DNA from: an uncultured Methylococcaceae bacterium
GTDB lineage: Bacteria > Pseudomonadota > Gammaproteobacteria > Methylococcales > Methylococcaceae
Direction: 5' to 3'
NCBI GenBank assembly: GCA_903859815.1
Contig: CAIOOA010000157.1
Span: forward strand, 1 to 44,822
DNA length: 44,822 nt
Under the pieces are notes generated by a model, which was not told the origin of the DNA, did no database searches, and saw only the letters and a program-made list of their open reading frames with translations. This document shows, piece after piece, positions 1 to 44,822 of the stretch. The first letter of the stretch is position 1. Each line of letters starts with the position of its first letter. The translations under genes and the position numbers were made by a program.

Positions 1-245
1 ATAAAAGGATAGGTTCCATCAGGGTTTTTGATCTTGAATTGAATCTGGGAGGAACAGGCTGTTCCGTTATAGAGCAGCGTAAGAGCAGCGAAAGTATTTG
101 TATTAGGATCACCAAATGCGTGATTTGCATCATAATCGCAAATATAGGTGTCTTGTGCGGTTGTGGAAAAAATGGCACTGGCTGGTACGGGCATTAACCC
201 GGATAGCAGCACAGCGGCCGTGGTTAATTTTAGACGACTGTTCAT
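1..245 (-). CDS. Secreted protein of unknown function, 5' part only
   Basis: The gene starts at an ATG at 245 on the minus strand and runs off the left edge, leaving 81 complete codons. The N-terminus is a signal peptide: MNSRLK, a hydrophobic stretch, then PVPASA before IFSTT. The mature part is rich in Asn, Asp and Thr and has two cysteines, in TYICDYD and TACSSQ. An AAAGGG about 10 nt before the ATG is a plausible ribosome binding site. I do not recognise the family. Only an exported location can be inferred. Confidence 0.6.
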   Translation of the reverse strand, partial: MNSRLKLTTAAVLLSGLMPVPASAIFSTTAQDTYICDYDANHAFGDPNTNTFAALTLLYNGTACSSQIQFKIKNPDGTYPF

Positions 246-386
246 GGTTATTATACCCTTTGCATTATCAAAAAATGAAGGTTAGGGGAATTTTCTTATC
301 ATCGCATCAACCATAATTGTGCGACTGAAACGCCATATACGTCAATCTCATTTCTACATTAAATTTCGAGAAGACTCGTATAATGA

Positions 387-416
387 GGGAAAGCCGTCCG
401 TTTGGTTAGCTTTCCC
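387..416. repeat. Inverted repeat downstream of ppc
   Basis: GGGAAAGC (387-394) pairs with GCTTTCCC (409-416) around a 14-nt loop. On the plus strand an A-rich run follows, and on the minus strand the T-run comes before the stem, so this is not a normal terminator for ppc. Nothing else is recognised between 246 and 446. Confidence 0.4.
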
Positions 417-446
417 AAGAAAAAAACTAAGTCTTATCAGTCTGAT

Positions 447-3320
447 TTAGCCGGTATTCCTCATCCCCGCCGCTATGGCATTGATGGTTCGCAACAACAC
501 CGTTGTCCACGGATTTTCCTCACCCGGTGCTTCAGGATATTCGCGAAGCCTACGTAAAAGGCTGATTTGCAGATGATTTAAAGGATCCAAGTAAATGTTG
601 CGTCTAGCCAGTGAAACAGCCAGCATAGGGTCTTCTTGCAACAAGTAATCCAAACCAGAAATCTCCAATACCTGTGAGCAGGTGCGATGGTATTCTGTTT
701 CTATCAGGCCAAAGATTCGGTTACCTACTTCCTCATCCAAACATAACCTAGCGTAACCCTTGGCTATTTGCATTTCCGATTTTAATAGTGACATTTGGGT
801 TTTGCCCAGTAGCGAACGCAAAAATGGCCAGTTTTGGTAAAGGTCGCGTAATTTTTCAAGATTGTGTGGTTCATCGCCCCTATAGGCTTCCAAGGCTTTG
901 CCGATTCCATACCAAGCGGGTAGGGTTTGTCGAGATTGCGCCCAAGCAAATACCCAAGCTATTGCTCGTACAGAAAATTTCGACCGATCACCTTTTTTTC
1001 GATAGGAAGGGCGAGAACCGATATTCATCAAGCCGATTTCGTTGAGTGGGGTCGCCTCGTAAAAGTAGTCCAAAAATCCCGGTTCGTGCTCGGTGAGCTG
1101 TCTGAAGTATCCCTCGCCGCGTTTGGCGATGGATGCCATCAGCTCCCCGTATTCCTCCGATTCTGTCTGTACCGGGCGGACGAGGTTGACACTGGCCTTC
1201 ATCAGGCCGCTCACACCCATGGTCAATTCATAGGCAGCAGTCTCGCGATTATTGTATTTGTAGAAAATGGTTTCGCCCTGCTCGGTGAATTTGATCTGTC
1301 CGCGCACCGTCCCCGGAGGTTGGGCCAAGATGGCTTCATGGGTCGGGCCACCCCCGCGTCCGACCGTGCCACCTCGACCATGGAATATCCTGCATACGAT
1401 GTCGCGCTCCTCGGTGATCCTGATGATTTTCTTTTGCGCCTCGTAAAGGTTCCACGCACTGGCTAGGATGCCGCCGTCTTTGCAAGAGTCCGAGTAGCCG
1501 AGCATGACTTCTTGACCCTCGCCGAATGCACGTAGGCAATCGCGGTAAAGGGGGTTGTCGAGCAGGGTCGTCAGCACCGATTCGATATGTTCCATGTCGC
1601 GAATGGTTTCAAACAGGGGGCTTACGCCTATATGGCAATAAACCCGTCCGGCAATGCGTCCGGCGAGTCCATGCTGTGCCCCGAGAAAGATCACTTCCAT
1701 CACGTTACTGGCAGAGTGTGTCATGGAGATCACATATCGACCAAAGCATTCAGGCCCAATTTCGCGGCGCATTTGCGCCATGACTTTGAACACGCGCAGA
1801 ATCTCGGCGGTGGAATCGCTGAGTTTCCTGAGGTCGTAGTCGAGTGCATTGGGGTTGGCAATGCCCTCGGCAAGCAGTTCAATCCTTTTCTCTTCCGTCA
1901 GGTCTAGGTAGTCGATATTCAGGGCGGCTTTGAGAATCTCGGCCACCGCTTCGGCATGGCGGGTGGATTCTTGCCGGACATCCAACTGCATGAGATGAAA
2001 GCCGAAGGTTTCAACCAAGCGGATAGTGTCCTGCAATGCGCTGGCGGCAATGGCCGCATCGCCATGGGCAATCAAAGAATCACGGATGATCAATAATTCT
2101 CTCAAAAAGCTTTTCGCATCAGGAAAGCAATCCTCGACATTGGTGGCCGGTTCTCCGTTGAGTTGCGAAATGATTGCGGCCATGTTGCGTTGGATGCGAT
2201 AGCGCAAAAACGCGATTTTGCGGCGGTAAGGCTCGTTTGCGAACAAGCTGCGCAAATGAGGGAAGGCATGGTCAGCCATTGCGTTGTCCTCTGCCAAACC
2301 GCGCAAGAATTGCTCGGACGGATTGCAAAAGCGACCTGAAAGCGAAAGCTCATCGTCCAATATTTCCAAGCGGCGGAGGTATTCTTCAAGTACGACCCGG
2401 GCTTGCATGCGCAAGGCGAGGACGGTCGTTTCCGACTTGACGTTAGGGTTGCCGTCGCGGTCGCCACCAATCCAAGAACCAAAGCGCAGGAAGCCCGGTA
2501 TGCGAATTTCCCTTGCGGCTTTCTCTCCGTAAGTATCGCGCACAGCCAAGCTTAAATTGCGGTAAATTTCAGTCACTGCTTGGAAAAGGGAATTGGGGAA
2601 ATAAAACAGTCCATTGCCAATTTCGTCTCTAACTTCCAGTTTGCGCGCCCGTAACTCATCCGTTTTCCACAAGATTTGGATCTGCGTTTGCAAGTGTTCG
2701 ATGGTTTGTGCGCGATAGAATCCTTGGCAGCGGGGGTCGTCAAGTTGTTCGATGTTGACGAAGATTTTGCGCAAGGCTTCGATGATGGTGCGTCGTTTGG
2801 CTTCGGTGGGATGGGCGGTCAGCACCGGCTGGTAGTGCAGTTTATCGAAAAGAGTCTGCAATTCTTGCTGGGTCATGCCCTCTTCGCGGAACAGCATCAA
2901 GGTGTCACGAAATGAACCTTTCCAAAAATGGCCGCCTTTCTCAGCTTGTTTACGCCGAAGCTTGAGTTGAAAAGCTTCTTCCGCGCTATTGGCCAAATTG
3001 AAGTAAAGTTGGCATGCCCTGACCATCTGTCCGACTGTTTCAGGTGGTAAGCTATTGATTATGGATAATAATTGTTGACGAAGGGTGTCATCATCGTGCA
3101 ACCGCAATTGGGCGAAGCCGTGTCTTATCTGGTGCAGGGTTTGAAATGTCTCAGGATCGGATTGGGCCTTTAGCACCCTCGCCAAAAGAACGCTCAACAG
3201 TCTTATGCGTTTGCGGAGTTCCCGGTAAAAATCGCGGGACTGGGTGCTAGACGCTTCCGGCTGCGTAATAGGGCTAGAGGCGGATGTAGGTGCTTGAGGC
3301 AAGGATGGCAGCGTTTGCAT
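447..3320 (-). CDS. ppc: Phosphoenolpyruvate carboxylase
   Basis: This 957-residue protein is PEP carboxylase, which forms oxaloacetate from PEP and bicarbonate and replenishes the TCA cycle in the cytoplasm. The family motifs are present: VLTAHPTEAKRRTI with the catalytic His, GYSDSCKDGG, the glycine-rich loop FHGRGGTVGRGGGPTHEAI, and the C-terminal GMRNTG on which allosteric enzymes depend. The first 30 or so residues are Ser/Pro/Thr-rich and precede the conserved fold. The length is slightly above the usual 880-940 residues because of this tail. The gene stands alone between a secreted-protein gene and an exporter operon. In a methylotroph the enzyme would serve anaplerotic CO2 fixation. 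Confidence 0.97.
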   Translation of the reverse strand: MQTLPSLPQAPTSASSPITQPEASSTQSRDFYRELRKRIRLLSVLLARVLKAQSDPETFQTLHQIRHGFAQLRLHDDDTLRQQLLSIINSLPPETVGQMVRACQLYFNLANSAEEAFQLKLRRKQAEKGGHFWKGSFRDTLMLFREEGMTQQELQTLFDKLHYQPVLTAHPTEAKRRTIIEALRKIFVNIEQLDDPRCQGFYRAQTIEHLQTQIQILWKTDELRARKLEVRDEIGNGLFYFPNSLFQAVTEIYRNLSLAVRDTYGEKAAREIRIPGFLRFGSWIGGDRDGNPNVKSETTVLALRMQARVVLEEYLRRLEILDDELSLSGRFCNPSEQFLRGLAEDNAMADHAFPHLRSLFANEPYRRKIAFLRYRIQRNMAAIISQLNGEPATNVEDCFPDAKSFLRELLIIRDSLIAHGDAAIAASALQDTIRLVETFGFHLMQLDVRQESTRHAEAVAEILKAALNIDYLDLTEEKRIELLAEGIANPNALDYDLRKLSDSTAEILRVFKVMAQMRREIGPECFGRYVISMTHSASNVMEVIFLGAQHGLAGRIAGRVYCHIGVSPLFETIRDMEHIESVLTTLLDNPLYRDCLRAFGEGQEVMLGYSDSCKDGGILASAWNLYEAQKKIIRITEERDIVCRIFHGRGGTVGRGGGPTHEAILAQPPGTVRGQIKFTEQGETIFYKYNNRETAAYELTMGVSGLMKASVNLVRPVQTESEEYGELMASIAKRGEGYFRQLTEHEPGFLDYFYEATPLNEIGLMNIGSRPSYRKKGDRSKFSVRAIAWVFAWAQSRQTLPAWYGIGKALEAYRGDEPHNLEKLRDLYQNWPFLRSLLGKTQMSLLKSEMQIAKGYARLCLDEEVGNRIFGLIETEYHRTCSQVLEISGLDYLLQEDPMLAVSLARRNIYLDPLNHLQISLLRRLREYPEAPGEENPWTTVLLRTINAIAAGMRNTG

Positions 3321-3425
3321 GACGTATTCCTAATTCAGGGGAGTAAAGGATTGTGTTTATCCTGCCACAAGAAATCGTCTGGAAAAAATTTATTGGTCTT
3401 TATGGGTTGCATTTTTGGTAAATGC

Positions 3426-4919
3426 TTAATTTACACTGCTTTGCATTTCTTGTGTTTGCCAGCCTCCGCCCAGTGCTTTATACAAAGCCACTAACTGTGC
3501 CGATAGCTTGGCTTGGCTGTCCACCAATTCCCGCTGCGTCTGGAACAAGGCGCGTTCTGCCGTCAGCACATCAAGATAGGCGGTCAGCCCCTTGGTGTAG
3601 CGCTCGATGGATAGGGTCAGTGCCAAACGCTGGGCTTCAACGGCTTTTTCCAATGATGCAATGCGAATCTGCTCTTGGGCATGGGCAACGAGGGCATCCT
3701 CGACCTCTTTGAACGCTTTTAACACAGTGGATTGATAGGTCAAGAAGCTTTGTTCGTTTAGGGCTTCCTTGGCGCGGAGATTGGCTTGCAGCCGTCCCCA
3801 GTTGAACACTGGCATACTCAGCGAAGAAAGCAGCGACCAAGATTGCCCCATGGGGGTCAAAGCGGTTAAATTGGTGTTTTGAGCGCCGAGAAAGGCATTC
3901 AGCTTAAGCTTGGGGTATAGCTCTGCTGTAGCCACACCGATATTGGCGTTACTGACGGCTAATTTGCGTTCGGCTTCGCGGATGTCGGGCCTACGGCGCA
4001 ATAACTCGGAAGGCAAATCTGCTTGTGCCGGATCGATGCTGGAAGGCAACGGCCCTTCCTGTTGCAAGCGGTGGGCGAACTTACCGGGGGCTTGCCCAAG
4101 CAGTATGCCCAATGCGTGTATGGATTGCCTTGCCAAGGCTTCGTAAACGGGTGCTTGGGAGCGAGTTTCCGCCGTTAGCCCTTCGGTTTGGGCCACTTCC
4201 AACTCCGAGGTCAGGCCGGCTTGATAGCGCAGGCGAACCAGTTCCAGCGTGTTTTCCTGGCTTTTGAGGTTGTCCCGCGTCACTGCCAGTAGTTGTTGGT
4301 TAGAGCGCAATTCGATGTAGTTTCTAGCCACCTCGCCCAAAAGGCTTACCAACACATTGCGCCGATTTTCCTCCTGTGCCTCTAAATTGGCTTCGGCAGC
4401 TTCGACGGACCGCCTGATCCCGCCAAAAATGTCCACTTCCCAAGACGCATCGAAACCCGTTTGGAAGATACTGATGGTTTGAGTACTGGTGTTGATGCCG
4501 CCGCCGCTCCCGGATAGCCCACCCACGCTCGCATTGCCGAAATTGGCATTGTTTTGGCGGCCCATGACATCAGTACGTGCGCTAAATGTAGGCAATAAGT
4601 TGGTAAAGCTGGAATCCCGGTTGGCGCGGGCTTCGCGGACTCGACTTTCCGCCAGTTTCAAATCCAAATTGGATTGGATGGCTGCTTTAATCAACCAGTT
4701 AAGGGTAGGGTCATTAAAGGTTTTCCACCAGTCGTTCAAGTGCATCGATTGTGGATCAGCCAATGGAGCCTCTGTCCAATGGGTTGGCACTTCGGTTTTT
4801 GGTTGGACATAGTCCGGGCCAACGGCACAACCTGCAACCAATAAACCGTTCATGCCTCCCATGAAGGCGATGCGAATCGCCAAAGTTACGAGTTCCGAGC
4901 TAGGCGTGGCAACATTCAT
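3426..4919 (-). CDS. Outer-membrane efflux lipoprotein, NodT/OprM-type TolC family
   Basis: This 497-residue protein belongs to the outer-membrane efflux channel family. A lipobox, LLVAGC with Cys about residue 31, is followed by AVGPDYVQPKTEVPTHW, typical of NodT/OprM lipoproteins. Two long coiled-coil OEP repeats follow, with ANLEAQEENRRN in the first half and the usual RRRPDIREAERKLA motif in the middle. It is the last gene of a five-gene operon, and its ATG shares one base with the TAA of the membrane fusion gene. It should complete a tripartite exporter through the outer membrane. The substrate cannot be told from sequence. The annotated N-terminus is long for a lipoprotein signal, so one of the inner Met codons (residues 20 or 23) may be the true start. 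Confidence 0.9.
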   Translation of the reverse strand: MNVATPSSELVTLAIRIAFMGGMNGLLVAGCAVGPDYVQPKTEVPTHWTEAPLADPQSMHLNDWWKTFNDPTLNWLIKAAIQSNLDLKLAESRVREARANRDSSFTNLLPTFSARTDVMGRQNNANFGNASVGGLSGSGGGINTSTQTISIFQTGFDASWEVDIFGGIRRSVEAAEANLEAQEENRRNVLVSLLGEVARNYIELRSNQQLLAVTRDNLKSQENTLELVRLRYQAGLTSELEVAQTEGLTAETRSQAPVYEALARQSIHALGILLGQAPGKFAHRLQQEGPLPSSIDPAQADLPSELLRRRPDIREAERKLAVSNANIGVATAELYPKLKLNAFLGAQNTNLTALTPMGQSWSLLSSLSMPVFNWGRLQANLRAKEALNEQSFLTYQSTVLKAFKEVEDALVAHAQEQIRIASLEKAVEAQRLALTLSIERYTKGLTAYLDVLTAERALFQTQRELVDSQAKLSAQLVALYKALGGGWQTQEMQSSVN

Positions 4920-5899
4920 TACCGTTTACCTGTTTTATTGGAGGGCGTGGTTTGCCGTTCGGGGGCTGTCTCTGGGGCTTCTATGAACACATCCATTTGT
5001 TGCCCCACGTAGGCAGGCATGGAGGAGCGGTCAAAGCTATAAAGCGCTTGCAGGACACGAGTGTCGACTCGCTCGGTGCTGTCGCCGGTCAAGGACTTTT
5101 TCGGAATGATGTAAGGCTCCACCCAAACGAGGTTTAAATCGGTCCTGAAATTGCGATTGCCGCGCAAATAGGCCACCGCTTTGCCTTCCTTGCGGAAGCG
5201 CCAAGCATCGTTTTCGTCAATGTCCACGCGGATGTGCAATTGATCCAAGTTGCCCAACACCATCAATGGGCTATTGCCCACGCCGGCCGGGGCGAATTCG
5301 CCGGGGCGAATATTGATCTGCAACGCTTCACCCGCCACTGGGGCATGTATCACCAAACGATCCAGCGTAGTCTGGGTGGCAGCCAGTTCGGCTTCATTTT
5401 GCAACACTTGGGCACGGGCGCTATCCGCCCTCGCTTTGGCGATCAAATAGGCGTTGCGCCTGCGGTCCAAGTCTTCCTTGCTGATGGCGCGACGGTCAGT
5501 CACTGCCTCAATCAGATCGAGCATGGATTTGGTGTCGGTGACGGAGGCTTCGGCTTCGCTGACCATGGCCTTGGCCTTGGCAAGATTGGCTTTGCGCACA
5601 CCCAATTCAGCAAGCACTTCACGGTCGTCAATGCGGAACAAGATGTCCCCTGCCTTCACTTTATCGCCGACCTTCACATTGACTTGCTGAATGATCCCGC
5701 TTAGCGGTGTTCCGACCGAAATATTCTGGCTCTTAGCCTCGACAATGCCCGCCCCTGCAATGAAGGAAGGGAAGGGCGAGTTTGCCGGTTCGGCAGCGGG
5801 TTGGGCGATAGGTGTAGGCTGGTTGCCGTTGACGACAGAATAAACGCCGAAGCCAAAGCCTATGGCAGCGAGTAAAGGTAGGGTGTATTTGGGTAACAT
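4919..5899 (-). CDS. HlyD/DevB-type membrane fusion protein of an ABC exporter
   Basis: This 326-residue periplasmic adaptor has one N-terminal membrane anchor (LPLLAAIGFGFGVYSVV) and a lipoyl/barrel half (AGAGIVEAKSQNISVG, VKVGDKVKAGDILFRID). An alpha-hairpin of about 90 residues, rich in Ala, Lys and Glu, follows. The second lipoyl half has DRLVIHAPVAGEALQINIRPGE. This layout is typical of DevB-like ABC adaptors rather than RND ones. It lies between the ATPase and outer-membrane genes and would link the inner-membrane ABC pair to the NodT-like channel. The short Pro/Thr-rich C-tail shows no domain. Confidence 0.9.
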   Translation of the reverse strand: MLPKYTLPLLAAIGFGFGVYSVVNGNQPTPIAQPAAEPANSPFPSFIAGAGIVEAKSQNISVGTPLSGIIQQVNVKVGDKVKAGDILFRIDDREVLAELGVRKANLAKAKAMVSEAEASVTDTKSMLDLIEAVTDRRAISKEDLDRRRNAYLIAKARADSARAQVLQNEAELAATQTTLDRLVIHAPVAGEALQINIRPGEFAPAGVGNSPLMVLGNLDQLHIRVDIDENDAWRFRKEGKAVAYLRGNRNFRTDLNLVWVEPYIIPKKSLTGDSTERVDTRVLQALYSFDRSSMPAYVGQQMDVFIEAPETAPERQTTPSNKTGKR

Positions 5900-5913
5900 C
5901 TTGGCCTCTAAAA

Positions 5914-5970
5914 ATTAGGTAGGGGCAGGTTCCGAACCTACCCGAAGGGGTCGAATCTTACCCCTACAAC
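5914..5970. repeat. GTAG-head REP-like inverted repeat
   Basis: GTAGGGGCAGGTTCCGAACC on the plus strand faces GTAGGGGTAAGATTCG on the minus strand. Each arm begins with GTAG followed by a palindrome, the architecture of REP/REPIN elements. The TAG stop codon of the ATPase gene (5964-5966) lies inside the right arm. Related copies occur near 13584-13650 and 31388-31415. Confidence 0.6.
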
Positions 5971-6674
5971 TTGTCGACTGAATCAACCACTTTGTCGATA
6001 TGCCCGTCATCCATCCGTGCGATGCGGTCGGCGAATCCAAAAATTCGAGCATCATGAGTCACGATGACCAAGGCGCGATCTTGATGCAAGGCGACTTCTT
6101 TCAGTAAATCCATCACGGTATGGCCGGTTTCATGGTCGAGGGCGCTGGTGGGTTCGTCACAGACGATTAGTCTCGGGTCATGCACGAGGGCGCGGGCAAT
6201 GGCCACCCGCTGTTGTTGTCCGCCGGAAAGTTGCGAGGGTAAGGATTTGCCACGCGAACCCAAGCCCACTTGTTCCAGTACCTTGGCGGCTTTCTTTTCT
6301 GCTATCTGCCGTTTGACCCCATTGATGATAAGGGGTATCGAAACATTCTCGACGGCGTTCAAGCTAGGTAGCAAGTTAAAGGCTTGGAACACGAAACCAA
6401 TATTGCGGGCTCGAAACTTTAGCTTTTGACCACTGCGCATGTGCATCAAATCTTCCCCGAACACTTCACACGATCCCGCGTCTTGGTCAAGAATGCCCGC
6501 GATCACCGAAATCAGGGTAGTCTTGCCACATCCCGATGGACCGACCAGCATCATCAACTCCCCCATGTTGATTTCAAGATCAATGCCTCCTAAGGCGACA
6601 ACCTTGTCCCCGCCGGCGTCGTAGGTTTTGACTACGCTCTTGCATCGCACCGCCGCGCTAGTTTGAGCTTGCAT
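5964..6674 (-). CDS. DevA/LolD-type ABC transporter ATP-binding protein
   Basis: The protein has 236 residues from the ATG at 6674. It contains Walker A GPSGCGKTT, the Q-loop VFQAFNLLP, the signature LSGGQQQR, Walker B RLIVCDEPTSALD and the switch His in VTHDA. It belongs to the MacB/LolD/DevA group, which powers export through a FtsX-fold permease and a HlyD adaptor. The reading frame extends upstream, but the ATG at 6674 is preferred. It follows the permease stop by 4 nt, has AAGGGG about 8 nt upstream, and fits the family N-terminus. Confidence 0.92.
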   Translation of the reverse strand: MQAQTSAAVRCKSVVKTYDAGGDKVVALGGIDLEINMGELMMLVGPSGCGKTTLISVIAGILDQDAGSCEVFGEDLMHMRSGQKLKFRARNIGFVFQAFNLLPSLNAVENVSIPLIINGVKRQIAEKKAAKVLEQVGLGSRGKSLPSQLSGGQQQRVAIARALVHDPRLIVCDEPTSALDHETGHTVMDLLKEVALHQDRALVIVTHDARIFGFADRIARMDDGHIDKVVDSVDKL

Positions 6675-6678
6675 GGTG

Positions 6679-7839
6679 TCACCCCTTGAAAACAATCGCC
6701 GGTTCCAATTTGATGACTTTGCGAATACTGATGAGCGCTGCAAAGATGCAGATCAAGGTCACACCCGCACCACTGAAAACGAGCAGTTGCCAAGGGAATT
6801 TAAAGGCCATGATGGTGTTGCGCATGGCATAACCGAATAAGGCGGTCAAACCAACGCCCAACCCGTAGCCAATCATGCCCACAAGAATGGCTTGCAGCAA
6901 TATCATTCGCAGCAAGGTCCAGTTGCTAGTCCCCATGGCCTTCAACACGCCAAATTGGCGGAGATTTTCCAGCGTAAAGTTATAGAATGTCTGCCCTGCA
7001 ATCGCAGCGCCTACGATGAACCCCAAGGTGACGGATATGCCGAAATTGATCGGAATGCCCGTGTTTTTCATGAAGTAGTTCCAAGTCAAATCCATGAACT
7101 CTTTCTGCGAGTAGGCAGCCAGACCTGTGGCTTCTTGAATGCGTCTGGTCAATGTTGGGATGTCAGTGCCGGGCATGGCCTTCACCAATACGAAAGATAG
7201 CATTTTGCGTTCCCTAGGCGCATAACGGATGGCTCGTGAATAGGTTGTATAAACGACGGGTTGGGATTGGAACGTTTTGGTGGTTTTGGCAATGCCCACC
7301 ACGATGGCTCGTTTGTCGTTCAGTTCCAGGGAATCGCCGATTTTCAAAGGCACGGGTTTGCCTCCCGGCGTGAGGGGTGGCTTGGCGAGTTTGTCTTTTG
7401 CACCGTCGATATCCACAATCACTCCGTCGCTACGGCGCAGGTCCTCCAATTTCCCTTCGAGCATGATGGGCGGGCCACCGATTAGCGTGGCATCGTCGAG
7501 TCCGATCACGTTGCAAGTTTGAAACGTGCCGTCGGCCATTCTGGCCTTCAGCAGTCCCTTGTACAAAGGCATGGCCCATTTCACGCCCGCCACTCCACGC
7601 ACCCGATAAAGTTTGGTGTCCTGCAAGGGTTTCACATCATCGATGAACTGCACTTTCGGGTCCATCACCCAAATATCTGGAAGCCCAAGATCGGAGATGA
7701 AGCTGAAGGACCGGGTCATCAAACCGACGAAAATGGCAGGTTGCTGGGTCATGATTAGCGAAGCGAAGGTTAGCCCCATGATGATACCCAAATATTTGCC
7801 CCGGTCGCCCATGAGCATTTTTAGTGCGATGTGGTTCAT
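6679..7839 (-). CDS. DevC-type ABC transporter permease (FtsX fold)
   Basis: This 386-residue inner-membrane permease has an N-terminal helix (IIMGLTFASLIMTQQPAIF) and a large periplasmic domain of about 220 residues. Three C-terminal helices form the FtsX domain (ISVTLGFIVGAAIAGQTFYN, LLQAILVGMIGYGLGVGL, LLVFSGAGVTLICIFAALI). FGVLKAMGTSNWTL is the coupling segment typical of the DevC/MacB class. Its start overlaps the end of the TetR gene by 4 nt and the ATPase follows within 4 nt, so the genes are translationally coupled. Confidence 0.9.
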   Translation of the reverse strand: MNHIALKMLMGDRGKYLGIIMGLTFASLIMTQQPAIFVGLMTRSFSFISDLGLPDIWVMDPKVQFIDDVKPLQDTKLYRVRGVAGVKWAMPLYKGLLKARMADGTFQTCNVIGLDDATLIGGPPIMLEGKLEDLRRSDGVIVDIDGAKDKLAKPPLTPGGKPVPLKIGDSLELNDKRAIVVGIAKTTKTFQSQPVVYTTYSRAIRYAPRERKMLSFVLVKAMPGTDIPTLTRRIQEATGLAAYSQKEFMDLTWNYFMKNTGIPINFGISVTLGFIVGAAIAGQTFYNFTLENLRQFGVLKAMGTSNWTLLRMILLQAILVGMIGYGLGVGLTALFGYAMRNTIMAFKFPWQLLVFSGAGVTLICIFAALISIRKVIKLEPAIVFKG

Positions 7840-8480
7840 GCTTGCCCTTGTTGGTTGATATGTTTGAGCGCGGTCAAAGAAAACCGGGCGATATGCTCGG
7901 CGGTGCGTTTGATTTCATCCGGGTTGGCGATGACTTCGGGACAGATTCGGTCAATGACAGAGTGTGAATGTTTGTACATCAGGCATTGACCTACAACGCT
8001 CAAAATACAGCGATAAATGTCAGTATCGCTCCAACCCGTTCCAAGCAGTTCGGGTATGATCTCTTTCAACATTTTGAATTGGGGGTTGATTGCCGTGCTG
8101 ATAATTCCGTCCAAGGCGCTAGTGGGGTCGGCAATTTCACGCGCAATCAGCTTGGCATGATGGCCGAGCGCCGACTCGTCCAACAGCCTGTGAAGGAATA
8201 CTTGAATGTAGTCGGTCAGGCGCTGCTCGGCGGGCAAGCTGGAATTCAAGCTGTCGCGCAACGGATAGCGTAGGTCGGCTTGGTGAAATGCAAAGTTGAG
8301 GGACTCGGCATAGAGTTTCTCCTTGCCACCGAAATAATAATTCACCGATGCTTGGTTGACTTCGGCCTTGGCGCAAATGTCCCGAACGGTCGCCTCACGA
8401 AAGCCACGTTCGGCAAAAATTTCCACTGCGGCCATTAGCAAACGGTCGCGGCTTGGGTCGTTGCATGAAGGTACGGACAT
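7836..8480 (-). CDS. TetR-family repressor, CecR-like (DUF1956 C-terminus)
   Basis: The protein has 214 residues from the ATG at 8480. The N-terminal helix-turn-helix reads LLMAAVEIFAERGFREATVR, then ICAKAEVNQASVNYYFGGKEKLY, a typical TetR DNA-binding domain. The C-terminal half resembles the CecR/YbiH ligand domain, whose E. coli member also controls a HlyD-ABC exporter. A longer reading frame from a TTG at 8516 exists, but it would begin inside the -10 hexamer of the promoter at 8516-8544, so the ATG is chosen. It is the first gene of the exporter operon and probably represses its own promoter. Confidence 0.9.
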   Translation of the reverse strand: MSVPSCNDPSRDRLLMAAVEIFAERGFREATVRDICAKAEVNQASVNYYFGGKEKLYAESLNFAFHQADLRYPLRDSLNSSLPAEQRLTDYIQVFLHRLLDESALGHHAKLIAREIADPTSALDGIISTAINPQFKMLKEIIPELLGTGWSDTDIYRCILSVVGQCLMYKHSHSVIDRICPEVIANPDEIKRTAEHIARFSLTALKHINQQGQA

Positions 8481-8499
8481 TATTAAACGCCTATTTAAA

Positions 8500-8562
8500 A
8501 CGATTGTTACAAACAATTGTATTAAACAGGTGTTTTAGTGTCAATAAAAAACGACTCGTTTT
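8500..8562. promoter_or_regulatory. Palindromic operator candidates for the TetR repressor
   Basis: Three palindromes cover the promoter. ACGATTGTT-aca-AACAATTGT (8500-8520, one mismatch) overlaps the -10 and start region. AAACAGGTGTTT (8524-8535, perfect) lies in the spacer. AAAACGA-c-TCGTTTT (8548-8562, perfect) lies just upstream of -35. Any of them could bind a TetR dimer. The first matches the size expected for this family best. Confidence 0.55.
8516..8544 (-). promoter_or_regulatory. Sigma-70 promoter of the tetR-exporter operon
   Basis: On the minus strand TTGACA (8544-8539) is followed by a 17-nt spacer and TACAAT (8521-8516). This near-consensus promoter is correctly placed before the ATG at 8480. 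Confidence 0.75.
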
Positions 8563-8589
8563 GAAATTCAAGCCGGTCTTTAATCTAGG

Positions 8590-9212
8590 ATGGAGGGGAT
8601 ACGAAAGGCGATAAGCGACAAGCGCTCACAATGTGGGGGATCGTTTTCGGCGGTTAACCTTGCGGGGAAGAAGAGGCATAATACGCCCATTTGGTGCAAA
8701 GACTATGGGGCGGAATTGTTGACACAAATATCTGTAGGACTGGATAGGGACAAGCCCATGCCGGAGCCTAAGCAGGACAATTCAATAGAATTGCTACCAA
8801 GTGGCGAAAGCGAACGGTTTTACTTGGAGCAGTTCATGGGAAATTTGACGCTGAATGGAACGGAGAGGCTCAAGTCACTGCCCAAACAGGGCATGAACTG
8901 TTAATTTCACATCAATTGTTCACCGATGACAAGACCGGCCTACTGAAAATCACTAAAAACAGCCGAGAGAGATATGTTTTGTTTGTGGCAGATACAATTA
9001 TAAATCCTAATGAAATATGGCTGAGAGAAGGTGAACACGAAAGTTCCGCCTTGTATCTGTTGTCAAGGTTTCAGATTAAGCGTGATGTAGCTAGTGTACT
9101 AACGGTTTTCAGGAAACAAGGGAAATTGTGGGAGGGTTGGACTGGATACCAAAGCTTTGACTGGAATTATTTCAAGACAAAGCGAGATGGTGTTTTGATT
9201 TATCAGAGATAG
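8590..9212 (+). pseudogene. Frameshifted remnant of a phage MuF-type PBECR2 domain protein
   Basis: Two overlapping frames together read like one protein. The first gives IELLPSGESERFYLEQF, and from about 8835-8845 the next frame continues with GKFDAEWNGEAQVTAQTG, ELLISHQLF, LLKITKNSRERYVLF, INPNEIWLREGEHESS and a final RDGVLIYQR. This order matches, from memory of the family, the PBECR2 domain (barnase-EndoU-colicin-RelE-like) found at the C-terminus of Mu-like phage head-morphogenesis proteins. No portal or other head gene adjoins it, and the frame change means no intact product. The part upstream of about 8700 is not recognisable and may be unrelated. The frame joining is seen in the sequence; the family name is a judgement. 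Confidence 0.55.
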
Positions 9213-9343
9213 ATGTGGCAGGTAAGGAGCCTGTTTACTTACCTGCCCCAATTGACTACTGCTCACGCACTAACAGGAGCGTCGTCGGTCAACCGTTACA
9301 CCCGATAAGATACACCAAACAACGGAAAGTTCAACCAACATTT

Positions 9344-9368
9344 CGTTCCACGTCGGAGCATGGGAACG
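9344..9368. repeat. CGTTCC...GGAACG dispersed palindrome
   Basis: CGTTCC and GGAACG bracket a GGAGCATGG core followed by ATCAAAAAA. The same module, CGTGGGAACGATCA with its inverse, recurs at 24022-24043 and 24244-24265, and as a fragment near 44703. No gene is seen between 9213 and 9409. Confidence 0.5.
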
Positions 9369-9371
9369 ATC

Positions 9372-9410
9372 AAAAAACGACTTGGTTTGGGGAAAACGAG
9401 TCGGTTTTTT
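9372..9410 (-). terminator. Probable terminator of the histidine kinase gene
   Basis: A stem formed by AAAAAACGACT and AGTCGGTTTTTT, with one bulge and a 16-nt loop, reaches the kinase stop codon at 9410-9412. Read on the minus strand it ends in a T-run. It could act in both directions. Confidence 0.55.
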
Positions 9411-11941
9411 CAAGGCTTGTCGGTATCTGCCGAGCTTGATTCAGGGGCTGAATGAGTGAAATAGCGGTCGATTGCCGCCAAGCTTCTGGAGAAAGACTGG
9501 CGAAGTGAACTTAGCGAGGCTTCCACATGGATTGGCGAAGATTCTTCAGAAGACAACGCACCTTCTAGCTGTTTGGCGGTGAGAGCGAGTTCTTTCAGTC
9601 TCAAAATGCCTGCAACACCATGGAGTTCATGGGCCAGTTGTTTCGCCTTCCGCACATTGCCTGACTGCAAGCAAGCCGTAATTTCACCGGGGTAGGAGGC
9701 ATATTCAAGCGCCAATTGACTTAATTTCATCCGGTAAATATCAGGGGTTTGCCAAAATTTCAAGCCCGCTTCGATGTCCAGCACAGGTGGGCTTTCTGGA
9801 ATTTGGCAAGGTGGCGCTGAGTATAGCATTTCTGCTTTTATCGGTTGAGGGTTGGGAAGCAATGCTGGTGAGTTGTTGGCTGAGGTCGATTTGTCATTTA
9901 AGCTAATGATTTGATTAGGATCAAGCCATTTCCACAGTTTGTCATAAAGCAATTCTTGGTCAACGGGTTTGGGAATGTGGTCGTTCATGCCGGCATTCAA
10001 GCAGTCGATGCGATCATTTTGGAAAGCCCCGGCGGTCATGGCTAGAATAGGAGTGTCCCTATATTGCGGCAGAATGCGTATTAGGCGGGTGGCATCCAAG
10101 CCATCCATTTCCGGCATCTGTATGTCCATCAAGATCAGTGCGTAAGCTGTCCTCTGCGCCATTTGCACAGCCTGACGACCGTTAATTGCGAGATCGACCA
10201 CAAGCCCCGCTTGCTCTAAAAATCCTAAAGCCACCTCTTGGTTGAGGGAGTTGTCTTCCGCTAACAGGATGCGGGCTCCTTGGCAACGGTCGATCAACTT
10301 GGCGTTACTGGTTTGGGTCGATCTTAGTTGATTCTGCCTACTGCCGTTTGGGTCGGCACCCTTGCCCAACCGTGCGGTGAACCAGAAGGTGCTGCCCAGG
10401 CTTGGTTTGCTTTCCGCACCGGCATCGCCGCCCATCAACTGGGCTAACTGACGGGTAATCGCCAAGCCTAGGCCAGTGCCGCCGAATTTGCGAGTTGAAC
10501 TCAAGTCGCCCTGCTCGAATGCGACGAATAGTTTTTGCAAAGACTCGGGTGAGATGCCAATCCCGGTATCCCTCACCGTAAAGCGAGCCAGAAGATCGGA
10601 TTCGGTTTCCTCAATGATGTCAGCATTGACCCAAATCCCGCCTCTGTCGGTAAATTTGATCGCATTATCGATGTAATTCAGCATGGCTTGGCTAAGCCGT
10701 GTGAAATCGCCATACAACTGGGAAGGTAAGTAGTCGAGATCAACATGCAATGCCAAGCATTTTTTCATGGTTTTGTCTGACACCAAGTTATGAATCAGGT
10801 CGAACAACATGCGGGGGGTGAAATCCACCCTATCCAAACTTAGTTTGGATGCTTCTATCTTGGAAAAATCAAGGATATTGTTGAGTAGTTCCAGCAAATG
10901 GCGGCCTGACTCTTTGATGTTGGTGATGCGCTCGCGTTTGACCGGCTCAACGAACTCATTTTCAAGCAATTGGGATAAACCGAGTATGGCATTGAGCGGG
11001 GTGCGAATCTCATGGCTCATATTAGCTAAGAATTGGCTTTTCGCTTGGTTTGCCATTTCGGCGGACTCTTTTGCCGCTTTGAGTTGCTCTATCAGTAACA
11101 TACGTTCGGTGATGTCCTGAACGATTCCAGCTACATGATCTCGGTCGGTCTCGTCATTCAAATTTTCAAAAAATCCGCCTGCCGCGTGAATCCATCGAAT
11201 TTCCCCGTCTTGTCTGCGAATGCGGATGTCATATTTCCAATCAGACTTGGTGGCTGCTGCTTCACGATAGATTTTGTCCACTCTGGCACGGTCTTCCGGT
11301 ATGACATGTTCGATAAACCTTTCGTAGGTCCATTCCGGCAACAGGTCTGAATAGCCATAAATCTGATCATGTAACAGCGAGCGATGTGTGGAATGATCCT
11401 TCAGGCTCATGTCCCAAACCCCCATCCGGCTGTTTTTTAGGACAAAATCCAACCAGTTATTATTCATCCACAAGGCTTTTAGCGCAGCCAAGGTTTGGTC
11501 CAAATCCTGTGTGCGTTCGGAAACCCGCCGTTCCAGTTCAAGCTTGAACCTTACCATGGCGTTTTGAATGCATTGAGTAAGATTGTTCGGGCTGATCGAT
11601 TCTTTGCCGATGAACTCATGGGCGCCTAGTCGCATGTGAGGATCGGCGTTGAACTCGCCAGTCAGCCTGTTGATGACCACCACCGGGCTTGATAGCCCAT
11701 CAGGACCGCCCATTTGCCTCAGCAGTTGGCAGGCATCGGAATCGCGCAGGCTTTCATCAAGCAGTATGCAGTCAAAAGTATTGGATTTGGACTCACTATA
11801 AAAGCGCAAACCAATCGACCCTGATTCGGCTTCGTGGAAACGGAATCGAGGTTTAGGTCCAGCCAGCAACATTTGCCGATAGGCTCTCCGGTCTTCCGGG
11901 CTATCGACAATGATTAGTATCGATAGGTAATCTTCATACAT
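9410..11941 (-). CDS. Hybrid sensor histidine kinase: REC-PAS-HisKA-HATPase-REC-Hpt
   Basis: The protein has 843 residues from the ATG at 11941, which has AAGGG 6 nt upstream; the frame also extends to a GTG at 11986 without a ribosome binding site. The domain order is an N-terminal receiver (ILIIVDSPED, CILLDES), a coiled coil, PAS/PAC (residues about 170-285), HisKA with H310 in MSHEIRTPLN, HATPase (YIDNAIKF, RDTGIGIS, FGGTGLGLAI), a second receiver with D606 in LILMDIQMPEMDGL, and an Hpt domain with H771 in AHELHGVAG. It lacks transmembrane segments, so it is a cytoplasmic phosphorelay hub. The leading receiver suggests input from another kinase. No response regulator with an output domain adjoins it, so its target is unknown. 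Confidence 0.93.
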   Translation of the reverse strand: MYEDYLSILIIVDSPEDRRAYRQMLLAGPKPRFRFHEAESGSIGLRFYSESKSNTFDCILLDESLRDSDACQLLRQMGGPDGLSSPVVVINRLTGEFNADPHMRLGAHEFIGKESISPNNLTQCIQNAMVRFKLELERRVSERTQDLDQTLAALKALWMNNNWLDFVLKNSRMGVWDMSLKDHSTHRSLLHDQIYGYSDLLPEWTYERFIEHVIPEDRARVDKIYREAAATKSDWKYDIRIRRQDGEIRWIHAAGGFFENLNDETDRDHVAGIVQDITERMLLIEQLKAAKESAEMANQAKSQFLANMSHEIRTPLNAILGLSQLLENEFVEPVKRERITNIKESGRHLLELLNNILDFSKIEASKLSLDRVDFTPRMLFDLIHNLVSDKTMKKCLALHVDLDYLPSQLYGDFTRLSQAMLNYIDNAIKFTDRGGIWVNADIIEETESDLLARFTVRDTGIGISPESLQKLFVAFEQGDLSSTRKFGGTGLGLAITRQLAQLMGGDAGAESKPSLGSTFWFTARLGKGADPNGSRQNQLRSTQTSNAKLIDRCQGARILLAEDNSLNQEVALGFLEQAGLVVDLAINGRQAVQMAQRTAYALILMDIQMPEMDGLDATRLIRILPQYRDTPILAMTAGAFQNDRIDCLNAGMNDHIPKPVDQELLYDKLWKWLDPNQIISLNDKSTSANNSPALLPNPQPIKAEMLYSAPPCQIPESPPVLDIEAGLKFWQTPDIYRMKLSQLALEYASYPGEITACLQSGNVRKAKQLAHELHGVAGILRLKELALTAKQLEGALSSEESSPIHVEASLSSLRQSFSRSLAAIDRYFTHSAPESSSADTDKP

Positions 11942-12053
11942 GACATACCCTTGGGCAGGATTATCGGCAGGGGAAAACACCTTCACGGAAAGGGATTGAG
12001 AAAATGAAGAAATTAATGAGGTTAGCCATCAGGAGCGTAATGACTTAACCCTA

Positions 12054-12098
12054 GTCGGCTGGGGAGAAAGCCGACCCGGTCGATCATTTGGGGTCGGC
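12054..12098 (-). terminator. Competing hairpins downstream of the PEBP-like gene
   Basis: GTCGGCT (12054-12060) can pair with AGCCGAC (12069-12075). GCCGACCC (12070-12077) can instead pair with GGGTCGGC (12091-12098). The two stems share bases and are mutually exclusive. No T-run follows, so intrinsic termination is uncertain. Confidence 0.35.
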
Positions 12099-12106
12099 CT
12101 CTAGGA

Positions 12107-12688
12107 TTATCGTTTGCCGCGCTGGAAAACGCCGACCAACTCGGTTTTTCCGAGAATGTGACCTTGCATGGCTTGTTCGAGTGTAAGCTTGTTGGGTTCA
12201 CCCAAATCGGGCAATAACACGTCCAAGGCATAGAGTTTGTGGAAATAACGATGCTGACCAACAGGAGGGCAGGGTCCGCCGTAGCCTGTGCGTTTCCAGT
12301 CGTTCAATCCTTGCCGTGTACCAGAGGGCAGATTATCCGCCTTGACCGCCTCAGGCAGTCCTGTGGCATCAGCGGGCAGGTTGTACAATACCCAATGCAC
12401 CCAAGTCATCTTAGGTGCTTTTGGATCAGGTGCGTCCGGGTCGTCCACGATCAAAGCCAGACTCTTGGTCCCACTCGGCAAGTCTGACCATTTCAGCGGT
12501 GGCGAGGCATCGCCGCCATCGCAAGTGAAACGTGAGGGAATTTCGCCTTGATGGGAAAAGGCGGTCGATTCAAGCTTCATGATCCGAGTCTCTGGATTGG
12601 GTGATTCAGCCGCGTATGGCATGCCCGTCAGCAAGCTGAGGCAAAACGCGACAGTCGGGCAAAGCAGTGTTAATTTGGGAGTCATCAT
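12107..12688 (-). CDS. YbhB/YbcL-family PEBP-like protein, periplasmic
   Basis: The protein has 193 residues from the ATG at 12688. The N-terminus is a signal peptide (LTLLCPTVAFCLSLLTGMPYAAE). The core has the Raf-kinase-inhibitor/PEBP signatures: FTCDGGDASPPLKWSDLP, LALIVDDPDAPDP, WVHWVLYNLP and GYGGPCPPVGQHRYFHKLYAL. Bacterial members are small ligand-binding proteins of uncertain role. The gene lies 24 nt after the SoxYZ-like carrier gene on the same strand and probably shares its transcript, so a periplasmic role alongside quinoprotein oxidation is possible. Two adjacent ATG codons make the exact start uncertain by one residue. Confidence 0.88.
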   Translation of the reverse strand: MMTPKLTLLCPTVAFCLSLLTGMPYAAESPNPETRIMKLESTAFSHQGEIPSRFTCDGGDASPPLKWSDLPSGTKSLALIVDDPDAPDPKAPKMTWVHWVLYNLPADATGLPEAVKADNLPSGTRQGLNDWKRTGYGGPCPPVGQHRYFHKLYALDVLLPDLGEPNKLTLEQAMQGHILGKTELVGVFQRGKR

Positions 12689-12712
12689 TGCCGGCAAAGT
12701 GCCTGTTCAAGT

Positions 12713-13525
12713 TTAGGGGGATACTGTTTGTGTATAGGAAAACTCCTTGCCTTGGTTATCCTTCACTTCGGCCTTTAGCTCACCGGCTTTGTCGGGGACG
12801 AAGTAAAAGCGGAAGTTAGGATCGGTGCTGAGGGCAATGTCGGTTTCCGCGCTCATGACGGGTTTGCCGTTGAAGCTTACTTTGACTTGATTGACAAAAT
12901 GGGCCGGTTTGATCTGTCGTGATATTTGATCCATTTGCATGCCGCTGATGCTGGGGTGACTGACAAGCAACTGGGTTTGGTTGGGTTGGTTTAAACTGAC
13001 TTTGTCGCCTTCCAGCTTAAATTTCATCTTGCCCATGCGTGCCATGGCTGCTTCCAAATCCGCGCCGATGGGGGCGGAACAACCTCCGCTTGCTTTGACA
13101 AAGGCTTTGACCATGCTGAGTTTGCCGTCATTGGTCTCGGCTATCGCTCGGATGTTAGTGTAGGCATTGAAGCGCAAGCGAGTGGCAATGTCTGCCTTGC
13201 CACTTTCAGGCGTGAAATGAAAAGCCGCCGCAAAAGGCACGGGATTGTTGTCTATGATCAGGGTAATGGTTTTGATGTAGTCGGTTGGGCTTTGTGGCTT
13301 TTTTGCTATGACTGAAATAGGCACTAGTGCCGGGTCTTCTGCCCGATAGGGTGCGGTTAGTTCAATCGATGCGGCGCTTTCGTCAATGCTCCGATCTCCA
13401 AAGTATTTCTTTTTCAGTACGTTATTCCAAGCAGCGTCGTCTTCGCCAGCGGCAAGCGCCATATTCGCCAACATCAAGCCTGCAAGCAAAAAGCAAAATG
13501 ATTTGATATAAATCTTGGTTTTCAT
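12713..13525 (-). CDS. Quinoprotein dehydrogenase-associated SoxYZ-like carrier
   Basis: This 270-residue exported protein fuses a SoxY-like half to a SoxZ-like half. After a signal peptide (SFCFLLAGLMLANMALA), the first half has WNNVLKKKYFGDRSI, IELTAPYRAEDPALVPISV and the cysteine segment KASGGCSAPIG. That Cys corresponds to the SoxY carrier Cys, though it is internal and not in a terminal GGCGG arm. The second half has LLVSHPSISGMQMDQ and the immunoglobulin-like SoxZ strands. The family is known to accompany PQQ-dependent alcohol dehydrogenases. Its chemistry is not settled; a role in processing a thiol-bound intermediate or maturation is inferred. It is next to the metallohydrolase gene and near xoxF. 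Confidence 0.85.
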   Translation of the reverse strand: MKTKIYIKSFCFLLAGLMLANMALAAGEDDAAWNNVLKKKYFGDRSIDESAASIELTAPYRAEDPALVPISVIAKKPQSPTDYIKTITLIIDNNPVPFAAAFHFTPESGKADIATRLRFNAYTNIRAIAETNDGKLSMVKAFVKASGGCSAPIGADLEAAMARMGKMKFKLEGDKVSLNQPNQTQLLVSHPSISGMQMDQISRQIKPAHFVNQVKVSFNGKPVMSAETDIALSTDPNFRFYFVPDKAGELKAEVKDNQGKEFSYTQTVSP

Positions 13526-13583
13526 TTGTTTATCCCCTATCTAAGTGAGTTAAGGTCGATATCGCATGTCATACGACAAACAT

Positions 13584-13650
13584 TTGTGGGGGCGAATTTA
13601 TTCGCCCAAAATTAATACGTTGATTTGACGGATAAATTCGCCCCTACAGG
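13584..13650. repeat. GTAG/GTGG-head REPIN-like repeat
   Basis: A GTGGGGGCGAATTTATTCGC arm (plus strand) faces GTAGGGGCGAATTTATCC (minus strand), separated by about 22 nt. Each arm is a head followed by a palindrome. It lies between two genes of the quinoprotein relay set. Confidence 0.65.
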
Positions 13651-13658
13651 ATTTAGGA

Positions 13659-14579
13659 TCAATCTTCCCATTCCAATTCGGCAAATGCGGTGGCTATATT
13701 GCGTTTGTGAAAATCGTCGAATAATTGCCATTCACCCCGCGCCGACTGCCCAACCTGGTCCATGGCCTGCTCCATCGTTTTACCTTGCTTGATATATTGG
13801 CGAATTTCGTTTCTTAACATCTCCAAATAGCGAGTCTCTGCTTCCGCCGCTTTGGGCCATTCGCTGGCGACTGGCCCATGACCCGGAATGGCCAATCTTG
13901 CTTCGATCTTTTTCAGCTTCTCCAGTTCCTTCAGCCAGCCAGTGAGGCTACCATCAATCACCGGGACATGGCCCATGAACAATAGGTCAGCCAGCCATAA
14001 GGTTTGGGTCTTGTCGTCGTACACACTGAGGTCGTTGTCAGTATGAGCGGGTCCGTGGGCTGTCAGGATCAATTTGCGTCCGCCTAGATCGAGTTCCATG
14101 ATCGAATCCACAGATTTGTCCGGGGCGATAAAATCCTCGTTCTTGAGAGTCATGCCCATGTCTCGCCCGGCTTTTTCAAGGTAATAGGGGGCTCGTGTCG
14201 CCAATGATTGAGCCAATTTACGGTGTCCAATGAACGAAACGCCGGGTTCTTTGAAGGCGATATTGCCGTAAACGTGGTCCGGGTGTACGTGTGTATTGAT
14301 GACGTGGCAGATTGGGGTTTTAGTGGTTGCCTTAATCGCGGATTTGAGGGCTAGCCCTTGGGCTGGGCTTCCTCCCGAATCGATGACCGCCACGCAACGA
14401 TCCCCGACAATGAATCCGATGTTGGCGATCTCCCCATGGTTTTGCCGGTCTGGCAAGGCATGGATGCCTTGATGCACGAACACGCCGGCGGCAACCTCTT
14501 TGAGGTTCAATTCTTCAGCCGTTGCGAATGCGGTGAAAGCGGAAAAAAAGACAGCGAAACAGATTAATCGTTTGAACAT
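13659..14579 (-). CDS. Quinoprotein relay system zinc metallohydrolase (SoxH-like, MBL fold)
   Basis: This 306-residue exported metallo-beta-lactamase-fold protein has a signal peptide (LICFAVFFSAFTAFATAEE). The metal-binding motif HxHxDH is INTHVHPDHVYGN, a further His is in LTAHGPAHTDND, and the last is in IPGHGPVASE. It resembles the SoxH-related hydrolases found with PQQ dehydrogenases in methylotrophs. It probably acts on a thioester or persulfide-like adduct on the SoxYZ-like carrier encoded downstream, but this is inference. It is divergent from xoxF across a 424-nt gap, so it is likely part of the same functional unit. Confidence 0.85.
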   Translation of the reverse strand: MFKRLICFAVFFSAFTAFATAEELNLKEVAAGVFVHQGIHALPDRQNHGEIANIGFIVGDRCVAVIDSGGSPAQGLALKSAIKATTKTPICHVINTHVHPDHVYGNIAFKEPGVSFIGHRKLAQSLATRAPYYLEKAGRDMGMTLKNEDFIAPDKSVDSIMELDLGGRKLILTAHGPAHTDNDLSVYDDKTQTLWLADLLFMGHVPVIDGSLTGWLKELEKLKKIEARLAIPGHGPVASEWPKAAEAETRYLEMLRNEIRQYIKQGKTMEQAMDQVGQSARGEWQLFDDFHKRNIATAFAELEWED

Positions 14580-15003
14580 GTCATCTCTATCCTAAGGTAA
14601 TAAAAAACTGCGGAAAAGTTAGGGGAGAGTTTCGCCACTTGGAGAAAAAAGTGTTTGTCTTCATTTTATGTCATTTCGACAAGTTTTGATGCAAAATTCT
14701 GAAGGAAATGGCAATAAGTGGTTATTTATCAATGCTAAAAATTGAATTGGAATGTAAAAGCCCAAGCACATAAGTAGCAACTTGTGTCATGAATTTTAAG
14801 AAAAGCCACAATAGATAGACGATTCGTATTGACTTTTTCCCTAAAATAATTCAATTTACGCATCCAGACGGGCTTGTATGGGAAATTTCGCTTCAACACT
14901 TGGGAAATTTTCCTACAACAAACAGAATCCGTCCTACAGCTTTACGTTTTAACTTGGCATCAACTGAACGTACTCCGCAAGGGGCTTACGAGGAGGAAAA
15001 TAA
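14580..15003. promoter_or_regulatory. AT-rich divergent control region upstream of xoxF
   Basis: This 424-nt gap separates the metallohydrolase from xoxF. It contains no credible ORF. A TTGACT at 14829-14834 has no convincing partner -10 element at normal spacing. A strong ribosome binding site, AGGAGG at 14991-14996, lies 7 nt before the xoxF ATG. The region is expected to carry the xoxF promoter and any lanthanide-responsive sites, but I cannot point to them. Confidence 0.5.
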
Positions 15004-16905
15004 ATGAAAATATCCGTTAACAATTGGCTGGTCGCTACCTCAGTGGCAGCATTGCTTGCAGTGCCCGGCATTTCTCAAGCTAGCCCCGAAATCGAAAACC
15101 TCTCCAAAGACCCGTCCAGTTGGGCTACTTGGGGCGGTGACTATTACGGAACCCGCTACAGTCCTTTGTCCCAGATCAACAAAGACACTGCGAAAAACCT
15201 ACAACCAGTGTGGACCTTCTCCACGGGCGCACTACGCGGTCACGAAGGTGGCCCCTTGGTTGTCAATGGGCTGATCTACATCCATACTGGTTACCCGCAT
15301 AAAGTCTATGCTTTAAATCAGGATACCCAAAGTATTGTGTGGGAATACACCTACGCGGCTGATCCTGGCACCGACCAGACCCAAGTCATCGGCGTAATGT
15401 GCTGTGACGTGGTCAACCGTGGTTTGGCCTATGGCGACGGCAAAATCTTCTTGTCTCAAGGCGATGCCACTTTGATCGCTCTGGATGCTAAGACTGGCAA
15501 GATCGTTTGGAAAGCTAAGAACGGCGACACCAAACTTGGTCAAACCAACACCAACGCTCCGATTGTTGTAAAAAACAAAGTCATCACCGGTATTTCCGGC
15601 GGTGAATACGGTGTGCGTGGTTTCGTTGCCGCTTACAACATCACTGACGGGGCTTTGGCTTGGAAGGCTTACAGCACGGGTCCTGACGCAGAAATGAAAA
15701 TTGACCCGGCTAAGACCCAGACTTGGACTGACGGCAAGATGGCTCCGGTTGGCCCCGATTCCAGTTTGAAAACTTGGCAGGGTGACCAATGGAAGATCGG
15801 CGGCGGCACCACTTGGGGTTGGTACAGCTATGATCCCAAACTGAACTTGGTTTACTACGGATCGGGCAACCCGTCCACGTGGAACCCAGTACAGCGTCCA
15901 GGCGACAACAAGTGGTCCATGACCATTTGGGCTCGCGATGCTGACACAGGTGCAGCTAAGTGGGTTTATCAGATGACCCCGCATGACGAATGGGATTATG
16001 ACGGCATCAATGAAATGATGTTGGTTGACACCCCCATGAAAGACAAAGAGGGCAAAGAGCATACCAAGCTGCTGACTCACTTCGACCGTAACGGCTTAGG
16101 CTACACCTTGGATCGTGAAACTGGCGAGCTGTTGGTTGCGGAGAAGTTCGACAAGGCCACCAACTGGGTTGACCATGTTGATATGAAGTCCGGCCGTCCG
16201 ATTGTGAATGCCAAGTACTCTACCCAAGCAGGTGGTGAAGACAAGGCTCAAGGCGCTGGCCCTGACGGTAAGCCCGGCACTGCTGACGACGATTTGGTTT
16301 GCCCGTCCGCCATGGGCGCGAAGAACCAGCCGCCAGTCACTTGGTCGCCTAAAACCAAGCTGATCTACATTCCCGGCAACCACACTTGTATGACCTATGA
16401 GCCGTTCCAAGTGGAATACACCGCTGGACAGCCGTATGTTGGCGCGACCCTTAACATTTTCCCGGCTGCTCATGATGTCAAGACCGGCGAGAAGAATGAT
16501 AGCACCGACATGGGTTCGTTCACCGCATGGGACCCGACCACGGGTAATATCGCTTGGTATGTCAGCGAGCCGTTCTCACTTTGGGGCGGTATGGTCGCCA
16601 CTGCGGGTGATGTGGTCATTTACGGTACGCTGGAAGGCTACCTGAAAGTCCGCGATGCCAACACGGGTGCAGAACTCTATAAGTTCAAAACTCCGTCTGG
16701 CATCATCGGTAACGTTAGCACTTGGGAATACAAGGGCAAGCAGTATGTTGGCGTACTCTCCGGCCTAGGCGGCTGGGCAGGCGTGGGCGAAGCTGCTGGT
16801 CTTGATGAAGACACTGCAGGTTTGGGTGCTGTAGGCGCTTACAAGAGCCTGAAAGCTCATTCCAAGCTGGGTGGCGTGTTCACCGTTTTCGCACTGCCAA
16901 AATAA
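15004..16905 (+). CDS. xoxF: Lanthanide-dependent PQQ methanol dehydrogenase XoxF
   Basis: This 633-residue periplasmic quinoprotein oxidises methanol and passes electrons to a cytochrome c. It has a signal peptide ending near ISQAS and the eight-bladed propeller W-motifs. The vicinal disulfide Cys133-Cys134 ([11 protein letters not shown]) is present. [11 protein letters not shown] carries the catalytic Asp331 and, two residues later, Asp333 (precursor numbering). That second Asp is the rare-earth ligand that separates XoxF from the calcium-dependent MxaF, which has Ala there. A strong AGGAGG site lies 7 nt upstream and the gene ends in an intrinsic terminator. xoxJ follows. No cytochrome gene (xoxG) lies next to it in this window. 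Codon use is biased to C-ending and frequent codons, fitting high expression. Confidence 0.97.
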
Positions 16906-16906
16906 T

Positions 16907-16973
16907 CTGAACAAGCTTCAGGTTTTTTTCAGCTAACATCGCCCCGGCCGGTTTATTGGCCGGGGTTTTTTTT
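16907..16973 (+). terminator. Tandem terminator after xoxF
   Basis: A weak hairpin (CTGAA-caagc-TTCAG, then a seven-T run) is followed by a strong one: CCCCGGCC (16942-16949), an 8-nt loop, GGCCGGGG (16958-16965) and eight T. It should end most xoxF transcripts before xoxJ. Confidence 0.9.
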
Positions 16974-17053
16974 GTTTATTATTTTTTAATCGTGGATTTT
17001 TTTATCCGATTACAGTACAAATGTGGGTAATTTTCAAAAACAGGTAATGACTT

Positions 17054-17902
17054 ATGATGATATTTCGTAAACAACTGCTGGCCGGTTTGGCTACCATGCT
17101 ATTGATCCCGGTGGTTCAGGCTTGGGAAGGGGAAACCTTCAAGGTTTGTGCAGACCCAAACAACCCGCCCTATTCGAACCAGAACAAGCAAGGCTTTGAA
17201 AACAAAATTGCCGAATTATTTGCCAAGTCTTTGGGCAAAAAAGTCGAATATACTTGGTTTCCCCAACGCATGGGCTTTATCCGCAACACCTTGAAGGCCC
17301 AATTGGCCGATACCGGTGAGTTCAAATGCGATGTGATCATGGGTTATCCCACGGGGGCGGAAATGGCGGCGACGACCAACCCCTATTACCGTTCCACTTA
17401 TGCCTTGGTTTACGTCAAAAAGCGTGGGTTGGACGATATTAAGTCGCCAGATGACCTTGCCAACCTGAGTGACGAGCGCAAGGCTAATTTGAAACTGGCT
17501 ATGTTTGACGCATCGCCGGCGACTGATTGGTTGTTGAAGCATAATTTAGTCGATCACGCCATTCCTTATCAGACGATGACTGGGGATGCCTCCGTCAATA
17601 CTGCTGAAATGTTAGAGCAGGATATGAAAGATGGGAAACTGGACATGGCCATCGTGTGGGGCCCCATCGCCGGATGGTTGCAATACCATGGTAAAATTGG
17701 CCCTGTGGCAGTCATTCCCATGCGATCTGAAGATGGGGTTAAATTTGATTTCCCCATGTCCATGGCAGTGCGTGTGCCTGACAAGGACAGAAAAGAAGAG
17801 TTGAATGGATTGATTGAGTCAAAATCCAAGGAAATCCGCAAAATATTGTCAACTTTCCATGTTCCGCTCGTGGATGGCGAGGGTAATACCGGCTCACCGT
17901 AA
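17054..17902 (+). CDS. xoxJ: XoxJ, quinoprotein dehydrogenase-associated periplasmic binding protein
   Basis: This 282-residue exported protein has a signal peptide (LLAGLATMLLIPVVQAWEGE) and a type II periplasmic solute-binding fold: FKVCADPNNPPYSNQN, GFENKIAELFAKSLGKKVEY, CDVIMGYPTGAEMAATTNPY and a C-terminal lobe. The family is regularly coupled to xoxF and mxaF and is thought to help activate the dehydrogenase, rather than feed an ABC importer. No transporter genes adjoin it. The ribosome binding site is weak, and two successive ATG codons leave the start uncertain by one residue. Separation from xoxF by a strong terminator suggests lower expression than xoxF. Confidence 0.9.
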   Translation: MMIFRKQLLAGLATMLLIPVVQAWEGETFKVCADPNNPPYSNQNKQGFENKIAELFAKSLGKKVEYTWFPQRMGFIRNTLKAQLADTGEFKCDVIMGYPTGAEMAATTNPYYRSTYALVYVKKRGLDDIKSPDDLANLSDERKANLKLAMFDASPATDWLLKHNLVDHAIPYQTMTGDASVNTAEMLEQDMKDGKLDMAIVWGPIAGWLQYHGKIGPVAVIPMRSEDGVKFDFPMSMAVRVPDKDRKEELNGLIESKSKEIRKILSTFHVPLVDGEGNTGSP

Positions 17903-17993
17903 TCAAATTAACCGACCATTAGGTTGCCTTGCCGTTGCGGCTATGGAATTCTGCCATTCGCATTTTGATGGGAATCGAGCGAATAAACTATAG

Positions 17994-19064
17994 ATGAATT
18001 CAAATATGTCAGTCTCTTCAGAGAATGGTGAGCCAGAGTCGCCAAAACACAAAGTTCGCAAAAGTTCTTTCGGGTTCATTTTCCGCTTTATAGTCACTAC
18101 ACTGATTATTGCCTATCTTGCGATTAAAGTTCATTGGTCGGAACTAGTAGGACAATTGGTCAAGGCCAATTTTTTCTGGTTAACGAACGCATTTTTGCTA
18201 TTCGGCATCGTTTATTTACTTGCCGCTCTCCGTTGGTGGTTTCTGTTGAAAGTACAGGATATCCATCTACCATTACGGTCGGTGACGGCGATTACATTCA
18301 TCGGTCAATTTTTCAATTCTTTTCTGTTTGGGGCAATCGGTGGGGATATAATCAAAGTTGTTTACTTGCAAAAATATGCCCCAAATCAGAAGACTCATGC
18401 GACATTGTCGATCATTATGGATCGGGTATTGGGCCTATTAATTTTAATTTCCGCAAGCTTGATTGCCATCGCTGTGCAATTCCAGTACCTAATGCGCGAT
18501 GGCAAGGCCAATTCGGTTATGATTGCCTTGCTGTTAGTATTAGGCATCAGTGTTACATTAGGTATAACTCTGGTCTTTTTTCCATTTCACCACATGCCGA
18601 AAAGTGTTCGGGCCATTTGGAATAAAATACCGCATCGGCATGTACTCCATCTCGTGCTATCCGGCTTCCGTCAACACGGGGTAGCCTTGGAATTGACGTT
18701 TGCCAGCCTAGTTGTGGGTATTGCCATGACGGCAGTGCTGGTTGCAGCAGGGTATTGCATAGGTATTGGAATTGGGCAAACCGTGTCTTATCTGCAAATG
18801 CTGGTCATCATGACCGTAGTGATTTGTATGATCAGCTTACCTATCAGCATCGGTGGGCATGGTGTGCGTGAAGGTGCTTTTGTGATTATGTTCGCTGCGT
18901 TTGGATTGATTAATGTTGACCCGCAGACGGGGAGAGGGAGCGAGCTCGTGATCCTTTTTTCACTGCTTTTTTTTGCAATTCCATTAATATGGAGTGTTGT
19001 AGGCGGAATTGTTTACCTGGTTTTTCGCCATGATTACAATCTAAACCTTGTACGTGAGCAGTAA
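17994..19064 (+). CDS. Flippase-like integral membrane protein (LPG synthase TM domain family)
   Basis: This 356-residue protein has about eight transmembrane helices. The family motifs are GQFFNSFLFGAIGGDIIKV, IMDRVLGLL and the late LPISIGGHGVREGAFV. These belong to the AglD/MprF-N-like lipid flippase domain (UPF0104), often found with lipid or glycan transfer genes. No catalytic aminoacyl-transferase domain is present, so it is not a complete MprF. The N-terminal 28 residues are polar and Ser/Glu-rich. It starts 91 nt after xoxJ and could be cotranscribed with it. The substrate is unknown. Confidence 0.82.
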   Translation: MNSNMSVSSENGEPESPKHKVRKSSFGFIFRFIVTTLIIAYLAIKVHWSELVGQLVKANFFWLTNAFLLFGIVYLLAALRWWFLLKVQDIHLPLRSVTAITFIGQFFNSFLFGAIGGDIIKVVYLQKYAPNQKTHATLSIIMDRVLGLLILISASLIAIAVQFQYLMRDGKANSVMIALLLVLGISVTLGITLVFFPFHHMPKSVRAIWNKIPHRHVLHLVLSGFRQHGVALELTFASLVVGIAMTAVLVAAGYCIGIGIGQTVSYLQMLVIMTVVICMISLPISIGGHGVREGAFVIMFAAFGLINVDPQTGRGSELVILFSLLFFAIPLIWSVVGGIVYLVFRHDYNLNLVREQ

Positions 19065-19116
19065 ATATTGTTAAAACAACTAGCCAAGGCATTAGAGGCA
19101 AAACTTGGGTTAAACC

Positions 19117-19911
19117 TCAAATCTTGGGTCTAGCCAACATATTGCGGAGTTTTAATAAAAGTCCCTCTTGAGCAGAATCTTCCTGCTGGTTGTCAGTGCA
19201 GCTAGGTAGTAGACGGTTCTTTTTTTGTTCCTCAACCAATATTCTCAGCTTTATTCGCTGCTCTTCGGACATGGGCAGTTTTCCAAAACTTTCATTTTTG
19301 CGCAGAATGAAATGTCCCAATCGATCCAACCATTGGTCGTCGATGCTTTTATAAGGCTCAAAAAAGCTTTTTTCACTAGGGCCGTCAACATTATGCATAG
19401 TGACCCTGATACCTTCGGCTGCCTTGTCCACTTTGAAAGCCAAGTTGACCCAAACGTGGATTTTGCATTGGATAACCGTCCCAATAACCTCCTGGTTGGA
19501 ATCCCTGACAGCCCAGTCTGAATATAATACTTTTTGTGAAGTCAGGAACTGGCAAGCCTCACTGCCGGCAGATTTCGACGTGATGCTATAGCGTCTTTCT
19601 TGAGGGGCAGCACATGCGAACGTCAGACTGATAAGTTTGGGTTCTTTATGGCTGTCAATTGAAATGTGATAATTGGTTTGCTCCAAATTGTCTAGTTTTC
19701 CAATGCCTGGAAAATCGAAACTAACAAGGACAGGCCATGACAGTATTCCTAGTTGTTCGACCAATTCAAGGAGGTAGGCATGGATTCTTAGCATGGCCGG
19801 ACGAATGCCTATTTGGTATATCCTCTCCAGTTCGGCTTGCCTAAGTTCTGCTTGTTGGTTTGCTAAACGGGTGGAGTCTGCTTCCTTTTTTAAATCTTCA
19901 AGAATACCCAT
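19117..19911 (-). CDS. Hypothetical protein with N-terminal coiled coil
   Basis: This 264-residue soluble protein has no signal peptide or membrane segment. Residues 1-35 (LKKEADSTRLANQQAELRQA) form a charged coiled coil. The middle is a mixed alpha/beta domain with SWPVLVSFDFPGIGKL and IQCKIHVWVNLAFKVD. The C-terminal part is Lys/Glu-rich. I do not recognise the family. It converges with the flippase-like gene, leaving 52 nt between stops. Confidence 0.65.
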   Translation of the reverse strand: MGILEDLKKEADSTRLANQQAELRQAELERIYQIGIRPAMLRIHAYLLELVEQLGILSWPVLVSFDFPGIGKLDNLEQTNYHISIDSHKEPKLISLTFACAAPQERRYSITSKSAGSEACQFLTSQKVLYSDWAVRDSNQEVIGTVIQCKIHVWVNLAFKVDKAAEGIRVTMHNVDGPSEKSFFEPYKSIDDQWLDRLGHFILRKNESFGKLPMSEEQRIKLRILVEEQKKNRLLPSCTDNQQEDSAQEGLLLKLRNMLARPKI

Positions 19912-20052
19912 CAGTATGTTCTAGGTTATTATTGGCTATAAGCCCTGACAAAATGAAATCGACTTGGAAAAGCTAATGTTTGCAACCAGATTGTTGGTTC
20001 TTTCAGCAAGGTATGCAATTTGGGGTAATGATAAATCGCCACTTCGGATACT

Positions 20053-20316
20053 TTAGGTGTTGTCTTCCGTCGGGGGCGGAGGGAGTTTAGCGTTTTCTGC
20101 CTCTTTAAGGCGCATTCTCGATTCGCGGAAAACCCCAAAACCCCAAATGCCCCATGAAGCTGTTTTTAGCATTATCAATGGAATCGCAACAGTGCTAAGA
20201 CCCCAGATCAAAATAGCCACCGCGCTGAAACCCGATATGCTCCATGCCAATAACCCCAATGGCCCACCGATGACAACTCGGCCCCAGCGCAAGAGCTTTT
20301 CGGACAAGTTAGGCAT
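20053..20316 (-). CDS. Small membrane protein of unknown function
   Basis: This 87-residue protein has two hydrophobic stretches (VVIGGPLGLLAWSISGFSAV and AILIWGLSTVAIPLIMLKTA) and a polar, proline-rich C-tail ending PPPPTEDNT. GGGGG about 9 nt before the ATG is a good ribosome binding site. The family is unknown. The 250 nt between it and the ABC-F gene contain nothing I can assign. Confidence 0.6.
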   Translation of the reverse strand: MPNLSEKLLRWGRVVIGGPLGLLAWSISGFSAVAILIWGLSTVAIPLIMLKTASWGIWGFGVFRESRMRLKEAENAKLPPPPTEDNT

Positions 20317-20569
20317 GGTGTTGTTCCCCCGAGAAATTTGTAGTTATTTTTGTTAGCATTCTGATGTGAATACTTCTTGATATGCCTGTTAATCAATTTC
20401 CAAGCATACCCTAACACGGTTATCAGCCCAGACCGTGATGCAGAATCGTAACAATTCCACCACAGGGAAGCAATCAAGTTTCTAAACTAAACAAACCAAA
20501 CCTCCTTGCCATTTATTGGTAAAGCCAAAACCTAAGGTTTCCTTCCAAGGCGATGGCTGAATATTCCTG

Positions 20570-22477
20570 TTAGTCGAGCAGCGCTTTCTCGGCTGATTCC
20601 AAGGACTCCCCGGCTTCCAGCCAAGCGAGTTCGGCTTCATCGGTTTCGCGCTTGATCTTTGCTTTGTCTTGCAACAGAGTTTGCAAACGGTCTTTGTTGG
20701 ATGGATCGTAAATCGAAGGATCGGCCAGCCGTTTTTCTATGGCTTCGCTGGCTTTAAGCAAATTGTCCAAAACCGCCTCGGCCTTACTGACAGCCTGTTG
20801 GAAAGGTCGAAGTTGTTGCCTTTTCCCGGCATCCTGTCTGCGCTGGTCCTTGCGTGAGTTGGCGGTGGGTTTGGCGGAGTCTGGGTCGTTGACTCCATTC
20901 TTTTTGTTGCGGCCTTCGCCTAGTAATTTTCGATAGTCCTCCAAATCCCCATCGTAACTTCCTGCCCGACCTTCAGCCACCAGCCAGAAGTCGTCGGCCA
21001 CGGTGCGCAGCAAGTACCGATCATGGGACACTACGACCAAAGCCCCTTCAAAATCTTGTAGGGCGCGGCTAAGGGCGAAACGCATCTCCAAGTCAAGGTG
21101 GTTGGTGGGTTCGTCCAATAACAGCAGGTTGGGCCTCTGGTAGATCAGCAGGGCCAAAGCCAACCTTGCTTTTTCACCACCTGAAAACGGTTCAATGGAC
21201 TCCAAGGCTTTGTCACCTTGGAAATCAAAGCCACCTAAGAAGCCTCGCAAGTCCTTTTCAGTCGCCCTGGCATCCAAGCGTTGTAAGTGCCATAACGGGC
21301 TTTCATCCATCGTGAGTTGTTCGATCTGGTGCTGGGCAAAATAACCTAGGCGCAAGTCTTGGGCGCAAACCCGTTCCCCCCCACACAAGGGCAATACCCC
21401 GGCCAGTGTTTTGATTAAGGTCGATTTTCCCGCTCCATTGGCTCCCAGCAAACCAATACGGTCGCCGGGGGATAATGACAGTTCAATGTTTTCGACAATC
21501 GGTTTGTCGTTATAGCCTACGGATGCCTCGGCCAAGCGCAACAAGGGGCGGGGCATTTTGGGCGGGGGGAGAAATTCAAAATCGAAAGGCGAGTCAGCAT
21601 GGGCTTGGGAAATCAACTCCATGCGAGCCAGTGCCTTGATCCTGCTCTGGGCCTGACGGGCTTTGGTGGCTTGGGCTCGGAACCTGTCAATATAGGATCG
21701 AATATGGGCAATTTCGCGCTGTTGCTTTTCAAACGCCGCTTGCCTTTGGGCCAGCATTTCGGCGCGTCGTTTCTCAAAATCGGTGTAATTGCCTGTATAA
21801 AGCGTCACCGTTTGATTTTCGATGTTAACGATTTGATTGGTGATGTCATCCAAGAAATCCCGATCATGGGAAATCAGCAGCAAGGTTCCGGGGTAATTGG
21901 ACAGCCATTCCTGCAACCAGATGACAGCATCCAAGTCCAAATGGTTGGTTGGCTCGTCCAGCAACAACAGGTCGGAGCGGCACATCAGCGCTTGGGCCAA
22001 ATTGAGCCTCACCCGCCAGCCGCCCGAAAACTCGGCCACTGCCCGGTTTTCGTCGCTTGGGTTGAAGCCTAGGCCATTCATCAGGCGGGCCGCCCTCGCC
22101 TTGGCATCGTAACCGCCTATGGCTTCAAACTGAGCATGTAAATGCGCATGGCGCATTCCGTCAGCACCGGCTTCTTCATGATCCAATTCATCTTGGATCA
22201 AGCGATATTCCCTGTCACCGTCCAACACATACTCGATTGCGGCCCGACTGTCTGCCGTCGTTTCTTGGGCGACATGGGCGATGACAAGGTTTGGCGGAAG
22301 ATTGATGGCACCGTGGTCTGGGTGTAGGTTGCCCAAGAGCAAGCCGAATAGGCTGGATTTGCCCGCGCCATTGGCACCGGTCACACCAACTTTCTGGCCG
22401 GCGTAAATAGTGAAATTGACCTCCTCGAATAGGAGCCTTGTGCCCCGGCGCAGGGCAAGCGATTGGAAGCTAATCAT
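20570..22477 (-). CDS. ABC-F family ATPase, YheS-like
   Basis: This 635-residue protein has two tandem ATPase domains and no membrane segments, the ABC-F pattern of ribosome-associated factors. Domain 1 has GANGAGKSSLF, FSGGWRVRLNLAQAL and LLLLDEPTNHLDLDA. Domain 2 has GANGAGKSTLIKTLAG, FSGGEKARLALALL and LLLLDEPTNHLDLEM. The inter-domain linker of about 80 residues is Arg/Gln-rich, like the P-site tRNA interaction motif. The C-terminal Lys/Glu-rich tail forms a coiled coil. The N-terminus MISFQSLALRRGTRLLF fits YheS better than EttA or Uup. It probably acts on stalled ribosomes. Confidence 0.93.
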   Translation of the reverse strand: MISFQSLALRRGTRLLFEEVNFTIYAGQKVGVTGANGAGKSSLFGLLLGNLHPDHGAINLPPNLVIAHVAQETTADSRAAIEYVLDGDREYRLIQDELDHEEAGADGMRHAHLHAQFEAIGGYDAKARAARLMNGLGFNPSDENRAVAEFSGGWRVRLNLAQALMCRSDLLLLDEPTNHLDLDAVIWLQEWLSNYPGTLLLISHDRDFLDDITNQIVNIENQTVTLYTGNYTDFEKRRAEMLAQRQAAFEKQQREIAHIRSYIDRFRAQATKARQAQSRIKALARMELISQAHADSPFDFEFLPPPKMPRPLLRLAEASVGYNDKPIVENIELSLSPGDRIGLLGANGAGKSTLIKTLAGVLPLCGGERVCAQDLRLGYFAQHQIEQLTMDESPLWHLQRLDARATEKDLRGFLGGFDFQGDKALESIEPFSGGEKARLALALLIYQRPNLLLLDEPTNHLDLEMRFALSRALQDFEGALVVVSHDRYLLRTVADDFWLVAEGRAGSYDGDLEDYRKLLGEGRNKKNGVNDPDSAKPTANSRKDQRRQDAGKRQQLRPFQQAVSKAEAVLDNLLKASEAIEKRLADPSIYDPSNKDRLQTLLQDKAKIKRETDEAELAWLEAGESLESAEKALLD

Positions 22478-22509
22478 GAAGCAAGCGGATTCTATTAAAC
22501 ATACTCGAC

Positions 22510-23034
22510 TTAATCGGCCTGTTCGATGCGTTCGTCAGCAGTTTTGACAAATTCATGCAAGTTACTGTCTTTGGTCAGCGTGTCGCGTGGGATAATTAAA
22601 GCCGCGTCCAGAGATACATAGACGAATACATATTTCTTTTCCACTTCGATGCGCAGCACTTTTTTCCAAGGCAGCTTCTCTTCCCCATTGGCGCTGATCT
22701 CAACGAGATTGTTCTTTTCCGCCTTCAAGGTATATTGACCGAGGATGCAGGTTTTTTCCTCTTCGGTATACATTTGGCGAACTTGTTTGCGCATGTTCCA
22801 TCTTAAATAGAAGGGAACGCCCAAACCCCACCCCATCGCAATTAAGATCGTATAAACAGCCGAAGGTATATCTTTAAAGTAAAAGAACAATAATAGGGCG
22901 ATGAGAGCAATTACGCCGGGGATGGTGGCTTGATGGCGGCGGATCGTTTTTTGGATGCGTTCGGAATTTGCCAGCAAATGTTCATTGAAAGCAATCAGGT
23001 CTTTTTCACGCACTTCGTAGTGAATTTCTGTCAT
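22510..23034 (-). CDS. YcxB-like membrane protein
   Basis: This 174-residue protein has two transmembrane helices close together near residues 38-75 (IPGVIALIALLLFFYFK and AVYTILIAMGWGLGVPFYL). A C-terminal beta-rich domain has LPWKKVLRIEVEKKYVFVYV and ALIIPRDTL, the pattern of YcxB-like proteins. The function is unknown. It lies 32 nt upstream of the ABC-F start on the same strand and may share its transcript. Confidence 0.72.
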   Translation of the reverse strand: MTEIHYEVREKDLIAFNEHLLANSERIQKTIRRHQATIPGVIALIALLLFFYFKDIPSAVYTILIAMGWGLGVPFYLRWNMRKQVRQMYTEEEKTCILGQYTLKAEKNNLVEISANGEEKLPWKKVLRIEVEKKYVFVYVSLDAALIIPRDTLTKDSNLHEFVKTADERIEQAD

Positions 23035-23231
23035 TGTCTGTCCGTTTAATCGATTGATTTAAGTTAAACTATCAGCTTGCCCAAACTGAGCGTTGGCTGA
23101 GGTGGAGAAATGGTCTGCATCCGCTTTGGCGGTATTTTTAGGGTGACTAGTATACGCATTTCTGCTTCAATTTACCCCATGTTGGAAGCGTTTCTGCTTA
23201 CAACCCCACAAATTTCTTACAGGAGACGGTT

Positions 23232-23699
23232 ATGAAAGGCCACCCCCAAGTTATCGAACACCTTAACGCCTTGTTGGTTGGCGAACTGACCGCCATTGAC
23301 CAATATTTCCTCCATTCCCGCATGTATCAGGACATGGGATTGGAAAAATTGTTCACCCAAATTACCCACGAAATGGCCGAGGAGCAAGCTCACGCCGATT
23401 TGTTAATCAAGCGCATCCTGTTTTTGGAAGGCAAGCCGGATTTGACCAAACGAGACCCGATTTTGGTTGGCGAGAATGTGCCGGAAATGCTACGCAATGA
23501 CCTGACCTACGAATACAAAGTCATTCCCCATCTGCGCACCGTGATGGCGTTTTGCGAATCGGTGCAAGACTTTGAAACCCGCGACATTCTGTTGAAATTG
23601 CTGAAAGACACCGAGGAAGACCATACTTGGTGGTTGGAAAAACAGTTGCGCCTGATTGAAACGATTGGAGTGCAAAATTACATTCAATCGCAGATGTAG
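23232..23699 (+). CDS. bfr: Bacterioferritin subunit lacking the haem-ligand methionine
   Basis: This 155-residue four-helix protein is bacterioferritin. The di-iron ferroxidase ligands are intact: Glu18 ([13 protein letters not shown]), Glu51 and His54 (EEQAHAD), the Glu in LTYEYK, and Glu and His in DTEEDHTWW. The residue equal to E. coli Met52, the axial haem ligand, is Gln52 here. The protein therefore resembles the haem-free type subunit of two-subunit bacterioferritins. A second, Met52-bearing subunit may be encoded elsewhere. A good ribosome binding site (AGGAGA) precedes the ATG. The matching ferredoxin gene lies 4 kb downstream, beyond the DGR region. Confidence 0.92.
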
Positions 23700-23732
23700 T
23701 TAGATTTAAGATTCAAAGGGGATGGCGCAACC

Positions 23733-23847
23733 CTCGCGGCGGTTCCTGGAACAATCAAACGGACAACCTTCGCTGTGCGATCCGCAACAGGAACCATCCT
23801 AACCATCGAAACAACAATCTAGGGTTTCGGGTTGTCTTGGGTTCTCC
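23733..23847 (+). other. DGR template repeat (TR)
   Basis: This 115-bp segment aligns without gaps to 27251-27365 at the 3' end of the NACHT-FGE gene. There are 22 mismatches, and 21 of them fall on adenines of this copy; 21 of its 28 adenines are changed in the other. Read in frame it encodes an Asn-rich FGE tail ([20 protein letters not shown]), dense in AAC/AAT codons, as templates of diversity-generating retroelements are. The last 30 bp, which would include the homing initiation site, are identical in both. It starts 34 nt after the bfr stop, so bfr transcripts may read through it. Confidence 0.9.
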
Positions 23848-24021
23848 ATAGTTTCTTGTGGCTTGCATCCGGCAAACCGGCTTCATCATCCAAGATGCCC
23901 GGCGGCGGTGTAAGGACTAAACCAGCTTGCGTTATCCCCGGTCGCGCCTGTGCAAACAGCCGGCCTAATATTGAAACTCCCCCCGCATCCTGCTTGGCAC
24001 GGTGTGGGGATTTCAATTTGC

Positions 24022-24265
24022 ATCGTTCCCACGGTCTCCGCTCATCGTTATACCCAAGTCCAGCCGAGACGTAGTGCCGTCATTCCAGCAGGGATGCAGG
24101 AATCCAGTGCCATGGACGGTAACTCGTCGTTATGTAAGTGTTTGATTCAAGGTTCACACCAACCCGCAGATTCACCTCCCTGTGACTGGATTCCGGCAGT
24201 CCATGCCGGAATGACGGGCTTCAACCACTTGTGTATAAAGACGAGCGCGGAGCGTGGGAACGATC
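24022..24265. repeat. Nested inverted-repeat element between TR and target gene
   Basis: The outer arms are ATCGTTCCCACG (24022) and CGTGGGAACGAT (ending 24265), with partly matching CTCCGC flanks. The inner arms run from CCGTCATTCCAGCAGGGATG (24077-24108) to the complementary stretch at 24185-24217, starting ACTGGATTCC and ending GGAATGACGG. It resembles the dispersed GTCATTCC palindromes common in proteobacteria. No ORF is credible in it. The rest of 23848-24372 contains nothing recognised. Confidence 0.6.
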
Positions 24266-24372
24266 AACGATCAAAAAATAGCTGAAATTGCACGGTCGCA
24301 GTACTATTCATAAAAGTTTCTGGCAAAATAAAAGGGTTGATGGATTTCTAACTTACCTTGGCCCTGCCTTGC

Positions 24373-27372
24373 ATGAAAAAAGCAATCAAAAACCTACTTA
24401 TTTCAACGCTTTCTGTTGCGCTGATTCTTATCTTGCTGTGGATTTTCAAAGATAGGCTTTTTTCATTTTGGGATTGGTTACGGGACCAGCCCGACAGTAA
24501 TATCACCAAGTTTAATGACAGGCTAAGTTCTGTAAAAGAAGTTGGGGCTATCATCCTTGGGGTCGCTGGTTTGATCTCATTCATTATCCTATGGCCTTGG
24601 AAAAAAGATCAGCAGACAGAAACCCCCAATTCAGTCGGCAACCCCGTAGCCCCAATTCTCCCCCAACGCGATCTCGCCAAGCTGTATTACCGCGCCTTGG
24701 ATGAGAAATGCCAAATGGTCAGGCTGGAGATCATTGCCCCCGAGTTGGCGGGGAAAAAGTTAAGCTTGTCCCTGTCTGACATTTATCAAGACCAGCATAT
24801 TCGGTTGGCTGACGAAGCCAAGGGGCAGGACCGATTGCCAGAGTCCAGCGAGTCAATTCCGCTGATGCAGGCGTTGGCTAAATTGAAAGGCAAGCGTCTG
24901 GTCATACGCGGCAAGGTGGGCGCGGGCAAGACCTGTTTCGTCAACTACCTGACCCATAGCATCATCCAAAGCCAACAATCGACAGCAGTGGAATTGCCGC
25001 CGAGTATGACAAACCGACCTGTGGTTCGGTTGTTGTTGCGTGAACTGGGTTCCCGGTTGTGCGGCGAGATTCAGCCGGGGTTGTTGTGGGAGTCCATTAA
25101 AGCGGATGTCAACCAAGCGATCATCCAAGACTTGAAGGGGCATGGTAACCCGGAATTGCAACCGGTCGAGTTTGGCGGTTTTTGGGAGTCATTCCGCAGT
25201 TCATTTGAGCAACAAGGCATCTTGTTGCTGGACGGTTTGGATGAGGTATCGGAAGCGGAACACCGCCGGGAAAACTTGCGCAAAGCGATTGCCGAGTTTG
25301 CCAAAAACGCCCAACAGGTGTTCATTATCATCACGGGCCGGCCTTACGCTTACGAAACCGACACGCAAAGATTGGCAGGGTTCCAGCAAGCCGATCTGGA
25401 ACCGATGACCGAAACCCAAATCCGCGAATTCATCCGCCATTGGTATCTTACTGCCGGTCAATTTAACAAATGGGACGATAAACAAGCAGAAAGCCGGGCG
25501 CAGGAACTGGCGGAACAAATTTTTGCGCGGCCTTATTTGCCGGAAATGGCTTCCACAGCGATGTTGTTGACCTTGTTCATCGGTTTGGACTATTCGGGCA
25601 TACGCTTGCCTTCTTCCCGTGCCAAGCTCTATGAATATGCGGTTGGCTTGCTGCTGCAACGGTGGACCCAAAACCTCTTGGATCATTTGGCCAGTTTGGA
25701 GGCTGCCGAACGTCACGGCATGGAGGTGTTAAAACTGAATTATGAGGACTTGTTCAGAGCCTTGAAAAAGCTGGCCTATCAAACCTACGATGGTTTGCAA
25801 CCCAAGCCGGGGCAGAGCGATACCCCTGTGCTGGATTTCAGCCATGAATTAGTCATTGGGCAACTGTGTACCGGACTGGACACTCATGCACGCGATTCAG
25901 AACATTTGCTGTATTTCCTGCAATACCGCAGTGCTTTGCTGGTTGCGGGCAATGGCGAGGACAATTTCCAGTTTGCCCACAAATCGTTCCATGAATATCT
26001 GGCGGCCAGCCATTTACTCGACCAGCCAAAGTGGAGGGAGAAGGTTCAAGTGCTGCTGCGCAACAACTTGGAATGGTGGCGGGAGGTGTTTTTGCTGTTG
26101 GTGAAGAAATATTCCGATGGTCAATACGGGGATGCGGTACTGTTCCTGCATCATCTATTGTTGGGTGAATATCCTCAAGACGGAACCCTGCCACAAACGC
26201 ACTCGCAACAGGTCTTGTTGTTGGCGGCGACGGCGGGTTTGGAACTGGCGGTACACACGCGGCAGGACGATGTGCTGTATCAAAAATTCCACCGTTTCCT
26301 GCAATCCCGTCTGGTTGTTTTGTTGCACAGTCCGCAACTGTCGATAGCCGAACGTGCCGAAGCAGGCCGATTGTTGGGCGAACTGGGCGACCCGCGCCCC
26401 GGCGTGGGATGCATGACCCGCAACGGCGAACGAGTGACTCGCAAACGAGGTGTAAAGGAGTATAACTTGCCGGATTTTGATTGGCAGGAAATCCCGGCCG
26501 CCACCTTTCACATGGGTACGGATGGCAGTCAAGGTTACCAAGATGAAAAACCGGCTCATGATGTGTTTGTGCCGCGTTTCTTCATGAGCCGCTATCCCGT
26601 CACTAATGCACAGTTCCGTTGTTTTATTCAGGCTGGCCTGTATGAGGATGAGGAATTCTGGCATGACAAACTGCCTAAAGCGGCAAGGCTATGGCTCAAA
26701 GGCTCGGCGAGCGATGAACAACTGCTGGCGACTATTCCAGAGTCGTCACGCGAGGACTATAAGCGCTGGTTGCAAGCCGACCAGACCCGTACCCAACCCC
26801 GTTATTGGGCGAACCAGCAGTGGAATTTGGACAATCACCCGGTGGTGGGGGTTTCATGGTTCGAGGCGTTGGCCTATTCTGTCTGGCTTAATGAAATCTT
26901 GGAGGAGATTCGCCCCAACGGGCAAACCGAAGGTTTTTGCCTTCGTCTGCCCACTGAAGCGGAATGGGAATATGCCGCCCGTGGCACGGCGGGTTATGAA
27001 TATGCATGGGGCAACGAACCACCCGATGCCAGCAAGGGCAATTATGCTGACACGGGCTTGAAACGAACCTGTGCCGTGGGGCTATTTCCACCTGATGTGG
27101 CATATGGTTTGCATGAGATGAGTGGCAATGTGTGGGAATGGACTTTGAGTCGATGGGGAAAAGACTTTAATCGGTCTGATTTTACCTACGAACAGTGGCA
27201 AGGGCAGGAAAATGAACGTAATCTAGTCGAGCCAGTGGAGTTTCGAGTCTCTCGCGGCGGTTCCTGGTACGTTCGGGCGGACCTCCTTCGCTGTGCGGTC
27301 CGCGGCTGGGACCATCCTGTCATTCGGGACGTCATTCTAGGGTTTCGGGTTGTCTTGGGTTCTCCCTGGTGA
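24373..27372 (+). CDS. Membrane-anchored NACHT NTPase with C-terminal FGE domain; DGR target
   Basis: The protein has 999 residues from the ATG at 24373; the frame extends to a TTG at 24358, and neither has a good ribosome binding site. Two N-terminal helices (LISTLSVALILILLWIF and VGAIILGVAGLISFIILWPW) anchor it. A NACHT NTPase follows, with Walker A GKVGAGKT (180-187) and Walker B LLLDGLDEVSE (from 284). FAHKSFHEYLAA marks the winged-helix end of the NACHT module. An alpha-helical linker leads to an FGE-sulfatase/C-type-lectin-like domain (from about residue 700: IPAATFHMGTDG, RLPTEAEWEYAARG, MSGNVWEWT). The last 38 residues are the DGR variable region, where 14 residues differ from the template-encoded ones. 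The layout suggests a signalling STAND receptor with a diversifiable ligand-binding tip. Confidence 0.9.
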   Translation: MKKAIKNLLISTLSVALILILLWIFKDRLFSFWDWLRDQPDSNITKFNDRLSSVKEVGAIILGVAGLISFIILWPWKKDQQTETPNSVGNPVAPILPQRDLAKLYYRALDEKCQMVRLEIIAPELAGKKLSLSLSDIYQDQHIRLADEAKGQDRLPESSESIPLMQALAKLKGKRLVIRGKVGAGKTCFVNYLTHSIIQSQQSTAVELPPSMTNRPVVRLLLRELGSRLCGEIQPGLLWESIKADVNQAIIQDLKGHGNPELQPVEFGGFWESFRSSFEQQGILLLDGLDEVSEAEHRRENLRKAIAEFAKNAQQVFIIITGRPYAYETDTQRLAGFQQADLEPMTETQIREFIRHWYLTAGQFNKWDDKQAESRAQELAEQIFARPYLPEMASTAMLLTLFIGLDYSGIRLPSSRAKLYEYAVGLLLQRWTQNLLDHLASLEAAERHGMEVLKLNYEDLFRALKKLAYQTYDGLQPKPGQSDTPVLDFSHELVIGQLCTGLDTHARDSEHLLYFLQYRSALLVAGNGEDNFQFAHKSFHEYLAASHLLDQPKWREKVQVLLRNNLEWWREVFLLLVKKYSDGQYGDAVLFLHHLLLGEYPQDGTLPQTHSQQVLLLAATAGLELAVHTRQDDVLYQKFHRFLQSRLVVLLHSPQLSIAERAEAGRLLGELGDPRPGVGCMTRNGERVTRKRGVKEYNLPDFDWQEIPAATFHMGTDGSQGYQDEKPAHDVFVPRFFMSRYPVTNAQFRCFIQAGLYEDEEFWHDKLPKAARLWLKGSASDEQLLATIPESSREDYKRWLQADQTRTQPRYWANQQWNLDNHPVVGVSWFEALAYSVWLNEILEEIRPNGQTEGFCLRLPTEAEWEYAARGTAGYEYAWGNEPPDASKGNYADTGLKRTCAVGLFPPDVAYGLHEMSGNVWEWTLSRWGKDFNRSDFTYEQWQGQENERNLVEPVEFRVSRGGSWYVRADLLRCAVRGWDHPVIRDVILGFRVVLGSPW
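27251..27365 (+). other. DGR variable region (VR)
   Basis: This is the variable copy of the repeat at 23733-23847. Changes include AAC to TAC, AAT to GTT, CAA to CGG and AAC to GGC. The only change not at a template adenine is C to A at VR position 72 (27322). It codes for the segment from RGGSWYVRADLL to [10 protein letters not shown]. The last 30 bp are unchanged. The stop codon lies just beyond, at 27370. Confidence 0.9.
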
Positions 27373-27440
27373 TTTCTGAATTCTGTCTTCTGATTTCTGG
27401 TTCCTGCTTTGCTGTTTTCTGCTCTTGCTTTTGCTTTTTG
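27371..27440 (+). repeat. Degenerate TTCTG tandem tract
   Basis: The plus strand carries five exact TTCTG units plus degenerate ones (TTCCTG, TTTGCTG) at 7-8 nt spacing. The tract is strongly pyrimidine-rich and lies between the VR and the RT remnant. Confidence 0.55.
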
Positions 27441-27443
27441 GAA

Positions 27444-27469
27444 ACCGCGTAGCGGTCGCGATTTTTTTT
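27444..27469 (+). terminator. Short hairpin with T-run before the RT remnant
   Basis: ACCGC-gta-GCGGT (27444-27456) is followed by CGCG and eight T. It could be a weak terminator of the target gene or the hairpin often found 3' of DGR variable regions. It is about 80 nt from the VR, farther than usual for the latter. Confidence 0.4.
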
Positions 27470-27709
27470 ATGGCTAAATCATTCGATAATTTATATCCGC
27501 AATTGACCGAATTCGGCAATTTGCACCTTGCATGGCGCAAAGCGTCTAGGGGCAAGCGCGGCAAACCTGCCGCCGCCAGCTTCGAGTATAATTTGACCGA
27601 TGAATTGATCCATGATTTGGAGTTGATGGACAGCCGCCGCTACGAACATGCCAGCCGCCAGCTTGAGGAATTAGGCCGTTTGTTGGGGGCTTGGATAAAA
27701 TCTACCTAG
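27470..27709 (+). pseudogene. In-frame RT N-terminus / Avd C-terminus fusion, DGR remnant
   Basis: This 79-codon ORF begins at an ATG directly after a T-run. Residues 1-52 match the start of DGR reverse transcriptases, where the family has NL..QIT...NL..AYRK.S.GKR; here it reads NLYPQLTEFGNLHLAWRKAS, then RGKRGKP and FEYNLTDEL. From MDSRRYEHASRQLEELGRLL to the end (GAWIKST) it matches the last helix of the Avd accessory protein (E.GRILGSWI in the Bordetella phage protein). All RT catalytic motifs, including the YxDD box, are missing. The simplest reading is one in-frame deletion spanning the rest of RT and most of Avd. Both matches are by memory of the families. Confidence 0.75.
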
Positions 27710-27738
27710 ACAAAAAAACCGATTTCGTTTTTTGGTAG

Positions 27739-27767
27739 TTGATAATTATTCTCATCTGTGCTACGAT
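27739..27767 (+). promoter_or_regulatory. bfd promoter with overlapping Fur box
   Basis: TTGATA (27739-27744), a 17-nt spacer and TACGAT (27762-27767) form a promoter. TGATAAT-t-ATTCTCA (27740-27754) fits the 7-1-7 Fur consensus with one mismatch in the inverted half. It overlaps the -35 and spacer, as expected for repression by iron-loaded Fur. Confidence 0.75.
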
Positions 27768-27804
27768 GATCTTAAGTTCAACTCCGTTAAAGGTGCGAAA
27801 TCCT

Positions 27805-28011
27805 ATGTACGTCTGCATCTGCAAAAATGTGACTGACCGGCAAATTCGTCAAGCAGTCTACCAACAGGATGTGAGCAATATCCGCGAGCTTAGGTCGTGC
27901 CTTGGCGCCTGTGACCAATGCGGGAAGTGTGCAAGGGACGCAAAGGACATTATCCGTGAAGCCGCGTCTGAAAGGATGATGATGGAAACTCATGCGGCGA
28001 TGGCTTCTTAA
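27805..28011 (+). CDS. bfd: Bacterioferritin-associated ferredoxin
   Basis: This 68-residue BFD-like [2Fe-2S] protein has ligands Cys4 and Cys6 in MYVCICKNVTD and the later pair in GACDQCGKC. Bfd reduces bacterioferritin cores and releases iron under iron limitation. The ATG at 27805 was chosen because the longer frame adds 22 residues not found in the family and would begin inside the promoter. AAAGGTG lies about 10 nt upstream. A Fur box covers the promoter. The C-tail (RMMMETHAAMAS) extends beyond the minimal domain. Confidence 0.92.
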   Translation: MYVCICKNVTDRQIRQAVYQQDVSNIRELRSCLGACDQCGKCARDAKDIIREAASERMMMETHAAMAS

Positions 28012-28031
28012 ACCCGCCACTGACAAACACA

Positions 28032-28059
28032 AAAAAATGCGCCCAAAGGCGCATTTTTT
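28032..28059. terminator. Bidirectional terminator between bfd and the porin gene
   Basis: AAAAAATGCGCC pairs with GGCGCATTTTTT around CAAA. The stem is flanked by A and T runs, so it works in both directions. Confidence 0.85.
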
Positions 28060-28063
28060 ATAA

Positions 28064-28089
28064 TAAAAAAACGGGACTTCCTTATCCCG
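28064..28089 (-). terminator. Terminator of the porin gene
   Basis: CGGGA and TCCCG (28072-28089) form a stem with an 8-nt loop, followed on the minus strand by a T-run (28071-28064). Confidence 0.65.
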
Positions 28090-28104
28090 CCACCCAACAC
28101 AAAC

Positions 28105-29532
28105 TTAGAAAACAATCACCGCGTCAGCCGAGAACAAGAATTGGGCATCTTTTTCGTTGCCGAAGGGCTTGTATCTATCGCCGGTTTTGATGTTACCAGC
28201 ACCCACCACATCAGCGTCCACCCAGTCATAGCGGATATTGGGACGTAAGGTAATCCATTTGACGGGCTTATAGTTTAGCCCGGCAGTGAATCCATACCAG
28301 CTTGCCGCGTTACACGTCGCCAAAAAGCTGGCGGCGGAACTGACGGGAACATTGTCTGGCCCTGCCGCATTGGTGGCTGCCGAAACGCGCCCCGGTGTAC
28401 ATACCCTAAAGCCATTGTTGTCGCGGAACCATTCGGCCCTCATGCCAACGCCTAGCTTGTCGGTAATGTCATACATTAAATAGGAATTGATGCCGTACCA
28501 AGTGGCATCGACATTTTCCCCGTTAATCAATACGCCATTGGCAAAACCATGGTCATGTTGTACGACCATGTGCAAGTCATCCAAGATGTTATGCTTGAAG
28601 ACCATGCTATACATAGCCCAAGCTTGGGAATGACGCTCGGAGACACCGCCATAGGTTCCTGTGAGATTGAAGGAAGTCGCCTTGTCTTCGGTGTTCCAGG
28701 TGCCACCGAGCAAACCCGACCAGTTGCCTAGTTGCTGATCCCATCCACCATCCCAGCCACCTGTGGCACTACCCGTCAATAATCCTGCAACGGTTGACCA
28801 GTTTTTGTCAAATGTGTAGTTTGCCAGTAACCCAGTGTGTGTGAAGGGTTCGCCATATTGCATGGTGTAGGCATGGGTATAGAAGAAGTTATCTGGTGAA
28901 GTGACCACTTCATAGCCAATCGGTGTATAGAAGTGACCCGCTTTGAGGTTCAACCCATTGCCAATCGGAACATAAGCTTCCAAGTATAACTGTGGCAGTG
29001 CGATGTCATAGAATCGGCTGGTGCTTCTCAATAGATTCAAGTCCCAATGGTTACGTGTCAATGCCGTGCCGTCGTTTACGTCGTAGGCTGGCACACCATA
29101 AGCTTGGGTAAAGATGGAGTCGGAACCCCACATGAAATCAAAGCGTCCGCCGAAATCCCATGAATCCCCTTCAGTCGCCACCGCCCTTTGCAGGAAGAAG
29201 TAAAGCTGGTTAAGTTGCAATTCTGCGGAACGGTCGCCAAACGTCACCGGGCCATTGAAGCCGTTGCCAGGGTTGCCAGCATTGTAGGTGACCCCCGTTT
29301 GCAACCAGCCGCCGAACGTCAACCCCGCTTTCTTCATAAACTCCAAGTTATTGGGGTTGATCTTTGCCGCTTGCAGCGCTCCGCCAGTCACTTCGGTGGG
29401 TTCGACCTCTGGCACTGTTTCGCTGGCGGGTATTGGCTCGGCTGCGATTGCGCTGTCAGCCAATAGAGCCAGACATAGACCGAGGGTGAGAGGGCGAAGC
29501 CTGCAACGGCTCATTAAATAATTATAGTTCAT
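28105..29532 (-). CDS. Outer-membrane beta-barrel porin, BBP2/OmpL-like
   Basis: This 475-residue protein has a signal peptide (LTLGLCLALLADSAIAAE) and a Glu/Pro/Thr-rich linker. A barrel follows, made of alternating aromatic strands: LTFGGWLQTGVTYNAGN, LNQLYFFLQRAV, WDFGGRFDFMWGSD, PQLYLEAYVPIGNGLNLKAG and ITLRPNIRYDWVDADV. It ends in Phe (ADAVIVF), as outer-membrane barrels do. The pattern fits the beta-barrel porin-2 family. Its substrate is not evident. A second Met at residue 7 would shorten the signal peptide to a more usual length. Confidence 0.85.
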   Translation of the reverse strand: MNYNYLMSRCRLRPLTLGLCLALLADSAIAAEPIPASETVPEVEPTEVTGGALQAAKINPNNLEFMKKAGLTFGGWLQTGVTYNAGNPGNGFNGPVTFGDRSAELQLNQLYFFLQRAVATEGDSWDFGGRFDFMWGSDSIFTQAYGVPAYDVNDGTALTRNHWDLNLLRSTSRFYDIALPQLYLEAYVPIGNGLNLKAGHFYTPIGYEVVTSPDNFFYTHAYTMQYGEPFTHTGLLANYTFDKNWSTVAGLLTGSATGGWDGGWDQQLGNWSGLLGGTWNTEDKATSFNLTGTYGGVSERHSQAWAMYSMVFKHNILDDLHMVVQHDHGFANGVLINGENVDATWYGINSYLMYDITDKLGVGMRAEWFRDNNGFRVCTPGRVSAATNAAGPDNVPVSSAASFLATCNAASWYGFTAGLNYKPVKWITLRPNIRYDWVDADVVGAGNIKTGDRYKPFGNEKDAQFLFSADAVIVF

Positions 29533-29867
29533 GGGAATTTCTCTTTAGGTTAAGATTTAGGCCAGAAGCCTTTGTAAAATATAGTGCAATCGACATGCCA
29601 TTTAGCTTTTCTCCAAATTTTCATAATCTTATGGTGTGGTTTAAATACACCAGGATGCTCCAAGTATGTGCGTTTTGAAAGGAATTGCCCAAAAATAGAG
29701 CGAATATTTATTGCGTAGACACAACACTCGCTGTTAATTTACAACAATACTGAAGTTAATGCGACTAAGTGTTGTAAAAAATATAATTTATTGCAGAAGC
29801 TATTTCCAGCGGGACAAGAACGGGTTTTTCTTATAAAGTGATCATATTTCCAACCACGGAGTTAAAC
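29533..29867. promoter_or_regulatory. Divergent intergenic region between porin and gnd
   Basis: This AT-rich gap of 335 nt must contain both promoters. An 8-bp inverted repeat, ACAACACT (29721-29728) and AGTGTTGT (29768-29775), could be an operator. I could not assign -35/-10 pairs with confidence, and no ORF is credible. Confidence 0.4.
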
Positions 29868-31379
29868 ATGAATAGTCAACAAGCTGATATCGGAATGATT
29901 GGCCTTGCCGTCATGGGCCAAAACCTAGCACTGAACATCGCCGACCATGGCTATACGATTGCCGTTTACAATCGACATGCCGAGAAAATGAAGGATTTCA
30001 TCAGTCAATGCGAGAAAAACGAGCCTTCCAGTTCCAGGCTCTTGGGTGCGGAAACCTTGGAAGAGTTGGCTGGCAAATTGAAACGCCCACGTAAAATCAT
30101 TTTGCTAGTCAAAGCGGGCGAAGCCACCGATAAAACCATTGATAGCTTGCTCCCTTATTTGGAAGCGGGTGATATTGTCATCGATGGTGGCAATGCCAAT
30201 TGGATGGATACTATTCGCAGGGAAAAGGATCTGAACGCCAAAGGTTTGCGGTTCATTGGTTCCGGTGTCTCCGGGGGTGAAACTGGCGCACGTTTTGGGC
30301 CTTCGCTGATGCCGGGGGGCAGCGCGGAAGCTTGGGCCGAACTGGCTCCGATTTGGAACGCGGTGGCTGCCAAGGTTGACGCGCAAACAGGTGTTCCGTT
30401 ACCCGGTGCAGCCCCCGGCAAGCCGGTGGAAGGCGGTGTGCCTTGCACTGCGCACATCGGACCCAATGGCGCGGGCCATTATGTCAAAATGGTGCATAAC
30501 GGGATTGAATACATTGACATGCAATTGATTTGCGAGGCTTACTGGCTGCTGAAAAATTTATTGGGCCTTGAATCCGATGCCATAGGCAAAGTCTTCCAAG
30601 CTTGGAATCAGGGCGAATTGTCTAGCTATTTGATTGAAATCACCGGCGATATTCTTCTACAGCCCGATCCAGCCGGGGAAGGCTACTTTGTCGATAAAGT
30701 GCTAGATACCGCAGGCCAAAAGGGAACCGGTTTATGGACAGCCACGAGTGCATTGGAGTTGGGTGTCCCCGCCAATTCCATCGCCGAAGCGGTTTTCGCC
30801 CGGTGCTTGTCTGCATTGAAGGATGAGCGGGTCGAAGCCTCCAAAGTATTGCAAGGCCCGGAAGCCAAGATGGAAAAAGACCAAGCTAGGTTGGTGGCGG
30901 CGATTCGGGATGCACTTTATAGCTCGAAGATTTGCGCCTATGCCCAAGGCTTCCAATTGATGGCCGAGGCACAAAAGGTCTATGGCTGGAGTTTGGATTT
31001 CGGCACTTTGGCGCAAATTTGGCGCGGCGGGTGCATTATCCGAGCCAAATTCTTGCAGAAGATCACCGATGCTTATGCAATTGATCCGAATCTGAAGAAC
31101 CTCATGCTGGACCCCTACTTCCGCGATGCCTTGCATAGCGGCCAAAACCATTGGCGCGAGGTCGTCTCCTTGGCTGTGCTAAACGGCATCCCCACGCCAG
31201 CCTTTTCGTCTGCCTTGGCTTATTTTGATGGCTATCGTTCAGCCCGTTTGCCTGCCAATTTATTGCAGGCGCAGCGCGACTATTTTGGTGCGCATACGTA
31301 TGAACGCATCGACCAGCCGAGAGGTCAGTTCTTCCATCTGGATTGGCCGGCTGAAAATAGGCCGCAGTTGAAGGCTTGA
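29868..31379 (+). CDS. gnd: 6-phosphogluconate dehydrogenase, decarboxylating
   Basis: The protein has 503 residues from the ATG at 29868, which has GGAG 8 nt upstream; the frame extends further but lacks a site. It oxidises and decarboxylates 6-phosphogluconate to ribulose 5-phosphate. That product is the formaldehyde acceptor precursor when the ribulose monophosphate cycle runs. The Rossmann motif is [19 protein letters not shown]. The substrate motifs are [27 protein letters not shown] and [12 protein letters not shown], with the catalytic Lys in the last. A Pro/Gly-rich insert ([18 protein letters not shown]) precedes that motif and makes the protein longer than the 470 residues of the E. 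coli enzyme. Confidence 0.95.
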
Positions 31380-31387
31380 GTCTATTT

Positions 31388-31415
31388 GGGGGCGGGTTTT
31401 GAACCCGCCCCTACG
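31388..31415. repeat. GTAG-head REP-like palindrome, also a possible terminator
   Basis: GGGGGCGGGTT and AACCCGCCCC form a stem; on the minus strand the element starts GTAGGGGCGGG. It lies between the converging gnd and M50B-like genes and contains the stop codon of the latter (31411-31413). Confidence 0.6.
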
Positions 31416-32148
31416 AACGATTTTTCAAGACTGCTTTCAAACACATGCCAATAATCCATAGAGAAATCAATCCCCAACCCAATGCCCATGCCACACTGGG
31501 AATGCCTGTGAGTTCGGCGAGATTTTGTGCGTCGCTATGGGCGGTCGTGTAAACCGAAAGTGAAAGCACGGTTTTAATATCGCCCAGCCCATTGAAAATG
31601 CATTCAAGCGCCAAGAAGTTGGCGACGAAGTCTGCATTGGCTTGGCTTTTGGCTTTGGAAACCCACCAAAGGCAGAGAGCGATCAATAATCCGGTCACGA
31701 TGGTGAAAAATTTCATCCCGAGGTTAATGCCAAAACCATTGCCAAAGAAAGCGGCAAACCAGTCTTTGACGAATACCGTGAAGAAAAAAACCAGAAATAG
31801 GATGAGGAGTGCGGAGAATTGCAAAATCTTGCGGCTATTGGCCTGACCGTTGGCAAGCCATAAGGCTGCCGTGCCATAGGCGGTGGCCGAGAGGTAGCCA
31901 GCATTCGCAATCAAGATGCCCGAAAAAGTGCTATTCGGGGCTGTGATGGTGAGACCGCTGGTGTCTGTGGCGATAGCCATGCTGAATACTTGGCTACCGG
32001 TCAGTAATGCCATGACGACATGCCCGCCTTCATGGATAAAAGTGACAAACAAGGAGAACGGGTAAACGATGAGTCGCCCGAAGGGAAGCAACCAGCTAAG
32101 CAAAGCAGCAATCAGGGCAAAGTATAACGGGGTCTTGGTGGTTTTCAT
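31411..32148 (-). CDS. M50B-like membrane metallopeptidase
   Basis: This 245-residue integral membrane protein has about six helices. FVTFIHEGGHVVMALLTGS carries HEGGH, the zinc-binding HExxH of M50 peptidases, inside the first membrane region. The later part (LECIFNGLGDIKTVLSLS) is where the third metal ligand, an Asp, would sit. This matches the M50B-like family of poorly studied bacterial and plant proteins. The substrate is unknown. It is divergent from pbpC with 60 nt between starts. Its TAG stop is supplied by a REP-like repeat. Confidence 0.8.
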   Translation of the reverse strand: MKTTKTPLYFALIAALLSWLLPFGRLIVYPFSLFVTFIHEGGHVVMALLTGSQVFSMAIATDTSGLTITAPNSTFSGILIANAGYLSATAYGTAALWLANGQANSRKILQFSALLILFLVFFFTVFVKDWFAAFFGNGFGINLGMKFFTIVTGLLIALCLWWVSKAKSQANADFVANFLALECIFNGLGDIKTVLSLSVYTTAHSDAQNLAELTGIPSVAWALGWGLISLWIIGMCLKAVLKNRS

Positions 32149-32208
32149 TTAAATAAGGATAATCCAATCTCGGTTCCCAGTCATCCAAATGTCCAATAAG
32201 TAAGGGCG

Positions 32209-34353
32209 ATGTTGCAAATCTTCAGAATCCAAAATTCCACTTGGCGGCTGTCCCTCGTGTTGGCAATCTGTTTAAGTCTGCTGCCGATTTTGGCATGGGG
32301 AATGCCGGGATTTGCCGAGGTCAAATCCGCGTGGCGGCCCTCCGAAGCATATCTTCTGGATCGTCACGGCAAGGTGCTGAATGAATCTAGGCTGGATTAT
32401 TCCGTCCGGCGCTTGTCATGGGTAAGTTTGGATCAAGTGTCCCCCGCTTTGATTACCGCGTTGCTAAGCGCAGAAGACCGCCGATTTTATCAACATCATG
32501 GCGTGGATTGGCGGGCTATCTTGTCTGCCACGTTCGGGCGCTTGGTCGGCAATCCGGCGCGGGGCGCCAGTACACTGACCATGCAGTTGGTTGCCATGCT
32601 CGATTCTCGGCTTGAAACGGGCAAGGGTGGGCGAACGCTTTCACAAAAACTCGCCCAAATTAAAGCCGCGATGGAGCTTGAAAAGACTTGGAGCAAGCCG
32701 GAAATCTTGGAAGCCTATCTCAATCTGGTTGGCTTTCGCGGCGAATTGCAAGGCTTGGCGGCCACGGCGAGGGCGTTCTTTGGCAAACAAGCTTCAGGTT
32801 TGTCGGAGGAGGAAGCGCTGGTGCTGGCTGCGATATTGCCTTCACCCAATGTTGATCCGGGTCGAATCGGTCAGCGTGCTTGTGCCATTGCCAAAGCTGG
32901 CAGTTTGACGGCGGACTGTTCCGCGCTGCAAAGCTTGGCTTCCAAGCTTTTAAGCCGTTCTTGGCAAATTGAACCGAGTGCTGAATTGGCCCCGCATTTG
33001 GCCCGGCAAATGCTGAAAACTCCCGGCGAGCGATTGACCACAACTTTGGACGAATCGACTCAACGCTTGGCCTTCAATGCCTTGAATCAACAGTTGCACG
33101 GCTTGGCGGAACGCAATGTGCGCGACGGTGCAGCCTTGGTGGTGGACAATCAAACCGGGGAAGTATTGGCCTATGTCGGTTCGGCAGGCCCATTTTCGCG
33201 TGCCGGCAAAGTGGATGGGGTTAAGGCAAAAAGGCAGGCAGGTTCTACACTAAAGCCGTTTTTATATGGCTTGACCTTGGAAAAACGCTATCTTACTGCC
33301 GCCTCCATCCTTGACGATGCCCCTATTCATTTGGAAACAACCTCAGGTTTATATATTCCCCAGAATTATGACAAGGACTACAAGGGCTTGGTCAGTGTTC
33401 GCACGGCTTTGGCGAGTTCTTTGAACATTCCTGCGGTTCGTGCCTTGGTGATATTGGGCGTGGAACGATTTCGCGACCGACTGCGTGATGTTGGCTATCT
33501 AAGCATCAACCAACCCGGGGACTATTATGGCTTCTCGCTGGCGCTGGGTTCTGCTGAAGTCAGCTTGCTAGAGCAAGTGAATGCTTATCGCACATTGGCG
33601 AATGGTGGGTTCATTTCCTCCTTACGTTTCAAATTTGAGGGAGCGGTGGACCAGCCTAGGCGAGTCTTGGATGAATCTGCCGCATTTATCATTGCCGACA
33701 TCCTTTCCGACCGCGCCGGACGGTCAGTCACGTTTGGCCTGTCCAATCCCTTGTCCACCCGGTTTTGGACGGCGGTTAAAACCGGAACCAGCAAAGACAT
33801 GCGCGACAACTGGTGCATAGGATTTAGCCGGCGCGTAACCGTGGGGGTTTGGGTAGGTAATTTCGAGGGCGATTCCATGCACGAGGTTTCAGGTGTCACA
33901 GGCGCGGCCCCGGCTTGGTTGGAAATCATGAATGGTTTGCATGAACGTGAAAGTTCCGACCCACCCAACCCGCCCGATGGAGTTTTGCAGCGTGAGATTC
34001 GCTATTTGCCAGCCGTTGAGCCGCCACGAGTGGAATGGTTCATCCGAGGTACGGAAACCGACCTGGTGCGGCTTGCCGAAGCGTCGGATCAAACACCCAA
34101 AATCACCTCCCCAGCCGATGGCGTTGTCATTGCCTTGGACCCGGACATCCCTTATGAAAACCAGGTCGTCTTGATTTCCGCCCAAACCGGCAGTGCATCG
34201 GCGGAATATGTGTTGGATGGCAAATCCTTAGGGCTGGCCGACCGCAATCGAAAATGGTCGCCCACGCCGGGTTTGCACAAACTGGCTTTGGTGGGGCAGG
34301 GGGGTAAGGTCTATGACACGGTTGAGTTTAGCGTCAGAGGTTTGAATCATTAA
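32209..34353 (+). CDS. pbpC: Penicillin-binding protein 1C
   Basis: This 714-residue bifunctional peptidoglycan synthase has an N-terminal membrane anchor (LSLVLAICLSLLPILAW). Its GT51 glycosyltransferase has EDRRFYQHHGVDW and GASTLTMQLVAML. The transpeptidase has SxxK as STLK (in RQAGSTLKPFLYG), SxN as SSLN, and KTGTS. A C-terminal BiPBP_C domain (IPYENQVVLISAQTG) is typical of PBP1C. The alpha-2-macroglobulin gene that often adjoins pbpC is absent here. The Shine-Dalgarno AAGGG is only 2 nt from the ATG, so the TTG next to it or a later start cannot be excluded. Confidence 0.93.
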   Translation: MLQIFRIQNSTWRLSLVLAICLSLLPILAWGMPGFAEVKSAWRPSEAYLLDRHGKVLNESRLDYSVRRLSWVSLDQVSPALITALLSAEDRRFYQHHGVDWRAILSATFGRLVGNPARGASTLTMQLVAMLDSRLETGKGGRTLSQKLAQIKAAMELEKTWSKPEILEAYLNLVGFRGELQGLAATARAFFGKQASGLSEEEALVLAAILPSPNVDPGRIGQRACAIAKAGSLTADCSALQSLASKLLSRSWQIEPSAELAPHLARQMLKTPGERLTTTLDESTQRLAFNALNQQLHGLAERNVRDGAALVVDNQTGEVLAYVGSAGPFSRAGKVDGVKAKRQAGSTLKPFLYGLTLEKRYLTAASILDDAPIHLETTSGLYIPQNYDKDYKGLVSVRTALASSLNIPAVRALVILGVERFRDRLRDVGYLSINQPGDYYGFSLALGSAEVSLLEQVNAYRTLANGGFISSLRFKFEGAVDQPRRVLDESAAFIIADILSDRAGRSVTFGLSNPLSTRFWTAVKTGTSKDMRDNWCIGFSRRVTVGVWVGNFEGDSMHEVSGVTGAAPAWLEIMNGLHERESSDPPNPPDGVLQREIRYLPAVEPPRVEWFIRGTETDLVRLAEASDQTPKITSPADGVVIALDPDIPYENQVVLISAQTGSASAEYVLDGKSLGLADRNRKWSPTPGLHKLALVGQGGKVYDTVEFSVRGLNH

Positions 34354-34367
34354 CGGGCCTTAGCTTT

Positions 34368-34446
34368 GGAGCGTCAAAGCTTGCTTTGACAGGGAAAGCT
34401 TGCTTCTCCTTTCCAATTCTCTTGTCAAAGCAAGCTTTGAGGCTCC
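34368..34446. repeat. REPIN-like repeat, GGAG family, copy A
   Basis: Two 24-nt inverted arms flank a 31-nt spacer. The left arm is GGAGC followed by the palindrome GTCAAAGC-tt-GCTTTGAC. The right arm has the inverse with one mismatch in the foot (GAGGCTCC). The spacer is inverted relative to copies B and C. It lies 14 nt after the pbpC stop. Confidence 0.85.
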
Positions 34447-34509
34447 CTTTAAAAACACGATTTCAGAGAATTACATTATAATGGTAGGAATTGCAATTTA
34501 TTCCATCTT

Positions 34510-36360
34510 ATGACATCCAACGAATCACCCATCACCCAAGGCTTCGATATTCCGGCCTTTTTACAAACCCTGACTCAGCGGCCAGGCATCTACAAGATGC
34601 TGGATGAGGCAGGTGAGGTGATTTATGTCGGCAAGGCGAAAAACCTGAAGAAACGGGTTTCCAGTTATTTCATGAATAAAGAAGCTGCCCCTAAGCAGCA
34701 AGCGATGGTGGCCCGTATTGCATCCATCGAAGTCACCGTCACCCATACCGAAGGCGAAGCGCTGCTACTGGAAAGCCAGTTGGTCAAGCGCATCCAACCC
34801 CGCTACAACATTTCTTTGCGGGACGGCAAAACCTTCCCGTATATTCAGGTCACCACGCATCAAACATTCCCCAGGGTTGGCTTTTATCGGGGCACACGCA
34901 AGAAGCAGGGCCGTTTTTTCGGGCCGTACCCCAGTGCTGGCGCGGTGCGTGAATGTTTGAAACTATTGCAAAAAATTTTCCCGGTGCGCCAATGCGAAGA
35001 TTCCGTGTTCAAGAATCGCTCCCGCCCTTGCTTGCAATACCAGATTGAACGGTGTTCCGGCCCCTGTGTGGATTTGATCTCCAAGGAATCCTATGCCGAG
35101 GATGTCGAAGACACCCTCATGTTTCTGGAAGGCAATGGCAAAGGGCTAATCGACGAATTGGTCCGCCGCATGGAAGAAGCCTCCAATGAGCTTCGCTTTG
35201 AACAAGCCGCCCGTTACCGAGACCAAATCGCCAACTTGCGCACCATCCTTGCCAAACAAGCAGTGGCTGGGGAGCAAGGTGACTTGGACATCGTCGCTTG
35301 TGCCATCAAAGGGCATATGGCTTGTGTGCAAGTGCTGTTCATCCGTGGCGGCCAGCAAATCGGCGACAGCGCCTTTTTCCCGAAAATGGCCGTAGAACAC
35401 AGCCACGGCAGTGTGCTGGAAGCCTTCTTGGCCCAGTATTATTTGAATCGTCAAGTCCCCCGTGAAATCCTGCTGAGTCACGACATCGATACTGACAACC
35501 GGCGTTTGTTGGAAGAGGTGTTGACGGCTCAAGCCAAACACGCTGTGCATATCAGCCCGAACACACGCGGAGAGAGGCTGAAACGGGTGCAATTGGCGCA
35601 GACCAATGCCGAAAACACCTTGCAGGCCAAATTAGCCAATCAACAAGACCTCTATGGGCGTTTCCTCAGCCTTGGTGAAGAATTGGGCCGGGCGGAACCG
35701 CCACAACGCTTGGAATGCTTTGACATCAGCCACACCATGGGCGAACAGACGGTGGCTTCTTGTGTCGTGTTTGACCGCCAAGGCGCGGTGAAATCGGCTT
35801 ATCGGCGCTTCAATATTGCCGGCATCGAACCGGGTGACGATTACGCGGCGTTGGCACAGGCGGTGACGCGACGCTACCAGCGCATCAAAAAAGGCGAATT
35901 CGAAGCCCCGGACATCTTGCTGATCGATGGCGGCAAAGGCCAAGTCAGCGCGGTGAAGGAGGCATTGCAAGCCATCGAGATGGACGAAATTTATGTCTTG
36001 GGGGTGGCAAAAGGCCCGGATCGCAAACCCGGCATGGAAATGTTGTTTCCAGCAGGGCAAAACCAGCCTATTCTATTGCCTAGCCATACCCCCGCGTTGC
36101 TGCTGATCCAGCAAATCCGAGACGAAGCGCACCGCTTCGCCATCACGGGTCATCGCCAACGGCGGAGCAAGGCGAAAACGCAATCCTCGCTGGAATTGAT
36201 CGAAGGCTTGGGTCCAAAGCGCCGCCAGCTATTGCTCAAACAATTCGGTGGATTGCGTGAAATCAGCCGCGCCGATGTCAACGCCCTGTGCAGCGTCGAA
36301 GGCATAAACCGGCAATTGGCGCAACGCATTTACGAAACGTTTCACGAACAGGAAGCCTGA
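34510..36360 (+). CDS. uvrC: Excinuclease ABC subunit C
   Basis: This 616-residue protein makes both incisions in nucleotide excision repair. The N-terminal GIY-YIG nuclease has RPGIYKMLDEAGEVIYVGKA with the catalytic Tyr and Arg region. A Cys-rich patch (RPCLQYQIERCSGPC) follows, then the UVR domain that contacts UvrB (LRFEQAARYRDQI). The RNase H-like domain has ECFDISHTMGEQTVASCV and ILLIDGGKGQ, and tandem helix-hairpin-helix motifs (LIEGLGPKRRQLLLKQFGG) end the protein. pgsA follows after 2 nt, the same order as in E. coli. The start is near the ribosome-free end of a REPIN, with no strong Shine-Dalgarno. Confidence 0.97.
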   Translation: MTSNESPITQGFDIPAFLQTLTQRPGIYKMLDEAGEVIYVGKAKNLKKRVSSYFMNKEAAPKQQAMVARIASIEVTVTHTEGEALLLESQLVKRIQPRYNISLRDGKTFPYIQVTTHQTFPRVGFYRGTRKKQGRFFGPYPSAGAVRECLKLLQKIFPVRQCEDSVFKNRSRPCLQYQIERCSGPCVDLISKESYAEDVEDTLMFLEGNGKGLIDELVRRMEEASNELRFEQAARYRDQIANLRTILAKQAVAGEQGDLDIVACAIKGHMACVQVLFIRGGQQIGDSAFFPKMAVEHSHGSVLEAFLAQYYLNRQVPREILLSHDIDTDNRRLLEEVLTAQAKHAVHISPNTRGERLKRVQLAQTNAENTLQAKLANQQDLYGRFLSLGEELGRAEPPQRLECFDISHTMGEQTVASCVVFDRQGAVKSAYRRFNIAGIEPGDDYAALAQAVTRRYQRIKKGEFEAPDILLIDGGKGQVSAVKEALQAIEMDEIYVLGVAKGPDRKPGMEMLFPAGQNQPILLPSHTPALLLIQQIRDEAHRFAITGHRQRRSKAKTQSSLELIEGLGPKRRQLLLKQFGGLREISRADVNALCSVEGINRQLAQRIYETFHEQEA

Positions 36361-36362
36361 CC

Positions 36363-36932
36363 ATGCAATTTAATCTGCCAACCTGGCTGACCCTGCTGCG
36401 GATCATTTTGATACCGGTGATGGTGGCCTTGTTTTATCTGCCCTGGCATTTGGCCCATGTCGCTTGCGGGGTGGTGTTTGCGATAGCCGGTTTCACCGAT
36501 TGGTTGGATGGCTATCTGGCGCGGAAAATGAGCCAGACGACCTTGTTCGGCGCTTTTCTCGATCCGGTTGCAGACAAATTGATGGTGTCCGTGGCCTTGG
36601 TGTTGATCGTGCAAGCCGACCCCAATCCATGGCTGGCAATTGCCGCCGCCGTGATTATCGGGCGTGAAATCACCATCGCCTCCTTGCGCGAATGGATGGC
36701 GGAAATTGGGCAGCGCAACAAAGTGGAAGTCTCGTGGGTTGGCAAGTGGAAGACCACTGCGCAGATGGTCGCCATCTTAACCTTATTGTTGAGCATGGAT
36801 ATTTGGAAGGAAACCTTGCGTGACCTTGGGCAAGTATTGCTGTTGGTGTCCGCCGTGCTGACCTTGTGGTCCATGTTCAATTACATGCAAGCCGCACTAC
36901 CGGCTTTAACCCAGCATGACCGCTCGGAGTAG
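36363..36932 (+). CDS. pgsA: CDP-diacylglycerol-glycerol-3-phosphate 3-phosphatidyltransferase
   Basis: The protein has 189 residues from the ATG at 36363, just after the uvrC stop; an upstream extension of the frame only overlaps uvrC. It makes phosphatidylglycerophosphate, the precursor of phosphatidylglycerol and cardiolipin, in the inner membrane. The CDP-alcohol phosphotransferase motif is complete: DWLDGYLARKMSQTTLFG followed by AFLDPVADK, with all Asp ligands. Four to five transmembrane helices are predicted. The length matches the E. coli enzyme. Confidence 0.96.
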   Translation: MQFNLPTWLTLLRIILIPVMVALFYLPWHLAHVACGVVFAIAGFTDWLDGYLARKMSQTTLFGAFLDPVADKLMVSVALVLIVQADPNPWLAIAAAVIIGREITIASLREWMAEIGQRNKVEVSWVGKWKTTAQMVAILTLLLSMDIWKETLRDLGQVLLLVSAVLTLWSMFNYMQAALPALTQHDRSE

Positions 36933-36951
36933 TAAACTCAGGCAAAGCGGT

Positions 36952-37064
36952 GGAGCGTCAAAGCTTGCTTTGACAAGAGCATCGATGATGTGAAACTTGC
37001 TTCACCTGTCAAAGCAAGCTTTGACGCTCCGGTCATGTCAAAGCAAGCGTTGACGCTCCGGTCA
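36952..37064. repeat. REPIN-like repeat, GGAG family, copy B with duplicated arm
   Basis: The core 36952-37030 has the same 24-31-24 layout as copies A and C. The right arm plus five bases (37007-37035, 29 nt) is repeated directly at 37036-37064 with one T to G change. It lies between pgsA and tRNA-Gly. Confidence 0.85.
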
Positions 37065-37087
37065 TGAAAATTCCTGACATGGAATAG

Positions 37088-37115
37088 TTGACAGAAAAAA
37101 CAGGCATTGTATAAT
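37088..37115 (+). promoter_or_regulatory. tRNA-Gly promoter
   Basis: TTGACA (37088-37093), a 16-nt spacer and TATAAT (37110-37115) are both perfect consensus hexamers. The tRNA begins 19 nt later. Confidence 0.85.
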
Positions 37116-37133
37116 ATCCAGCTATACAGACAT

Positions 37134-37209
<76 letters not shown>

Positions 37210-37220
37210 AAATTAAAAAC

Positions 37221-37251
37221 AAAAAGCCGCGACGTTTCACCGCGGCTTTTT
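37221..37251 (+). terminator. Terminator between tRNA-Gly and tRNA-Cys
   Basis: AAAAAGCCGCG and CGCGGCTTTTT form an 11-bp stem around a 9-nt loop. It separates two tRNAs that would otherwise seem to be one operon; the distance leaves little room for a separate tRNA-Cys promoter. Confidence 0.8.
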
Positions 37252-37265
37252 AGTTTAACCCACTC

Positions 37266-37339
37266 GGCTGAGTGGCAGAATGGTCATGCAGCGGCCTGCA
37301 AAGCCGTGTACGCCGGTTCGATTCCGACCTCAGCCTCCA
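37266..37339 (+). tRNA. tRNA-Cys (GCA)
   Basis: This is a 74-nt cloverleaf with acceptor GGCTGAG/CTCAGCC, anticodon stem CGGC/GCCG and loop CTGCAAA giving anticodon GCA. The T-loop is GTTCGAT and TCCA is at the 3' end. Confidence 0.96.
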
Positions 37340-37360
37340 TACACCGTTTCACACAGTATC

Positions 37361-37397
37361 AAAACCCGCAACATTCAATCCTTTGCGGGTTTTTTTT
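37361..37397 (+). terminator. Terminator after tRNA-Cys
   Basis: AAAACCCGCA pairs with TGCGGGTTTT around a 13-nt loop, followed by more T. The region 37398-37604 beyond it holds nothing I can assign. Confidence 0.85.
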
Positions 37398-37604
37398 GGT
37401 GTCATGCCTTCCCATGTGATACCGTCAAAATTAGATTTTTGCCAAATGGGCAATACCTAGACGTGCTTAAGGCCGGGGCGCCAGTGATTCGGCATGGCCA
37501 GAAAAAATCGAAAACCAGTAAAAGCAGGGTTAAACCAATGAATGAATATTTTTTTCGGATAAAGCTTTGTGTTGACGGTATCAATGGGGCGGTATGTGCC
37601 AATA

Positions 37605-37640
37605 AAAAACCCGCGAAGTCTTTAAACTTCGCGGGTTTTT
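37605..37640. terminator. Bidirectional terminator, probably of tRNA-Leu
   Basis: AAAAACCCGCGAAGT and ACTTCGCGGGTTTTT form a long stem with a 6-nt loop. On the minus strand it follows tRNA-Leu by 22 nt. Confidence 0.85.
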
Positions 37641-37661
37641 GCATGGCTTGAAAACCAAATT

Positions 37662-37748
37662 TGGTACCGAGAGCCGGAATCGAACCGGCACGTTGTCACC
37701 AACGCCAGATTTTGAGTCTGGTGCGTCTACCAGTTCCGCCATCTCGGC
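37662..37748 (-). tRNA. tRNA-Leu (CAA)
   Basis: This 87-nt class II tRNA on the minus strand has anticodon stem CCAGA/TCTGG and loop CTCAAAA giving anticodon CAA. The variable arm is long (GTTGGTGACAAC), the T-loop is GTTCGAT, and ACCA ends it. The first acceptor pair is a G-U wobble. A TATAAT lies upstream on the minus strand (37761-37766), but no clear -35 is seen. Confidence 0.95.
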
Positions 37749-37924
37749 AATGTAGGGATATTATATGCAATATTTTGGCTGAACGCTAGGATTATGACGG
37801 GCATCCATTCATTTTGTTTGCACCTAAGGTGTGTCGCCGCATATTATTAGCACTGTGAAACCCATTCAGCGATGAAAAGAGCGAGCCATCACCCTTTAAC
37901 CCTAACAACCGTCAAGAGGCTTTC

Positions 37925-38272
37925 ATGAGTAAATACTCGTTTACCCTGTTGTTTTCCGTTTTTGCCATACCCATGGCCTTTTCCGGCACGGCGTTCGCCT
38001 TAAGCCCCGATGTGGAAGCGGCCATAGAGTTGACCAAGCAGCATCATGCGGAGCAATGCGAGAAGAAAAAAATCCAAGTCCAGTTGTTGATCGCCCACCA
38101 GCATCACGATCAGGACAAATTGAATGCCTTAGGGCCGGAACTGGATGCCATCAATAAACGGCTCAAGCCTACGGAAGACAAGATGAATGCATTAAAGGCC
38201 AGTATGAAGAAGAACCCGGACGACCAAAGCGCGTTTGAGACGGCTTTGTTGCAATTGGGAGATTGCGAGTAG
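37925..38272 (+). CDS. Small secreted helical protein of unknown function
   Basis: This 115-residue protein has a signal peptide (FTLLFSVFAIPMAFSGTAFA) and a mature part rich in Lys, His, Gln and Asp that should form a helical hairpin. It has two cysteines, in AEQCEKKK and at the end in LGDCE, which could form a disulfide. AGAGG lies 7 nt before the ATG. I do not recognise the family. REPIN-like repeats follow the stop codon. Confidence 0.7.
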   Translation: MSKYSFTLLFSVFAIPMAFSGTAFALSPDVEAAIELTKQHHAEQCEKKKIQVQLLIAHQHHDQDKLNALGPELDAINKRLKPTEDKMNALKASMKKNPDDQSAFETALLQLGDCE

Positions 38273-38306
38273 GGGTTTGTTTGCAGGATGTCATTCAAAG
38301 TGATGC

Positions 38307-38364
38307 GGGAGTGCCTGTCTTGCCTTGTGAGGGCGTGTTCAGGCAAGGCAAGCCTTGCACTCCC
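38307..38364. repeat. Degenerate REPIN-like repeat, GGAG head, second type
   Basis: GGGAGTGC (38307) and GCACTCCC (ending 38364) bracket CTTGCCTTG and CAAGGCAAG. Read on the minus strand, the right arm is GGAGT followed by GCAAGGC-tt-GCCTTGC, the same design as the GTCAAAGC family with a different palindrome. Confidence 0.65.
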
Positions 38365-38389
38365 GGCGGATTTAATCTCTGGAATGTCG

Positions 38390-38468
38390 GGAGCGTCAAA
38401 GCTTGCTTTGACAAGGGAGTTGGAAATGCTAAGCTTGCTTCGCCTGTCAAAGCAAGCTTTGACGCTCC
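38390..38468. repeat. REPIN-like repeat, GGAG family, copy C
   Basis: Two perfect inverted 24-nt arms (38390-38413 and 38445-38468) flank a 31-nt spacer. It is in the same orientation as copy B and opposite to copy A, and it lies 30 nt before the stop of the 823-residue surface protein. Confidence 0.85.
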
Positions 38469-38497
38469 AATCATAGGCCGCTGCGTAAGATTAACAC

Positions 38498-40969
38498 CTA
38501 CTGGCAACCAGCTTTCGAAAGCCAAAGAGTTAGCGGTCCTTGACCCGACAATTTCCCGTCCGGTCCCCTGTAATAGACTTTGTTGTCGGTTGAGGAAATA
38601 CCGAGAAAGGTGTTGGTTGCGGAATAGTGGCGGAAAGTGAATTGTTCCCAAAACTCGGTGACAACCCCGGACGGGGTGAACAAGCTGGCATAGTGCCCTT
38701 CCAACCAATTGAATAGGCATTCATACTGAGGTGGGGGTTTGCAGCCAATTTTAGGCAACCAATCTGCTAGCGGCCCTTCATCCCGCATCATACGATCTGG
38801 ACCCAAGTAGTAGACATGATGGTCTATGGAGGAAACGCCCAAATAGGCATTGGTGGCTGCATAATAGCGGTAAGTGTAGGGGTGCAACACCTTGGTGTAG
38901 GGCAAAGATGGCGCAAACAGGGCAGGATAATGCTTCTCCGCCCACCCGAACAGGCATTCGGTGTCGGCTGATTGGTTCGCGGTGAAGTATGCGGTGACGC
39001 TGCTCGCCTTGTTCAGGGTGACTTGGCAAGCACCAGTGCCACTACAGGAACCGCCCCAACCGGTAAAGCTGGAACCGTTGGCGGGAGTGGCTGTCAGCTT
39101 GACTGATGTGCCATGGGCGAAGCTTTCGCTGCAATCGCCGCCGCACACAATGCCCGAGGGCTGGCTGGATACAATACCCGTGCCTGAGCCGCTTAAACTG
39201 ACTGCCAGCGGGACGGGTTTTAAGTTGAAAATCGCCGTGCAAGTGTGGGATTGGCTCATGGTCACCTGACCTTTTGCACATTCTGCATCGCCAACCCAGC
39301 CCGCAAAGTCTGAGCTTGGGTCGGCGCTGGCTGTCAACATGACCACAGCGCCTATGTCATAACTCTCGCCGCAACCGCTGCCGCAACTGATTCCGGGAGG
39401 GTTGCTGGTTGCCGTGCCAATGCCGTTGCCGGATTTGGCGATGTTTAGAATGTATGCGCTGGTGAACTTGAACGCCCCGCCGGTTTCGGTTCCGGCATAG
39501 AGCGTGTTAGGATTGTTGGGGTCAACGGCCAGTGCGCGGGTTTCCGTCCAAGCGGGAGAACCCGTGCCGACCGCATTCCATTGCCCGCCAGCGTCGGTGC
39601 TTTTGTAAACTTTTCCTGTAGTCCCCGCGTAAAGTATGGATGAGCGGTACGGGTCGTAAGCCAAGCTTTGGACGGGTTCCCCATTCGGAAGGTTCAAAGT
39701 GGCTTTATCCCAACGGTTGCCGCCGTCATTGCTCTGGTAAAAATTGCACCAAGGCTCAATCCCTCCCAAACCCTTGTAAGCAGCTCCCCATTCTATGCGA
39801 TAGAGCCGATTGAAATCGGACGGGTCGACAATCAAGTTAACGCCCAGTGTCGAGTTGGTGTAAATAGGAAGGCCGTAGATGACCCACGAACTGACCAAAT
39901 TCCAGTTTCCCCCGCCGTCAATGCTTTTGTAAAGCTCATTCCACGTTCCCGCATAGAGCGTGGCGGGGTTGGATCGGTCTGCGGTCAAGCTAATGATGGC
40001 GTGTCCTGAGTTTAGTCCGGTGCTGGCTAAACTCCAGTTTCCGCCGCCGTCAATGCTCTTGTATACCTTGTCCCCCGTTGCTGCATACTGTGTGTTCGGG
40101 TCGGAGGGGTCGAAGGCGATGGCTTGGGGCGTTGCCCCTGATGGCAGATTCAGTTTGTCGGTATTCCAATTTCTTCCCCCGTCAGCGCTTTTAACCAGTT
40201 GATCGCCCGCACCCGCATAGAGGGTGTTTGGCTGGGATGGGGCTAAGGCAAGGTATTTGACCGATAAAGCCGTCAAGCCGGTATTGGCTGCGACCCAGCT
40301 TCCGCCACTGTCTAGGCTTTTGTACACGCTGCTGGCCGTTCTCACCCAGAGCGTGGATGGGTTGGTCGGGGCGATTAGAAAACCTAGGACGGTCGAACCT
40401 GCACTTGGATTGAGGGCGGTCGAATGTTCGCCGTTGTCGATGCTTTGATAAAGGATTCCGTTTGTCAACTCATAGCGAATGGACGGATTGGAAGGGTCGG
40501 TGGACGTTTTCCCATTGTCCAATCCCGGTGGCAGTTGAGTTCCCACCAAGGTCCAATTCCCCCCGCTGTCGGCGCTTTTGTAAATTCCGGTATGTAGATT
40601 AGGAAGTCGAAAGTTACCCGAATTAGTTATGGCTAATGCATAAAGCGTGTCGGGGTTGGACGGGTCTAGGGATAGGCTTAGGATATCCCAGCCAGTACTC
40701 GGTCCGGAGCCTGTGGCTTGCCAACTCTTCCCGCTGTTGGTGGTCTTGTATACCCTGTCGACGGGTGATGAAGCATCGGGCTTGTTGATGTTGACGACGG
40801 CATAGAGCGTCTCCGGGGTGGACGGGGTGGCAACCAAGTCAGTGATATTGGTTCCCCCATCGGGACCAATGCCAGTCCATTGATTGTCCCCAGCCCTAGC
40901 CACAGGCAAGCCGGATAAGACAATCAGGAAAAGACCGAAATAGAGCAGCGAGAGTGGATTATTTTTCAT
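38498..40969 (-). CDS. Secreted beta-propeller protein with InlB-like repeats and duplicated C-terminal domain
   Basis: This 823-residue exported protein has a signal peptide (LYFGLFLIVLSGLPVARA) and AGGAG 6 nt upstream of the ATG. Residues about 30-500 are sortilin/BNR-type propeller repeats of the form PNTLYAG..KVYKS.DGG.NW, at least ten times. Residues about 505-665 hold two divergent InlB-B-like repeats, each with a CxxxC pair (ISCGSGC, IVCGGDC) and a FxGW motif. The last 150 residues are a tandem duplicate (ECLFGWAEKHYPALFAP and ECLFNWLEGHYASLFTP; YYAATNAYLGVSS and HYSATNTFLGISS). It is probably located at the cell surface or outside. Binding partners are unknown. Confidence 0.85.
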   Translation of the reverse strand: MKNNPLSLLYFGLFLIVLSGLPVARAGDNQWTGIGPDGGTNITDLVATPSTPETLYAVVNINKPDASSPVDRVYKTTNSGKSWQATGSGPSTGWDILSLSLDPSNPDTLYALAITNSGNFRLPNLHTGIYKSADSGGNWTLVGTQLPPGLDNGKTSTDPSNPSIRYELTNGILYQSIDNGEHSTALNPSAGSTVLGFLIAPTNPSTLWVRTASSVYKSLDSGGSWVAANTGLTALSVKYLALAPSQPNTLYAGAGDQLVKSADGGRNWNTDKLNLPSGATPQAIAFDPSDPNTQYAATGDKVYKSIDGGGNWSLASTGLNSGHAIISLTADRSNPATLYAGTWNELYKSIDGGGNWNLVSSWVIYGLPIYTNSTLGVNLIVDPSDFNRLYRIEWGAAYKGLGGIEPWCNFYQSNDGGNRWDKATLNLPNGEPVQSLAYDPYRSSILYAGTTGKVYKSTDAGGQWNAVGTGSPAWTETRALAVDPNNPNTLYAGTETGGAFKFTSAYILNIAKSGNGIGTATSNPPGISCGSGCGESYDIGAVVMLTASADPSSDFAGWVGDAECAKGQVTMSQSHTCTAIFNLKPVPLAVSLSGSGTGIVSSQPSGIVCGGDCSESFAHGTSVKLTATPANGSSFTGWGGSCSGTGACQVTLNKASSVTAYFTANQSADTECLFGWAEKHYPALFAPSLPYTKVLHPYTYRYYAATNAYLGVSSIDHHVYYLGPDRMMRDEGPLADWLPKIGCKPPPQYECLFNWLEGHYASLFTPSGVVTEFWEQFTFRHYSATNTFLGISSTDNKVYYRGPDGKLSGQGPLTLWLSKAGCQ

Positions 40970-41055
40970 GGCAATCTCCTTGCGAAGCGCTTTTTCAATT
41001 AATTATAGTTCTTTGAACAGCAACAGCAGAGAAACAGAGATCAGAGTGCCAGTGT

Positions 41056-43692
41056 TCAGTGTTTCAGGATGGGGGCGGCACACACCAAACGGAAGCCGAA
41101 GGAGCTGAGACGGTTGCCTGGATGGGAAGGGAGGCGGTAGGCGGCGCGCGCATTGACTTGGGAGTAGGACCAGGAGCCACCGCGCACCACACCTTCTTTA
41201 CAATTCTCAGCTTGCCAAATGGAACCGTCTGCCGGAGCATTCTGGTAGATCACATGATAGCAATCCGCCACCCATTCCCAGACATTGCCCACGGTGTCGA
41301 AGAGGCCGAAGGGATTGGGCTTGAAAGAACCCACCGGGGCGGTTTGCTTGTTATCCCATTGGCTACCGCAGTTAGTACAATTGGCCCGATTACTGCCGAT
41401 GTCATCACCCCACCAGTAAACCGTTGGCGTGCCAGCCCTTGCCGCATATTCCCATTCCGCCTCGGACGGCAAACGGTAATCCTTGCCCGTCTTTTTGGAC
41501 AACCATTGTGCATAGCAAACGGCATCTTCCCAAGATACATTAACTATCGGTTGCTCCCCGCGTCCCCATCCCTCATCGCTGACATTGACCTTGATTTCAT
41601 GTTTATCGACACAGCCGCCTTCGCTTTCAATCAGATGGGAGAACAAATCATATTCGTCAAAAGTGACCTCGTAGCGGCCTATTTGAAAAGGCTGTATCGT
41701 GACTTGATGTTGTGGCTTTTCGTATTCATCTGCTTTTTTATCCGAATCCGGCGATCCCATCAGGAATGAACCGCCGGGTATGTCCACCATCTCCGGTTGC
41801 AGCGTGTAAATCCCGGCTTTTGCCAGCACGAGGTAAAATCCGGCCCGTTTGCTAATGCGTTCTTGGTCCGCCCACTGGATGAATCCGGCAATCAGTATCA
41901 GCAAAACTGCCAAGCTACTCACCAAGCTTTGGGTAAAGCGTCGCCGCCGCACACCCAACTGGATATACTCCTTTTCCGGTTTGGTTAAATCCACCCGCTG
42001 TTTCTGCCAACGCTCCGCTTCCTTGAGCCTAGCCCCGGACAACAAGGCCGCGCCGTCGCGTTTGGCCTTATCCCAAGCTTCCATGGCTTCTTGCAAACGC
42101 TTGCGCCAGAGCAGGAATTCTTTATGATTATCCAGCCATTCCTGCAAGGTTCGCCAATGGTGGATCAAGGCTTCGTGGGCGACTTCCACGGTGTTTTCAG
42201 TCGTCACCAACAGCCGCGCATCCGCCAAACGGCGGACAATTTGTTTACTCGCCTCGTCCCACTCGGACCATAGGGCGCGGCGGCGGGTCGGGGGAGCGGT
42301 TTCGCTGACTTGCACCAATTGCAGGAAGATTTTCTCGACCTGCGGTTGTTCGGCGGCGGGTAGGTTTTGGTAGACCTTGTCGGCGGTGTAGGCAATGGCG
42401 CCTTCCAATTCGCCCATGGCTTCGTAGTCTTGATGGCGGAGCATTGCGCCGGGTTTGGCTTCCCACAAGCGCTGTAATACGAATTCCACCAAGGGCAAAT
42501 GACCGGGTTGATTGTCCACCGCCTTGATGATGCGTTCCGCCAAGCCGGATTCAAAACCGGTTTGCAATAAGGCGGCGGGTTGGGTGACGGCTTGCTGCAA
42601 TTCCTCGGCATTCATCGGACCCAAGTTCACTTGTCCGCCTTGCAACCTATCCGCCAAAAGTCGGTAGCCTAGCGCATCGCCCATGAAATCGGCCCGCAAA
42701 GTCAAGACTACATTCAAAGGGCTGGCAGTGGTCGCTTGCAAGAGTTGGTCGATGAAGGCCATGGAGTCTTGGGCAATCTTGCCGTCTTTCCTGCCATGGG
42801 TATAGAGTTCCTCCCATTGGTCCACGAACAGCAGCAAACGTCGGGTTCCCAATTGCTTAGCCAAAATACGGGAGATGACATCGCACAGTTCGATAGTGCC
42901 TTCTTGCAGCTTTAGAGCCAGTTTACCGATTTCATCCAGCCGGTCCACTTCGCGCAGGTCTGTTTCCAAAAGTGGCAACAATGCGGATGCCAGATGGCGG
43001 AAAGGCCGTCCACCGGGAACCATGGTGACGATTTCCCAAGGGCTTTGGGTTTCCTTGCGCAGTTTCGGAACCAAACCGGCGCGGACCACCGAGGATTTGC
43101 CACTGCCGGAAGGCCCGACCAAGGCAATGAAGGGGCGTTGTTGCACAGCTTGATACAATTCAGCAATGGCAAGCTCACGACCGAAGAAAAACGCGGCATC
43201 TTCCTCACGGAAATATTGCAAACCGCGATAAGGGCAGATCGTCGCCAAGGTTTCACGCTGGCGTTTCAACAGCAGGGCGGCGGGGGGTTCGCCCCGAATG
43301 GCGGCGGCAAGCAGTTGCAGGGAGAGTTCATCGGACAGGCCAGCGCGGAAATCCACCCAGGTGTTTTGGTTGAGGAAACCGAGCGGCGGTTCCGCTCCCG
43401 GCAATAATACCGGAATGACCGGGAAGCCTTTTTCCTGTGTCTGTCGATCTAAAGCAAGATTCTTTTCCCGTTGCTGCCAAGAACCCATTTCACCTTGCCC
43501 GACGCAGACCGCCACCGCGCCGCAACTCGCCAGTGCCTGTTCCAATAATTGCAGCCAAGGCTGGCCGGGGGTCAGATACAAGCGGTCGAGGAAGACATTA
43601 AGCTGTTGCGCCCGCAGCTTTTCCGCCAAGGCAAGGACCGAGGCTTGGTCGTGCCAATGGTAGCTGAGGAAAACGTCGTAATGGGTGGGCAT
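41056..43692 (-). CDS. TIR-nSTAND-TM-FGE protein, putative conflict-system receptor
   Basis: The protein has 878 residues from the ATG at 43692; a longer frame from a TTG is less likely. The TIR domain (1-140) starts HYDVFLSYHWHDQ and has W72xxxE76, matching the spacing around the catalytic Glu of TIR NADases. An nSTAND1-type NTPase follows (CPYRGLQYFREEDAAFFFGR, Walker A GPSGSGKS 193-200, Walker B LLLFVDQWEEL). A helix near residues 588-608 (SLVSSLAVLLILIAGFIQWA) leads to an FGE-sulfatase domain (VDIPGGSFLMGSP, RLPSEAEWEYAARAG, GNVWEWVADCY) that ends in a lectin-like tail. It lies 7 nt after the TumA-like gene and is likely cotranscribed. A defence role by NAD depletion is inferred, not shown. 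Confidence 0.88.
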   Translation of the reverse strand: MPTHYDVFLSYHWHDQASVLALAEKLRAQQLNVFLDRLYLTPGQPWLQLLEQALASCGAVAVCVGQGEMGSWQQREKNLALDRQTQEKGFPVIPVLLPGAEPPLGFLNQNTWVDFRAGLSDELSLQLLAAAIRGEPPAALLLKRQRETLATICPYRGLQYFREEDAAFFFGRELAIAELYQAVQQRPFIALVGPSGSGKSSVVRAGLVPKLRKETQSPWEIVTMVPGGRPFRHLASALLPLLETDLREVDRLDEIGKLALKLQEGTIELCDVISRILAKQLGTRRLLLFVDQWEELYTHGRKDGKIAQDSMAFIDQLLQATTASPLNVVLTLRADFMGDALGYRLLADRLQGGQVNLGPMNAEELQQAVTQPAALLQTGFESGLAERIIKAVDNQPGHLPLVEFVLQRLWEAKPGAMLRHQDYEAMGELEGAIAYTADKVYQNLPAAEQPQVEKIFLQLVQVSETAPPTRRRALWSEWDEASKQIVRRLADARLLVTTENTVEVAHEALIHHWRTLQEWLDNHKEFLLWRKRLQEAMEAWDKAKRDGAALLSGARLKEAERWQKQRVDLTKPEKEYIQLGVRRRRFTQSLVSSLAVLLILIAGFIQWADQERISKRAGFYLVLAKAGIYTLQPEMVDIPGGSFLMGSPDSDKKADEYEKPQHQVTIQPFQIGRYEVTFDEYDLFSHLIESEGGCVDKHEIKVNVSDEGWGRGEQPIVNVSWEDAVCYAQWLSKKTGKDYRLPSEAEWEYAARAGTPTVYWWGDDIGSNRANCTNCGSQWDNKQTAPVGSFKPNPFGLFDTVGNVWEWVADCYHVIYQNAPADGSIWQAENCKEGVVRGGSWSYSQVNARAAYRLPSHPGNRLSSFGFRLVCAAPILKH

Positions 43693-43699
43693 ATTCCGC

Positions 43700-44074
43700 T
43701 TATGCCAGTTCGGCCTCAAGTCGAAATGTCTTCGCCCCCGCCCTTACCTCTTTAATCCGGCCTTGACCAGGCAAATTTTTTGATTCTACCGTCACGATAC
43801 CCAGTTTTTCCAATTCATCCACATCGCGTTTAACAGCGCTACGATGTCTATGTACTCGCCCAGCCAGTTGGGTGATTGAACCGGGTTGCTCTTTAATAGT
43901 TTTTATCAATGCCAAACGCGTTGTTGACAACAGCTTGAGTAGCTCAGATGGATCATCAAAACTAATCACGCAGTGTTCAGGTAGGGTCGAGCCAGCATCG
44001 GCTAACTTTGCGATTACACGACCCCGGTGAAAGAATTCTGTTTCCGATTCTGGTTTGATTGTCAGAGTTTTCAT
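43700..44074 (-). CDS. TumA-like antitoxin, HTH (HVO_A0114-type) regulator
   Basis: This 124-residue protein has a winged helix-turn-helix in its second half (TQLAGRVHRHRSAVKRDVDE, LEKLGIVTV) and a short N-terminal arm. It pairs with the TumE-like gene upstream, overlapping it by 4 nt (ATGA), the usual sign of a toxin-antitoxin operon. It would neutralise the toxin and autoregulate the operon, which appears to include the TIR-STAND gene. The N-terminal domain, not the HTH, is the probable toxin-binding part. Confidence 0.72.
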   Translation of the reverse strand: MKTLTIKPESETEFFHRGRVIAKLADAGSTLPEHCVISFDDPSELLKLLSTTRLALIKTIKEQPGSITQLAGRVHRHRSAVKRDVDELEKLGIVTVESKNLPGQGRIKEVRAGAKTFRLEAELA

Positions 44075-44367
44075 ACTTGCTGCCTTAGGCTAATCCAATC
44101 CTGTTGAAACTGTTCTTCAATTTGTTCAAAACTGATGAAGGCTATGGGTTCAATTTGACCGAAATAGTGTCTATGGTGGTAGCCATGCTGGTTGTCATAG
44201 CCAACAACACGCCCATTATCTCCATGGTGCAAATCGTGATTGATGTAGGCTAAGTTGTAGCGTGTAACTCTGCCATTTTGATCTACCCATATTTCCCTCC
44301 GCAATTGACCATTGCCGCGCTTATTAGATATTTTATGAACTTCATCAATGATCTTTCTATCAGGCAT
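44071..44367 (-). CDS. TumE-like toxin (DUF6516 family)
   Basis: This 98-residue protein has conserved charged motifs: RREIWVDQNGRVTRYNLAYI and DNGRVVGYDNQHGYHHRHYF. The dense His cluster and the YNLAYIN / GDNGR signature match, from memory, TumE/DUF6516 toxins, which are always paired with an HTH antitoxin. Its target is not known to me. It is the first gene of the three-gene operon with the TumA-like and TIR-STAND genes. Confidence 0.7.
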   Translation of the reverse strand: MPDRKIIDEVHKISNKRGNGQLRREIWVDQNGRVTRYNLAYINHDLHHGDNGRVVGYDNQHGYHHRHYFGQIEPIAFISFEQIEEQFQQDWISLRQQV

Positions 44368-44467
44368 GATTTATTCTACCATTCCAAGCTATGGTCGGGG
44401 GCTAGTCTGAAAGTTTAAATGCCGGAAACGATCACTGTCCGCCTTTATTCGGTCCTTCTAAATCCGT

Positions 44468-44671
44468 TTATAGTCTGAAGAAATAGGGCAGGGCAACGAG
44501 TGCAACCCCAATTGCCACTAGCAGAAGGTTGTTGGTGACGAAATACGGGTAAATCATCAGTGCCAAACCACAGACCAAGGGAACTAGGGCTTGTTGTTTC
44601 TTGCCGTAAATAAAGAAGCCCAGGCCGATGGACCCGAATAGTAAACCCCAAAGCAGTGATGCGGTATTCAT
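44468..44671 (-). CDS. Small integral membrane protein
   Basis: The protein has 67 residues from the ATG at 44671. It is nearly all hydrophobic with three helices (ASLLWGLLFGSIGLGFFIYG, ALVPLVCGLALMIYPYFV, LLLVAIGVALVALPYFF) and a GKKQQ turn. An upstream extension of the frame crosses a repeat and looks non-coding. Such proteins are often labelled amino-acid transport proteins without evidence; the function is unknown. Confidence 0.7.
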   Translation of the reverse strand: MNTASLLWGLLFGSIGLGFFIYGKKQQALVPLVCGLALMIYPYFVTNNLLLVAIGVALVALPYFFRL

Positions 44672-44692
44672 GGTGGACTCGTTGTTGGTTTT

Positions 44693-44725
44693 GGAGCGTT
44701 TTCGCTCGTTCCCAAGCTCCAGCTT
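44693..44725. repeat. GGAGC...GCTCC palindrome with CGTTCCCA
   Basis: TTGGAGC and GCTCCAG form a stem around a core containing CGTTCCCA. It is a fragment of the same dispersed palindrome family as 9344-9368 and the outer arms of 24022-24265. The last 97 nt of the window contain nothing else recognised. Confidence 0.45.
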
Positions 44726-44822
44726 CACTGCCATTAAGTTAAGGTGAAACTCGTTTAAAAACAATGCTTTTTCTGCCGCTTGTGAAAATCCAGCAATCCC
44801 CTCGCGGACGTTTTGACGCGTG

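Follow-up and report, generated by a model that had tools for sequence, protein, structure and literature searches.

Template and variable repeats of a diversity-generating retroelement with a deleted reverse transcriptase core in a Methylococcaceae-like draft genome

The window analysed here, positions 1 to 44,822 of contig CAIOOA010000157.1, belongs to a 315-contig draft assembly (G000) of a bacterium from a family of methane oxidisers and raises the question of how the end of a gene can differ from a non-coding copy almost exclusively at adenines on a contig that lacks the enzyme expected to write such changes. Three related genomes (G001, G002, and G005) were used for comparison, including the sister genome G002 with its intact locus L049 (CAIYXP010000528.1, C528); C153, C251, C274, C116, and C30 are contigs of G000 unless another genome is named. 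TR1 and VR1 denote the template and variable repeats of the window, while TR2 and VR2 are a second pair on C274 of G000.

Adenine-confined differences between TR1 and VR1

The repeat pair and the gene in which it ends are as follows.

23733..23847, + strand: TR1, template repeat, non-coding; recognised by adenine-confined differences from VR1 and by homologous TRs in G001, G002, and G005
27251..27365, + strand: VR1, variable repeat at the 3′ end of the NACHT-FGE target gene; recognised by alignment to TR1, with an identical 30-bp 3′ end as candidate IMH
24358..27372, + strand: target gene (1004 aa) with two hydrophobic N-terminal stretches (by eye), a NACHT NTPase, and a C-terminal FGE-type domain (Pfam)

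TR1 and VR1 align without gaps over 115 bp and differ at 22 positions (12 A>G, 8 A>T, 1 A>C, and 1 C>A), which reproduces the counts of the initial annotation; 21 of the 28 template adenines are altered, as it had stated, compared to 1 of the 87 other bases (Fisher p = 4.6e-16). The changes fall on codon positions 1, 2, and 3 in the ratio 12/8/2, and a recount again gave 14 differing residues (of 37) between the TR1 frame and VR1 in what had been called a lectin-like tail. The final 30 bp, with one template adenine among them, are indeed identical, and we regard this end as a candidate for the homing initiation region (IMH) proposed earlier. VR1 (93/115) is the best ungapped match to TR1 inside the window, followed by 57/115 for the best minus-strand match and 49/115 for the next best plus-strand match. 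At column 72, the sole non-adenine exception, the change seems to have occurred in TR1 rather than in VR1, because the TRs of G001, G002, and G005 all have A there. By their pattern of differences, TR1 and VR1 are the template and variable repeat of a diversity-generating retroelement (DGR).

VR1 ends an open reading frame with an FGE-type fold, as predicted from sequence: the target protein matches the Pfam families NACHT (1.3e-9) and FGE-sulfatase (3.1e-54), and its PDB sequence matches are mostly FGE and EgtB-type proteins, among them 2y3c, Treponema denticola variable protein 1 (3.2e-9), which we take to be a DGR variable protein. Compared to the L049 orthologue, 887 of 964 residues are identical before the VR and 24 of 40 from the VR start onward; the VR thus varies between species. 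The protein, which carries both NACHT and FGE domains, matched no PADLOC model at 1e-5; it may act as a sensor of invaders. TR1 was also considered as part of an intact FGE gene; this was rejected, as the Pfam FGE profile match covers only positions 198-254 of 255 and the FGE frame stops after GSP.

Loss of the reverse transcriptase and Avd genes

In the sister genome, the locus has the order TR, NACHT-FGE target, reverse transcriptase (RT), Avd. The RT of L049 matches RVT_1 (5.6e-18) and, as best solved structure, 8ub7 (2.5e-50), presumably the Bordetella phage bRT; its Avd scores 110.4 bits against NCBIfam DivGenRetAVD (cut-off 80). The window retains only remnants of both genes.

27470..27709, + strand: deletion stump, the first 47 DGR RT codons joined in frame to the final 32 Avd codons and stop, junction at about 27610; recognised by comparison with intact L049

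Compared to L049, 1,166 bp (L049 3734-4899) are missing with a clean junction, across which the contig is unbroken; the flanks are 92-95% identical to G002. RT and Avd searches of G000 also recover the stump, the Avd tail of which covers Pfam bAvd positions 75-106 with 23.8 of 40 bits, under the curated cut-off. The N-terminal RT stump and the C-terminal 32 Avd codons are thus all that the locus holds of these genes, and with the RT core and the greater part of Avd gone, the locus is an incomplete DGR from which, as assembled, cis diversification is impossible. The initial annotation as a DGR stands for the repeat pair, given its adenine specificity, its non-coding template, a VR that ends an FGE frame, remote VRs, and the RT and Avd behind the target in G002; it did not recognise that the element is incomplete. 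We consider it very probable that the locus holds the TR, target, and VR of a chromosomal DGR that lost its own RT core and most of its Avd through this deletion.

The same RT was also lost in G005, by a deletion with other breakpoints, and the TR was kept in both G000 and G005. In G000, the RT may have been lost recently or in a particular strain only. For the first 47 RT codons dN/dS is low in all pairs (0.03-0.27) and higher in pairs with G005, with too few sites to date the loss in that genome.

Further variable repeats and DGR parts

Two remote TIR-STAND-FGE genes of G000 have VRs that likewise fit TR1, one on C153 (19/28 template adenines and 1/87 other sites changed) and one on C251 (14/28 and 7/87, respectively); within the IMH region, the C153 VR differs from TR1 only at the template adenine (column 89) and the C251 VR at two non-adenine sites (columns 101 and 104). 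In each lineage, the TR and its fresh VRs shift in step: across the four genomes, 7 of 11 TR1-family VRs have 0-2 non-adenine mismatches to their own TR, one or two such VRs per genome, compared to 5-17 mismatches against the TR of another genome. A remote VR on C141 of G005 matches its own TR at 86 of 87 non-adenine sites. The other 4 of the 11 have 7-11 non-adenine mismatches to their own TR, and two of these, the VRs on C274 and C88 of G002, are nearer the TR of G000 (7 mismatches) than that of G002 (11). An even spread of substitutions over all template bases was not seen in the relatives, where 5 of 8 VRs show 0-2 non-adenine differences from their own TR and 3 of 8 show 7-11 (of 86-87) in addition to changes at 12-15 adenine sites.

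C274 carries the one intact RT and Avd found in the draft assembly, together with TR2 and VR2; this RT shares only 44% identity with its counterpart at the intact locus of G002. An RT on C30, considered as the DGR RT, was rejected as a group II intron RT (GIIM and RVT_N domains; TIGR04416 over cut-off). The FGE profile has 35 matches in G000, two of which are the TRs, and the 30 loci fetched from among these contain 22 VR-like segments, two of them sharing one locus (L019). This count required the motif GGSW/GGSF...GFR, segments without it being left out, and the six template-Asn positions were set by the motif rather than by the TR of each VR. All but one of the 22 segments show excess change at adenines relative to the best of 23 TRs (one-sided p < 0.01; 19 at p < 0.005; L028 p = 0.077), with p-values that are uncorrected for the choice of TR and an excess to which conserved framework residues contribute. 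The assembly contains the own TR for only four of the 22. It probably lacks DGR parts, some TRs among them, because the C116 VR matches a G002 TR at 74 of 74 non-adenine sites but the TR-like pattern, which this G002 TR fits, matches only the two known TRs in G000.

Non-coding elements near TR1 and VR1

Two non-coding features may belong to the DGR.

23719..24009, + strand: conserved non-coding stretch that spans TR1 and roughly 160 nt on its 3′ side, presumably the TR RNA and a spacer; recognised by conservation in four genomes
27444..27456, + strand: inverted repeat ACCGC-GTA-GCGGT, a candidate for the target hairpin/cruciform, with CGCG and a run of T behind it; recognised by the same element after related VRs

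The first comprises about 290 nt that are largely conserved across the four genomes, with little conservation beyond and an insertion of about 66 nt in G001. Its predicted RNA fold is not supported by covariation, because two-sided change was found in 0 of 92 pairs (three of the four sequences, G001 being omitted for its insertion). An Rfam search of 23000-28100 gave two matches, both under gathering scores.

The GTA-loop element is common to the regions after the VRs of C153, of C528, C525, and C274 of G002, and of C252 of G001; C572 of G001 has a GAA loop. No such element was found within 170 nt 3′ of TR1 or TR2. In a survey of the 76 sites for which 250 nt of downstream sequence was available (6 shorter ones were left out), the hairpin motif was found downstream of 19 of 53 VR-like sites and upstream of 0 of 53, with 34 of 53 lacking it, and at 1 of 23 TR sites (the G005 TR, 7-bp stem); many of these sites are related, so the p-values of the survey are too small. 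A stem of at least 4 pairs follows 7 of 7 VRs with ≤2 non-adenine mismatches compared to 1 of 4 with ≥7 (p = 0.024 for 11 related VRs, a trend noticed post hoc). The VR on C274 of G002 runs counter to this relation between hairpin and freshness. The locus resembles the DGR of Bordetella phage BPP-1, as described in passages of PMC3240598, in its TR/VR, IMH, Avd and RT homologues, and hairpin 3′ of the VR. Those passages give phage-type hairpins a 7-10 bp stem, a 4-nt GRNA loop, and a position 4-34 bp after the VR; our candidate, in contrast, has a shorter stem of 5 bp and a shorter loop of 3 nt (GTA or GAA) and starts 66-92 nt after TR1-family VRs, while the stem at VR2 has 8 bp and starts 45 nt after that repeat.

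Possible origins of the current VR1

By analogy with DGRs in general, an RT-Avd complex would copy the TR RNA and misread its adenines, the resulting cDNA would replace the VR at the end of the NACHT-FGE gene, and the IMH and downstream hairpin would mark the target. The current VR1 departs from its template at 14 residues, all within the lectin-like domain of the target, an NLR-like NTPase. Because the RT gene has been cut out, any present scrambling would need an enzyme encoded elsewhere. Either the cis RT would have written VR1 before being deleted recently, or another RT, e.g., the intact one on C274, would still be writing it in trans.

A recently dead cassette, in which the own RT last wrote VR1 shortly before the deletion and left TR and VR as fossils, is a plausible reading that we would place just short of probable. 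The stump is little decayed: its 32 Avd residues are unchanged, and the 8 of 47 RT codons that differ from G002 all agree with G001 and/or G005, although at one of them (codon 19, H) the more distant G005 is the only genome to agree, so that this may be a change in G000. Column 72, with A in VR1 and C in TR1, looks as if the TR had changed after the last writing; against this reading, the derived C in the C153 VR would fit a later writing event, though A-to-C mutagenesis gives the same letter.

It is possible, if rather doubtful, that the RT-less cassette is still active and is served in trans by the RT-Avd of C274 or of an unassembled locus. The intact RT and Avd on C274 make trans action possible, but this RT is distant from the cognate G002 enzyme and has its own TR, and no similarity was noticed by eye between the regions 3′ of TR1 and TR2. 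A GTA-loop hairpin does follow both VR1 and VR2, and retention of the TR after two different RT deletions, together with the C141 VR of G005, is consistent with continued service, for which Thiohalocapsa PB-PSB1 offers a precedent in parts of PMC10907252. However, none of the 47 RT codons of the stump carries a change unique to G000, so the RT may have been lost too recently for trans activity to be required.

A strain mixture or assembly effect, with the deletion present in some cells only and intact-RT cells doing the writing, seems unlikely. Intact-RT variants are described in parts of PMC10907252 for DGR 3 and 7 of PB-PSB1, and intact-RT strains or unbinned contigs may exist behind a draft of 315 contigs; the unbroken contig and its G002-like flanks argue against such a mixture, as does the different deletion in G005, which suggests that real losses occur. 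Ordinary duplication and divergence of an FGE gene end, already discounted in the initial annotation and rejected here despite the many FGE genes of G000, is hardly credible given the one-sided substitutions, the non-coding copy, and the recurrence of the pattern in remote VRs and other genomes.

Known systems and a possible shared enzyme

The published DGRs of Thiohalocapsa PB-PSB1 (Dore et al. 2024, PMC10907252) include NACHT/STAND-CLec targets, VRs at a distance, and loci that lack an RT. In the parts of that paper considered here, these are chromosomal DGRs with many targets, including NACHT/nSTAND1/TIR proteins with a C-terminal CLec or FGE variable domain, degenerate loci without machinery, and targets explained by a TR elsewhere; our locus differs in belonging to a Methylococcaceae-like draft genome and in a loss of RT and Avd that comparison with a sequenced sister shows to be a single clean deletion. 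Cyanobacterial DGRs similarly have remote targets scattered in the genome, and a TR/VR remnant without a nearby RT is mentioned (PMC7517822); they represent another lineage, and the passages of that paper considered here contain no sister-genome deletion junction. A literature text search found no paper pairing "diversity-generating retroelement" with a word beginning "methylococc", while a pairing with "methanotroph" does occur. With this locus, the range of DGRs acting on NLR-like proteins extends to a Methylococcaceae-like lineage that is rich in VR-like FGE tails. Relatives with and without a cis RT on the same template represent a natural experiment, and service of a foreign template by one DGR RT is therefore directly testable.

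More speculatively, and in our view improbably, the RT-less TR/VR cassettes of this genus could be working non-autonomous DGRs that shed their own RT repeatedly since one RT-Avd copies foreign templates and aims at any VR with a shared GNA-loop hairpin; if so, a single enzyme would serve a dispersed repertoire of FGE-tailed sensors.

Template and variable repeats

The two 115-bp segments forming the template repeat (TR1, 23733-23847) and the variable repeat (VR1, 27251-27365, at the 3' end of the NACHT-FGE target gene) presented the adenine-specific pattern reported in the initial annotation: their 22 differences affect 21 of 28 template adenines and one of 87 other bases (Fisher p = 4.6e-16). 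The 14 residue changes and the identical final 30 bp described there were also recovered; first or second codon positions accounted for 20 of the 22 changes. The runner-up plus-strand match to TR1 within the window reached 49/115. The sole non-A exception (C>A, column 72) is A in the TRs of three related genomes (G001, G002, and G005), and TR1 thus seems to have lost one adenine at this column.

The window represents an entire contig of its genome assembly (G000; 5.8 Mb, 315 contigs, 99% complete), in which a search with TR1 identified two remote VRs. One (C153:101355-101468), at the end of a TIR-nSTAND1-FGE gene, differs from TR1 at 19/28 A and 1/87 non-A sites, the latter at column 1; the other (C251:10174-10287), at the end of a TIR-NACHT-FGE gene, differs at 14/28 A and 7/87 non-A sites.

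Loss of the reverse transcriptase and accessory protein

An intact locus (L049), with reverse transcriptase (RT) and accessory protein (Avd), was identified in G002, a genome of the same genus; CAIYXP010000528.1, from an uncultured Methylococcaceae MAG, matches at the same coordinates as G002:C528.

Features of L049 (G002) and the corresponding stump in the window
L049 152-266: TR
L049 462-3488: NACHT-FGE target gene
L049 3367-3481: VR, inside the target gene
L049 3541-4671: RT (ATG at 3592)
L049 4668-4997: Avd
Window 27470-27709: RT-Avd deletion stump of 79 codons, 47 from RT joined to 32 from Avd, from comparison with L049

The best solved structure for the L049 RT is 8ub7 (2.5e-50), which we take to be Bordetella phage bRT, with group II RTs ranking behind (8e-17); its motifs, read from the sequence, are YVDD and GNLTSQ, the latter presumably a hallmark of diversity-generating retroelement (DGR) RTs, and the Avd scored over the NCBIfam DGR-Avd cut-off.

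In the window, the sequences flanking the deletion align with L049 on either side of a 1,166-bp gap (L049 3734-4899 missing). Among 101 genomes searched, four, including G000 itself, carry a TR at least 88% identical to TR1; RT is kept in two and lost in two. G005 presented another deletion, with about 100 RT codons left and Avd almost complete. In G001, TR and VR are on C572 and RT and Avd on C251; these contigs are probably neighbours, since the C572 end and C251 start overlap by 141 identical bases. In L080, on G001:C572, some 66 nt are inserted into the spacer behind the TR, a region that is conserved apart from this.

The G000 stump differs from G002 at eight codons, at all of which it agrees with G001 and/or G005 (at codon 19, G005 alone shares its codon, G001 and G002 differing). 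The stump thus shows little or no decay; this fits a recent RT loss, so that action in trans need not be invoked. A DGR in kind by its repeats and lacking a qualifying RT and Avd, the locus is best called a degenerate or non-autonomous DGR. For Thiohalocapsa PB-PSB1, the published account (PMC10907252) describes nine DGR loci, NACHT/nSTAND1/TIR-CLec targets, degenerate loci that lack key parts of the machinery, and targets for which a TR at another locus is the best explanation; the present locus would work like those DGRs.

Possible present writer of VR1

VR1 and the C153 VR are each identical to TR1 at 86/87 non-A sites, about as close as the cis VRs of RT-bearing genomes to their own TRs (G002, 84/86; G001, 85/85), suggesting that writing ceased recently or continues. 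Continued writing of the RT-less cassette by the RT-Avd of another locus is judged less likely than not. The search of the G000 assembly yielded a single intact DGR RT. It lies on C274 next to an Avd, a separate template (TR2), and an FGE target with VR2 (14/31 A and 3/84 non-A sites differing from TR2); this RT shares 44% identity with the cognate RT of G002. The sole other RVT_1 match in the assembly was a group II intron RT. Drifted VRs match their own TRs at 80/87 (G000 C251 and G005 cis) or 75/86 non-A sites (G002 C274 and C88), the G002 pair being nearer to the G000 TR (80/87). In G005, one remote VR is fresh (86/87 non-A) whereas the cis VR has drifted, a contrast suggestive of service in trans.

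FGE repertoire and missing TRs

The FGE profile presented 35 matches in G000, two of them TRs. At six template-Asn positions of 22 VR-like segments, 124/132 codons end in C or T, as compared to 1222/2200 in the 100 codons upstream and 394/550 in the remainder of the segments. A VR on C116 (L018) is identical to a G002 TR (L075, C257) at 74/74 non-A sites and differs at 17/28 A sites; a TR-like pattern search of the G000 assembly matched only TR1 and TR2, though the L075 TR fits the pattern. Some DGR loci are thus probably missing from this assembly, and its RT and TR counts are therefore lower bounds.

A TIR-nSTAND1-FGE gene in the window (41056-43719, minus strand) has a VR-like tail with 6/6 template-Asn codons ending in C/T; no closely matching TR was found, the best in the genus differing at 17/72 non-A sites. 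Two adjoining FGE matches on G000:C144 (L023 and L024) are VR-like relative to TR2, each with 23/84 non-A sites differing. By eye, two TR1-type VRs of G003 (L084 and L090) have in common the majority of the non-A changes that set them apart from TR1, and it is chiefly at A sites that the two disagree, which points to an additional, unseen TR.

Candidate target-site hairpin

ACCGC-GTA-GCGGT was found 3' of 6/11 TR1-family VRs, starting 66-92 nt on, and ACCGC-GAA-GCGGT after one more; the G005 C141 VR has a 4-bp version, and the three remaining VRs (G000 C251, G002 C88, and G005 C113) have broken forms. The VR2 hairpin has an 8-bp stem and the same GTA loop. No such hairpin was found within 170 nt after TR1 or TR2, nor a GNA-loop hairpin behind the tail of the 41056-43719 gene. 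The candidate resembles the BPP-1 hairpin (PMC3240598), but has a shorter loop; another reading is that these hairpins are intrinsic terminators before a T run. A survey of 76 sites for GCGNAGC-centred stems of at least four pairs within 250 nt downstream was positive at 19/53 VR-like and 1/23 TR sites; control searches at the VR-like sites gave 0/53 upstream and 4/53 on the opposite strand.
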